From assembly GCA_025201345.1 (NCBI GenBank), contig JAIXMG010000005.1, forward strand, positions 806,001-870,000: 64,000 nt of DNA. Direction: 5' to 3'. Each line of letters starts with the position of its first letter. Within the stretch, counting starts at the first letter, position 1. The stretch comes from Thamnidium elegans (taxonomy: Eukaryota; Mucoromycota; Mucoromycetes; Mucorales; Mucoraceae). The notes under the pieces were generated by a model, which ran no database searches, was not told where the DNA came from, and saw only the letters and a program-made list of their open reading frames with translations. The translations under genes were made by a program, and so were the position numbers. Of the stretch, positions 1-64,000 are shown piece by piece.

Positions 1-3000
1 TGATAACGCTACTCCTGGTTTTAGTTTATCTACTAGATCTGATGGTGTTGTTACATCAGTCCCTACAGGTTCAATTGGTCAACAAACTGGTTCTAGCAAG
101 TTACCAACAGCCGATCTTGGTAACGGAAACACAATCAGTGATTATAAGGGACCTGGAACCTATACTGTCAGTCCTGGTAATGTAGTTTCTGTTGGATCCG
201 CTGGTGATTACTCATTCATCTCTGGTACTGGTGTCAGTGGTGTAAATGCTGGTAGTACTTCATTACCTTCTGCTCAGTTCCCCACTTCAACACCGATTTC
301 TGGATCTACTACTCCTGGCTTTAGTTTATCCACTCGACCTGATGGCGTTGTTACATCAATCCCTACAGGTTCAATTGGTCAACAAACTGGTTCTAGCAAG
401 TTACCAACAGCCGATCTTGGTAACGGAAACACAATCAGTGATTATAAGGGACCTGGAACCTATACTGTCAGTCCTGGTAATGTAGTTTCTGTTGGATCCG
501 CTGGTGATTACTCATTCATCTCTGGTACTGGTGTCAGTGGTGTAAATGCTGGTAGTACTTCATTACCTTCTACTCAGTTCCCCACTTCAACACCTTTCAA
601 TCCTTTGTCTGATAACGCTACTCCTGGTTTTAGTTTATCTACTAGATCTGATGGTGTTGTTACATCAGTCCCTACAGGTTCAATTGGTCAACAAACTGGT
701 TCTAGCAAGTTACCAACAGCCGATCTTGGTAACGGAAACACAATCAGTGATTATAAGGGACCTGGAACCTATACTGTCAGTCCTGGTAATGTAGTTTCTG
801 TTGGATCCGCTGGTGATTACTCATTCATCTCTGGTACTGGTGTCAGTGGTGTAAATGCTGGTAGTACTTCATTACCTTCTGCTCAGTTCCCCACTTCAAC
901 ACCGATTTCTGGATCTACTACTCCTGGCTTTAGTTTATCCACTCGACCTGATGGCGTTGTTACATCAATCCCTACAGGTTCAATTGGTCAACAAACTGGT
1001 TCTAGCAAGTTACCAACAGCCGATCTTGGTAACGGAAACACAATCAGTGATTATAAGGGACCTGGAACCTATACTGTCAGTCCTGGTAATGTAGTTTCTG
1101 TTGGATCCGCTGGTGATTATTCATTCATCTCTGGTACTGGTGTCAGTGGTGTAAATGCTGGTAGTACTTCATTACCTTCTACTCAGTTCCCCACTTCAAC
1201 ACCTTTCAATCCTTTGTCTGATAACGCTACTCCTGGTTTTAGTTTATCTACTAGATCTGATGGTGTTGTTACATCAGTCCCTACAGGTTCAATTGGTCAA
1301 CAAACTGGTTCTAGCAAGTTACCAACAGCCGATCTTGGTAACGGAAACACAATCAGTGATTATAAGGGACCTGGAACCTATACTGTCAGTCCTGGTAATG
1401 TAGTTTCTGTTGGATCCGCTGGTGATTATTCATTCATCTCTGGTACTGGTGTCAGTGGTGTAAATGCTGGTAGTACTTCATTACCTTCTACTCAGTTCCC
1501 CACTTCAACACCTTTCAATCCTTTGTCTGATAACGCTACTCCTGGTTTTAGTTTATCTACTAGATCTGATGGTGTTGTTACATCAGTCCCTACAGGTTCA
1601 ATTGGTCAACAAACTGGTTCTAGCAAGTTACCAACAGCCGATCTTGGTAACGGAAACACAATCAGTGATTATAAGGGACCTGGAACCTATACTGTCAGCC
1701 CTGGTAATGTAGTTTCTGTTGGATCCGCTGGTGATTACTCATTCATCTCTGGTACTGGTGTCAGTGGTGTAAATGCTGGTAGTACTTCATTACCTTCTAC
1801 TCAGTTCCCCACTTCAACACCTTTCAATCCTTTGTCTGATAACGCTACTCCTGGTTTTAGTTTATCTACTAGATCTGATGGTGTTGTTACATCAGTCCCT
1901 ACAGGTTCAATTGGTCAACAAACTGGTTCTAGCAAGTTACCAACAGCCGATCTTGGTAATGGAAACACAATCAGTGATTATAAGGGACCTGGAACCTATA
2001 CTGTCAGCCCTGGTATTGTAGTTTCTGTTGGATCCGCTGGTGATTACTCATTCATCTCTGGTACTGGTGTCAGTGGTATAAATGCTGGTAGTACTTCATT
2101 ACCTTCTGCTCAGTTCCCCACTTCAACACCGATTTCTGGATCTACTACTCCTGGCTTTAGTTTATCCACTCGACCTGATGGCGTTGTTACATCAATCCCT
2201 ACAGGTTCAATTGGTCAACAAACTGGTTCTAGCAAGTTACCAACAGCCGATCTTGGTAATGGAAACACAATCAGCGATTATAAAGGACCTGGTGTTTACA
2301 CTGTCAGCCCTGGTAATGTAGTTTCTGTTGGATCCGCTGGTGATTACTCATTCATCTCTGGTACTGGTGTCAGTGGTGTAAATGCTGGTAGTACTTCATT
2401 ACCTTCTACTCAGTTCCCCACTTCAACACCTTTCAATCCTTTGTCTGATAACGCTACTCCTGGTTTTAGTTTATCTACTAGATCTGATGGTGTTGTTACA
2501 TCAGTCCCTACAGGTTCAATTGGTCAACAAACTGGTTCTAGCAAGTTACCAACAGCCGATCTTGGTAACGGAAACACAATCAGTGATTATAAGGGACCTG
2601 GAACCTATACTGTCAGTCCTGGTAATGTAGTTTCTGTTGGATCCGCTGGTGATTATTCATTCATCTCTGGTACTGGTGTCAGTGGTGTAAATGCTGGTAG
2701 TACTTCATTACCTTCTACTCAGTTCCCCACTTCAACACCTTTCAATCCTTTGTCTGATAACGCTACTCCTGGTTTTAGTTTATCTACTAGATCTGATGGT
2801 GTTGTTACATCAGTCCCTACAGGTTCAATTGGTCAACAAACTGGTTCTAGCAAGTTACCAACAGCCGATCTTGGTAACGGAAACACAATCAGTGATTATA
2901 AGGGACCTGGAACCTATACTGTCAGTCCTGGTAATGTAGTTTCTGTTGGATCCGCTGGTGATTATTCATTCATCTCTGGTACTGGTGTCAGTGGTGTAAA

Positions 3001-5735
3001 TGCTGGTAGTACTTCATTACCTTCTACTCAGTTCCCCACTTCAACACCTTTCAATCCTTTGTCTGATAACGCTACTCCTGGTTTTAGTTTATCTACTAGA
3101 TCTGATGGTGTTGTTACATCAGTCCCTACAGGTTCAATTGGTCAACAAACTGGTTCTAGCAAGTTACCAACAGCCGATCTTGGTAACGGAAACACAATCA
3201 GTGATTATAAGGGACCTGGAACCTATACTGTCAGCCCTGGTAATGTAGTTTCTGTTGGATCCGCTGGTGATTACTCATTCATCTCTGGTACTGGTGTCAG
3301 TGGTGTAAATGCTGGTAGTACTTCATTACCTTCTACTCAGTTCCCCACTTCAACACCTTTCAATCCTTTGTCTGATAACGCTACTCCTGGTTTTAGTTTA
3401 TCTACTAGATCTGATGGTGTTGTTACATCAGTCCCTACAGGTTCAATTGGTCAACAAACTGGTTCTAGCAAGTTACCAACAGCCGATCTTGGTAACGGAA
3501 ACACAATCAGTGATTATAAGGGACCTGGAACCTATACTGTCAGTCCTGGTAATGTAGTTTCTGTTGGATCCGCTGGTGATTATTCATTCATCTCTGGTAC
3601 TGGTGTCAGTGGTGTAAATGCTGGTAGTACTTCATTACCTTCTGCTCAGTTCCCCACTTCAACACCGATTTCTGGATCTACTACTCCTGGCTTTAGTTTA
3701 TCCACTCGACCTGATGGCGTTGTTACATCAATCCCTACAGGTTCAATTGGTCAACAAACTGATTCTAGCAAGTTACCAACAGCCGATCTTGGTAATGGAA
3801 ACACAATCAGCGATTATAAAGGACCTGGTGTTTACACTGTCAGCCCTGGTAATGTAGTTTCTGTTGGATCCGCTGGTGATTACTCATTCATCTCTGGTAC
3901 TGGTGTCAGTGGTGTAAATGCTGGTAGTACTTCATTACCTTCTACTCAGTTCCCCACTTCAACACCTTTCAATCCTTTGTCTGATAACGCTACTCCTGGT
4001 TTTAGTTTATCTACTAGATCTGATGGTGTTGTTACATCAGTCCCTACAGGTTCAATTGGTCAACAAACTGGTTCTAGCAAGTTACCAACAGCCGATCTTG
4101 GTAATGGAAACACAATCAGCGATTATAAAGGACCTGGTGTTTACACTGTCAGCCCTGGTAATGTAGTTTCTGTTGGATCCGCTGGTGATTACTCATTCAT
4201 CTCTGGTACTGGTGTCAGTGGTGTAAATGCTGGTAGTACTTCATTACCTTCTGCTCAGTTCCCCACTTCAACACCGATTTCTGGATCTACTACTCCTGGC
4301 TTTAGTTTATCCACTCGACCTGATGGCGTTGTTACATCAATCCCTACAGGTTCAATTGGTCAACAAACTGGTTCTAGCAAGTTACCAACAGCCGATCTTG
4401 GTAACGGAAACACAATCAGTGATTATAAGGGACCTGGAACCTATACTGTCAGTCCTGGTAATGTAGTTTCTGTTGGATCCGCTGGTGATTATTCATTCAT
4501 CTCTGGTACTGGTGTCAGTGGTGTAAATGCTGGTAGTACTTCATTACCTTCTACTCAGTTCCCCACTTCAACACCTTTCAATCCTTTGTCTGATAACGCT
4601 ACTCCTGGTTTTAGTTTATCTACTAGATCTGATGGTGTTGTTACATCAGTCCCTACAGGTTCAATTGGTCAACAAACTGGTTCTAGCAAGTTACCAACAG
4701 CCGATCTTGGTAATGGAAACACAATCAGTGATTATAAGGGACCTGGAACCTATACTGTCAGCCCTGGTAATGTAGTTTCTGTTGGATCCGCTGGTGATTA
4801 CTCATTCATCTCTGGTACTGGTGTCAGTGGTATAAATGCTGGTAGTACTTCATTACCTTCTGCTCAGTTCCCCACTTCAACACCGATTTCTGGATCTACT
4901 ACTCCTGGCTTTAGTTTATCCACTCGACCTGATGGCGTTGTTACATCAATCCCTACAGGTTCAATTGGTCAACAAACTGGTTCTAGCAAGTTACCAACAG
5001 CCGATCTTGGTAACGGAAACACAATCAGTGATTATAAGGGACCTGGAACCTATACTGTCAGCCCTGGTAATGTAGTTTCTGTTGGATCCGCTGGTGATTA
5101 TTCATTCATCTCTGGTACTGGTGTCAGTGGTGTAAATGCTGGTAGTACTTCATTACCTTCTGCTCAGTTCCCCACTTCAACACCGATTTCTGGATCTACT
5201 ACTCCTGGCTTTAGTTTATCCACTCGACCTGATGGCGTTGTTACATCAATCCCTACAGGTTCAATTGGTCAACAAACTGATTCTAGCAAGTTACCAACAG
5301 CCGATCTTGGTAATGGAAACACAATCAGCGATTATAAAGGACCTGGTGTTTACACTGTCAGCCCTGGTAATGTAGTTTCTGTTGGATCCGCTGGTGATTA
5401 CTCATTCATCTCTGGTACTGGTGTCAGTGGTGTAAATGCTGGTAGTACTTCATTACCTTCTACTCAGTTCCCCACTTCAACACCGATTTCTGGATCTACT
5501 ACTCCTGGCTTTAGTTTATCCACTCGACCTGATGGCGTTGTTACATCAATCCCTACAGGTTCAATTGGTCAACAAACTGATTCTAGCAAGTTACCAACAG
5601 CCGATCTTGGTAACGGAAACACAATCAGTGATTATAAGGGACCTGGAACCTATACTGTCAGTCCTGGTAATGTAGTTTCTGTTGGATCCGCTGGTGATTA
5701 TTCATTCATCTCTGGTACTGGTGTCAGCGGTGCCG
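1..5735 (+). repeat. Block 1: 19 tandem coding repeats of 300/309 bp
   Basis: Two unit types alternate irregularly. Type A is 309 bp (103 aa, with the linker FNPLSDNATPGFSLSTRSDG and VPTG) and type B is 300 bp (100 aa, with ISGSTTPGFSLSTRPDG and IPTG). Anchored on the NAGSTSLPS segment, units start near 246, 546, 855, 1155, 1464, 1773, 2082, 2382, 2691, 3000, 3309, 3618, 3918, 4227, 4527, 4836, 5136 and 5436, preceded by one partial unit. The order is A B A B A A A B A A A A B A B A B B B. Units are almost identical at DNA level, synonymous sites included. The few variants (GTY/GVY, QTG/QTD, gtaacgg/gtaatgg) recur in different unit combinations, which indicates recombination between units. 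Confidence 0.95.
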
Positions 5736-8700
5736 ATGCTGGAACTGCATCTCTTCCGTCTGTTAACTTACCAACTATTACCCTTGGGGATGGTGATGTT
5801 ATTACTGGTTATACTGGTCCTGGAACATACACTGATTCTGGTGGACATCCTATCTCTGTCGGCTCTGATAATCTTGTCACTCCTATCGAAACTGGATCTG
5901 CTCACAATCCAACTAACGCCAATTCAAACTTACCCACTGTAACTCTTGGTGATGGTGATGTGATTACTGGCTATACTGGTCCTGGTACTTATAAGGATTC
6001 TGGTGGACATCCTATCTCTGTCGGCTCTGATAATCTTGTCACTCCTATCGAAACTGGATCTGCTCACAATCCAACTAACGCCAATGCCAATTTGCCAACT
6101 GTAACTCTTGGTGATGGTGATGTGATTACTGGCTATACTGGTCCTGGTACTTATAAGGATTCTGGTGGACATCCTATCTCTGTCGGCTCTGATAATCTTG
6201 TCACTCCTATCGAAACTGGATCTGCTCACAATCCAACTAACGCCAATGCCAATTTGCCAACTGTAACTCTTGGTGATGGTGATGTGATTACTGGCTATAC
6301 TGGTCCTGGTACTTATAAGGATTCTGGTGGACATCCTATCTCTGTCGGCTCTGATAATCTTGTCACTCCTATCGAAACTGGATCTGCTCACAATCCAACT
6401 AACGCCAATGCCAATTTGCCAACTGTAACTCTTGGTGATGGTGATGTGATTACTGGCTATACTGGTCCTGGTACTTATAAGGACTCGGGTGGACATCCTA
6501 TCTCTGTCGGCTCTGATAATCTTGTCACTCCTATCGAAACTGGATCTGCTCACAATCCAACTAACGCCAATGCCAATTTGCCAACTGTAACTCTTGGTGA
6601 TGGTGATGTGATTACTGGCTATACTGGTCCTGGTACTTATAAGGATTCTGGTGGACATCCTATCTCTGTCGGCTCTGATAATCTTGTCACTCCTATCGAA
6701 ACTGGATCTGCTAATAACCCAACTAATGCCAATTCAAACTTACCTACTGTAACTCTTGGTGATGGTGATGTGATTACTGGTTATACTGGTCCTGGTACTT
6801 ATAAGGACTCGGGTGGACATCCTATCTCTGTCGGCTCTGATAATCTTGTCACTCCTATCGAAACTGGATCTGCTCACAATCCAACTAACGCCAATTCAAA
6901 CTTACCCACTGTAACTCTTGGTGATGGTGATGTGATTACTGGCTATACTGGTCCTGGTACTTATAAGGATTCTGGTGGACATCCTATCTCTGTCGGCTCT
7001 GATAATCTTGTCACTCCTATCGAAACTGGATCTGCTAATAACCCAACTAATGCCAATTCAAACTTACCTACTGTAACTCTTGGTGATGGTGATGTGATTA
7101 CTGGTTATACTGGTCCTGGTACTTATAAGGACTCGGGTGGACATCCTATCTCTGTCGGCTCTGATAATCTTGTCACTCCTATCGAAACTGGATCTGCTCA
7201 CAATCCAACTAACGCCAATTCAAACTTACCCACTGTAACTCTTGGTGATGGTGATGTGATTACTGGCTATACTGGTCCTGGTACTTATAAGGATTCTGGT
7301 GGACATCCTATCTCTGTCGGCTCTGATAATCTTGTCACTCCTATCGAAACTGGATCTGCTCACAATCCAACTAACGCCAATGCCAATTTGCCAACTGTAA
7401 CTCTTGGTGATGGTGATGTGATTACTGGCTATACTGGTCCTGGTACTTATAAGGACTCGGGTGGACATCCTATCTCTGTCGGCTCTGATAATCTTGTCAC
7501 TCCTATCGAAACTGGATCTGCTCACAATCCAACTAACGCCAATGCCAATTTGCCAACTGTAACTCTTGGTGATGGTGATGTGATTACTGGCTATACTGGT
7601 CCTGGTACTTATAAGGATTCTGGTGGACATCCTATCTCTGTCGGCTCTGATAATCTTGTCACTCCTATCGAAACTGGATCTGCTAATAACCCAACTAATG
7701 CCAATTCAAACTTACCCACTGTAACTCTTGGTGATGGTGATGTGATTACTGGTTATACTGGTCCTGGAACATACACTGATTCTGGTGGACATGTATTATC
7801 AGTCGGATCAGATAAAGGTATTACACCTGTTCAGTCTGGATCGATTCAAAAGCTTACAACTTCCAATGCCAACTTACCTACTGTAACCCTTGGTGATGGT
7901 GATGTTATAAGTGATTATACTGGTCCTGGTATCTATACTGATTCGGGTGGACATGCCATATCTGTTGGTTCTGATAATCTTGTTACTCCCATTGAGACTG
8001 CGCCAAAAGATACACAAGCTGCTTCGACTATCAAATTACCCGAGACAAGTAAATTGCCGAATATTAATCTTGGGTATGGAAATACTCTTTCAGGGTATAA
8101 AGGACCTGGCATTTACACCATTAGTCCTGGGAACGTAATTTCTTTGGGAGATGGCGGAGCTTTCTCTTTCGTGTCCGGCACTGGTGCTAATGGTATGAGT
8201 GGAGGAAGTGTATCTGTTCCTGTTCTCAATCTACCTGGTATTACCCTTGGAAACGGAAAGGTTATAACTGGGTACACTGGTCCAGGTACTTATACCGATT
8301 CATCTGGTAATGTTGTATCAATTGGCTCTAATGGCGCTATTGCTACAGTAACTTCTGATTCTAAAACAATTGGTCAAGGCTTCCCTGGCATTACTTTACC
8401 TTCTGTCAATCTTCCAACATTAAGTTTAGGAGGAGGTATTAATCTCGATCATTATAAGGGACCCGGTGTATATACTATCAGTCCGGGAAACGTAGTGTCC
8501 GTTGACGCTAGCGGCTCTTTCTCCTTTATTTCTGGAAGCGGTGCAGATGGTAATAAACAAGGAAGTTTAGCTCTTCCTAGTTTTTCATTACCTACAGTTA
8601 GCCTTGCTGGTGGTATCTCTCTTGATGCTTTCACAGGTCCTGGTGTTTATACTTACAGTCCTGGTAATGTCGTATCAATCGATGCAAATGGTGGCGTTAA

Positions 8701-11700
8701 CTGGTTGCAAGGAGGCCCTAAAACAGTCTCTGGCGGTGGATTTACTTTTCCTACTTCCGTCTTACCTAGTATTACATTACCAAATTTGAATTTACCGAGC
8801 GTAAACTTAAATTTTGGTAACGATATTCCAAATTATCATGGTCCTGGAATTTATACTATAAGCCCTGGAAACGTTGTGTCTATAGACAAGGGCGGTTCAT
8901 ACTCGTACCTTATGGGTAGTGGGTCTTTCGGTGTAAAATCGGGTAGTATTTCTCTTCCTACTTATAGCTTACCTGGTATAACACTTCAGAATGGTATCTC
9001 TGTTCCAAAGTACAGTGGTCCTGGAATTTATACTGTCAGTCCTGGTAATGTTCTTTCAATCGGCTCAGATGGTGGTTATAAATGGTTACAAGGCGGCCCT
9101 CAAACACTTTCTGGTGGCGGTATCACACTTCCGTCTTATGACTTGTCGGCTAATATTCCCAGTCCTAGTGGAACTTATTTTAATGGTGTCAACTTTAAGT
9201 TTCCGTTTAATATTCCCAGCTTTAATGGTCCCGGTTTCTACAGTCTCAGTCCTGGAAATGTAGTTGAGGTTCATGCGGATGGTTCTTATAGTTTCGTCTC
9301 TGGTGGCCCACCAAATCCAAATGGCGGCAACTTATCTTTTCCTAGTGTCTCTTTACCCAAAATCAATTTCCCTACATTGAACCTTGGAAGTGGTATTACT
9401 CTTGGTGACTATAAGGGTCCTGGTTTATATACCATTAGTCCTGGTAATGTTGTATCTATCAGTCCTGGTGGTTCATTCTCGTATATTTCTGGTAGTGGTG
9501 CTAATGGCAGTCAAGGTGGTAGTATTGCTCTTCCTAATCTTTCTTTACCAACTCTCAGTCTTGCTGGTGGTATCTCTCTTGATGCTTTCACAGGTCCTGG
9601 TGTTTATACTTACAGTCCTGGTAACGTCGTATCAGTCGATGGAAATGGTGGTGTTAACTGGTTACGAGGTGGCCCTCAATCAGCCTCTGGTGGTGGTTTT
9701 ACATTCCCAACTCCAGCTTTGCCTAGTATCAGTTTACCTAGTTTAAACTTACCAAACGCAAACTTGGGCGCTGGTTACAGTATCCCTAATTTTCATGGTC
9801 CGGGAATCTATACTATAAGTCCCGGAAACGTAGTGTCAGTTGCTGCTAATGGTGCATATACATATCTCATGGGTAGTGGTTTCTTAGGTGCCACGACTGG
9901 TAGCATGTCTCTTCCTACTTATAGTTTACCTGGTATCACACTTCAAAATGGTATCTCTGTTCCAAAGTATAGTGGTCCTGGCATTTATACCATCAGTCCT
10001 GGTAATGTCCTTTCAATCGGTGCTGGTGGTCGTTATAAATGGTTACAAGGTGGTCCTCAAACTCTTTCTGGAGGTGGTATCACACTTCCATCTTACGATT
10101 TGTCAGGCGCCGTTCCTACGTCCAATGGGTGGTATATTAATGGTGTCAACTACAAATTCCCTTTTGATATCCCCAGCTTTAATGGTCCTGGTTTTTATAG
10201 TCTTAGTCCCGGTAATGTTGTTCAAGTTCACGTTGATGGTTCATACACGTTTGTATTGGGTGGTCCCCCTAACCCTAATGCTGGTAAATTATCTTTCCCT
10301 AGCATTACGTTACCCAAAATCAATTTCTCTACATTGAACCTTGGAAGTGGTATTACTCTTGGTGACTATAAGGGTCCTGGTTTATATACCATTAGTCCTG
10401 GTAATGTTGTATCTATCAGTCCTGGTGGTTCATTCTCGTATATTTCTGGTAGTGGTGCTAATGGCAGTCAAGGTGGTAGTATTGCTCTTCCTAATCTTTC
10501 TTTACCAACTCTCAGTCTTGCTGGTGGTATCTCTCTTGATGCTTTCGCTGGCCCCGGTGTTTATACTTACAGTCCTGGTAACGTCGTATCAATCGGTGCA
10601 AATGGTGCTGTTAACTGGTTGCAAGGAGGCCCTAAAACAGCCTCTGGCGGTGGGTTTACTTTCCCTACTCCAGCTTTACCCAGTATCACTTTACCTAGCG
10701 TAAGTTTGCCAAACGCTGGATTTGGTGTTGGCTCTTCAATTCACAACTACCATGGTCCCGGTATTTATACAATCAGTCCAGGCAATGTCGTCTCCGTTGC
10801 TGCTGATGGTTCGTATACATATCTCCTTGGTAGTGGTTTCTTAGGTCTTCGAACAGGTAGTATGTCTCTTCCTACTTATAGTTTACCTGGTATAACACTT
10901 CAAAATGGTATCTCTGTTCCAAAGTACAGTGGTCCTGGCATTTATACTGTCAGTCCTGGTAATGTTCTTTCGATCGGTGCTGGTGGTCGTTATAAATGGT
11001 TACAGGGTGGTCCTCAAACGTTACCTGGTGGTGGTATTACTCTTCAATCGGTTGATATGTCTGGTGCTCTTCCTACCTTCAGCGGAAGATTTATCAATGG
11101 CGTTGATTTTGAATTCCCTTTCGATATTCCAGGTTTTAACGGTCCTGGTTTCTACAGTCTCAGCCCTGGTAATGTAGTTCAAGTTCATGCTGATGGCTCA
11201 TATGTATTTATATCTGGTGGTCCCCCCAATCCCAGTGGTGGTAAGATTACTTATCCTAGTGTCACCTTACCCAATATAGATTTCCCTACATTGAATCTTG
11301 GAAGTGGTATTACTCTTGGTGACTATAAGGGTCCTGGTTTATATACCATTAGTCCTGGTAATGTTGTATCTATCAGTCCTGGTGGTTCATTCTCGTATAT
11401 TTCTGGTAGTGGTGCTAATGGCAGTCAAGGTGGTAGTATTGCTCTTCCTAATCTTTCTTTACCAACTCTCAGTCTTGCTGGTGGTATCTCTCTTGATGCT
11501 TTCGCTGGCCCCGGTGTTTATACTTACAGTCCTGGTAACGTCGTATCAATCGGTGCAAATGGTGCTGTTAATTGGCTTGCAGGTGGTCCTCAACCTGTCT
11601 CCAATGGTGGGTTTACTTTCCCTACTCCAGCTTTACCCAGTATCACTTTACCTAGCGTAAGTTTGCCAAACGCTGGATTTGGTGTTGGCTCTTCAATTCA

Positions 11701-14700
11701 CAACTACCATGGTCCCGGTATTTATACAATCAGTCCAGGCAATGTCGTCTCCGTTGCTGCTGATGGTTCGTATACATATCTCCTTGGTAGTGGTTTCTTA
11801 GGTCTTCGAACAGGTAGTATGTCTCTTCCTACTTATAGTTTACCTGGTATAACACTTCAAAATGGTATCTCTGTTCCAAAGTACAGTGGTCCTGGCATTT
11901 ATACTGTCAGTCCTGGTAATGTTCTTTCGATCGGTGCTGGTGGTCGTTATAAATGGTTACAGGGTGGTCCTCAGTCATTACCTGGCGGTGATTTCACTCT
12001 TCCATCATATGATATGTCTGGTGTCCCTCCTATGCCTTTGGAAACCTATATTGGTGGTGTTCACTTTATATTCCCATTTGATGTCCCAAGTTTCAACGGT
12101 CCTGGTTTCTACACTCTCAGTCCTGGTAATATAATTCAAGTTCATATTGATGGTTCATATATCTTTATCTCTGGTGGTCCACCAAATCCAAGCGGTGGTA
12201 AAATTACTTATCCTAGTGTAAGTTTACCTAATGTACATTACTCTACATTGAATCTTGGCGGAGGTGTCAGTATTGATAAATATAAGGGCCCTGGTGAGTA
12301 TACTCTTGGTTCTGGCAACGTGGTGTCTGTTGCTCCTGGTGGTTCATTCTCGTTTGTCTCTGGTAGTGGTACTAATGGTGTTATAAGTGGTAGTATTACT
12401 CTTCCTGATCTTTCTTTACCAACTCTCAGTCTTGCTGGTGGTATCTCTCTTGATGCTTTCGCTGGCCCCGGTGTTTATACTTACAGTCCTGGTAATGTCG
12501 TATCAATCGGTGCAAATGGTGCTGTTAATTGGCTTGCAGGTGGTCCTCAACCTGTCTCCAATGGTGGGTTTACTTTCCCTACTCCAGCTTTACCCAGTAT
12601 TACTTTACCTACTGTAACTTTACCCAACGCAAACTTTGGTATCGGTTACAATATTCGTAACTTCCATGGTCCTGGAATCTATACTATTAGTGCTGGAAAT
12701 GTACTCTCAGTTGCTGCTGATGGTTCCTATACCTATCTTATGGGTAATGGTTTCTTAGGCGCCAAGACAGGTAGTATGTCTCTTCCTACTTATACTTTAC
12801 CTTCTATTACACTTCAAGGCGGTATCTCTGTTCCAAAGTACAGTGGTCCTGGCATTTATACTGTCAGTCCTGGTAATATTATTTCAATCGGTAGCGGTGG
12901 TGGCTATAAATGGTTACAGGGTGGTCCTCAGTCATTACCTGGTGGTGATTACACTCTTCCTTCATACGATCTGTCTGGTGCTCCTCCTTTGCCCGTGGAC
13001 ACTTATATTAATGGTGTTCACTTTGAATTCCCCTTTGATGTCCCAAGTTTTACTGGTCCCGGTTTCTACATTCTCAGTCCTGGTAATATAATTCAAGTTC
13101 ATATTGATGGTTCATATATCTTTATCTCTGGTGGTCCCCCCGATAGTAAGATCTCATACCCTAGTGTTACTTTACCAAATTTCAGTCTATCTACACTAAA
13201 TCTTGGTGGAGGTGTCAGTATTGATAAATATAAGGGCCCTGGTGAGTATACTCTTGGTTCTGGCAACGTGGTGTCTGTTGCTCCTGGTGGTTCATTCTCG
13301 TTTGTCTCTGGTAGTGGTACTAATGGTGTTATAAGTGGTAGTATTACTCTTCCTGATCTTTCTTTACCAACTCTCAGTCTTGCTGGTGGTATCTCTCTTG
13401 ATGCTTTCGCTGGCCCCGGTGTTTATACTTACAGTCCTGGTAATGTCGTATCAATCGGTGCAAATGGTGCTGTTAATTGGCTTGCAGGTGGTCCTCAATA
13501 TGCTCCCGGTGGTGGATTTATTTTCCCTACTCCCGATTTACCCAGTATCGCTTTACCTACTGTAACTTTACCCAACGCAAACTTTGGTATCGGTTACAAT
13601 ATTCGTAACTTCCATGGTCCTGGAATCTATACTATTAGTGCTGGAAATGTACTCTCGGTAGCTGCTGATGGTTCCTATACCTATCTTATGGGTAATGGTT
13701 TCTTTGGTGCCAAGACAGGTAGTATGTCTCTTCCTACTTATAGTTTGCCTTCTATTACACTTCAAGGCGGTATCTCTGTTCCAAAGTACAGTGGTCCTGG
13801 CATTTATACAGTCAGTCCTGGTAATGTCCTTGAGATTGAAGCCGATGGTCGTTATGAATGGTTACAAGGCGGACCTCAAACACTAGACGGTGGTGGTATT
13901 ACTTTGCCTTCATACTCTGTAGCTGCGGAACCTAACCCAACTAGCACAATTATCAATGGTGTCAACTTTAAGTTCCCTTTCAATATTCCTGAATTTAAGG
14001 GGCCTGGTTTCTATAGTCTCAGTCCTGGTAACGTAGTTCAAGTTCATCACGATGGTTCTTATGTATTTGTTATGGGAGGCCCTCCTGAAGGCAGTAGCTC
14101 ACCTACTACTAGTACTAGTCCTGGTCTTCCTTCTCTTGGTGGCTCAATTACTTTACCTAATTTGTCTTTGCCCTATCTCAACTTGCCTAATAATGTTCGA
14201 ATTACTGGCTACACTGGTCCCGGTGTTTACTCTCTTGGTTTCAACACAGTGGTATCTATTAGTCCCAACGGTCAATATAGTTATGTTCATGGCAGTTTAT
14301 TCTTTGGTGCTAACTCTGGTATTGTCAATTTACCTACTGCTTCGTTCCCTACACTCAGTTTTGCTGGTAATACTCAAATCCCTAACTATAAGGGTCCTGG
14401 TGTATATACCGTCAGCCCTGGTAATGTTCTCTCGCTTGACTCTGATGGTAGTATTAATTGGTTACAAGGTGGTCCCGACTCCGTTGTTGCCAAGGCTACA
14501 TCTACAGCTCAAGCTATTGCTGCCACAACTACAGTTGCATTACCTTCGGTTACTTACCCTGGTATAAACGTTCCTTTTGCAGGAAGCATTAGTGCTTACA
14601 CTGGAGCTGGCGTGTATACTATAAATGCTCAGCAAGTAATCACCATTAGTTCTAACGGTGCTTACTCGTTTATCCTTGGTAGCGGTGCATTTGGTTTAAA

Positions 14701-15238
14701 AAATGGCAACTTGATTCTTCCTAATATACATTACCCTACTGTATCTCTTCCTGATGGCTTCAAGGTACCTAGTTACTCTGCTCCTGGTACTTATACAGCT
14801 AGTCCTGGTAATGTTGTCTCCATCGGTTCTAACGGTGATTTCTCTTGGATTTCAGGTGGACCTGTTGCTCCTAAAGCAGGATTAGCTACTACAATCAACA
14901 ACATCAACTACAATTTCCCATTCACTATCCCTAATTTCACAGGTGCTGGTGTCTATACTCTCAGTAGTGGTAATGTAGTTAAAGTCAACGGAGATGGTTC
15001 ATACTCTTTCACGTCTGGAGGTCCTCCTGCTTTGAGGGCTGCTGCTGCTAATAATATTGATTACTCCGAGTCTAACCAACAAGCTTCTACTACTGCTTCT
15101 AAAGGTTTTGTACTCCCTGGATTCTCATTCCCATCCTTTTCTCGTAGATCTGTCTCTGAAGATTCAGGTTCTGCCGAAAATATCAAGGATAGCAAAAACC
15201 AAAACAACTTTTTCAAAAACGTTCTTTCTTTATTCTAG
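2..15238 (+). CDS. Giant Gly/Ser/Pro-rich tandem-repeat protein (5'-partial)
   Basis: The reading frame is open from base 2 to a TAG at 15236-15238, giving 5,078 visible residues without an intron; the start lies left of the window. The core module is a Tyr-containing GPG(T/I/V)YT(V/I)SPGNVVS(V/I) segment followed by a G-x-Y/F-S-F/Y strand-like stretch and a Ser/Leu/Pro linker. Three architectures follow each other: about 19 units of 100/103 residues, 14 units of 54 residues, then six super-units of about 319 residues each holding five modules. I see no Cys anywhere, few charged residues, no membrane segment and no GPI-type hydrophobic tail; the last 45 residues are polar and basic (SRRSVSEDSG... 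to NVLSLF). I do not recognise the family. A cell-wall, spore-coat or matrix protein is plausible from composition and alternating strand/turn repeats, but this is inference; a signal peptide would lie outside the window. Confidence 0.88.
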   Translation, partial: DNATPGFSLSTRSDGVVTSVPTGSIGQQTGSSKLPTADLGNGNTISDYKGPGTYTVSPGNVVSVGSAGDYSFISGTGVSGVNAGSTSLPSAQFPTSTPISGSTTPGFSLSTRPDGVVTSIPTGSIGQQTGSSKLPTADLGNGNTISDYKGPGTYTVSPGNVVSVGSAGDYSFISGTGVSGVNAGSTSLPSTQFPTSTPFNPLSDNATPGFSLSTRSDGVVTSVPTGSIGQQTGSSKLPTADLGNGNTISDYKGPGTYTVSPGNVVSVGSAGDYSFISGTGVSGVNAGSTSLPSAQFPTSTPISGSTTPGFSLSTRPDGVVTSIPTGSIGQQTGSSKLPTADLGNGNTISDYKGPGTYTVSPGNVVSVGSAGDYSFISGTGVSGVNAGSTSLPSTQFPTSTPFNPLSDNATPGFSLSTRSDGVVTSVPTGSIGQQTGSSKLPTADLGNGNTISDYKGPGTYTVSPGNVVSVGSAGDYSFISGTGVSGVNAGSTSLPSTQFPTSTPFNPLSDNATPGFSLSTRSDGVVTSVPTGSIGQQTGSSKLPTADLGNGNTISDYKGPGTYTVSPGNVVSVGSAGDYSFISGTGVSGVNAGSTSLPSTQFPTSTPFNPLSDNATPGFSLSTRSDGVVTSVPTGSIGQQTGSSKLPTADLGNGNTISDYKGPGTYTVSPGIVVSVGSAGDYSFISGTGVSGINAGSTSLPSAQFPTSTPISGSTTPGFSLSTRPDGVVTSIPTGSIGQQTGSSKLPTADLGNGNTISDYKGPGVYTVSPGNVVSVGSAGDYSFISGTGVSGVNAGSTSLPSTQFPTSTPFNPLSDNATPGFSLSTRSDGVVTSVPTGSIGQQTGSSKLPTADLGNGNTISDYKGPGTYTVSPGNVVSVGSAGDYSFISGTGVSGVNAGSTSLPSTQFPTSTPFNPLSDNATPGFSLSTRSDGVVTSVPTGSIGQQTGSSKLPTADLGNGNTISDYKGPGTYTVSPGNVVSVGSAGDYSFISGTGVSGVNAGSTSLPSTQFPTSTPFNPLSDNATPGFSLSTRSDGVVTSVPTGSIGQQTGSSKLPTADLGNGNTISDYKGPGTYTVSPGNVVSVGSAGDYSFISGTGVSGVNAGSTSLPSTQFPTSTPFNPLSDNATPGFSLSTRSDGVVTSVPTGSIGQQTGSSKLPTADLGNGNTISDYKGPGTYTVSPGNVVSVGSAGDYSFISGTGVSGVNAGSTSLPSAQFPTSTPISGSTTPGFSLSTRPDGVVTSIPTGSIGQQTDSSKLPTADLGNGNTISDYKGPGVYTVSPGNVVSVGSAGDYSFISGTGVSGVNAGSTSLPSTQFPTSTPFNPLSDNATPGFSLSTRSDGVVTSVPTGSIGQQTGSSKLPTADLGNGNTISDYKGPGVYTVSPGNVVSVGSAGDYSFISGTGVSGVNAGSTSLPSAQFPTSTPISGSTTPGFSLSTRPDGVVTSIPTGSIGQQTGSSKLPTADLGNGNTISDYKGPGTYTVSPGNVVSVGSAGDYSFISGTGVSGVNAGSTSLPSTQFPTSTPFNPLSDNATPGFSLSTRSDGVVTSVPTGSIGQQTGSSKLPTADLGNGNTISDYKGPGTYTVSPGNVVSVGSAGDYSFISGTGVSGINAGSTSLPSAQFPTSTPISGSTTPGFSLSTRPDGVVTSIPTGSIGQQTGSSKLPTADLGNGNTISDYKGPGTYTVSPGNVVSVGSAGDYSFISGTGVSGVNAGSTSLPSAQFPTSTPISGSTTPGFSLSTRPDGVVTSIPTGSIGQQTDSSKLPTADLGNGNTISDYKGPGVYTVSPGNVVSVGSAGDYSFISGTGVSGVNAGSTSLPSTQFPTSTPISGSTTPGFSLSTRPDGVVTSIPTGSIGQQTDSSKLPTADLGNGNTISDYKGPGTYTVSPGNVVSVGSAGDYSFISGTGVSGADAGTASLPSVNLPTITLGDGDVITGYTGPGTYTDSGGHPISVGSDNLVTPIETGSAHNPTNANSNLPTVTLGDGDVITGYTGPGTYKDSGGHPISVGSDNLVTPIETGSAHNPTNANANLPTVTLGDGDVITGYTGPGTYKDSGGHPISVGSDNLVTPIETGSAHNPTNANANLPTVTLGDGDVITGYTGPGTYKDSGGHPISVGSDNLVTPIETGSAHNPTNANANLPTVTLGDGDVITGYTGPGTYKDSGGHPISVGSDNLVTPIETGSAHNPTNANANLPTVTLGDGDVITGYTGPGTYKDSGGHPISVGSDNLVTPIETGSANNPTNANSNLPTVTLGDGDVITGYTGPGTYKDSGGHPISVGSDNLVTPIETGSAHNPTNANSNLPTVTLGDGDVITGYTGPGTYKDSGGHPISVGSDNLVTPIETGSANNPTNANSNLPTVTLGDGDVITGYTGPGTYKDSGGHPISVGSDNLVTPIETGSAHNPTNANSNLPTVTLGDGDVITGYTGPGTYKDSGGHPISVGSDNLVTPIETGSAHNPTNANANLPTVTLGDGDVITGYTGPGTYKDSGGHPISVGSDNLVTPIETGSAHNPTNANANLPTVTLGDGDVITGYTGPGTYKDSGGHPISVGSDNLVTPIETGSANNPTNANSNLPTVTLGDGDVITGYTGPGTYTDSGGHVLSVGSDKGITPVQSGSIQKLTTSNANLPTVTLGDGDVISDYTGPGIYTDSGGHAISVGSDNLVTPIETAPKDTQAASTIKLPETSKLPNINLGYGNTLSGYKGPGIYTISPGNVISLGDGGAFSFVSGTGANGMSGGSVSVPVLNLPGITLGNGKVITGYTGPGTYTDSSGNVVSIGSNGAIATVTSDSKTIGQGFPGITLPSVNLPTLSLGGGINLDHYKGPGVYTISPGNVVSVDASGSFSFISGSGADGNKQGSLALPSFSLPTVSLAGGISLDAFTGPGVYTYSPGNVVSIDANGGVNWLQGGPKTVSGGGFTFPTSVLPSITLPNLNLPSVNLNFGNDIPNYHGPGIYTISPGNVVSIDKGGSYSYLMGSGSFGVKSGSISLPTYSLPGITLQNGISVPKYSGPGIYTVSPGNVLSIGSDGGYKWLQGGPQTLSGGGITLPSYDLSANIPSPSGTYFNGVNFKFPFNIPSFNGPGFYSLSPGNVVEVHADGSYSFVSGGPPNPNGGNLSFPSVSLPKINFPTLNLGSGITLGDYKGPGLYTISPGNVVSISPGGSFSYISGSGANGSQGGSIALPNLSLPTLSLAGGISLDAFTGPGVYTYSPGNVVSVDGNGGVNWLRGGPQSASGGGFTFPTPALPSISLPSLNLPNANLGAGYSIPNFHGPGIYTISPGNVVSVAANGAYTYLMGSGFLGATTGSMSLPTYSLPGITLQNGISVPKYSGPGIYTISPGNVLSIGAGGRYKWLQGGPQTLSGGGITLPSYDLSGAVPTSNGWYINGVNYKFPFDIPSFNGPGFYSLSPGNVVQVHVDGSYTFVLGGPPNPNAGKLSFPSITLPKINFSTLNLGSGITLGDYKGPGLYTISPGNVVSISPGGSFSYISGSGANGSQGGSIALPNLSLPTLSLAGGISLDAFAGPGVYTYSPGNVVSIGANGAVNWLQGGPKTASGGGFTFPTPALPSITLPSVSLPNAGFGVGSSIHNYHGPGIYTISPGNVVSVAADGSYTYLLGSGFLGLRTGSMSLPTYSLPGITLQNGISVPKYSGPGIYTVSPGNVLSIGAGGRYKWLQGGPQTLPGGGITLQSVDMSGALPTFSGRFINGVDFEFPFDIPGFNGPGFYSLSPGNVVQVHADGSYVFISGGPPNPSGGKITYPSVTLPNIDFPTLNLGSGITLGDYKGPGLYTISPGNVVSISPGGSFSYISGSGANGSQGGSIALPNLSLPTLSLAGGISLDAFAGPGVYTYSPGNVVSIGANGAVNWLAGGPQPVSNGGFTFPTPALPSITLPSVSLPNAGFGVGSSIHNYHGPGIYTISPGNVVSVAADGSYTYLLGSGFLGLRTGSMSLPTYSLPGITLQNGISVPKYSGPGIYTVSPGNVLSIGAGGRYKWLQGGPQSLPGGDFTLPSYDMSGVPPMPLETYIGGVHFIFPFDVPSFNGPGFYTLSPGNIIQVHIDGSYIFISGGPPNPSGGKITYPSVSLPNVHYSTLNLGGGVSIDKYKGPGEYTLGSGNVVSVAPGGSFSFVSGSGTNGVISGSITLPDLSLPTLSLAGGISLDAFAGPGVYTYSPGNVVSIGANGAVNWLAGGPQPVSNGGFTFPTPALPSITLPTVTLPNANFGIGYNIRNFHGPGIYTISAGNVLSVAADGSYTYLMGNGFLGAKTGSMSLPTYTLPSITLQGGISVPKYSGPGIYTVSPGNIISIGSGGGYKWLQGGPQSLPGGDYTLPSYDLSGAPPLPVDTYINGVHFEFPFDVPSFTGPGFYILSPGNIIQVHIDGSYIFISGGPPDSKISYPSVTLPNFSLSTLNLGGGVSIDKYKGPGEYTLGSGNVVSVAPGGSFSFVSGSGTNGVISGSITLPDLSLPTLSLAGGISLDAFAGPGVYTYSPGNVVSIGANGAVNWLAGGPQYAPGGGFIFPTPDLPSIALPTVTLPNANFGIGYNIRNFHGPGIYTISAGNVLSVAADGSYTYLMGNGFFGAKTGSMSLPTYSLPSITLQGGISVPKYSGPGIYTVSPGNVLEIEADGRYEWLQGGPQTLDGGGITLPSYSVAAEPNPTSTIINGVNFKFPFNIPEFKGPGFYSLSPGNVVQVHHDGSYVFVMGGPPEGSSSPTTSTSPGLPSLGGSITLPNLSLPYLNLPNNVRITGYTGPGVYSLGFNTVVSISPNGQYSYVHGSLFFGANSGIVNLPTASFPTLSFAGNTQIPNYKGPGVYTVSPGNVLSLDSDGSINWLQGGPDSVVAKATSTAQAIAATTTVALPSVTYPGINVPFAGSISAYTGAGVYTINAQQVITISSNGAYSFILGSGAFGLKNGNLILPNIHYPTVSLPDGFKVPSYSAPGTYTASPGNVVSIGSNGDFSWISGGPVAPKAGLATTINNINYNFPFTIPNFTGAGVYTLSSGNVVKVNGDGSYSFTSGGPPALRAAAANNIDYSESNQQASTTASKGFVLPGFSFPSFSRRSVSEDSGSAENIKDSKNQNNFFKNVLSLF
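5736..8030 (+). repeat. Block 2: 14 tandem coding repeats of 162 bp
   Basis: The unit is 54 aa: NLPTVTLGDGDVITGYTGPG followed by TYKDSGGHPISVGSDN and LVTPIETGSA(H/N)NPTNAN(A/S). Copies of the GTAACTCTTGGTGATGGTGA segment start near 5939, 6101, 6263, 6425, 6587, 6749, 6911, 7073, 7235, 7397, 7559 and 7721, with diverged edge units near 5777 and 7883. The unit keeps the GPGTY core of block 1, but a shorter SGGHPISVGS segment replaces SPGNVVSVGS. Edge units are diverged and the inner ones near-identical, as expected for a repeat array growing by unequal exchange. Confidence 0.95.
8415..14100 (+). repeat. Block 3: six super-repeats of about 957 bp, five modules each
   Basis: A super-unit of about 319 aa begins with (S/N)LG(S/G)G(I/V) and a (H/D/K)YKGPG module and recurs near 8422, 9379, 10336, 11293, 12249 and 13197, a spacing of about 948-957 bp. 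Each holds five ordered modules recognisable by GPG(V/L/E)YT..SPGNVVS, FxGPGVYTYSPGNVVS ending in NWLxGGP, HGPGIYTIS, SGPGIYTVSPGNVLSI ending in KWLQGGPQ, and GPGFYSLSPGN(V/I)(V/I)xVHxDGSY ending in SGGPP. The middle copies (9.4-12.2 kb) share stretches identical over several hundred bases while flanks differ. A shorter, more diverged set of modules follows to about 15,070. Confidence 0.9.
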
Positions 15239-15376
15239 TTCTCATCTAGCTCCTATCTAGTTGCCATCTATTTCTTTTTTACTTATTTATTTTAAATTTT
15301 TTCTCTTCTTTTATTCACTTTCTTTTTCATATTTATCTTTTATCAAATAAAAAAAATCATATTTTTTTTATAAAAA

Positions 15377-18040
15377 TTATTCGTCTTCTTGTGCAGCCAT
15401 AGCAGCTCTTGCTTCGTCTAATTCATCTTGCATAATCTTTTTACGAACCAAAGCAGCCCTCGCTAAATCTAATCGTTGATGATTTTTAAACACGATAGCT
15501 AACCTACGATCACTTTCTAAACGCTTTTGAACGCCTTCCAAGTAAGTGTTCATATCCAACATGCCAGTTTGTACTTGAATTACAAGCATATTCATCTTGA
15601 TCTCAAGTGCTTGCTTTCGATCCATTAAATCTTCTTTTGATTTAGCAGGTTGTTTACTAGCAAGTCCGGCATTCACAAGCCCTAATTCGTGTTCCATAAC
15701 CATATTGGAAACAATATTATCAACGCTATAAAAAAATTAATTTTTTCTGTCTTTTTTTTTTTTTTTTTTTTTTCTACCTGTTAAACTCTTCTTCGGCTAG
15801 TTTTAATTCGCTTGTTTCTTCAATACTGGTTATTTTAGTATCAGGTGAACCGGCGGCTAACTTGAGAGGGGTCGGATCAACAGGTTTAGGTGATTTTTCG
15901 GCTACCTCTGCTTGAGGTACAGGTGAGTTTACAACAGGAGAGTTCGCAGCAGATGAGCTCTCCAACAAAGGTGTATTAGGATTGGTATAAGGACCATCCA
16001 CTGTCAAACCAGCAAGAGCCATACATTGAGAAGCAGTACTTCCAAACGAATCCAGAACTAACCATCTCTCAGATCGCTTTACAATATCCTCACCAGTCAA
16101 TGGCTCTCTTAAATTGACCTGAATTTCAATTTTGCCACCTGTCTTTTTTCTACTTGAATCAAGGAGGTCAAATACACCAGATATAGAAGCCTTTGTTAAC
16201 AAACGATCCATAGGCAACACAATTTTTCCTAGTGACACAGGACGCCTAAATAACCCATAGGTATACTTATTATGAAATACTTCAACCGTCAATTTCTTTC
16301 TTTGAACATAACGTGTAAACAAACGATTGGTTCTACTAATGGGTATCATGATCGAGAAATCATATTGAGGATTAACGCCAGTGACGACCGGAGTTTCACC
16401 TTTATTCATAGCAGCTTGAGCGGTATTTTCAGGTGGCCAACCACCAAAGTCCCAAGTAGCAAAGGGATCCAAATTGACCGAGATATCCAGTGTAGGTAAA
16501 CTAATCGCTCTTATAATCTTAAACTCCATCATATTATCCGGTATATTATCAAGTATATTTTTATAAGTATAATTGACTTGTTCATAATGTAACGATGGTA
16601 TATTTTGATTATTGGATTGATACGAACGAAGTGAAACCAAGTCGGTTGAAAACGCATGCTCTACTTTAGTATAATTATCTTGGGAATCAGACAACATTTT
16701 ACTATTTCCTTTCTTTTGACCACTGATGCCATTTTGAATTGATAAATTATGACAGATATTGATTTGATAAGTTAATTGAGATTCGATTTGTTGATATGAA
16801 TTGATACCTATACCACTCGTGGCTTCGGATACTTGTCGAATTTTACCGTCACCTAAAGTCATATCTGGGGCGTCTGGTAATTTCACTAGTCGCAGGTCCG
16901 TAATCTCTCCGTTCTTTAATTTGATACCGGTATGTAATAAAACTTTGGAGGTTCTGACCATTTGTTTTGCTGCGCTTAAATTTCCCAAACCTTTATAATG
17001 TAATGCTGCTTCCTTGTATTGCTTTTGTAGGACAATGACTTTTCCTAATACTTCCTGTACTTGTTTTAAATCTTGAGCTGTAGGTTGAGGGGGAGGGTTA
17101 GGCTCTTTAGGATCTTTAGGCGGTGGTGTGATCTCTCTACGTGGTGATGGTGGAGGCGGTGTAGCTTCTCTTGGTGGTGATGGTGTAGGTTCTCTAACAG
17201 GAGGGGGAGCGGGATTTCTAACAGGTTTACTTTGTTGGGCAAGTTGTATCTCTAATAAATCTTGGTATTTTTGATTAAACACTTTAGATTCACGAAGTAG
17301 AGCGACTGCATTATTTTTATCTCCATTTTTCTTTGCAGCCAAAGCTAACTTTTTATACTCTAGAGCCTTTTCTTGCCAATAACAAGGATCGGATGATTCT
17401 TCCTCTTTTTCTTGCTCTGGTTGGTGATGATTATCGGCAGTAGTATCCATATCTGTTGGTGAATCAAATAGATAATTAGCTGCTCTTTCAAGATCATTAT
17501 CAAACACGTCAAGAGCTTTTACTGCTTGATCTTGCGTGAATCCCATATTGATCAACTCTGAAACGTTTTGATTAGGTTGGTTGTGCGTACCACTACTAAG
17601 CGAAGAAAGTTCGTTCTAAATACTTGTAAGTTTAAATAGATATTATTTAGTATATAAGGTGTACTATTCTTTTACCAGTAAATGAGGGTCAGAGAAATCC
17701 TTTTCGTCCAAGTCCACGTGAATATCGTCGTCACCTTGAGCTAAAGCTGCATAAGAATCAATATCGATTTCCATATTTTGTACTTGAGGCTTTTTCGGAA
17801 GTGGTTTAGGTTTAGATTTTGGTGTAGAAGAAGACAATTCTTGAAGTTGCTTCTACAGTAATATAAAAATAATGTTAGGGAAAAGGAGGCTGAAACACAA
17901 AGAATAGGCTTTTTTTTTACCAGTAAGTCTGGGTCATTCATATCTAAATCGTCATCTACATCTTTTAGTGTAGAGTTGAGTAGTTCATCTAAGTCAAACT
18001 CTTTTGCAGAAACTTGCCTTGCTGGCTGTTTCCCAAACAT
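15377..18040 (-). CDS. CC2D1/Lgd-type C2 protein with a UBA domain
   Basis: Four exons join in frame: 18040-17921, 17852-17676, 17615-15778 and 15725-15377 (827 aa). Exons 1 and 2 both end in an acidic (D/S)DPxLL motif, as in CC2D1 N-termini. Residues about 118-152 form a UBA domain (MGFTQDQAVKALDVFDNDLE...). Two DM14-like helical segments follow (around 175-220 and 285-330), separated by a Pro-rich stretch with PPPREATPPPP-like repeats. A C2 domain covers about 460-605 (ISLPTLDISVNLDPFATWDF... to EIQVNLREPL), and the C-terminus is coiled-coil. The family (animal Lgd, CC2D1A/B) binds ESCRT-III CHMP4/Shrub and acts in endosomal sorting; that role here is by homology. It diverges from the RRM gene across about 200 bp. 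Confidence 0.88.
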
Positions 18041-18238
18041 GGCCTTTTTTATTTATGAGAAGGAAAAAGATAAAGAGTACATAGAGTTTCCATACATGTA
18101 TAAGCTTTAGCTGTACACCTGAGCATTGTCCGGTCCGCTGGTTATGGTGACTGCTGTAAAAAAGTACTTCAATGGTCACAAAAGAAAATCAAAAAAAAAG
18201 GCTTTCTCTTTTTTTTTTTTCTTCTAGATATAGATCAA
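18041..18238. promoter_or_regulatory. Short bidirectional promoter region
   Basis: Only 198 bp separate the start codons of the divergent CC2D1-like gene (minus) and the NOL8-like gene (plus). The stretch contains a T-run next to the plus-strand start and an A-rich segment next to the minus-strand start, and no other coding sequence. Both genes must initiate within or just beyond it, so it is inferred to be a shared promoter. I see no clear TATA box. Confidence 0.5.
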
Positions 18239-20587
18239 ATGTCAGAAGTTGAAAAGACTCCAATAGTTGAAAAGACTGAAGCGGTTGAAAAGACTGAAGT
18301 AGTTGAAAAACCTGTTGTTGAAAAAAAGGAAGTTCCAACAGGTAAAAAATAAAAATAAAAAATATAACCGAAAAAAAAAAAAGCTAAAATATATACCACC
18401 ATGTTAGGACCTGTCGACAAAAAAATTTACATTGGTGGTTTAACAGCCTCTGTTACCGAAAACGAAATTAAGGAACGGTTCAGTAAATTTGGTAGAGTTG
18501 ATAGTGTACATGTTGCTAAAAATGCTGAAGGTAAAAAAAAAACAAAAAGAAAAAAATGTAATACACGCACGCATATCTAAAACAATTACATAATAGGTGA
18601 ATGTAGAGGCTTTGCTCACATGCATATATTTACAACTGCCAAACAATGGGATTCATGTACGTAAAAAAAAAAAAAAAGGGAAAAAGAAAGTATGGATTTT
18701 GACAATTTTTATTTACAATAGGTTTAAGTGTATATAATGGTGCAAAATGGAGAGGTCAGGAATTAAAATTAGAAGAATCCAAACCAGATTGGAAAGAACG
18801 CTTCAAGGAAAGACAAGAAAAGATTAAAGAGCAAGAAGAAAAGAAAAAGAAAAGATTATTAAGATGGAACGATAGTGAAGGTTTCCATGCTAAAGATATG
18901 ACTCCTGTCACCGATAACAATATGGGTACAAGGAAAGGTTGGAAGAGAGGAAGATATGGTAGAGCTATTGCTGTTATGCGTTTAAAGAAAAATGATGGCA
19001 CAAAGGTAAATTTACATATATTATACTTTTACGTATTTTATTAATTTTATGTGAATATATAGTTTGTATTCGAACCTACTCATTATAAAAACAACTTGAC
19101 GAAATTATATAATATCGGTGTTCGTATGAAACCAGTGAGTCAATTAATTACAAGTCTTAGTGACGACGAAGAGGAAATCGATGAAGAATCTCGCTGGCCT
19201 AAACTTCGTAGATTATCAACTGATAAACAACAAATGTCTTATGATGATGATGAAGAATACGAACAAGATGAAAATACCGAATATAAGGTAACTTTCAATT
19301 GCCTCTTTTTTAAGTATTACCTGTAACTAATATCTACATATTAAAAATAGATGACAGATGACGAAAAAAGAAGATTTGCCATGGAAACTATGTTTGAACA
19401 ACAAAACGCAAAGAAAGAAATGCTTCGAAAATCACTCGCAGAAGAACGTGATAACCATATTAATTTCGATAACGACGATGATGATATTAAGGTTGATGAA
19501 GCTTTCAACATGGATATTGATCAAGAAGAAGAAGAAGAACAAGAAGGCAAACCAAAAGAACCTGTTGAATCAAAGAAATGGATGTTTGATTCTGATGAAG
19601 AAAGTGAAGAAGAATTAGATATCCAAATCAATCCTGTACTTGAAGGTGAAGCAGGCCGTAAAAGATTGGAGCTTCAAAAGAAGTTTAAAGGTGATGAACG
19701 TTTCAAACTGGGTGAAGATTTCATTGAAGAATCAGAAAAGATTGTTAAAAAGAAGAATGTGGGTGATGCTATCTCTCAAGAATTAGATGCTGATAAAGAT
19801 CAAGCAATGGATGTACTTCGTTCCATGTTTGGGGAACGAAGAGTCGATACGAGAGTACAGCCCAGAAACACTGCTTGGTCTACTCCTGCTAGATTTGATC
19901 CTGATGCTGACGATTCATCTAAATATCTTGCTGATCAAAAGAAGGAAGAATATTACAATGCTAAGAGTGACAATGAAGATGAGGATGATGACGATATTTT
20001 CAACACGCCTAGAAAACCTGAAAGTGCTATACCTGTGGTATCAACTGAAAAGCATTTCGAAGTAAATACCAATTTGAAACCCCTCTTCGGTGATGTTGAA
20101 GAAGGTAAATATTTACTTTTTTTTTTTTTGCATTAGTACAGAACAAATTAACCTATTAATTCTTGTAGCTCCTTTTACACTTTTCGGTGGAGATGATAAT
20201 AAACCTGTTGAAACTAAACCTTTGTTTGCTAAAAGACCTCATGAAGAATTCGCTTCAAACTTTATTCCCAAGAAGGAAGAAGGCCGTCTTGGTTTAGGTG
20301 TCATGTTCTTTTTCCATTTAGACGATCCTGGATTGATGAAGAAGTAAGTATACTTTTGTTTTATGCTTGTTTCACTAGCTAAAAATAGAGTTTTTTTTTC
20401 TTTTTATTTTTATAGGAGTTGTTATTCTTATGATCCAGCAGGCGTTTTCCAACAAAATGTTGAAGAAAGAGATAGTTATGAATCAAAGTGGAGAACACAA
20501 CGACCTGTCATTAAAGAAATCTTAAAGAAACGTCAAAAGAATGCTGCCAAAAATCAAAAGAAAAGATCAACACGCGATTTGAAATAG
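18239..20587 (+). CDS. NOL8-like nucleolar RRM protein
   Basis: Eight exons join in frame: 18239-18341, 18408-18530, 18597-18656, 18722-19005, 19063-19287, 19351-20104, 20169-20343 and 20416-20587 (631 aa). An N-terminal VEKT(E/P) repeat leads into an RRM with RNP2 KIYIGGL and RNP1-like ECRGFAHMHI (residues about 38-110). A Trp/Lys-rich segment (WKERFKERQEK), a central acidic region, and a C-terminal region containing RVQPRNTAW and KSCYSYDPAGVF follow. This order matches NOL8 (Nop132), a nucleolar RRM protein of ribosome biogenesis; the role is inferred from family. A second ATG in good context (18401) lies inside the first intron's acceptor region (ccaccATGTTAG) and would start directly at the RRM if that intron is retained. 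Confidence 0.82.
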
Positions 20588-20673
20588 ATCCCATTCACAC
20601 ACAATCACACACACACACACACACGTTATCATATATTTGTATCATAATAAAATAATAGCATTTTTTTTTTTAT

Positions 20674-22466
20674 TTATTTATTTACTTGTTGATTCATGAC
20701 TGATTTGGCAATAACCATTACTTGATCACCACAGAATCTACCGAGTGCACCTCGCGAAGCTGAAATTTCATCAAACATTTTGACTGAATCGATGTTGATA
20801 GATTTGGGTGTAAGTGAACTGATACAAAACGGGACAGGCTCACAGCTATGATCACCATAGACTGTAGGAGTTGTGTGATCACCAGTTACAATAATCGTAT
20901 ACTAAACAGTATAATATTAGTATCTTTTTTTTTCTTATATTATTAATCGCCTTACGTTTGTTTCGCTATCTTTTTCGAGACTTGTAATAACAGACCCGAT
21001 CATTTCATCCATCTTTTCCAGGTAGTAAATCTTTTTTTTAAAAAAATTTAATTTCTTTCCCTTGTTCATTTTTTTTTAAAAAAAATATTACCTTTTTCTC
21101 TGCGTCTTGATCATGTCCAGCATCGTCCACAGCTTTTAAATGACAGAAACCAAAATCATACTTGTCTAATCTAATGTTTTCCAAGCAGGCCTCTGCTTTA
21201 GCGAGAAAATTTGTATGATAATCACCTGTAGCACCGGGCACATTTAATAAATCCATACCCACTGTTATACCGATACCTGCAATGATACAAGTAGGTGCAA
21301 TCAAGAAACTTTTAAGACCATGTAACTGTTCAATACTAGGAACCTATTTATATTATTAGTTTCAGCTCATATATTAAATCATTTCTGAGTAAACCTACAT
21401 TAATACAACTACCACATCCTCTTAAAAGCACACAATTGGCAGGGTTTTTACCTTGTGTTATACGTTCCTTGTTAATTTGATGGTCCATTAAGATGTTATA
21501 AAACGCATCTGATAATTCATTTGCCAACTAGAATGAAAGAGGGGATGTTATTATTTTTATATTATCAAATGCATTTTTTTTTTTTTACAGCTTTACTTTG
21601 CTCGTCATTTTTGATGGTTCATCGTTTACTGTAGGCTCGCAATAAACTAGAGGTTTGCTAAAAAGATACAATTGAGTTTCGATCAATCATATCGTATGTG
21701 CCTTTTTTTTCGCTTACTTGTCTTTTAAAGGATCCGTTCCAGTAATAGTATCAGTCAATCCAGGTCCTCTTACTCTGACACCACAACGATGTTCAATAGC
21801 ATATTTTACAGAAATAGAATGATTTGGAAAAGAAGGTAGTTTCCTACATACAGAGAAATTAAAATTCGATCTTGTATCACCTATCAGAAAATTATATTTA
21901 CACGTTATCGATAGCCTTGCATAAAACAAGACCTAAACCTTCAAAATTTTTATCTGCTTTTCTTAATACAACAATGCCAGTGGATTTATCTAAATAAGCA
22001 AAATTGGACTAGACTTTTTATTATTAATATTTTTCTAGAAAAAAAAAAGTTTAGTTACCTTGAATGCAATATCACCTGGAATCATTTCAAGACCAGCACC
22101 CATACTTTCAAACGCACCTCTTCCTCTGTAATAACTACAGAAAAAATCAGTATATTTTCTAGATTATTTTGATAAGGGTATATATTACACTCGAGGGTCG
22201 TAACCTAATATTGATAAATGTGCTGTATCTGAACCACAAGCTAAACCTGGCTCAACAGGATCCAGTAGTCCACTCATACCTTTTTCTACAATAAAAAACA
22301 CGTTATTTTTATTTTTTTTACTTCAATTTTATCCAAGGTTTATTTTACCCGCAAGCTTATCTAGCCAAGGCGTACGTGCTAGTTGCAATGGCGTCTTACT
22401 ACCTAAATGAGGAATATTGACATCACCTAACCCGTCAATCAAGAAGAAAAGTAACTTGTTCTTCAT
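20674..22466 (-). CDS. Archaeal-type cofactor-independent phosphoglycerate mutase (aPGAM)
   Basis: Ten exons join in frame; the first three are 22466-22349, 22285-22189 and 22134-22059, and the last ends with the stop at 20676-20674. The product starts MKNKLLFFLIDGLGDVNIPH and is about 400 residues, normal for ApgM. Alkaline-phosphatase-superfamily signatures are present: the N-terminal metal Asp in LIDGLGD, the nucleophile Ser in GSDTAHLSILGYDP, the HLKAVDDAGHD metal motif, GDHTTP, and the C-terminal GALGRFCG segment. The enzyme interconverts 3- and 2-phosphoglycerate in glycolysis without 2,3-BPG. It belongs to the ApgM family typical of archaea, not the dPGM of yeast or the larger bacterial/plant iPGM. 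Its 3' end is 86 bp from that of the NOL8-like gene (convergent). Confidence 0.88.
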
Positions 22467-23838
22467 ATTATAGATAAAATAAAATAAAAAGAATCTCGCC
22501 CGCAGGGTACGGGAATTCATATATATTTAAAACTTCTTTTGAAAGGTCACAAAAACGTCACAGTTGTCAAGAAGATCCTCTCCGTAGAGGTCACGAAATC
22601 CATTAGAGACTATAGTGTCGCTCAGATGCAGCTTATTGTATTATCTTTCAATAAATCATATACATATGTCTTGTAGTAGGTCTTTCTATAAATATGTTTC
22701 TTTTCTGGATTATGGAATCATTTTCGACCGCGAAAGCAGTAATCTCAATTGGACGAAAACTCCTTTCTCTCTTTCATTTTTTTCATTTAATATTAGTGCG
22801 TTTCAGTTACAGATTTGATTCTGCTTCGGGAAAAAAAAATTCTAGCCAATTGTTTCGAGAATTAATTGATTTTGACTAAGGGGTTCCTCACGCTTCAACT
22901 TGCTCTTACAAACTGACCAAAACTGTTCAATTGGGTTAAGCTCAGACGAGTAAGGAGGAAGATAAACGCAATCGTGCCCTCCCTTCTCTATATACTTTTG
23001 TACATCATCGTTCGTACGAATAAAAGCATTATCCATAACAAGGTAACTGTTTTTTAAACTGCTCATTTTTGTCCAAAAGTTCCAAAGTACTAGCGATAAA
23101 GTTAAAGTAATGGCAGGTTACAGTACCAGTTTTCGGGTTGTTAGCCTTTTTGTTACTTCTGTTACTTTTTGTTACTTCCGTTACTCTAGGCCTATGGGCC
23201 TTCGTACTCACGTATATTTTGGTTCGTTAGTTATTACAAACAATATTATTACATAAGATAACCCTAATACCGCCTAGTCAAAATTTTAATGAAAAAATTC
23301 GCATGACTCCATAACGTTACCTGGTTTCTAAAAACGATACTTCTGTGCAATTTTTTTTTAAAAAAATAAGGGGCAAAACAGTGGCTTATTTAAACTAATA
23401 AAAACTTTTTTCGTGAATTACAAAAAAAAATTTCTTAATCATGTATGTAAACAAACAATGTTTAACTCCTTAAATTACAAAGAAGCAAATAAATTGACAA
23501 CACAAAAATAAGCCATTTTTAATCAATCCTTTTTTTTTGGATTATGCTTTGCCACTAGTTTAAACCTCGTTGGTTATTCATTGGTTACATATTCAAGTGA
23601 CGGCCCATATTAGTGTCCCGCTTTATGGCTTTTTTTGTGTATAGATTGTATTATAAAATAGACGGAGTTAAAAAAAATGATATATAGTGCTTAATTCGTA
23701 TGAAAAAAGCTCTCTTTTTTTCTTTTAAAAAAAATAGAAAAAAACCCCTTTTTTCGAATAGAAAGAGCAACTCTTTTTTCTTGCAAACCCTCCCTTTTTT
23801 TATATACTACAAACACTAGAAAAAGAAGAAAGAAAAAA
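22467..23838. other. Divergent intergenic region with transposon relic
   Basis: Apart from the transposase fragment this 1.4-kb region has no supported gene. The aPGAM side contains several GTCAC motifs (for example aaaggtcac and cgtcac near 22543-22600). The eEF3 side is a pyrimidine/purine-rich leader with T-runs immediately before the start codon, typical of a highly expressed fungal promoter. A T-run joined to an A-run occurs near 23352-23367. Confidence 0.5.
22842..23215 (-). pseudogene. Tc1/mariner (IS630-type) transposase fragment
   Basis: Two minus-strand pieces in different frames overlap near 23040-23060. The upstream piece has KTGTVTCHYFNFIASTLELL; the downstream piece has VMDNAFI, the central catalytic Asp context, and LPPYSSELNPIEQFW, the third catalytic position. 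The frame changes in an A-run next to the sequence coding for NEQFK, consistent with a one-base insertion. The DNA-binding N-terminus, the first catalytic Asp and the C-terminus are missing, and a stop follows QLILETIG. It is a decayed relic between the divergent aPGAM and eEF3 genes. I could not identify terminal inverted repeats. Confidence 0.85.
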
Positions 23839-26800
23839 ATGGCTGTAACCGCTGCTCAAAATAATCATACTCAGTCTGAAATTAAAACCAAAAAGATGAG
23901 TGCATCTATTTCAAGCTCACCTAGTGATATTGAAAAGGTCAAGGCCATTCTTACTCAGCTCTCTGGTGCTACTGGTACTGACGCCAGTCGAGAGGCCTCC
24001 GCTAAAGAACTTGCCGCTGCTGTAAGCTCCACTGGTGTACTTTTTCTTGTAAACGGTAACATTATTCAAGCACTTACCAAGGACATCAATAACAAGAAGA
24101 GTACTGCTGCTCGTCTTGGTGCTATTGCTGCTATTGACGCTTTATTGTCCAACAGCCTTGACCATCAAGCAGAACCCTTTGTTATCACCTTCTTAAGTAC
24201 CTTGTTGGAACTCCAATCTCACAAGGATAACAGTATCAAGAAGGCTTCTCATGATGTTGCTCGTCATATGGTTGAAAAGATCAATCCTCATGCCTGCAGT
24301 CTCCTGGTTCCTCTTATCTTGGAAGGTCTCAGAAACTCCTGCAAGTGGCAAACCAAGATGCTTTCTTTAGAGCTCTTGATCCATTTAACCGAACAACATC
24401 CTAAAGAATTTTTTGTTGCTATCCCTGATGTCATTCCTACTGTCTCGGATTGTATGTGGGACACCAAGGTCGATGTTAAAAAGCAAGCTACTGAAACAAT
24501 GGCTACTATTTGTAAATTAATCGAAAACAAGGATATTGAGCGTTTTATCCCTGCTGTAATCGGATGTATTAATCATCCCGAAAACGTACCTGAAACCATT
24601 CATTTGCTCGGTGCTACTACGTTTGTGCAAGAAGTCGATTCTGCTACACTTTCTATCATGGTCCCTCTTTTAGGTCGTGGCTTAAACGAGCGTCAAACTG
24701 CTATTAAGCGTAAGGCTGCGTTGATCATTGACAATATGTCTAAGTTGGTGGATGATCCCGATGTCGCTGCTCCCTTTTTACCTCTGTTGTTACCTGCTCT
24801 TGAAAAGGTGCAAGACGTGGTTGCTGATCCTGAGTGTCGTGGTGTGGTCAAGAAGGCCCTTGCTACTCTTCAACGTGTCGGTAACCCTGCTACCGAGGTC
24901 TTTACCAAGGTTCAAAAGCAAGCCAAGGTTGAGTCTTCCATTGCCAACCTCTTACCTTGTGATTTGGACGCTGCCTTTAATCCTACTGTTAAGTACATGA
25001 ACGAGGTTGCTCTTGCTCTTTGTGTCGCCAAGAACTTCTTCAAGAATGTCTGGATCGATGCTTTGGCTCCTTACGCTAAATCCTTTTACAGTGTCGCTGA
25101 TGCCGAGAACCTTGCTTTTGCTGCTTTGAACAAGTGTGAGGAAGCTGTTACACCTAAAGATTTGGAGGAGGAGGAAGACGAAGGCGAGGACCTTTGTAAC
25201 TGTGAATTCTCGCTTGCTTATGGTGCCAAGATCTTGTTGAACCGTACTGCACTTCGCTTGAAACGTGGGCGTAGATACGGTCTTTGTGGCGCTAACGGTT
25301 GTGGTAAGTCTACTTTGATGCGTGCTATTGCTAATGAGCAAGTGGAAGGGTTCCCTCCTCGTTCTGAACTCAAGACTGTGTATGTTGAACATGATATTGA
25401 CGGTTCTGAAGCCGATACTCCTCTTGTTGAATTTATTCTTTCCTCTACTGGTGTTGAAACCAAGGATCCTGCTGAAGTCAAACGCATTCTCCTCGAATAT
25501 GGTTTCTCTGAATTGATGGTTACCAAGATGGCTATTGGCGAACTCTCTGGTGGCTGGAAGATGAAGCTTGCTCTTGCTCGTGCCATGTTGATGAACGCCG
25601 ACATCTTGTTGTTGGACGAACCTACCAATCACTTGGACGTTGTCAATGTTGCTTGGTTAGAAAACTATCTCTTGGGTCTCAAGACTGTTACGTCGATTAT
25701 CGTCTCTCACGATTCTGGTTTCCTTGACCATGTTTGTTCCGACATCATTCATTATGAACCCAACTACAAGTTGAAACGTTACAGTGGCAATCTTTCTGAA
25801 TTTGTCAAGAAGGTGCCTCGTGCTGCTTCTTATTATTCTTTGGAAGCCACTCAAATCTCCTTCACTTTCCCTGAACCCGGATACCTTGAAGGCATCAAGA
25901 CTAAAGAGCGTGCTATCTTGAAGATGAAGAACGTTGATTTCCAATACCCTGGATCTGAAAAGAAGCAATTGCTCGATATCTCTATGCAGTGCTCTCTTGC
26001 CTCTCGTGTCGCTGTCATTGGTCCCAACGGTGCTGGTAAGTCTACCTTGATCAAGTTATTAACTGGCGAAATTGAAGCTGATGTTGGTACGGTGTGGAAG
26101 CATCCCAACTTGCGTATTGCCTATGTTGCCCAACACGCTTTCCACCATATTGAAAAGCATTTGGACTCTACACCTAACGAATATATCCAATGGCGTTACG
26201 CTACTGGTGAAGATCGTGAAGAGCTCGACAAGAACGACCGTATGCATGGCGAAGCCAACGAAAAGGTGATGCAACAAGTATTTATTATTGACGGTGAAAA
26301 GCGTGTGATTGAAGAACTTGTGGGCCGCCGAAAGCTTAAGCAGTCTTACGAATACGAATGTTCTTGGGTGGGCCGTTCTTCTGTTGACAATACTTGGATC
26401 TCTCGTCAAAAGCTTGAAGATATGGGTTTCGGTAAGAAGATTGCAGAGGTGGATTCTGCTGAGGCTGCCAAGATGGGCTTAAATCGTCCTTTGACTTCCA
26501 AGGAAATCGAAAAACATTTAACGGATGTTGGGTTAGAGGCTGAGTTTGCTACGCATTCTCGTATTCGTGGGTTGTCCGGTGGTCAAAAGGTCAAGTTGGT
26601 GGTGGGTGCTGCCATGTGGAACAAGCCTCATATGTTGGTGCTTGATGAACCTACCAATTACTTGGATCGTGAATCCCTTGGTGCCCTTGCTTTAGCTATT
26701 AAGGCGTTCGGTGGTGGTGTGGTTATCGTTACTCACAACCGTGAGTTCACTGAGGCTTTATGTACCGAAGTATGGATGGTGGACGCTGGTAGATTGACTC

Positions 26801-27009
26801 CATCTGGTCACAACTGGGTCTCTGGTAACGGTAGCACTGCAGTAAAGGAAGAAGAGGCTGAAGATCAAGTGGATGCTCAAGGTAATACAGTCAAGGCAGT
26901 TCAAAAGAAGAAGAAATTGTCGTCAAAGGAACTTCGTAAGAAGAAGAAGGATCGTATGGATCGTCGTAAACGCGGTGAAGAAGTTTACACTACTGATGAA
27001 GAATTATAA
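23839..27009 (+). CDS. TEF3: Translation elongation factor 3 (eEF3)
   Basis: One uninterrupted ORF of 1,056 residues, close to the usual size of about 1,045. An N-terminal HEAT-repeat region (about 20-350) and a four-helix segment precede two ABC ATPase domains. ABC1 has Walker A GANGCGKST near residue 485, signature LSGGWKMKLALARAM and Walker B ILLLDEPTNHLD. ABC2 has Walker A GPNGAGKST near 728, a chromodomain-like insertion (about 815-870, including EYECSWVG), signature LSGGQKVKLVVGAAM near 911 and MLVLDEPTNYLD. The C-terminus is Lys-rich. eEF3 is an ATPase that releases deacyl-tRNA from the ribosomal E site and is essential in fungi. The lack of introns and the strong bias to C-ending codons (AAG, GTC, ATC) fit very high expression. 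A purine-rich aaaagaagaaagaaaaaaATG leader sets the start. Confidence 0.98.
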   Translation: MAVTAAQNNHTQSEIKTKKMSASISSSPSDIEKVKAILTQLSGATGTDASREASAKELAAAVSSTGVLFLVNGNIIQALTKDINNKKSTAARLGAIAAIDALLSNSLDHQAEPFVITFLSTLLELQSHKDNSIKKASHDVARHMVEKINPHACSLLVPLILEGLRNSCKWQTKMLSLELLIHLTEQHPKEFFVAIPDVIPTVSDCMWDTKVDVKKQATETMATICKLIENKDIERFIPAVIGCINHPENVPETIHLLGATTFVQEVDSATLSIMVPLLGRGLNERQTAIKRKAALIIDNMSKLVDDPDVAAPFLPLLLPALEKVQDVVADPECRGVVKKALATLQRVGNPATEVFTKVQKQAKVESSIANLLPCDLDAAFNPTVKYMNEVALALCVAKNFFKNVWIDALAPYAKSFYSVADAENLAFAALNKCEEAVTPKDLEEEEDEGEDLCNCEFSLAYGAKILLNRTALRLKRGRRYGLCGANGCGKSTLMRAIANEQVEGFPPRSELKTVYVEHDIDGSEADTPLVEFILSSTGVETKDPAEVKRILLEYGFSELMVTKMAIGELSGGWKMKLALARAMLMNADILLLDEPTNHLDVVNVAWLENYLLGLKTVTSIIVSHDSGFLDHVCSDIIHYEPNYKLKRYSGNLSEFVKKVPRAASYYSLEATQISFTFPEPGYLEGIKTKERAILKMKNVDFQYPGSEKKQLLDISMQCSLASRVAVIGPNGAGKSTLIKLLTGEIEADVGTVWKHPNLRIAYVAQHAFHHIEKHLDSTPNEYIQWRYATGEDREELDKNDRMHGEANEKVMQQVFIIDGEKRVIEELVGRRKLKQSYEYECSWVGRSSVDNTWISRQKLEDMGFGKKIAEVDSAEAAKMGLNRPLTSKEIEKHLTDVGLEAEFATHSRIRGLSGGQKVKLVVGAAMWNKPHMLVLDEPTNYLDRESLGALALAIKAFGGGVVIVTHNREFTEALCTEVWMVDAGRLTPSGHNWVSGNGSTAVKEEEAEDQVDAQGNTVKAVQKKKKLSSKELRKKKKDRMDRRKRGEEVYTTDEEL

Positions 27010-27340
27010 TTTTTTTTTATTAGATTTTGTTTTATACCTTATTTTTTAAAAAAATAAATTTTTTTTGTGATTATTTTTTTTTTGTAATTAAATTTTTTGT
27101 CCTACACTTGTAAAAAAAAATCCCTGTCGATCCCCTTTTAGGTTGCTACGTCCCCATCCTTCGTTACTAAGGGGACACGAATTTATTATTTTTGGGGTTT
27201 TTTTTTGTCCTGGTAACTATGGTTACCTTGAAGACTTGACAAAAAAAAAAAAAAAAAAAAAAAAAAGATATAAAAGGGACGAAAAACTCTATTATATTCA
27301 ACATATGCTAATAACATATGATAGTTTTAACATTTTTATT
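27010..27340. other. Convergent 3' region between eEF3 and the two-TM gene
   Basis: This 331-bp stretch lies between two convergent stop codons. It holds T- and A-runs likely serving 3'-end formation, a 26-base A-run near 27241-27266, and an inverted repeat GGTAAC-TATG-GTTACC at 27212-27227. No gene is supported. Confidence 0.5.
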
Positions 27341-28380
27341 TTAATTACTTGTGGCACAATTATTAATTTTCCTTTTATCGCCAATGGTACCATAGGCATG
27401 ATGAGTATGAATAGATGATGGAGGAGAAGGAATGAATGGATGAATTTCAAGTAATTTGATACGAGATTGCTGTTGATGTATGTCGGGTATTGTAGTTTTA
27501 AAATGATTTGTAGTAAATAAAAAGGGATCTTGAGGTAATTTCGGTATAATATCCAAATCCAAGCCAGTTATAAATGGGGAATACCAATTGTGTCTCTCTA
27601 ATGGTGATGAAGGTAGTAACTCATCTTCACTTTGAATAGGTGTAATCTCGGGCGAAGGTAAATGCAAATCCGCTTTTGCCTTGTCAAATTTAGGAGTTGT
27701 TGTTGTACAGGAAGGAAAACAATGCTTATTTACAATTTTCTTGGTCGCAACACTTGTCCATTCCGCTTCATCTTCACCTATATCTGGTGTATTTACAGTT
27801 TCTTCAATAGATGACGAAATTGAAATGGATCTCTCCCTTTTTTTTACGGATTTTTGATGGGCTTTCTTTAATACTTTTCGACGCTTTGATCTCTTTTTAG
27901 TTGATTTTATCGTAATGGGTTCGATTTCTACTTGTTCTATTTGTTGTTTCTTTTTATCTCTTGTTTTCTTTTTTATAAAAAAAAAATATTTTTTTTTTAA
28001 ATAATTTTTTTAGTACTGCGCTTAAATAACCCCAGCAAGGGAAAATTTTTCTTACAACATAATAGGGGGGCTATGGTAAGTCTTACCTTTAACAAAATAT
28101 ACAATGCATATGCAATTATAACCGCAAACCAAGTCAATGGGGACGGCCTTAGCTTGGGAAAGTATCGAAATCTTTTTGCTTGCTTATTATTGAAAGTGCG
28201 CTGATGTTGTTGTAAAATGATGATATCGGCTGAAGTTCTTACCAGCGACTGTGTTGATACAATGGATACTAGTTGAGAGTAAATAGAAATCAATAGTATC
28301 GAAATAAGTGAGATTAAAATAAGCAGTACAGGTGACAAGACAACAATGGATGTTATCTGTAATCCTCGAATTGTACGCAT
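27341..28380 (-). CDS. Two-TM hypothetical protein with basic Ser/Pro tail
   Basis: Two exons (28380-28087 and 27967-27341) join in phase 0 and give 306 residues. The intron has donor GTAAGA, a TACTAAAA branch site and acceptor AAAAAAG. Residues about 8-42 form a long hydrophobic stretch (IVVLSPVLLILISLISILLI) and about 80-98 a second one (TWFAVIIAYALYILLK). A Lys/Arg cluster (KKRSKRRKVLKK) and a hydrophilic tail rich in Ser, Pro, His and Ile follow. I do not recognise a family. The layout suggests a membrane protein with a basic cytosolic tail. The ATG at 28380 is used; a GTG one codon upstream is not a credible start. Confidence 0.65.
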
Positions 28381-28936
28381 CACTTTTTATTTATATTAAA
28401 AATAAGGTATTGTAAAAAAAAGAAAAAGAGAGTAAGGAAAAAAAAAAGAAAACAATTTTTTTTTATACATTTTATATTTCATTTAGCGCCCTGGGTTTTT
28501 TTTATTATTATTGTGTATGATTTTATGCCCTGGTTTTTTCTTTACATGTTCACTCACACAATAATTTGGTGTATCGTTGTACATACATAAAAAACAATTT
28601 ATATAAAAAAGCGTCCTCCCCCCTTTTTTTTCTTAACATTCTCCTTTGATAATGTAATTGGTTGTTCCCTTACTAGCACTTTTTATATGTATATTGTATG
28701 TGTATATACTTGTATTATATTTTATTGAATAAAGGGGGAGGGGGGACTGGTAAGAAAGAATAAAAAAAAAAAAGAAAAAAAAAAGAGTTTGAAAAAAAAA
28801 GTAGTACATTTGTTTTTAGTTTTGTATATGTTTTAGTGTGGTTGTGTAAGTGTGTGTGTGTGTGTGTATATGTATAAAAAAAAAGGGAAAAGGGGGAGAG
28901 GTTAAAGATGTTTGTTATTTTTTTTTTTTAGGGTTA
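28381..28936. other. Intergenic spacer with GT microsatellite
   Basis: This 556-bp spacer between two minus-strand genes contains A-runs, G-runs (gggggaggggggac near 28735) and a (GT)n tract at about 28850-28867. It should contain the promoter of the two-TM gene and the 3' end of the Ser-rich gene. I see no coding sequence. Confidence 0.5.
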
Positions 28937-29936
28937 TTACATATCAAAATCTAACAAATCTGTAAAAGAAATTTAAATTAATTTTTCCCTGTGTTTATTA
29001 AAAACATATCACACACAATAATATATTACCTGCTAGTTCTTGATCGGTTGCCATAGTGATGGGGCTCATATTATCACCAAATCCTCCACGTTGTAACCAA
29101 GAATCGATTTGATCTTCAGTCACGTCACTGTTGGTGCAAGGCATTGTCTTTGCCCAATGAGGAGATTGAAAAAATAGTTCCATGTTCATAATAGAGGGAG
29201 ATGTGTAGAAATCGGGGGTATATAAAGGTAAGGGATTACCAAAGATCATAGCATCATCATTGATAGCAAAGGATAATGAGCAAGAGCTAGTAGAACAAGA
29301 GGTAGGTACGACAGAAGCAGAACCAGCATCGTTTGTGACTAGTCTGAGTTGGATAGAAGAATTTGTACTATTGACACTACTATAATCATCATCTTCGTAA
29401 TCTGAAGAAGAAGAGGAAGAGGATAAATTTGGTGAAGAAGGTACGGATGATGATACATCTTCTTTGTTAAGGTACTCATAAATTTGTAAATCCTTTGGTG
29501 CAGTTGACTTTTTCAAACTATCCATCATCTTTGATTTAGCTCTAGCTAAATTCTCTCGTAAGTTTCGACTGATAGCAATAATATCAGGACGGGAATTCAA
29601 ATCAGAATGAGGACGGATTTGTCTGCTAAGTGCCTTTAATTCTTGAAGACTCATTTTTTGCTTTTTACCATCGATTGGTTTACCAAGAATGATTTTTTTG
29701 GGTTTGGTCACCTTTTTATTTACTTTCCGTAAACAAGGTTGAAATGAGCTTGCCTTCTTTTGATAATCTTTTGGTGAGACATATTCTAGTGAGCTAAAAA
29801 AAAAAAGGTCAATATCCCTTTTCTTCAAAAAAAAAAAAAAAGAATTCCCTTTTTTTTTTTTACTTTACCTGTCATGGGTATACATAAAGGAATTGATATT
29901 GAAGTTTTCGTTATGGTTTATGGAATGGGTTTGCAT
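28937..29936 (-). CDS. Ser-rich acidic protein of unknown function
   Basis: Three exons (29936-29869, 29793-29030, 28959-28937) join in frame and give 284 residues starting MQTHSINHNENFNINSFMYT. There is a basic N-terminal third (KVNKKVTKPKKIILGKP), a predicted helical stretch (MSLQELKALSRQIRPHSDL and NLRENLARAKSKMM), a poly-Ser/acidic segment (SSSSSSSDYEDDDYSS), and an acidic-hydrophobic C-terminus (TEDQIDSWLQRGGFGD, then DQELADLLDFDM). I recognise no family. Basic and acidic-aromatic ends with a disordered middle are compatible with a nuclear regulator having an activation-type tail, but that is speculation. A perfect RFX X-box lies about 540 bp upstream of the start (30476-30489). Confidence 0.7.
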
Positions 29937-30739
29937 GTTAATATGAGATGAGAAGGAAAAAAAACAAAAAAGAAAAAGAGAAGAAAAAAAATTGTTTTTG
30001 AGAAATAAATATGAGAAAAAAATTGGGACTTGTGAAAAACGCAATTCAAAATTTAAAAAAACGCAAAGAGGAAAAAAAAGATTGTTTATTTACACACACA
30101 ATTGTGCATCATAAAGTAAAGGTGATACGTTGATCCTGAATAGGATATATGACAGAAATTTATTTATCCACTAACTTTGATTTTTTTGTCTTCTACTTTC
30201 TTTTTTTTTTTTTTCTTTTTTTTTTTTTTTTTCTAGCATACCTGTCAATCATGACTTTTAAAAAACAATTTTTTTTTTTTAAAATGAATATAGCGGAGAC
30301 CATTGTATAATCGGAAGAAGACTGCTTCGATTGAAGGGAACAGAAAAAAAAATGGTCCCTGTCTCTTTTTTTCATTTTCCGCATTGCTTCCTTATGAATC
30401 TATGAGAAACACAATTTTTTTTTGTGTATTTGTTTGTGCATCATTTTGTGTTAAAAACCATTCAGCATCATTCCCGTTGCCATGGCAACCGAAAAAAAAA
30501 CATTTTTTTTTCTAGAACCTTATTTTTTTTTTCGTGTTCAAAAATCGTAATCAAAATGCCAATCATGGAAAACTTTAAAGTTTTTTAATTTATGCTCTTC
30601 TTGCTGTTGTCACTAAAGAGTATAAAAAGAGGGCCCAGATATATATATATATGATCTTAATATAGTTAACATTCTTCTTTCTTTTAAATATATATATATA
30701 GTTATGCACATCTAAAATATTTTTAGTTACCATTGACAG

Positions 30740-30774
<35 letters not shown>

Positions 30775-31078
30775 CTATTATTCTCAAACATAACCATTTG
30801 TGTAATGTTATTCGACGTACTTGAGCATATTTAGGACCTCCCCCTTTACTCTCCCCCTTTTTTTCCCTTTCCCCGATTGTAAATACAGCCACAAGGTACA
30901 TTACAGAGAAAAAAACAAAAGAAAAAGAAAAAGGGCATGATATCATATGGCTTCAAATAATGCTAGTCTCTTTTAATTTTTTTTTTTTTTTTTTTTTTAC
31001 TCTTTCCCAAAGTAATGGTAAGTAAAAAAAAAAAAGTTATCTTTTTTCGCCAACTTTAATTTAATTTCTATCGTAAGT
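29937..31078. other. Intergenic region with homopolymer tracts
   Basis: This 1.1-kb stretch separates the start of the Ser-rich gene from the stop of the VTC gene. It is made of poly-A/poly-T tracts (notably near 30200-30232, 30748-30770 and 30980-30998) and AT microsatellites near 30644 and 30688. Short ORFs here are Lys/Phe-rich products of these tracts. The X-box is the only specific element I can support. Confidence 0.5.
30476..30489. promoter_or_regulatory. Perfect RFX-type X-box palindrome
   Basis: The 14-bp sequence GTTGCCATGGCAAC is a perfect palindrome and equals the canonical X-box bound by RFX-family winged-helix factors (Crt1/Rfx1 in yeast). It lies about 540 bp upstream of the Ser-rich gene (start 29936, minus) and about 590 bp beyond the 3' end of the VTC gene, so the Ser-rich gene is the natural target. 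Confidence 0.6.
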
Positions 31079-33313
31079 TTAGAATAAATAAAGTAACTGG
31101 GGAGTAATAACTGAAAATTTAAGGTAGGCGTTCATTCCAACCACAAACAAGAGAGCGAAACAGACGATGGTCGGGCCTATCATTTCATCATAAGGGCCAG
31201 CCAACCTTGCACGAATCAACTCGCGGCGCCTATAATATAAGCCAGCGCCATACATCATGGTAGAGACTGACACCAACGTATATAAAATACCACATATTTT
31301 CCCTACTGCATCTCCAGAATTAAACAATGCTAACGAAAATGTTGCGAGAATCACACTAAATTTCATCCATGAAAAAAATGTACGTTCATTAGCAAAAAAG
31401 ACTTTGGGTTCAACCTTGATGGATGTTTGTACTTTCTTTGGTACTTTAACACCAGGTGGTAAAACAATAGCTGACTTGTTTGATTGGACAGTATGCTGGT
31501 TTGCATGTGTAGAAGATTCTGCTTGTGATGTGCCTTCTTCTGAGATAGATCTTTTTAATACACTAGCATATGTAGGTTTGGTCTCTTGATTTAAAAGAGC
31601 AGTACGTTCATCAGCGACAGGTTTTATTTTGGGTTTGGAAGCGGAATGAGATTGTGCAGGTAAGACAGGTAATAGTTTCCGGTCATCTTCAATCTGAGCC
31701 AACCAATAAGGAAGTAACGGAACGCGTGTATCGAACATAATAGCCATACCATGAACGAACTTTGAAAACTGGTACGCTTTTTCAAGCAATCCGCTTTCTT
31801 GTAAATCAACGATCCATTGTGGCTCAGATTCGTTAGGTCCAAACTTTAGCTTGATTTCAAACGTAGCATAAGGGTACCGATTGACTTCTACGCCGTCCTT
31901 TAATTTGCTAAAGGGAAAATTAATATCGGCGTCTGGACGTCTCCAACAATTTTCCGGCCGTCGTCGTTTTAACTCATTTGGGAATAGATCGGTATCTTCA
32001 CGGATGAAACAAAGATCCGTGTCCAGTGCCATCCGAACATTAGAATCGCCAGGGATTTGAAACGCTGTACGTTTATAATAAGTTCTTAAAACTATCGTTT
32101 TTTTTTTTTTTTTTTTTTTTTTAGGGTTAAAGTTCATCTAATAATTGTATGTGTATGTGTGCGCGCTTTAATTTACCTGGTTTCATGTGATTATCTATAA
32201 TCTGCTTCTGGATACTATTGACAAGAATCGTAAACTCCTTGATATCATCTTGTTTCCGTCCACTTGACTCCATTTTTTTTACTGCGTTCTCTAAAAATAC
32301 CTTTTCTCCACGCAAGAATCCGTTTACGAATTTATCCTTTATAGTGAATTTATCTTTTACTTCACCTCGGTCTTCATTATCCAATGTTCTTCTTTCAACT
32401 GAAATTGATTTATTTCCTTCTGCTGATCCATACCAACGAAGTCGAATTAATTGTGAATTTTGTGCGGATTCCACTCTAGAACAGTACGTATCCATATTTG
32501 AATTATCGAGGTATAAAGTAGAAATGGGTGGATCAATATCTTCATTTCCAGCTAATTTATCATTGTTTCGATAGACCAATACAGGTAAATGACGAAGTAC
32601 ATATGTTTTTAATTCAAAGATATCATCGGTATGTACGAAAAACCTTTTAATAACTGTACGATGAGAATTGACAGCAAACATGGAAGAATCCTTGATTAAA
32701 CTAGAAGATAATACTGGACATGAATTATCTCCTTCTTCTCGTACAATACTAAACAGCTCGGAAAGTTTAATCAAAAGTGCATCGTTGTCTTCATTTTCTT
32801 TCCAAAACGGACATTGATTTAAACGTACCATAAACATGGGCCGAAGAATATAATCTGTATGACGGTCATGTTTCTTTACGATCTTTAAAAACCCGGTATA
32901 ATTAATTCGAGAAAATTTTTCAAGACGAGCAATGTCATCAGCAACTTGGTTGATCTTTATTTGCATGGCTAAAGTATCTTGTTGTTCTAGGTTGGAGATT
33001 TCAGTTGCACAAGCTTCGATTTCGTCTTTGATTGTATTCATGGTAGCTTTGTAAAATGCGTATACCTATATTTTCTTTTTTTTTTAAATAAAACTTTTTA
33101 CCCAATGTTTTTTTTATAGTGTGTAAAAAACTCCCTTTTTCTTACTTTCTCGAGATTACTATCCAACATTTCAACAAATTCGGTTTCGTCTCGTTCAGTA
33201 AAGTTTTTCTCTTTCTCGGCTTTACCGAGCTTTTTTTTTAATTGATCGTAGTCTAGGTAATAAGGTTTCCATTCTGGGGAAATTGCTTCTTGTAAATTGG
33301 CACCGAACTTCAT
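31079..33313 (-). CDS. VTC complex subunit (SPX, polyphosphate-polymerase fold, three TM)
   Basis: Three exons (33313-33146, 33065-32177, 32091-31079) join in frame and give 689 residues. Residues 1-150 are an SPX domain (MKFGANLQEAISPEW... and FSRINYTGFLKIVKKHD), the inositol-pyrophosphate/phosphate sensor. The VTC tunnel domain runs from about 190 to 480, with LIRLRWYG, TAFQIPGDSNVRMALDT, NCWRRPD and YPYATFEIKL supplying the conserved Arg, Glu and Lys positions. Three hydrophobic segments form a C-terminal DUF202-type anchor after KVEPKVFFANERTFFSWM. VTC makes polyphosphate at the vacuole/acidocalcisome membrane. The short linker and motif spacing look more like Vtc4 than Vtc2/3, but the paralogue is not certain. 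Confidence 0.9.
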
Positions 33314-33733
33314 AATAATATCCGGTAAGAAAAGAACAAAGAAGTAAAAAAGCTTTTTTTATATGAATCAGATATTTGTATATATAAAAAAGCTCCGCTT
33401 TTTTTTTTAATACCCCCCAAAACATGCATCCCCTTGTAAGCCTGTCATAACTCTTTACATGACCCTGCGTCTTTATTTTCTTTGAAATCAAACGTAATTA
33501 CTTTTAATTTAAGAATAATATGTATACATATCAAAATATATATAAAAGTGTTACATTGTTTTTTTTTGTTTATGTGACATAAGTTTTTTTTTTTTTTTTT
33601 TTTTTAAGAGGAATGTGCGGTCCCAACATGTCAAAATTCATGCATTTCTTTTGTATCACTTTATAAAATAAATAAATATAAACTCAGACTTTTTTTTTTA
33701 TTTAAGGTTTTTTTTTTAATAATCTAATTGTAA

Positions 33734-34273
33734 TTAAATAGCTCCTAGTAACGCCTCTAATAATACTGAACCATCCCATTGATAACATACAGCTTTAGCG
33801 TCTTCAGCAGAGGTTCCGTAAATATGAAGTGCTCCACCAGCGTCACACTTAAAAACTTGTTTATGTTCTTCTCTTGCAAGTCCATTAAAGTTTAACCAAC
33901 CCTATAAAAATAATTAGAGTTCTGTGTAACATAAAGAAAAACTTTCGGGGCTAACTTACATGAAAGTAAATAGATAAATGTCGCAGTCCCGTAGGGTTAC
34001 AGTCTGTGTTGGAGAAATGACAGCATTCTTTTCCGCCAGAACTAATTACTTTTTTAAAAGAAGATGCACTATGTAGTTTATATAAGAAAACTGTAATATA
34101 TATATATATATATTTATTATCGTTATTTACACGTCATCGTGAATCGGATCATAGATATCAAGAGTTGCTTCCGCGGATTCCATGTTATTGTATATACAGA
34201 ACGCTTGTGTAAATGTTAGAAGGGAAGAAAAGACAGTAAAAGCTATTAAAAGTAATTTTGTAAACGAAATCAT
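33734..34273 (-). CDS. Small secreted cysteine-containing protein, copy 1
   Basis: Three exons (34273-34131, 34068-33960, 33901-33734) join in frame and give 139 residues. A clear signal peptide (MISFTKLLLIAFTVFSSLLT, cleavage probably after QA) precedes a mature chain of about 115 residues with six Cys, including an adjacent CC pair in GGKECCHF. The chain ends with a hydrophobic LLEALLGAI. The second acceptor (TAG before TGCATC) was chosen because it alone keeps the frame and aligns with the neighbouring paralogue. It is tandem with a homologue about 630 bp upstream. I do not recognise the family; a secreted effector-like or wall-associated protein is possible. Confidence 0.75.
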
Positions 34274-34906
34274 TTTCTCGATAACAAAGTAAATAAATTG
34301 GCTGATTTCTATTAAAATTCAAGGCATATTTATATGCTTTTTTTTTCTTTGTGCACTGTTATATATCCTACCTGTACAGTCAACTTTTATTTTCAGTGTA
34401 TTTTCTCCTCTTTTATCACCTTATTTTAGATTTTATTGTCTATTAACTGCTATATTTCTTTGTGTTATATATATAGCTAATATCTGAACTTCATTTAATT
34501 GCTTTTATTATTACTGTTGTCAAGTAATCTATTGTGCGTATGCATTTAATAAACGAAAAGTTAATTGGGTTTACACTATGACTTATTGATATATGAAAAG
34601 GGCAAGAAGGTATTAATATTACAAATTGACAGTTTCTTATTCTACAAAAAAAAAAAAAGTATTCTGAAAGTCGATATTTCTAAAAATAAGTATTTAATTT
34701 GTGTGAAGAACCTTCATAAAACATGTTTACGCGCCCCTCAAAACTAATCTACCTGCGCCCAACTTTTTTTTTTTTTTTTTTTTTTTTTAAGATAGTCGAT
34801 TTGTTTAAGCACGTCTTAAAACAACATTTTTTAAATCAAAAAGAGTTACTTTTTTAAAGAATAGTTTATTAATTTTTGGGTATAAATAAATAAATTATAA
34901 AATGGT
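34274..34906. other. Spacer between the two secreted-protein genes
   Basis: This 633-bp spacer holds the promoter of copy 1 and the 3' end of copy 2. It contains a 24-base T-run near 34765-34788 and otherwise unstructured AT-rich sequence. No gene is seen. Confidence 0.45.
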
Positions 34907-35395
34907 CTATTTTTCGATGGCGAAAATGGGTCTAGTGTTGACTTTACCGTCAGCATGATTACAGGTAGCAGTTATATTATAGAGATTGTTTCCGGTTATA
35001 ACAAGACCGCCTCCGGCACTACAGAAAGCAAAGAACGTATCAGCACCTTCAAGGCTAGCGCCATACATACCAATTGTAATCTACATACATAAATATTTAG
35101 TACATTTGTACGAACCCGAAAATTAGAGAAAAAAAAATATGCTTACGTGAAAATCTACAATACCCTCTTGTTTACCAGTAAGATTACATTCTCCATTATT
35201 CCATGGGCAGCACTCTCTTTCACCGTTATTAATCTGTTTTTTGAAAGAAGCTCTAGGGTTGACTTCACGCTCTTTCACGTAAAAGTAAGAATCAGCACCG
35301 TCAAGACGATTATAAACACAGTAAGCTTGAGAGATTTGTAACCAAAGTGTTAATACCGTAATAGCCATCAATAAAAGTTTTGTAGAGCAAGTCAT
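34907..35395 (-). CDS. Small secreted cysteine-containing protein, copy 2
   Basis: Two exons (35395-35147, 35080-34907) join in phase 0 and give 140 residues. The signal peptide is MTCSTKLLLMAITVLTLWLQ with probable cleavage after SQA. The mature chain starts YCVYNRLDGADSYFYV and shares with copy 1 the opening (F/Y)C(I/V)YN, the segment SFKK, the block G(K/E)xECC, a spaced Cys and a D/Y-F-H exon end. A FCSAGGGLVI segment matches the FKCDAGGALHI of copy 1. An N-glycosylation sequon NIT is present. Copies 1 and 2 differ in intron number, so the duplication is not recent. Confidence 0.75.
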
Positions 35396-35866
35396 TTTTT
35401 TTGTTGTTGTTGTATATTAGATTTTTTTATTCAAGTAAAAAGAAAGGACATCTATAACTATAGCTTCGCTTAAGTACTTTTTTCCCTTCTTATAATCAAT
35501 TCTATTTTGATGAATAACTTGTATCATTTTTCATTATACGAAAAAAGGGTCTTTAGTATTTTACAAAAAATAAAAATAAAAAAAATTACTATTTTATTTC
35601 ATTTTTTTTTTTTTTTTTTTTTATATATATATTTATATATTATAATATCACTGCGTAATATAAGGTTTTTTCTATTTAGTGTTTTTGATTTTTTTTTTTT
35701 TTAAAAAAAAAAGGGGGGAGAGGGAGGGAAACAATTATGTGATTTTTGGGTGTCGCTATATAAGTTTTTTTTTTTATGTACAATCTAATTTTTTTCTTTG
35801 CAAGTATATTTTTTTTTTATATCATCGTCTTTTTTTTATCGATTTTTTTTTTTTGTCTTTTTTCTT
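35396..35866. other. Spacer with long T tracts
   Basis: This 471-bp spacer between the copy 2 start and the stop of the nucleotidyltransferase gene is dominated by T-runs (near 35600-35622, 35689-35702 and 35766-35775), including a T-run joined to an A-run at about 35689-35712 followed by a G-rich patch. Short Phe/Lys-rich ORFs here are composition artefacts. Confidence 0.45.
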
Positions 35867-38351
35867 CTAAGTGCGAGCTTTACCATTACTACTGCTATTT
35901 TTTTTTCTTTGTTTATTGTTGCTCGAGGCATTTGTAGCGGCAGAAGGTTTATTGTTGTTGGCATTTCTTTGTCGCCTATGTCTATTACTACTACCTTTCG
36001 CACTTGAAGCGCTGACACTGGCACTAGGAATTGGCGAAGCAGGAGCAGATTTCTGTTTGATAGTGGGTGTAGCGATTTTGACTATTTCAGCCAACGTCCT
36101 CTGTTTTGGTTCTTCATTCAGCATCTGTTGTTTCTTGGTAGTAGACCACCGACGTAATCGTTGAGGCTCCTCCGTTGCTGAACTACTCGGTTGCGGCGTC
36201 GAGTTGTTTTTACAGATCGTAGGCCAGTCCATCACACTGGAACGACGTCTAGGTAATCTTCTATTATTTTCAAAATGGTGGCGGTTGTTTTGGCCGTTGG
36301 TTCCTTTTCGTCGATGAGGACCCGAGTTCTTTTTTGTGGGTTTTCCTTCATTGGACTTTAAAGAGTTTGCTTGAGGCGAGTTTTGTTGCTGCTGTTTTCT
36401 ATGGTATCTGGCAAATATTTTATCGACCGATTGATCTGTTCCGTGATTTGCACTAATATTGAGCATAGAAAGTAAAGTGGAAGGCACAGGAGGCAAAGGA
36501 TGGCTGCCGTGCCTTGTATTACGCACGCGAAGGATGGTATCCAACGCTTGCGAAGAGCTGAAGCGAGGGTTGAATGATGTATGGCAAGGTTTAGAGATAG
36601 GTGGGGCACGGAAAGTGTAAGATGTGGAGCAGATTGGGTAAGTGGAATTGTCAGTGTCGGATAAAATGGCAGAAGGATAAGAGCAGATACCATCTACCAT
36701 ACTTCTTCGACGATCATAAGGGTGCGTTGTGACAGTTGCGTTGGATGCAAACGATGATGAATAATCTGAATAAGGATAAATTGGTAAAAAGAATGAGGAC
36801 GTACGATTTTCGGCAGGTAATCTCAAGGTCAGTGTATTGCTGTTGCTGCTGTAAGGGGGTATTTCAGTAGTACTTGACGTAGCGATGGACATGGGTCGAT
36901 AAGGCGCACAAATAGTCTCCAAATTTTCTCCAGCTATTAACATTTCCAAAAACCTTTGAAATTCACATCGTAACCCTTGCACAGATGCAATATCCGCAGA
37001 GTTCCCTAAATTCCGACTCGCATTAAACGGCTCTTCTACACACAAACTCATCTTATTTCTCCCCGTATCCCAGCCCTTTTCTGTTTTTAAAAGATATCGA
37101 CCTTGTCTGACAGACACTACCTGTGTATGGTAATCGAACTCGACCGCAAATCTACGAAAGAAGGCAAAAAGCAAACCGCCCAAACTCTCTTGGTTCGCTG
37201 CTCCAAATCCCTTCAACTTTTCCACATTATCGAAAAAATAATCTTCGTCCTTATTCTCGTTTTCTATATGATGAAGTACAGGAAGAACAGGTGGTTGTCT
37301 TTGTTGTAAAAAGTTGATAATCATACACGTCCAAGTATAGGATGATAACGTACCACCATTAGCTAAAAAAAAAAAAAAAAAAAAAAAGACCCAATTAAAT
37401 ATAAAAAAAAGATTATTTTTTTGTTTTTTTTACCTGCATCATTTAATAACCTTTGTTTGGTCCAATGTTTAATAATCATAATTAACGGCCTTACACGATA
37501 ATCAAGTGTAACATACGCTTTAATCATTTTTGTATTTTGAAGTGCTAATGTATTGTTCACATTGATGTCACACGAAAGTTGTCTAATAAATTAAATAAAT
37601 AAAATGGATAATAAAAATAATATATCCCAACTTACAGTTCAGGATCAAATAAGCGAACAATTGGGACTTTTGCACGGGGAACACAAACAACATGTTGCAT
37701 ACCGGCTAAAAATAATAAAAGGATTAGATGTCACATGTTATACATATATATATATATATATTATTACACTTTCGAAACAGTTTAGCCAATGTTTTAACGT
37801 TACGAAGTCCATTCCAAGGAGTAGTTATACACAAATCGACATCTGAAGAACTAGTACCTAAATCATTTACTGAAGACCTACAGTGACATTTTTTTTAGGG
37901 TTAATTTAATACCTTTTTTTTAAAAAGAGAAAAGCTAAATATTTTCGTAACTAACCCAAATACATGAGCTTTAATATCATGATCTGGCCATTCTGTATTC
38001 ATTAATCTATCCATTAATTTTACAAACTTGACACGTCTATCATGGCTTTCTTTTTTCGGTAAAAGTTCCTATAGTTGTTTTTTTTTGACAGATAGACTAA
38101 TCAGTATATAAAGATTTCTAAAAAAAGATATGTTCATATAAAAAAAATTCATTTACTTGATATAGTTTAATCATATCTATTGAAATATTATCTTCTTGTT
38201 GAGGTTCGAGAACATATGGGGTAAAAGAATTATATGACTCAGTGGGTACCTGTTCAACTGATTGAGATGGTACATTGCTCACTTTTTCTTCTTGTTGAAC
38301 AAGTTCATGTTCGTCACTCTCAATGGTTGGTTTATCGTTGGATGCCTGCAT
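35867..38351 (-). CDS. Cid1/Trf4-type nucleotidyltransferase (poly(A)/poly(U) polymerase-like)
   Basis: Six exons; those resolved are 38351-38157, 38068-37956 and 37877-37768, and the last begins with ANGGTLSSYTWTC and ends at 35867. About 710 residues. The polymerase-beta-like catalytic core has VFGSSVNDLGTSSSDVDLCI, giving the G-S and two metal-binding Asp, and a third Asp in LQLSCDINVNN. A central segment (VRPLIMIIKHWTKQR, then GTLSSYTWTCMIINFLQ) and a PAP-associated domain (ESLGGLLFAFFRRFAVEFD) complete the fold. The C-terminal half is disordered and rich in Ser, Pro, Asn and Arg/Lys. Such enzymes add A or U tails to RNAs, and sequence alone does not decide which. The N-terminal 65 residues are acidic. 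Confidence 0.85.
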
Positions 38352-38526
38352 CCTCTTTTTTTTTTTTTCTTGTCGTATGTATAGTATTTGTGTGTTCTCT
38401 CTTTTTATATGTATATGTCAGAATTCCTCTGCTCCCCCTTTTTTTTTGTTATTAAAAAGAAAAAAAAAAAAAACTTCAAGTTTAAACTTTTTTTTTCTCT
38501 TCTTAAAAAAGTAAGTAAGATATATT

Positions 38527-38557
<31 letters not shown>

Positions 38558-39014
38558 TCATCTGTCATCCTTGGTTGCTTGTCACTACAGTAGTCACAAA
38601 TAAAATGAAATTTTTTTGGCCCTGAAGTTTTTTAAGGAAAACTCCGTTTGCAAGCCATTTTTTTATTTTTATATTATGTCTGTGCTGAATGAAAGTTTTT
38701 TATTAAAAAAAAAAAAGAAATAATATGGGAATATAAATAAAAAGAGGATGAAGTTCCTACTACAAGTAAGTATAGTAAGTATAGTAGTGTAATTGTTTTC
38801 TTTTTCTTTTTTTTTAAAAAAAAAGATGATAGGGAAAAAGTTTAAATGTTGATAAATATGCAGAAAATAACAGAGTGAGAAACTTGTAGTATAATTCTTA
38901 AAAGAAAAGGAGGGAAAAAAAGACAGGGTCATATATAAGGCATATAAGGCATATAAGGCATAAAAAAATGTGTGTGTGTGCATAAAAAATTAATATAAAG
39001 TTACTGCTTGTAAA
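38352..39014. other. Intergenic spacer with 9-bp minisatellite
   Basis: This 663-bp spacer precedes the nucleotidyltransferase start and follows the bHLH stop (both minus). It contains T-runs (38531-38558), a T-run joined to an A-run near 38811-38823, a duplicated AGTAAGTATAGT motif near 38764, and three exact ATATAAGGC units at 38933-38959. No gene is supported. Confidence 0.5.
38933..38959. repeat. Three exact 9-bp units (ATATAAGGC)
   Basis: Three head-to-tail copies of ATATAAGGC with partial units on both sides, in the 3' flank of the bHLH gene. This is a small minisatellite of no evident function. Confidence 0.85.
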
Positions 39015-41196
39015 TTACAAGCAGTCATAGGTCATATCGTTATCGAAATCGTCCTCATCATCTTGTCTTCTTTTAAGACTACCGATACTACTTTTACTAC
39101 TCCCAAGTTCATCCGATAAGAGTTTTTCAATTGTCGAATCTCTTTCTTCCAACGTAGTTTTAAGCGACGATATGTACTCATAGGCATACTGCAGCAAAAG
39201 CACTTTAGATAACGGTTTCATAGCGCTCGAATCCACTGCTGAAGCTTCTTCCATTTCCTCATCTGTCGTGTTACTTCTTTGTTTATTATTATTATTTTTC
39301 TCCAACTCTTGTGCTTTAATCACTTGAGACATCAAGGTCTTTTGTCGCTTAACATACCCGTCTTCCACCTCGCGACGCAGCCTATCAAACCACTCCTTTA
39401 AAGAATCACGGCGCTTTTGTTCAGCTGCCTTATGAGCTGTTCTTCGCACCTCTAGTCCACTTTTAATTTGCGTAGAGAACGCGATACCTAGTGCAGCACC
39501 TTTACCTTCCATCAGGTTTTGGTAATTGGATCGTGTAGCTAATATTCGTTCCGCGTCTTCGACAGAATGAACAGATCGTGCAGGTATAATAGTGCTGGGC
39601 AAAGGCTTTATGCCGGGATTTAAGGTAGGACTGATCAATAAAGGTTTTAGAGCCCGAGGTGAAGCATGAGCCCCATGCGTGCTTTTGGAGTCGGACGATT
39701 CTCTTCGTTGCTTTTTAGAAAACCGGGAGGGACTAGATTTTTCTTTTAATATAGAAGAAGAGCGCATTTTGGTATTGGTACGGGGATGAAGTGCTAAAGG
39801 AGATAAAGGAATGGTTTGATGCGTAGTAGCAGTTAAAGTAGGTGTAGTAGTGTTATTAGATGTAGAAGAGGTAGTAGAAGGTGTCATCATAGGTGAAATA
39901 ATCATATTTTCATGAATTGGTGTACTGGTCATACTTGGGGACTGGAATATATGATTTTTATTAGTAGGAACCATACTGGGTGAAACATTGTAATTCATAG
40001 CGGAGGATGAAGTGGTAGAAATTGGCTTTGAATAAAATTGTTGGGTTCTGCCACTAGAAGAAAATTGAAGTTTAGAAGAATGGTTTGTGTTCATCTTCAT
40101 ATTCATTAAAGAAGCAGGCGTAGCAGGTTCCATACGGGGAGGGGACTTATTAGGCGAACTAGGCCTAGACATGATATTTTGATGATGAATTGACATTTGA
40201 TCGCTATTCATTTGCTTCTGTTGCATCATTGACGTACCTTTTTTTTTAAAAAAAAAGAAGAAAAAATAGTTCGTTAAAAAAAAAGTTTTCTTTCATCATT
40301 AAAAAAATCTACTTACCATTTGTATTAGATAAAGAGGAGCTAGAATCCTTGGAGGAGTTTGATTCCGAAGATAATAAACTTCTTTGGTAACCTTGGTGGT
40401 CATCATTAAATTGATTGCTGTGATGTCTTTGAGACTTTTGAAGCTCAGAAAGCTTTTGAGTGATCAGCATTTTAGCATGTTCCAGTTGTTCATATTGTTC
40501 ACATATTTGATTGGCCGACATATTTTTATAAGAATCTCCGGTAGGATTGCTGTTACTGTCAGTAGCAACTGAAGACGCCAGCTGATCCTGAAATGAAGTG
40601 CGAGTTGATTGTTGGTTTCTATGACGATCAATCTGGGGCAAAATGGCAGGTGAAGATAGCGGAGAAAAGTCCATATCGTTACCGCTATTAAAATTGATAG
40701 TTTGATGATGTTTTTGCTGTTGAACTTGATAACTAAAAGAGGGAGTCATAGCTGGTGATATAAGAGGCGTAAGAATATCCTAAGCAAGGATAAAAAAAAA
40801 AAAAAAATTCCAACAAAATATTTTTTTTTAATACATACTTTTATCATTATTGTTTTTTCTATTATATACCTCTTGATCAAAACAATCATTTTGCCGTTGA
40901 TTATTGGGTGTTGATCTATAATGCGGCGATGACATAATTTGATTTGATTGTGTACTAACGCCAGTTGTAGAAGCACAATTATTCTTATAAGCTAGATATG
41001 AATTTACATGTGGCGATCCACTGAGTTGATCCGATTGAAACAGCATATCAATATCTCCATGTAGCTGATTATATGCATTATTATTGTTAGACTGCTGCGA
41101 ATGAGTGTACTGTTCTGGCTGTGGTTGACCAGATAAGTTTCTCAGCATATCCATATCATTAATTGCATCAACTAGCTGAAAAGTTGATAAATCCAT
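39015..41196 (-). CDS. bHLH transcription factor with expanded loop
   Basis: Three exons (41196-40870, 40779-40317, 40237-39015) join in frame and give 670 residues. The N-terminal two thirds are disordered and rich in Gln, Asn, Ser, Thr and Pro. The bHLH starts near residue 528: the basic region RRTAHKAAEQKRRDSLK has the H-x3-E-x-(K/R)RR pattern that reads CACGTG-type E-boxes. Helix 1 is LKEWFDRLRREVED, helix 2 is MKPLSKVLLLQYAYEYISSL (about 603-623), and a short zipper-like helix follows. The loop between helices is about 45-50 residues, far longer than usual. The C-terminus is acidic. It is a nuclear regulator; specific targets are unknown. Confidence 0.88.
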
Positions 41197-42451
41197 CCTA
41201 CACACTTAAAATAAGATATAAAAAAAACCAAGGAAAAAGAACCAAGAAGGAGTATATAATTTTTGTTGCAAGGAAAAAAATAATAATAAAAAAGAGAGAG
41301 AGTAAAATCTCTCTGTATCCATCTAGGGCTGAGGGGTAAAAATATAAAAAAGTTATACAGGTAAAGTGTATATTGATTCCCTAGTCAAATCAATTGTCTT
41401 CTGGCTGAAACGTGGGTCCTATTTCCTGCAATAAGCGGTTTAATACGGTGGCACGGGAATGTTAAGTGCGTGCACAACAGTCACACATGGCAACAAATGA
41501 GGTGCCCATAGTAGCTCTGTGTTAAATAATATCATTTGATTGGGCAACTTTCTTAACACGATGCAGTAGATGTTGCCATTTCGTTTATGTAATAACATTT
41601 CAAATGTTATGAAATATATATACTTTTTGATTTAAACTTCTGATAAACATATTATCACCTTATTTAGAAACAAAAATAATATTTTGGTAACACAAACACT
41701 GAAGGTAATAAGTTGTTACTTCCGGTTCGGCTACACCGCATGTTAAAATAACATAACGTGGTTATAGATAGCTCCCTAAGTCTTGTCCAGTGCTAAATAA
41801 TTGATACAAGCTCTTTTTTTTATCTATTATTAGAGTGTACAGTATAGAATTATATCTTTATATTTTAGTCCCTCCTTTCTTTCCCCACCCCCCTTTTTTT
41901 ATCGTCTCTCTACTCTTCTTTTTTTTTTTTTTTTTTTTTTTTTCAACTGACACATTCAATCTCATTTTTGACAAGAGCAAAAAAAAAAAAGTATTCAACA
42001 TATCTTTATATATGAAAATAATAACTATAAACATGTATATTTCTATATCACAATAATATAATTACATATATTCTACATGCTGCACTATGTAGTATTATGT
42101 TATATTTCGCCGGCTTATTTTAACCATATTATAAACTGATCAAACCTTGTTTTTCTTAACATTCAAGTCCCCCCCCCTTTTTTTTTGGTAAAATTTCAAA
42201 AACTTTCGCGTGAGGGTCAAAAGAATATTTGTGAAACAAAAAGCGGAAAACCATTCATCCGTTTAGGATTTACTAGAATATGTAATACCACTATTTTTTT
42301 TTAAAAAAAAAAGAACGATATATATCGAAAAGTCTTTTTTAAATATATCTATTGATAAAGCAATCTTTTTATTATTATTATGTAGCGTAGTTGTATGGAA
42401 CCTACTCCTTAAAAAGATCTACGTAATTAGATATTGCCGTTTCTCCGGGGT

Positions 42452-42484
<33 letters not shown>

Positions 42485-43471
42485 GAAAAAGATCGCTATT
42501 GCAATGCTCTAAAAAGAGGTCTTATTAGTAACTCTCGGTATCATGTAATCCGCTCAGCATATTAATAATATTGTGCCCCTAGTGCTGACTATGTGTGAAT
42601 AAATCTATTTAATTGAAAGTAAAAAAGGGTTTTTTTTTACATGATTTTCAAGATTTCTTTTTGTGATACCCAAATGAATAGCAGTAGAGCTAAATAAGAA
42701 GTTATTTATTTCTCGGCAAAAAAAAAACATGATCTCTCAAAAAAATAAATAGGCCAAGTTTTAATTTATACCAGAACATATTTTATCCGTCCATCTTTGT
42801 CGCGTTTAGATTATTAAAGAAAGACTGGGTGCTTGCTACATACGATTTTACTGGCCATAAAGTCTTTATTAGTCTCGCCCTAGTATTTATAAATAGGTCT
42901 GTCAACACATCCTGATTTTTATCATTTTGAACCTGACTGTATTACTTTTTTTTTAAGAGAAGCTCTATATAGCCGTGCTAAACTAATTTTGAAGCTCTTT
43001 TAGCCGATAAAAATCATGCATGAAATGGCTGTTCTCTCCAAATTTTGTTAACTTGTTTTATCATAACTTAAATTAACCTGTTTATTTCTAGTTTTGACAC
43101 ATTTAACAAGTTGGATTTTTTTAACTGTTCTTTGCCATTACTACTATTACATATACCATTTTACTTAAACTTTGATATCTCATTAAAATTATAGGGCCTT
43201 ATATTCTAATATCAACTCGCCCATGTGATAAAACTCTACAAAAAATGATCCGTAATTCCTGCCCGCTTGGGAATAAGCAATTGAAGTCTTGAATACGCTC
43301 GTTCTTTTATGTTTTCCTCTATAAAAAGACACATAAAATTCCTTACGTATAAACGTTCGAGCTTTAAATTAAAAGGTTCTTTTTTGGGGGGAGATGAGAT
43401 CAACGAATAGTTTAGTCCCTGTAAAATAAACCCCAGGTATTTACTAGCTATTATGACAGCAAAACTCGTCT

Positions 43472-43472
<1 letters not shown>

Positions 43473-43517
<45 letters not shown>
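43473..43517. repeat. 45-base poly-A tract
   Basis: An uninterrupted A-run about 600 bp upstream of the wax-synthase start and about 60 bp from the paired E-boxes. Such tracts exclude nucleosomes and are common in this window, but this is the longest A-run present. Confidence 0.9.
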
Positions 43518-43519
<2 letters not shown>

Positions 43520-43576
43520 ATTAAAAAAATACGATTGAATGTAAGAAAATACAAATGGTAGATAAAATACTTACTC

Positions 43577-43624
43577 TTACACGTGTAGTACCATATTCGG
43601 CTCTAATGACCCAAACACGTGTAA
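43577..43624. promoter_or_regulatory. Paired palindromic E-boxes (two CACGTG sites)
   Basis: TTACACGTGT at 43577-43586 and its reverse complement ACACGTGTAA at 43615-43624 form an inverted pair, each with a CACGTG core, spaced 36 bp centre to centre. They lie about 500 bp upstream of the wax-synthase start. CACGTG is the classic site for bHLH factors whose basic region is like that of the neighbouring bHLH gene. Confidence 0.5.
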
Positions 43625-44123
43625 AAAGAAGACGGCTCAATTTTTGGACAAACAAGAAGTCATGCACAGTTCGATTAATAAAGATTTAAAGTACATTCGA
43701 AAAGAAAGAGAAGAAACTCGCCGGAAATAAATACACAGAAACTTTAATGTCATAATTGTTAATCCATCACCACTAAACGTGGCTAGGTAGAAATAGAGGG
43801 CCTATAGGGATAAACAAACTAAAAAAAAAAAAAAAAAAAAAAAAAAAAGACTTCCTTCAGGAACTTACAAATATAATACTAGTTTCGGCAGGGCAACGCT
43901 TCACAAATATCACTTGTGCTATCAGGAATACCAGAAGTCTTTTAAATAAGGCAACCAACAATAACCATTTATTATTACCATCCCCCCTTCAAAATGCTGT
44001 GCGTGTCTCCTGGGAAACCCAAAAAAGAATAAATAACAAACTGACTTTAAAATAAACATTTCTAAAACAAGACCAAAGTTCTTACTTTTTGCCTTTTCGC
44101 TCTTTTTAAACCTTTTATTAACC

Positions 44124-45341
44124 ATGTTGGACACGATATTTCAAAAGCTGATATTGTATTCTGGGTGTGCTATACCATCTATTGTATTCTATCTGGTTAC
44201 GAAGAACCACACAGTTAAACGTGCCGGTTCCGGGCTTCCCAACTGGGCGCTTATCACTATAGGATTCGTAGAAGTCCTTATACCAATAGTTCAGAATGCC
44301 AAAGGCAACGTTTTAGATCGTGTTATATGTGCAGTGATGGCTATTGTCATGACTTCCGGCATGTTCTTTTACGTTCGTGATAGACAGCAAACACCAGAAG
44401 GAGAAGAGCTTCGACCCTTTTACGACATTCTTACACGTTGGAATGAGGTAGACCACAAAAAGAACGATGATACTAAAAAAATCGTAAATCATCCTATTGA
44501 TAAAATCCGTCAAGATGCCCTTCGATTTTTAGCTCGAGCAATTATTTATGGATTGTTTTATATACCAGTTTTTTCTACCATGGATGGATTTATTAGAGTT
44601 TGTCAAGAACCTCCGGAGATCTTTACCGATAAGTCTTATTTGAAGCAATTGTTTACAGCGCCTATCCCACTTGAATCTTCATTCTATTATTTATGGGTTG
44701 GAATTACGTTATCATTACATATAGCATTGGTACCTCTTGTACATCTTTTACTTCATGCTATACAACTCAATATTGTTGCTTGGATTCCGAGCATAAACCC
44801 ACAAACAGCGAGTAAGCTTTATATCGACTTGGCTAATTTCGTAGCACAGCCACCGTTATTCAATAAGCCTTGGATGACTCGATCAGTTTATGATCTTTGG
44901 TCACGACGCTGGCATCAAGTATTTCGACCTGGATTTCATCAAGTTGCATACGGACCTGTTCGACGTTTATTTGGAAAGGAAAATCAAACATTAGGAAGAA
45001 TTGCAGGATCAATTGCAGTATTTGCTTGCTCGGGATTAATGCATGATTATATTATGATTACCATGTTAGGATACAGTAACTATAACACACCAGGAACATT
45101 TGGATATCAAACTTTATTCTTTTTATTACAAGGCGTGGCTACGGTCGTCTCGACTGCTAGCCCTAGATTACCAACTTGGTTTTCTCGTCTTTTAACCTGG
45201 ATTTGGGTTCTTTATACAGCTCCGCTTTTTGTAGAACCTTTTGTCCGTGTTGGATTACATACGCATGCTGAAGTCCCTGGGTTTCCTAAATTTATGGATT
45301 CTTATATAGGTGTTGTTTGTCCTTATGGTACTAGACCTTAA
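44124..45341 (+). CDS. Wax-synthase-type membrane O-acyltransferase
   Basis: A single-exon ORF of 405 residues from ATG at 44124. Several hydrophobic segments span the chain (SGCAIPSIVFYLV, ALITIGFVEVLIPIV, FLARAIIYGLFYIPVF, YYLWVGITLSLHIALVPLVHLLLHAI, RIAGSIAVFACSGLMHDYIM and others). The family signature appears as YDLWSRRWHQVFRPGFHQVAY and the candidate catalytic His as SGLMHDYI, as in wax synthases and fungal O-acetyltransferases of the MBOAT-like group. The likely reaction transfers an acyl group from acyl-CoA to an alcohol in the ER membrane; the substrate cannot be read from sequence. Being intronless is unusual in this neighbourhood. Confidence 0.82.
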   Translation: MLDTIFQKLILYSGCAIPSIVFYLVTKNHTVKRAGSGLPNWALITIGFVEVLIPIVQNAKGNVLDRVICAVMAIVMTSGMFFYVRDRQQTPEGEELRPFYDILTRWNEVDHKKNDDTKKIVNHPIDKIRQDALRFLARAIIYGLFYIPVFSTMDGFIRVCQEPPEIFTDKSYLKQLFTAPIPLESSFYYLWVGITLSLHIALVPLVHLLLHAIQLNIVAWIPSINPQTASKLYIDLANFVAQPPLFNKPWMTRSVYDLWSRRWHQVFRPGFHQVAYGPVRRLFGKENQTLGRIAGSIAVFACSGLMHDYIMITMLGYSNYNTPGTFGYQTLFFLLQGVATVVSTASPRLPTWFSRLLTWIWVLYTAPLFVEPFVRVGLHTHAEVPGFPKFMDSYIGVVCPYGTRP

Positions 45342-45626
45342 AAAAAAAAAAAACTAGAATTTACATATATTTTTTTTTTCGTTACTTTGTATATTATTAT
45401 AAACATTTATTATTCCATAAACAGCTTAGCCTCGGAAGGGCAATAATAAGATTGTACGTGTTTATAGTCTTGATTAATCAAATGATGATGAGGGAGGCTT
45501 TTTATTATTGCTATTGTAAATTATACTTTTTTTTTTCTTTTCGCTCTTTGGTAAATAACACAATATTAATAGAATAGGGTCAAATGTTTATGAAGTAATA
45601 AAAAGGAGCAGAAGAGGGATATCGAG

Positions 45627-48600
45627 TTAGGACATGACACGTAATCCCGAAGCCGAACATCCGATCTGCGAAATTTCACAAACAGTACAAAGTTTACCTG
45701 CCGACTCAGGTTTGTAAGAAGCACGACAGAATGGACAAGAGACTTGTGGAGATCCTTTATAGATTGGTTCAAAAGATAAACTACAGACCACAAATGGATT
45801 ATATTGATCGTAATCTAATTGAACTTCATCGCGTAAGTTACGTTCACAGACAGATATAATTTGACGTGCCTATATATATATATATATATCAGTTAGGATT
45901 CTTTATATAAAAAAATAAAAAAGTATATTACCTCGTCTGCAATCTTTTTAGGTGGAGCCAACTCTAAAAGTCTTGTAGAAAACTGCATAGCCGTACTAAA
46001 ATTCTTTGATTTAAAAGCTTGTTTGGCAGCTTGACGTAAGGCCAATTGAGAATGAGGAGTTTGAAGCGAACAGTGTGTAAAATACGCAGCAAGTTCAAGT
46101 GCACGTTTGGTATCACCGATCGATCTACGCTTTTGTTCAATAGCTAATCCAATCAAGTATTCACGGCAGATTTGAATTAATTGAGATGCTTCATCCGCAT
46201 CTGCCTTATTATCAACCATTGTAAATAAAAGTGAATGTAATAAATTTTTAAATTGAGTTGCACAGGCCGGTAATTTACCGGTGGAGAAAAGTTTATAGCC
46301 TGTTTGAAGTTGTACAGATATCAAGTTTTGGAAGCTGTAGGCCGTAACGGGAAGACTGTTTTTGGTGTTTGTGGTTTCTGGGTTTCTACGAAGGTAGAAA
46401 GGTAGTGAGGGGGTTGCGGTGTTGCAAGACACAAAGGCTCGAGAAGATTGATAAATGGCAAAGAAGTGTGATTTCAGCGGTAAGAAATTGACTGCTCCTA
46501 CTTGACGATTCAATATCTAAATATAATATATAATTAATTCATTGTAATAATCTATTTTTTTTTTTATCTAATTACCTGCATAGCAGTTTCGAAAGATCCA
46601 GCAGAGATATGATCTGCAGCTAACTGAGAAGTATGAACCCATAAAGAGGATTCATCAACACCAGAAATAGGAGCCACAAATTCTGCCGTTTCTTTTGCGG
46701 CTACATTACTAATTTCTGCATCAATTTCAGCACGAATGTCAGTATCATCTTCCCATCCTCCACCTGCATCATCGTCACTACCAGATAAATTTCCGTTTAC
46801 CAAACCATGGTCATTTTCGAGACCATTTCTATTCAAGGAAGATATACCTAAAACATCGTCTTCTGCTCCCCAATCACCTCCAGCTTCCTCAATGTTATCA
46901 AAACCTTCATCAAATGTAAACGTAGGTGCTGAATATACCGCACTATCGGCATTTTTACCGTCGGGTTTGGTAGTAGCAAACGCACCTTCAAAAAAGCTCT
47001 TGGAGACAGTTAAAAGTGGCCAATTGGGGTCTTGCAATGGACTAGCGATGCTATGCAGCATAGGTTGTATATCTTTAGCTGCAGCATGATCAGGTAACTC
47101 AACGTCCTCTTCTGTCTTTCCAGCAGCTAATAAAATAGCGCTGGCTTGTTCTGTTAAACCGTGCGACGTGGCAGTCAAATAAGCTAATGAAAACTGGCCA
47201 ACGTCCTGTAAAAGACGAATCTTTTCTGAAACATCTTCAAGATACATTGCATTTTGGAATCGAGATACAGGGTTAGCCCCAACTTCAGCAATCTTTAGCA
47301 TTTTACGCAAGTTGGATTCATTAGCGCTAGAAAGATACAGGAACGAAAGACGATCATAGTTTTTGGTACGCTGGTAAGCCAGTTCTACCATTTTAAAATT
47401 ACCGTGCTTTAAGGCCTCTGCAGCTAATTTATCCCAATGTTCGTTCTTGTTTAAATTTTGAGCGGTCTCATAAGCTACATCCAAGTTACCGCACTCCAAC
47501 GCAAGTTCAAATCGAGTTGCATTGTCCTTGACAAAATGAAGTGCAATCTCTGGGTACCCTTTCTTCTGCAAATATGCAATAATCGATTGACCTACCAAGT
47601 TGGAGCTACGAATGATATATAAAACTTCTTCATATTGTCTTTTAAGTAATGCCAACTTGAATTTGAATTCGGTAGGATCGATATTTAATTTTGCGGGTTT
47701 TCCGTCTCTTTGTAAAATATAAAGATCCTTTCCGTGTACCTTTGTTATGTAGATGGGTTGTTCGAGTGTACGAATAATACCATTATCTCTATCCACAAAA
47801 AAAAAAAAAAAAAAAAAAAGGTTAATATAAATCCCAAATTTTAGTATTCATTAAAATCCCACCCTTCAGGTAATGCATATTTGATATGGTTCAGTGTACA
47901 ATACACAAAGACACCGGATTCATCCCAAGCACCGTTCTTGATACGAATTGTTTCGTGAAGTTGATACAATTGGTTCAAGTTTTTATCTGCAATAATAACA
48001 GCGTGCTTGCTTAAAAGTGCAACCATAGCATAATCACCGGACCAAACCACATATTTTACCGAAGCAGCTTGTAATTCAGAAACAACCTTTCCTTGTTGCA
48101 GGTCAAACGTACATACCGATGTTGCGTTTGCAATAAGCAAAAATCCAGCTCCAGCATAGAATATATTCGTTGCGCCTGAGATTGGTACTTTGAACGATTT
48201 TGTAACTATGTTGGATAAATTACGAATTTCGACAAGCTGTTTTTCTTTATTAAATACAGCAAATCGGTTACGGGCTGTGAATATAGCGTTGTAACCTTTT
48301 CCTCGTTTTGATTCGTCTAAAGGTTCTGCAAGTGACTCTGATGATTTTTTTGGTAATTGATATAATTCGTATGTTCCGCCATTTTCCGACTACATGTATA
48401 AAAAATATGTCAGTAAAAAAAAAACAATTAAAAGTACAATACTTTACAGTTGCTGTAACTAGAGCTACATGCTCAGCTGGATTGTATGACAAATGACGAG
48501 GCTGAGTATGCTGAGAACCCAACTTTTTTACACTTAGTAATTCCTGACTAGTGGAACCAGAGAAATCGTGTACATAAAGCACCTTTTTATCTAAATAAAA

Positions 48601-49732
48601 CAATTTCATTCCACTGACATGATGAGCAGGTCTTTCACGGTCTAGTTTAAACACAACTAAACCATTATCGTGTCCAGCCGCAAATAAGTTAAGTTCTGGA
48701 TGAGCTGTCAAGACCCAAAATCGATCTGTATCTCGTTTAAATGTAGATACAGCAGATCTATTGGTAATGTTCCAAATACGAATTGATTTATCCTCACCAG
48801 CAGATAAAATATAACCTTGTTTCGGGTGAAAAATAGCACTGGATACACCGTTTGAGGATCCACGACAACTGTCAACTTCCCATGCTTTGTTTACGCTTAT
48901 TCTCCATAGTTTTACTTGTCGGTCATCACCGGCGGATATAATAAGAGGTAAATCAGGATGGAATGAAACCCAGTTTACACCGTGATCATGTCCTTCCAAT
49001 ACATACTTTACCATAACATCCATAGAACCAAACAAATCACCTTGTGCGCTGTTCCCGGAAAAAGGGTCATCAAAAGATGTGGAAGGGGATTTAAACTTCT
49101 TGACTAAACCCGAAATATCCCAAACACGAACAGTTTGATCAGTAGAAGAAGACACAGCAATATCTTGTTTTGGATGAAATTGAGCACAGGTAACGTAATG
49201 GTTATGACCTGTTAAAACAGCTATACAAGTTCTCGATTGCCAATTCCAAATTCGAACAGTTTGATCGTCCGAAGCAGAAATGATCCAGGGATGTTCATGA
49301 TGAAAGAATACGGTACGGATATAGTCTAAATGACCGTTCAAGGTAAACAAACACTTTTTGGTCTTGTAATTCCAAACTTTTATCTTGTAATCGTCACCGC
49401 CAGAAACAAATAACGGTTGTGTTGGATGAAATGAAAGACCACGGACGGGACCTAATTTTCACCGCTATTAATGCATATATTAAACCCCAGCTTTAAAATG
49501 AAGTTACCTTCATGCTCTTCAAATCGATCTATAAGTGTACCCATTCTATAGTCCCATAGTTGAATACAGCCGTTGTGAAGTGATGCAATAATCCATGGTC
49601 TCTTACTATGAAACGAAATACCTTTTACTCTATTACTTTTTGACTCGAACTATTTTGAAGACCAAAGATGACATTAGCTTTTTTTTTTTCCCGGTAAACT
49701 CTCTCGAACTTCTTTCAAACCTTTGTCAACAT
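45627..49732 (-). CDS. COPA: Coatomer subunit alpha (COPI)
   Basis: Seven exons by frame and homology; the first is only MLTK (49732-49721) and is followed by [19 protein letters not shown]. About 1,200 residues. An N-terminal WD40 propeller (residues about 1-330) has repeats such as [20 protein letters not shown] and [21 protein letters not shown] second beta-propeller/alpha-solenoid region ([17 protein letters not shown] onward) is followed by an acidic linker ([20 protein letters not shown]). The conserved C-terminal domain ends with a Cys-rich segment ([29 protein letters not shown]). COPA is the dilysine-cargo-binding subunit of COPI, in Golgi-to-ER traffic. Two further in-frame ATGs (49738, 49744) could add two or four residues; MLTKFE is the conserved start. 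Confidence 0.95.
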
Positions 49733-49744
49733 GTTCATGGTCAT

Positions 49745-51003
49745 TGTTTCTATTTTTAAAAAAGGCTAAATTGAGGTATAAAAAAAAAGTTAGTTAATTG
49801 CCATCTCTTGAGTTTGCTCTGTTTACCTGTTTTGATAGGAACCAGATGAAGAGATGAATGTAAACACGTTTAGTAACAAGAAAAAAGTAGTAGACTACAT
49901 TCAATTTCCGTTAATTTGTGAGTATTTATATGTATGACCAATTAAAAACTTGAGTAACACGGATCTTACACTTGTAATATTTTTTTATGCAAAAACCATC
50001 AAGCGCCACTATCTACCAAAAAAAAAAAAAAAAAAAAAAACGTACAGTCTTTTTCGTTGTATGTTTTTGGAGAAGGCAAGCGAGTGATAAATTCAGTGTT
50101 TCATACGAGGAGCGTTAGCCACATTCAAGGGGGTTTTTTTAAAGGGGTTGTTATTGATGCGGGCGTTTAGTATTTGTAAACACGGTGGTTTACTTGCCCA
50201 AAGATGACTTCTGCTCATAATGTATGTATCTTAAAGATAAGTAATCATATATATATATGCATTGATATATTATTTCTGAACGACTTGCCTAAGTACTTTA
50301 AACATTTTTTTTCACGGTAGAATAATATTACAGTTGCCAAATCAAAGCGTACATATCAAATTGTATTCAAGTGTAGAATATGTATTATCGTGTGTATTCG
50401 TTGCGATCTAAGCCTCAAAAGACATTGTAATGTCTATATAACTGTTCCGCGTCCTTGGTAAGTCAAGTAACTGTTTTTTTTTATAAAAAAAATCATTACA
50501 TACCTTTATTAACTTTATTCGTTTTTTTTTCTCCTTTATCCGATCACATTTTTTTTTTGTCATTTAACATGATCTTAGGTGATGATACTGCTGAATGTAT
50601 CTTGTAAAAAAAAAAAATTAAACATAACGAGCAAATTATGTCTTTTAGAATTAAATTAAGTCTCAAATTTAAAAATTTACTCAAAGTGGTATTTCATTTT
50701 CTTTGTCGCCACAGGTTCACCAATCAAGCGCAATATCCTTTTTAAGGTAAATACTATTACTTGATTGGCACCTTTTCGTGACGTATCAGATAAAACAAAA
50801 TAAAATGCATATTTTTTTTTTTTTTGTCCCTCCTTATTTGATCTAATCATTCTTAATTACCCTTGACCTTTTTTTTAAAAAAAAAAAATAACAACAATTA
50901 AAACTATTAATTATAACACAAGACAACTGGATGCGAATGTTAAAAGTATATACATATTAAAAAACAAAATTAAGAAAAAAAAAAACTTATTTTATTTTGA
51001 CAG
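49745..51003. other. Divergent region upstream of COPA and SPT2
   Basis: About 1.26 kb between the COPA start (minus) and the first certain SPT2 exon. It contains an A-run at about 50020-50040, T-runs near 50805-50826, and a possible short spliced ORF from 50204 (listed separately). The missing first SPT2 exon must lie here; one candidate is ATGCGAATGTTAAAA before a GTATAT donor near 50930-50945. Confidence 0.45.
50204..50460 (+). CDS. Possible small spliced ORF (doubtful)
   Basis: ATG at 50204 opens MTSAHN, followed by a GTATGT donor at 50222 and an acceptor TAG ending at 50320. The second exon continues in frame as NNITVAKSKRTYQIVFKCRI then CIIVCIRCDLSLKRHCNVYI and TVPRPW, with a stop at 50458-50460 or further splicing. 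The Cys/Lys/Arg-rich product is about 52 residues. Splice signals are good but the ORF is short enough to be chance, and I recognise no family. It might instead be the 5' leader of SPT2. Confidence 0.2.
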
Positions 51004-52440
51004 GGTGAATCAGGAGCTTTAAACTTTGACCAGTTAATGGCGCAAGCTACGCAAGTTGCTAAGCAACAAGATGCTTCGTTGATGGAAAGAGCACGTCAAA
51101 AGCGACGCGAGGAGGAGGAAAGGCGACGAAGAGAGGAAAAAGAACAAAGAGAAAGAGAAAATGCCCAGGCTTTGTTAGAGAAAAAGCGCGAATTACAAGA
51201 AAAAAAACAAAAATTATTAATGGATCAAAACAAAAAATCAGGAGTTAAGAGTCGTACTCAAGTAGATAAATCAAAAGTACGTACAACTTCCAGCACAAAA
51301 TCAACAAGTCAACGTAAAACTACTACTGTTGCAAGTTTCTTCCCAGAGAAGAAAGTATGTATATATTTGTGTATATTATATAAAGCTTGTATACTCATTT
51401 ATTATATTGTTAGAAACCTGTTCACATGTCGTTTGATGAGTTGATGAAAAAGGCAAAGGAACAATCAGTAGCGAAAGGAGGAAAAACCGAACCAAAGCAA
51501 CCTTTACCGCCAAAGAAATATTCTGCACATGATTTAAAAACACACTCGAATGATAATACCCCAACCTTATATCATCGATTAAAACGACCTGAAATAGCAA
51601 GACCCACATCATCATCCTCATCAATAACAGCTGATGGTCTTTCTGCTAGAGAACGTGGAAAATTATTAATTGCGGAACCACCTAAAAAATTAAATTTACA
51701 AAAGAGAGATCGTAGAACTATTGCCGATGTTCAAAGAGAGATTCGTCACAATAAAGGAATTCATTCGGATGATGAAGGCGATCGTCCAACAAGGGTAGAT
51801 CCTAGGTTAATGAGTAAAAGCAGGCCTTTACAAGGAAAGAGTTCTTCTCCTCCGCGTAGGAGAATGTTATCACCAACTAGACCTACAAAGAGAGCACCCG
51901 AAAGAAAACCTGCCGCAGGTCCTGCTCCTGTACGACGCATGCCGTTCTCTGGTAGACCTTTAGATCCTTCAGCACGTAGATCGTTACCTCCCCCAAAGAG
52001 AAGATATAGAGAAGAAGATGAGGAAGAAGATGAAGAACTTGCTTCGTTTATTGTAGATGATGAAGATGAGTATGATGATCCAAGGTATGCCAGAGCTCCT
52101 CGCAGAAACAGTTATTCAGAAGAAATCAGCAAGATATTTAAATATGATAAAAGCAGGTAAGTTTTATGTCTATATATTTTCTTGAGTAATCACTAAATAT
52201 TCTTTATACTAGATATGCCAATGATCCTGTTTATTCTGATGATGATATGGAAGCAGATGCTCGTGATGTATTACTTGAAGAAAAGAGAAGGTATATTTTA
52301 TATTTATATTAAGAGTGAAACCTTCTTTATTAACATATATATATGCATATATTAGTGAGCGACTTGCTAAGCGTGAAGATTATCTCGAAGAACAAAGAGA
52401 ACTTGAAAGATTAAAGAAGAGAAAGAAGAATAATGCATAA
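51004..52440 (+). CDS. SPT2: SPT2 chromatin protein (histone chaperone)
   Basis: Certain exons start at 51004 after a TTTTGACAG acceptor (GESGALNFDQLMAQATQVAK) and continue from about 51417, 52213 and 52355 to the TAA at 52438-52440. The first exon with the initiator is not certain; ATG at 51037 is a fallback start. The N-terminal half is a charged helix (RARQKRREEEERRRREEKEQ). A disordered basic middle contains FDELMKKAKEQ and SARERGKLLI. The SPT2 domain at the C-terminus reads DDEDEYDDPRYARA, YSEEISKIFKYDKSRYANDP, DDDMEADARDVLLEEKRR and a Lys/Arg end. SPT2 binds H3-H4 through this C-terminal segment and acts in transcription-coupled chromatin assembly. Confidence 0.85.
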
Positions 52441-52566
52441 ATATTGTATGGGTTTACATGTAAATAAAACGAACAAAAAAAAAATCAATTCCCGTATCAC
52501 TTTTTTTTTTACTATTTCTTCACTATTCATTTTGTACAACACATCAAACTTATATACATACAATAA

Positions 52567-52571
52567 AACAC

Positions 52572-52602
<31 letters not shown>

Positions 52603-52603
52603 T
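52567..52603. repeat. (AC)n microsatellite between SPT2 and CDS1
   Basis: An almost pure AC dinucleotide run of about 36 bp with one G interruption, lying in the short space between two convergent 3' ends. A similar but shorter AC tract follows the NOL8-like stop near 20,596-20,625. Confidence 0.9.
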
Positions 52604-52632
52604 TTTTATTACTATTACATATATTTATTACT

Positions 52633-54343
52633 TTAGAGGGTACCAGATATTAAGTTTTGTGCTTTAGAAATAACACTTTCAATTTGAGAAGCTAAATGAT
52701 CTTGGTTTACCAAATACGTTTGAAGTCTCTCCAACAGTTCCAATTGTTCCTTTGACGACAAGCTGTTAATTATTAGTGTCAAGATAGTACCAACAGATAT
52801 ATTGTGCATCTAAATAAATAAACTTTTTTTTAGTTATCTTGCAATAAAAAAAACCATATAATAATTGTAAATCATACCTTGATAAAGCTTTGATAGTACA
52901 TGAATGAAAATAATCCCATCAGGAATTGACAATCCATGCGATCCGTAATACCACCGTGACCAGGAATAGTATCGCCAAAGTCCTTGATATTAAATGCTCT
53001 TTTAACGCCTGAAGCAAAGAATCCACCAAAGGGTGCAATTAATGAAGCAAAGCAAGACATGACTAATGCATGTAGTTGAATAGGTGCTATCCAAATATGT
53101 GTATGCTCTTTATGAAGCTATATTCTACTTTGTTAGTAAACAGCAGTTGAAAATATAATGATAAAAAAAAAAAACTTACCAAGATTTTACCAAGAGTAAC
53201 CCAAAAGTCTGGTAATTTCCAAGGAACAGAAATAAATACAGGGTTTACAGGATTACATTCGATATTAGACCAAGCTGAAAGGGATAGATCCTAATACATA
53301 TTTCATTATTATTGTTACTTTTCAAAAGAGGCGGGGGTTCTTTCTTACCTTGACTGGACATATCATATAATTGAATCTCATTAACAAAGTAGCCCACTAA
53401 TTTTTACAGTACACGCATTTAATATTTTCTTCTGTGTAGGTATCATCCTTATCATTTACAAACTTACCAATAACCCAAAGACCATGGTACAAATCCAACC
53501 ACCTAAAAATCCTTCTACCGTCTTTTTAGGAGAAAGCAACAATAATTGGTTACGACCCCAGAAGAAACCACATACATAGGCAAATATATCATTACACACA
53601 ACTAAAGCAGCAGGTAAAACAAACCAAATCAATCCTTCCAAAATATTATCCACAATAAAATGTGCTTGAAACACAATTAAAAAGATGGCCATATGAGTCC
53701 ATCCGAATTGTGACATTTGTTGTCTGTACAAACCCTTTTTCAAATTCAAGACAAAGAATACGAATCCTGTGCGACAATAATGTTTAATGCAAAAAAAAAA
53801 TATATTACACGTATTGTAAAATTAAATACTGTACCAATGACGTAAAGCATAAAGCTGATAAAGCGATGATGAGTTGCAAAAGGTAGTAGGAATGCGTCTA
53901 CCATTACAATCTCTTTAAAGTAATAAATGATGGATTCACCATATAAAAAGTACTCGGTTGTAATTAAATAATACCTTTTCGAAATATTTAGTAAGATACT
54001 TGGTATTAAAAAACTACGTTATATTGTATTACCAACTCATAGACTTGAACCACCGCATATTTCCTTTTGCAGAATAATAAGCTATATGAATAACTTCTCT
54101 GTAGACAAGTACTGTAATTATCATAACCATAATGATAGACCAAATATATCCGGAAGCAAGAATAAGGAAAAAAATACCAATCATAATGAGCGTTGTAAAG
54201 GTTCGAATCCACCAATTCTGCCATTTCTTGCTCGGTGGCTCGGCTGCTAAAAGCGTTGTAGCTTCTTCGACTACAGCACCTACTGCATTATTCACGTTTG
54301 TTGCGACCGAGTCTTTATTTATCTTTCGTTGTTTAGGTGCCAT
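52633..54343 (-). CDS. CDS1: Phosphatidate cytidylyltransferase (CDP-DAG synthase)
   Basis: A multi-exon gene, starting [20 protein letters not shown] and ending [12 protein letters not shown] with TAA at 52635-52633. After a hydrophilic N-terminus come many hydrophobic segments ([80 protein letters not shown]). The diagnostic C-terminal signature is intact: [20 protein letters not shown] followed by ITDRMD, with the metal-binding Asp residues. The enzyme makes CDP-diacylglycerol from phosphatidate and CTP in the ER, the precursor of PI, PS and cardiolipin. The 3' end is convergent with SPT2 across about 190 bp containing an AC microsatellite. Confidence 0.93.
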
Positions 54344-54795
54344 ATAAAATTGGTATAGTTTTTTTGTTTAGAAAAAAGAAAAAAAAGACTTTTTTTTATG
54401 AAGTGTTTCGAACTAAAAAAAAACGTCACGCATGATATATTGGGTTTGTTCTATCATGACATATTCATTACACACCTAGACATTAATGTTACAAAAAAGG
54501 CAAATTATATTTTTAACATTCTTCTTAATCAATTTGTGCAATTGAAGCCGTTTCCGCTAAGGTGATTTTTCTTTTAAAAGGGTCAGAGCGACCTTTGTCC
54601 TGCCAAATAGAACTGGAGATATCCAGCAGCGTTTATATCTCGTTGCCAAAGTATGTTACAAGGTTTTTTTCCCATTTGACATCTTCATTGGTATCATTTT
54701 TTTATTTGATTTGTACATATTTCAGGTCTGTAATAAATATGTATTAGCTTCAAGTTACTTTTTTACAACAACAACAAAAAAAAAATGCTTACGAT

Positions 54796-54803
54796 TGACG
54801 TCA
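54796..54803. promoter_or_regulatory. CRE/ATF palindrome TGACGTCA
   Basis: TTGACGTCAA at 54795-54804 contains the perfect 8-bp CRE bound by ATF/CREB-type bZIP factors. It lies about 450 bp upstream of CDS1 and about 780 bp upstream of the methyltransferase start, so it could serve either gene. Confidence 0.4.
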
Positions 54804-55471
54804 ATGTCTATAATGGCTGTTAAACATTGTAGACACAGTGACAATGGTTACTAACAAAGAGTAAATAAAATAAAAGTCTCGGTATATTAATCACTGATAA
54901 CTGACAGTGTTACGCTGTATTACTAAATACATCAGTATTCAGTCTTGTATCGGCCTAGAAAAGACCTTTTTTTTTATATCATGCAAGGTTTCTGACCAAC
55001 AACAAGTATAGTTTCGCGTCTTTTCCTAAATAGGCAAGAAGTTAATCATTTTTTAAAACCCAGAAGAAAAAAAAAAGACTCGGTGCGTTTGGGTCATGAG
55101 AATAAATATTTTGATTGTGCATCTTTATTTTTATACTTGTTTTGAATAAGATAAATAGCGGTTACAGATAACAAAAACAGAAAATAAAAAAAAAATACCT
55201 GTTTTTTTATGTTTTCTTTTTCTTTTGTAGGTTACATAATCTCGCGCTTTGTTGGTTCACAATAGATATATGGCTTATTTATGGGGGGAGTTGCGTATCA
55301 TTTATATGTATGCATTAATAATAATAATAAAAAAAACAATAGCAGTAAACCTTTCACTTTTTCCATTCACTACAGCTTTCCTCGTAACAATAGCTTCCCA
55401 AAACAAGAAGTGTGACTATATAAACGGAGGAAATTTTTTTAATGTCAAAATTTGATACGCCCTCTTTTTTT

Positions 55472-55472
<1 letters not shown>

Positions 55473-55514
<42 letters not shown>
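55473..55514. repeat. 42-base poly-T tract before the methyltransferase gene
   Basis: An uninterrupted T-run about 60 bp upstream of the methyltransferase ATG, followed by further T-rich sequence to 55563. It probably acts as a promoter element or transcription start region and is prone to length variation. Confidence 0.9.
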
Positions 55515-55516
<2 letters not shown>

Positions 55517-55577
55517 TATTATTTTCTTTTTTTCTCTTTTTTCTTCTTTTTTTTTTTTTTTTTGCTTTAAAACGCTA

Positions 55578-58500
55578 ATGACAAATAACAACATTAACCG
55601 AATTGGACTTTTGTTAGGTTCAACTCCATCTTCACCTATACCTATACCTAATATGGCGCCAGAAAAACCAAAGAGAGCTGCCGACAAAGACACCAGACAA
55701 GTTCCTCCTGCTACTGCTGCGACAGCTGTTATAAAGAAAGCTTGCGTTGAAATGAGTGATGCACAAGTGAATGAAATCGTTGAAATGTTGGGTACAATAC
55801 TTGCAAAAGTAAAGCAAGCTATTTCGGATAAAAAAGGTAATTCGATAAAAAAAAAAAAGTAAAAAAGAAAGTTTAGCTTAATAGTATGAATGATTTTTGA
55901 TGTAGATACTTATGCACCTTCAGCCGCTGTCACCTTTTTATTGCGCAGAATGGATGTGGACACGCAAGATTTATTATCAGAAGATTTATATTGTTTAATG
56001 ACAGGATTTATGACAGTTTACGTTAGTTTTATTCAAGAAGTATTTTTACACAAATTTAAAGATTTTATGAGATTATTCTCCAGTCATGATTCACTTTTAA
56101 ATGGTAAAGATAATGACAACGATCAGCCCTTTCTCTGGTTATATCTTTCTTATGATCGCTCTAATAATCTATCAATATTAAATGATTTACATAAACAATT
56201 ATTACCAAAAAGATACGACGCCAATTTCATCTTGTCAAGAATAGACGCCATCTTTTCGAAATTCTATACAACTCATTTCTTGGAGGCTTATGTTCAAAAG
56301 CACCAAAAAGATCATGGTCAATTCTACACTCCTCAACCCATTATTAACTTTATGTGGGATAAATGCGCCACATTACCATTGTTAACTCAACATTTACGAG
56401 AAAAAACGACCATGTTACGTGTATTTGATCCTTGTCTTGGTATGGGCTCCTTTTTATGTGAATTTTTAACGCGATTTATAAAAGCGTGTAAATTTACTGT
56501 TTGGAATGATCCTGTAAAATTGACAACATTATTAGCAAGAGATATACCAGATCATATTTGGGGAATTGAAATTGATCCCTTCGCTTATCAACTGTGTAAA
56601 ATCAATATGATGGTTCATTTATTTCCTTTATATGAACGATTAAAAGAATTGGGTGTTGATCTGAAACCAGGTATGATCAATCGTCTCAGGCTCTTTTGTA
56701 ACGATTCGCTCAAGTTACGCGAAGATACCAATCCATTTATTTCAGATACCGCCACTCAAATGGATCCGTTTGAAAAAGCTTGTTTAAAAGCATTACGCAA
56801 TGCTTCTCAAAAATTTGATTTCATTGTAACAAATCCGCCTTATATGATTCGAAAAACAGGTTATGTAGCTCAACCAGATCCCGTAATATATGACGAAGAA
56901 AAATTAGGTGGAAGAGGATCACAAGCTTACCTTTATTTTATGTGGGTTGCTCTGCAGCGCTGTGATGATGTTACAGGTCAAATATGTTTGATTACTCCCA
57001 GTCAATGGACCGTATTAGAATTTGCTCAACATATCAGAGAATGGATATGGAAAAACTGTAAACTTTTAGACATGTACGAATTCGAGCCATATAAAGTATG
57101 GCCAAAGGTTCAAACTGATTCTCTTGTATTTCGTATTTGCAAACGTACCACTACTTTACCAAACACTGATCATACACTCTATGTTAGAAACACTTCAAGA
57201 AAAATTTCACTTACTGAGCTATTGGAACTTTACAAGAAATTTGATCCCAGTGATCCGCTCACCAATAAAGATATCAAATACAAATTAGCTCCTCTTGATG
57301 AATCAAACCGTATATTAACTGCAAAGCATGCTTCATTTGCCTTTGTTTTACCTACTGCCTCTTGCTTAGAAGAACTCAATTCAATTACTGCTCATTTACC
57401 TCGTTTATGTGATGGAGAACAAAACAGGTCCGGTGATGATTCTCCGTCCAATGAACCTACTCCTTTAAACTGGAATAGAGGACCCAATACAAACCCCGTA
57501 TATTCACTTGTCGTAAGAACAAGTTGGGCTAAAGAAACATTTGGTGAGGAAGCTTGCGATCGTTGGTTAAAACCTTGTTTTTATTGGAACGGCAAGACTA
57601 TTAGTTCCTCTACAGGTGGTGGTAAAGAAGGTGAGTTCTGGAAAGAAAGAGATCCATTACGATTAAGTAGGAAAGAAATGTCTGCTGCAGAAGCCTACTG
57701 GCCCTATTGTAATTTAGATAATGACAACCCACACGTTGCATTTTATTCTATGATTATGGTCAATAAAGAAGATGCCGACAAATTAAAAAAGGAATTTGAT
57801 GAATATGGTCAAGGATCTCCAATTGCTTCGTTATATACTTATTTGCGTGAAGCACGTCAAGCATTACAGGGAGATAAAGTTGAAAAGGAAATCGCTCATT
57901 GTCAGTATAACAAGTGCGGTACAGAAGTACCAGTCAAGATCGTCCATCCGATCAATTGTGGTTACTATACTAGATCACAACCTCGTCAACGATTCTTTGT
58001 AGATAAAACCAGGGCATCTGTGACCAATCAATGCATTTATTTTACCATTAAACCAGATTATCCATGGCAAGATCCAGACTATTACTGTGGTCTTTTGAAC
58101 AGTACTTTACTTCAATTTTTTAGTAAAGTGCATTGTTGTTACGATCAGCAAGGCCGTATGCGATTCTTTGGAAGATTAATGGCTTATATTCCATTTGCAC
58201 CACCACCTTCAGCAGAATTTATGGGATACATGGCAACGTTTGTCCAAGGTATGACAGAGGCACGTACTTGGATCTATAGTTTTGTACGTCATACACCAAG
58301 TGGTCACCGTCTAATGGAACGAGTACGAAACTGTGAATGGCACTTGTCTCCTACCGAAATTGACGTTGTACGTCAATTCTGTCCACCCGAAGACTGGATC
58401 CTTCAACCTGACACCAGTCTTTCTACTTTCACATGTCCACCGCATCTGGAATGGATACCCGAACTTGTGCAACAGACTACATTAACCAGCAAAAGAGCAG

Positions 58501-59231
58501 TTGTAAACATCTTTACAAAATTACTAAAGATCGCTTCCTTATTTCAATTCGCAATAGATCAAATGATTTATCATATTTATAATATTCCTACTCATTTACA
58601 GCTGGATGTAGAATCAGATTTAAACTTACAAGGCTTAAGAAAGGAATGGGAAGACCGAAGTGAGTTGCTTTATAATGATGATGATCCTCAGGATTGGTTT
58701 GAACGTGTCATGGAGTTTGCTACTTCTTTTTCAAGTGAAACTAATTTAAGTAGTACGCCAGATAATAATGATCTTACTACTATTACTGCTGATGCTCATG
58801 TTACTGCTAATTTTAGTCTCGGTAAAAAAAAGCGTGCTTCGTCAATTTCGGCAGGCGAAAATAAGCGTTCTCGTACTTTAGATGCATTAAATCATACCTT
58901 TGAAAATCACAATAATACCTATCAAAGCTCGACTGCCACGACAGAGATATCTCAAACTTTCACTGTTGGCAATACCAACACACATCAAATTCCTCATACG
59001 AAACACGATAGCGTGCCTTTATTACCTCTATATACTAATAATAATTCGCTAGATGCAAACGATACAAATACGAAGGACATGGAAGATGTCATTGTTACCG
59101 ATACCACTGTTACCTTACAGACTCAACCTACACCCATTCCAAACAAAAAAAAATTGATGCTTGAAGAGGAATCTCAAGATATTGATATTGTTACTATTAC
59201 ACCTGAACAAGATTTGACATCTAGCGAGTAA
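55578..59231 (+). CDS. N6-adenine DNA methyltransferase, bacterial type I/IIG-like
   Basis: Two exons (55578-55836, 55906-59231) join in frame and give 1,194 residues; a later ATG at 55653 is an alternative start. A hydrophilic N-terminus and a helical domain precede an amino-methyltransferase core: GQFYTPQPIINFM (motif X, near residue 224), VFDPCLGMGSFLCEF (motif I, SAM binding, near 260), IWGIEIDPFAYQL (motif II), LRLFCNDSL (motif III) and FIVTNPPYM (catalytic motif IV, near 396). A long C-terminal half includes YCGLLNSTLLQFFSK (near 816), which resembles the target-recognition region of TaqI/Eco57I-type enzymes. The order X-I-IV-TRD is that of gamma-class N6-adenine methyltransferases. I see no nuclease motif. 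A basic KKKRASS..ENKRSR cluster near 1060 could be a nuclear signal. Activity and target are inferred. Confidence 0.85.
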
Positions 59232-59381
59232 TTTTTTTTTTTTACTTATATTCAAATATATATATATATATATATCTATATTATATAAATAAAAAACATA
59301 CAATAAATAAAAAGGTGCTTATTCTCTCTCGTTTTCCCTTTTTTTAATAAAAAAATATGTATATTACGAGATATAAGTCTA

Positions 59382-60537
59382 TTACGAGTAACTTGGAGGA
59401 GGAGGCTGAACAGTACGATCTACATACGTCAGTTGCTCACCAGTACTATTAAGAGGTTGGTCGTTATCAAACAACATGGTATCATCGGTGTGCCCGCCAT
59501 AAGCGGGAGGAGGTAATAAGGAGCCTTGTTTAGGACCATAAGCTGCTTCTCTTTGATTTGCAGCCGAGAATAAAAAGTCTTGTAGCCCGAAATTGGTAGA
59601 GACATGACATGGTCCGTGAGATCCAATAATGGGATATATAGGGTATTTAAATCCAATGGATGCTTTCCCTAAATTTTCGCCGTTTCTTGTAAAGAAAACT
59701 GTTCCACTTTGATACAAATATCCTACACCTATCACATCACCTTGCTTATACGCTGGTCCATAAGCTCTACCGAAATTAGGATCACTAGCAAATATCGATC
59801 CTGTATTCGAATGATAAGCCACAGAATGTCTATGCCAACCTAAAGAAATATTTTTTTTTAAGAAAAAAAAAAAAAGATAACAAATGTTTGTGTAAAAATA
59901 TGTGTACCTGGTAATCGCCATCTGGGGTAAGATTTTGTTGCAAATCCAATAGCTAATCGATCTTTATCATCTAATTGCAATACTTTCACTTCCCAATATG
60001 AAAATTCTTGAATAGGAACGGGTAAATTGGTCATGATACAACCTTGTCCTTGGCAAAACACAATATTCGAAGGATCTTCGTCCATAATAGCAGCATTACT
60101 TTCTTCTTCAGCGTCCACAGTTGTTTCTATCTCGATAAATTTCCAGGCCAATACACCTCTATTTACTACATCTGGGTGCTTTGTCACGTCAATAAATGAA
60201 CTTGTATTTGGTGGATATCTTGATTGCCAATCTATAATATACATACAACACAAGGTTTTTTTTAGGGTTTTTTTTATCCCCCGCTTTAAATCAGTTTATA
60301 TAACTTACTTGATACAGTTTGTAAAGTCTGATTGTCAGTGGAATCTAATGGAGTAACTACAGATCGTAATTGTTGCCAAGCATCATTGTTTAATGATGAT
60401 AACTGTTGTTCTTCGGTTTGCAGTTTCTTTCGCCGCAAGAATCGTACGCCAAGACATGCAATAAATGTGAAAAACAAAATGGAGCAAATAATTATAACGG
60501 CATAAAAGCTTTCTCCACCTGTATACATACCAGGCAT
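59382..60537 (-). CDS. Ssh4/Ear1-like SPRY membrane adaptor of Rsp5
   Basis: Three exons (60537-60309, 60231-59908, 59839-59382) join in frame and give 336 residues. One N-terminal membrane segment (FYAVIIICSILFFTFIACLG) is followed by basic residues (RFLRRKK). A SPRY domain covers about residues 115-270 (NRGVLAWKFIEIET, FSYWEVKVLQLDDKDRLAIG, WHRHSVAYHSNTG, DVIGVGYLYQSGTVFFTRNG). Two PY-type motifs occur in the tail: PPPAY and, at the very C-terminus, PPPPSY. TM + SPRY + PY motifs is the architecture of yeast Ssh4 and Ear1, which recruit the Nedd4-type ligase Rsp5 to vacuolar/endosomal cargo. The role here is by homology. The 3' end is convergent with the methyltransferase across about 150 bp. 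Confidence 0.88.
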
Positions 60538-62974
60538 GACAAAAAAAAGAGAGAGATAATGAAAAAAAAAAAGAAAAAAGAAAGAAAAAAAAAAAGGGAA
60601 AAAGAAAACACGCACACAACAGTTACCTTGTATAACTCTACTATTGACTCAGATTTAGCCCCTTTTTAATGTCCTTGTAAGGTAAATATACACAATTATA
60701 GTCTTTTTTTTTCAGTCGATCTCTTTTTTATAGCTCAGTAACAAAAAAATTTCAATTATTTCTAGCAGTAACAAAATAGAATCTCTCGGTTTAATATTCT
60801 TATTGTTAACCTATCTAGTCGTTTATATCTTTATTAAAGAATTAATTATATCTATGAAATGATGCTAAACTCTATAATTAAGATAAACAATTGGATTTGT
60901 ACCACTTGCAATAAAACGATCGTGATCGGTTATTAAAAAAAAAAAAAAAAAACTCCCCAAGAAGAGGATTATCAAACCTGGCACTTTGGTTCTGCAAACA
61001 AAAGAAATGTATTTTATTATGCCTTGTAATTAAAAGAACTGATTCATTTAATAATTATAGAAATATCACACACGAAAATAAGGAACGTCTATACTTTTTT
61101 TTATGGTTTAGCAGTATATAATATATGTATACGATGTATAAAAATACACATTAAATTCGATTGAAAAAGTAATTGATTTTTTTAAAGAAAGAAAATAACT
61201 TTATAAGGAGTAAATATTATTACTAACAGGCCAAAAAAAAAAAAAACAACAAACACGGCAATACTTTAAAGACGCCAACTATTCGAACACTTTTTTTGTA
61301 TTTTGTTGTGTAGGTCCAAGAAGGTGGCTCCAAAGTATTTGATTACTTAAAAAACCCTCAATTTTTTTATCGCAAAGTATTTTGAAACAAGGGACTTAGC
61401 CAGTTTGACGTATGACAAGTCAAATGCAGATTTGACTCCTCCTACCCTTATTATATATTTCTTTGCATAATTGTTACACACTTGTTTGCTCGCTTAAATC
61501 TAGATGTATAATAAACAAAAACAAGCGTATTGCTTGTGCGCTTGATTTTAATTCTGAACAGACATTTTAGAACTTATGAAGATTTGTGTATATTCGTATC
61601 CTTTCCCGAAGTGTATGACACATTAATTTTTTTTTTTTGCAATTCAAGTAAAATCTTCAGTTATTCTTTCTGTATATTCAACAAGTCCCCCCCCCTCCCT
61701 GAAATGTATTCGTATTAATAATAAATGCCCGAAAGAATTATAGGGAACTTTTATGAAATTTTACCAATTCACGCAAAGCATGAAATCAAGCTTTACAAAT
61801 ATATGTAATAGTTATTATGGAAGCATATCTTAAGTTTATAACTGCATAGCTTTGATTATTCTTTGTTGATGGTTCCAACATACACTGTAGGTCACTCTAA
61901 CATTTGATATGATATTGCAACGCTTTGAAGGACAGAACGCATTACATTAGTATTAGAAAATAATCGCAACTCATAAGGTAGATGGAAATACAAAAAAAAA
62001 CAAGAGACTTGGAAACTCAGTGTTATCATTTGCTACTAGGTTATGTAGTATATTTTTGTTTGCGACAGAAAAAAAGGGTACTGAAGAGGGAAGTGATACA
62101 GTAGCCGCTCTATTTAAGAATGTTCGGCTTAAGGGTAGGCTCGAAATAGGGTGTTTTTCTTGTATACTTAAACGTCAGCAAATAATTCTTTTGCCCAAGT
62201 TGTTTAGTAAAAGTTAGTCTTTAGGAAGATTTATTTAATATCAAGTACTAAAAACTGCTTGTTGTTTTGTATTTTCTACTTTTTTTTTTCGGTTGTTCAT
62301 TTTTGGCTATTTTCGATCATTTTGGGGGGTCACAACCCCTTTTGGTTTTCGGATTTTTTTCATGGATTATTTGCGATTACTCCGGACCTAAGAACAATAC
62401 GAGTTTTATATCAACAAAATAAGAGTAGAATAACATAAGATGGGAAAGATAGACGCACCAGGTTCTTGCACCGCCTGCATATCATTTACGTATCTCTCTA
62501 AGACTAATTTTATTTATAGCTATTGCGTTGATTCGTGAATAATGGTAATAGACAAACAGAGTCCCTCCCCCCTCCCTCTGAAAAATAACCCATATTTTCG
62601 CACTATACAACTCATTGGTTACGAATGTCAAGGAAAGCCATGATCGCTGTCAATGTACAAAAAAAAAAGTGACAGAGCTTCCCCCTTCTATTTAATAAAT
62701 AATATTTTCACATTATAAAGTACAACACTGTATATAAAAAAAAAAAGACAGATAGATACAGCGCAAACCAACTACCATTCATAAAAAAAATAACAGAGAA
62801 TTTCCCCACTATTTTTTATATAAAAAAAGAGGCTAGAGTTTCCCCATCCAAAAAAAAAAAAGTATGTATTGTCACACAACATTATACAAATTATTTGTTT
62901 AGAGTGTCATGGAAAGCCATGCTAGCTGTCAGGTGCGAAAGAAAACAACGCCAGCAACCTTAGTAGTGCCGTTT
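60538..62974. other. Gene-poor 2.4-kb region
   Basis: AT-rich sequence with A/T homopolymers. Short ORFs near 61530 and 62020 have no recognisable domain or splice partners. The only structure I can support is a degenerate repeat zone at about 62,560-62,935, described separately. No RNA gene was recognised. Confidence 0.45.
62626..62931. repeat. Pair of 26-bp direct repeats 279 bp apart in a degenerate repeat zone
   Basis: GTCAAGGAAAGCCATGATCG (continuing CTGTCA) from about 62627 recurs as GTCATGGAAAGCCATGCTAG (continuing CTGTCA) from about 62906, with three mismatches in about 26 bp. Between them a shorter motif, an AGAG-like stretch leading into TTCCCC, occurs three times (near 62675, 62797 and 62835), each followed by an AT-rich stretch. 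This could be a decayed tandem duplication or the ends of a small non-autonomous element. Confidence 0.45.
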
Positions 62975-63368
62975 TTACAGGCCTCCTTTTTTTCTTAGTG
63001 AAAAAGAAAAAAAGGAAAAAAATCGCAGCTCTTGATGCTCCTTTTCTTTGTTTAATACTTGCAAATACTTCCATCCTAATAATAATTCAGCACCTAAACG
63101 ATAAAATATATTGCATTTAGCTTTTTTCTTTTCAAAACAAATCAATAAGCTTACCTTCTAGCATCAAAAGAAGAGACGAAAAACTACAAGTGTTTATCTC
63201 GTGATTACGATATGGATCTTTGCAAAATAGTGCAACGAAAGGGATAACAAGCGTTATCTCTAGCACGTTTGAGTAGATTTTTCTATGAGGATAATTGGAA
63301 GTGAAAATTCCAGCATCAATGAAATTGCACTCATCCATAGGAAACCCAATTAATACGTCTTCAGTCAT
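62975..63368 (-). CDS. Possible two-exon hypothetical gene
   Basis: ATG at 63368 opens MTEDVLIGFPMDECNFIDAG. A GTAAGC donor at 63154 and a CTAAA-containing intron ending in TTTAG at 63094 join exon 63368-63155 to exon 63093-62975 in frame (110 residues), running through LLGWKYLQVLNKEKEHQELR to a TAA at 62977-62975. Good splice signals with a kept frame favour a real gene or a gene remnant. The last residues (FFSFFSFSLRKK) look like composition-driven sequence. No family is recognised. Confidence 0.3.
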
Positions 63369-64000
63369 ACTATTCAGAGGATAGATGAAGGGGATCGCTT
63401 CAGCTTTCCTCCGTGGTCAACATGCCACCATAAAGTAACCACCCGATAAACCCATTATAACAAACCTGTACTTTGAAGACACAAAGTGGAACCTTTTTTT
63501 TTCACGAACCAGAGTTAAGGATCACCGATAATATTGCGAGCCATACGACGTACGCCGTCTAAAAGTTATGTAACTACTGGTTATTATGATTATATTAGCT
63601 GTCTGTCATATCGTTAAAACAGTATACGCAATTTACCTTTTACCTTTTCCGAAAAAAAAACAACACTCTGACAAGTTAACGAGGCGAAGATGAACTCTGT
63701 CGTTAAAGGAAATAAAAAAAAAACTGTAATATCAAGATATCGTCTTGAACAATATTAGGCAGTATTGACTAGTCGAGCTTAAGAGAAAACAGCAATGTAT
63801 ATTGTACATGTAGTAGAGATTAGAGGACATGAGGTTAAATATTGTTAGTTTACACTATTTGAGAAAAAAAAAATAAGTGACATAGTTTTTTTTTTGCGCG
63901 CACAAAAATATTCCCTGCCTAAATTTTAATTACATAATAGTACGTATAATATCGCAACTTTTTATTCCAAAGTGAAGGAAGAAATAATACGGCGGTAGTT
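63369..64000. other. Right-edge AT-rich region
   Basis: The last 632 bp show no ORF with recognisable content on either strand, no RNA gene and no clear repeat. Short A-runs occur near 63652, 63713 and 63863. Confidence 0.4.

Follow-up and report, generated by a model that had tools for sequence, protein, structure and literature searches.

A single-copy gene of Thamnidium elegans very probably encodes a MetB-type N6-adenine DNA methyltransferase without a recognisable nuclease

A DNA methyltransferase of bacterial style in a fungal chromosome raises the question of what kind of enzyme it is, and whether it writes a chromosomal mark or is the remnant of something else. The gene considered here lies in the window, the whole 64,000-nucleotide stretch of Thamnidium elegans DNA that was analysed (C45:806001-870000 in a 34.1-Mb, 64-contig assembly). 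A first-pass annotation had read its product as an N6-adenine enzyme that could be an additional 6mA writer, a genome-defence enzyme or a domesticated restriction-type methylase. In our reading the gene is very probably the metB of this fungus, a nuclear gene whose product would be an N6-adenine DNA methyltransferase in a single chain, lacking a nuclease and of prokaryotic type IIG/CamA-kind descent. The novelty implied by the annotation does not hold, because MetB is already described in related moulds, so that the finding is real but not new. In the passages of Lax et al. 2024 (PMC11258239) on which we draw, a PF02384 protein of Mucor lusitanicus is named MetB and presented as an asymmetric 6mA writer, whose deletion lowered 6mA by 70-75% and removed the AAA6mACA motif while symmetric sites were kept. 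The same passages propose an ancient horizontal transfer, after which the fungal clade often shares less than 30% identity with bacteria, and a second transfer (Glomeromycota clade 2) at 50-80% identity. The finding is cited in the parts consulted of PMC12695648 (2025) and of the review PMC13297926 (2026).

The gene occupies the bounds first proposed for it, on the forward strand (Table 1). Removal of a 69-bp intron leaves two open exons with a product of 1194 amino acids. Two alternative, longer GT-AG introns of 87 and 90 bp would leave the frame intact as well, and exon 2 is by itself an open frame of 1113 codons whose first ATG falls within the putative intron; the 69-bp intron and the start codon at 55578 are therefore what we infer from the sequence. 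The N-terminus encoded by exon 1 has no Pfam match at E<=1 in a scan of the spliced protein. Exon 2 lies at 861908-865228 on a 1.35-Mb contig, and Pfam assigns the ten other window frames to an EF3 elongation factor, a COPI alpha subunit, SPT2, MBOAT, SPRY, HLH, WD40 and others. EF3 is a fungal marker. The picture of an intron-containing gene amid ordinary fungal genes agrees with eukaryotic neighbours on both sides and with the putative intron. A run of 41 T (55474-55514) precedes the start codon by about 60 bases, and further T-rich stretches follow it up to the start.

Table 1. Features of the gene, all in window coordinates; numbered invariant residues follow exon-2 numbering, and A3 is the 34-row alignment described in the text.
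Feature	Position	Strand	Basis or remark
Exon 1, 86 codons + 1 base, Pro/Ala/Lys-rich N-terminus	55578..55836	+	splice inference
Putative intron, 69 bp, GTAATT...TGTAG	55837..55905	+	sequence inference
Exon 2: methyltransferase, target-recognition region, C-terminal helices, polar tail, stop	55906..59231	+	
N6_Mtase (PF02384)	56250..56618 (C45:862250-862618)	+	six-frame genome search, 49.4 bits
Motif X GQFYTP, residue 224	56316..56333	+	G137, T141 invariant in A3
Motif I DPCLGMGSF, residue 261	56427..56453	+	D, P, G, G, F invariant in A3
Eco57I methylase (PF07669)	56553..57101 (C45:862553-863101)	+	genome search, 82 bits
Motif IV NPPY, residue 396	56832..56843	+	N309, P310, P311 invariant in A3
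Weak TaqI_C-like stretch in target-recognition region, includes LLNSTLLQFF (residue 816)	57978..58130	+	below Pfam cut-off
C-terminal helices	58491..58736	+	predicted H862-890, H895-904, H908-915, H927-943; block pLDDT 70-90
Basic stretch KKKRASSISAGENKRSR in polar tail	58824..58874	+	read by eye

A second long frame of the window (2-15238, forward strand) extends from the window edge through 5078 open codons and carries long tandem repeats, with a 309-bp unit in 18.8 copies (1-5732) and a 162-bp unit in 13.8 copies (5765-8000). It is Ser/Thr/Gly-rich in the part read, and possibly encodes a giant repetitive surface protein; for its first 3000 residues Pfam listed DUF4938 and DUF7600, and none of the individual stretches passed.

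Similarity of the spliced protein to two methyltransferase families is far beyond chance: Eco57I covers residues 303-485 (E 7.2e-22, above the gathering cut-off) and N6_Mtase, the family by which Lax et al. picked their proteins (PMC11258239, as excerpted), covers residues 202-324 (E 3e-15; 56.8 bits against a curated cut-off of 20.4). MmeI_Mtase (E 5.8e-6) falls below its cut-off. Of the three families that the annotation had suggested for an HMM search, N6_Mtase and Eco57I match above their cut-offs, and TaqI_C matches weakly and below its own (E 0.0026 in the spliced protein; E 0.0018 for the stretch in Table 1). All NCBIfam matches are far below their cut-offs; 34 PADLOC families match, the 25 listed being dominated by methyltransferases of types I, II and IIG, by MAD2 and by PglX, and four PHROGs families match, two of them named DNA methyltransferase. 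The four motifs originally noticed are all present (Table 1); NPPY is motif IV, the catalytic motif of N6-adenine methyltransferases. Ten residues do not vary in any of the 34 rows of A3 (G137, T141, D174, P175, G178, G180, F182, N309, P310, P311), and in motif I, where most relatives have DPACGSG, the near-invariant C177 and S179 are L and M in the fungal protein. The basic stretch KKKRASSISAGENKRSR is a possible nuclear-localisation signal of a protein that would act in the nucleus; three consecutive K/R were found nowhere in the protein.

Domains and predicted fold together support the proposed class, an N6-adenine DNA methyltransferase of type IIG/PglX/CamA kind and not MT-A70. The 50 fold matches listed comprise 49 DNA methyltransferases or restriction-modification proteins and one putative methyltransferase with no named substrate (2f8l). 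By fold CamA ranks first, and the target-recognition half weakly resembles the recognition domain of CamA. The viral fold list also includes methyltransferases of giant viruses, which are relatives in the general fold. As to MT-A70, PF05063 is not among the protein's matches at E<=1, and the family occurs at separate loci: five places in the genome, of which three are over the cut-off (L005, L006, L007). The DPPW motif is present at L005, L006, L008 (below the Pfam cut-off) and L009 (the same gene as L006) and absent from L007. Since L005, L006 and L008 are of MT-A70 type with DPPW, the Mta1-type machinery for symmetric 6mA is probably present in this fungus too, and the window protein, as a non-MT-A70 enzyme by domains and predicted fold, would fit the suggested role of an additional writer.

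The gene is the sole type I/IIG-like methyltransferase found in the assembly. A protein search of the assembly returned one match, the gene itself. A six-frame search, which may miss a gene split by many introns, found PF02384 at three places: besides the window gene there are two that we take from Pfam order and sequence to be HemK/PrmC-like and TRM11-like; PF07669 was found at two, the other being HemK-like and below cut-off. It is because these other places read as HemK/PrmC-like or TRM11-like that we call the gene the only one of its kind. That the six-frame search met no rival type I/IIG-like gene counts towards MetB by our own criterion, not one of the paper's.

Relatives are numerous and distant. 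tblastn found 11 plasmid and 19 phage records, all with less than 33% identity and with alignments that span no more than 28% of the query. A scan of genome contigs gave at least 116 relatives among 589 stretches, the best 80 at 18-32% identity over the best segment, and in a profile scan of viral contigs 34 out of 307 stretches were confirmed, each with an identity of 18-32%. Matches are concentrated in the methyltransferase core, with merely marginal stretches near residues 700-790. A viral origin was considered and rejected: scanning viral contigs with the single sequence gave no relative (one stretch matched the pattern, none was confirmed), and the profile scan reached only the identities just given. 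For alignment, near-duplicates (L012, L099, L123), open reading frames whose matches all began at query residue 260 or later and those in which fewer than 560 residues follow motif X were removed, leaving 50; dropping 13 by eye (misplaced anchors or low score) gave A2 (37 plus the window protein), and removal of four plasmid rows gave A3 (33 plus the window protein; 28 relatives from genome contigs and five from viral contigs). At E<=0.01, Eco57I, N6_Mtase and MmeI_Mtase match all 34 members of A3 and TaqI_C matches 24. The recognition half was aligned for 22 hand-chosen relatives of the 33 (A4). In the 34-row tree the window protein has an unusual letter make-up and a branch of length 3.07, and stands beside two Bacteroidota proteins (L018, L043) with support of 93/82, below the tool's star level; we regard this placement as unsure and draw no donor from it.

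The nuclease question bears directly on what the enzyme could do. A Pfam scan of the spliced protein at E<=1 shows neither a nuclease nor a helicase domain, the strict PD-ExK pattern occurs nowhere in the protein, and the loose pattern is also missing from its first 220 residues, a result with which the idea of a restriction-type methylase without a nuclease fits. The protein therefore lacks the nuclease that a type IIG enzyme carries in the same chain as its methyltransferase, as far as one can be recognised; a very divergent one might escape recognition. N-termini of 32 of the 33 A3 relatives (A5; the truncated L101 was left out, and four of the 32 come from viral contigs) often carry a restriction nuclease, with HSDR_N in 16 and HSDR_N_2 in 13 at E<=0.01; PD-ExK occurs in 24 by the loose pattern, which plainly includes chance matches, and in nine by the strict one. 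Motif X, at residue 224, is nearer the N-terminus than in most full-length relatives, and an ancestral nuclease may have been lost. In L018 and L043, its closest relatives in the tree, the N-termini are long and show no recognised nuclease family (family scan: L018), which counts against a simple story of nuclease loss.

Several other accounts of the gene deserve weighing. Restriction enzymes and proteins that match defence-system models are numerous among the relatives, which might suggest an active restriction-type or genome-defence enzyme; given the missing nuclease and helicase domains (E<=1), the absence of strict PD-ExK and the ordinary neighbours, we consider this extremely improbable, and nothing in the analysis supports the defence role that had been floated. 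Bacterial contamination or a chimeric assembly, for which the prokaryotic type of the domain might speak, is hardly credible on a 1.35-Mb contig with eukaryotic genes on both sides, a putative intron, and no close relative among the matches listed from the collections that were searched (prokaryotic, plasmid, phage and viral). HemK/PrmC modifies a non-DNA substrate with the same NPPY motif. NPPY alone leaves the substrate unsettled, and HemK/PrmC-like frames of this genome share it, yet a shift of the same fold to RNA or protein is very unlikely: Eco57I and N6_Mtase are the best Pfam families, motif X is present, the C-terminal region is of a putative recognition type, the fold matches listed are nearly all DNA enzymes or restriction-modification proteins, and the Mucor family member affects DNA 6mA on deletion (PMC11258239, in the passages cited).

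The remaining accounts concern which transfer the gene descends from. A separate, later bacterial acquisition with a target other than that of MetB, like Glomeromycota clade 2, has a precedent in the second transfer described in the passages from Lax et al. (PMC11258239), and MetB entered our analysis by description and not by sequence comparison. It is nevertheless unlikely, since the relatives listed share 18-32% identity and not the higher values of clade 2, the branch is very long, and one such gene was found in the assembly. Distinctly unlikely, too, is that the gene is no metB and came from a separate capture of an orphan methyltransferase that resembles CamA and has a target sequence of its own; if true, this would be a third 6mA writer system in early-diverging fungi.

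If the gene is indeed metB, and so orthologous to that of Mucor, the enzyme would act on DNA in a way that its parts suggest. The C-terminal target-recognition domain would read a short non-palindromic site, the target adenine would flip into a pocket where NPPY positions it, and SAM, held by motifs X and I, would give the methyl group. The product would be 6mA on one strand, which must be re-set after every replication. A restriction-type methyltransferase without a recognisable nuclease, serving as a eukaryotic chromosomal 6mA writer, would be a bacterial module turned epigenetic enzyme, a point already made for MetB in 2024 (PMC11258239, as excerpted). The window adds one more assembly in which such a gene occurs in single copy, and a predicted fold that points to CamA. 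CamA, as the closest predicted fold and an orphan enzyme with a non-palindromic A-rich site, offers a template for testing how MetB-type proteins may read their targets.

Among known systems, BREX PglX/BrxX differs clearly: the protein scores 29.1 against an NCBIfam cut-off of 500 bits, and no BREX family was found among ten window proteins scanned. With type IIG enzymes (BsaXI, DrdV), type IIL MmeI and type I HsdM it shares the motif order X, I, IV, and BsaXI is its best single-sequence PDB match (E 6e-4). It differs from the type IIG and IIL enzymes in that no nuclease domain was found, and from HsdM, which works with an HsdS partner for recognition, in carrying a putative recognition region in its own chain. 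The Mta1 complex would resemble it as a fungal DNA 6mA writer (PMC11258239 and PMC13297926, in the parts consulted), whereas MT-A70 is another Pfam family with DPPW, at separate loci in this genome. CamA of Clostridioides difficile, which a single-sequence PDB search at E<=1 did not find, is described in the consulted part of PMC8187626 as an orphan 6mA methyltransferase with a catalytic part (residues 1-320), a recognition part (320-577) and the target CAAAAA; it has 577 residues against 1194 in the window protein. By the published description cited here (PMC11258239), Mucor MetB is likewise a fungal PF02384 methyltransferase distinct from the MT-A70 enzymes; it shares little identity with its bacterial relatives and has a C-terminal region of recognition type, as the window protein putatively does. 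Its recognition domain was matched by HHpred to the MmeI-like PF20466, whereas the window protein has CamA first by fold and gave no PF20466 match. By our own comparison, CamA and Mucor MetB appear alike in having A-rich, one-strand targets.
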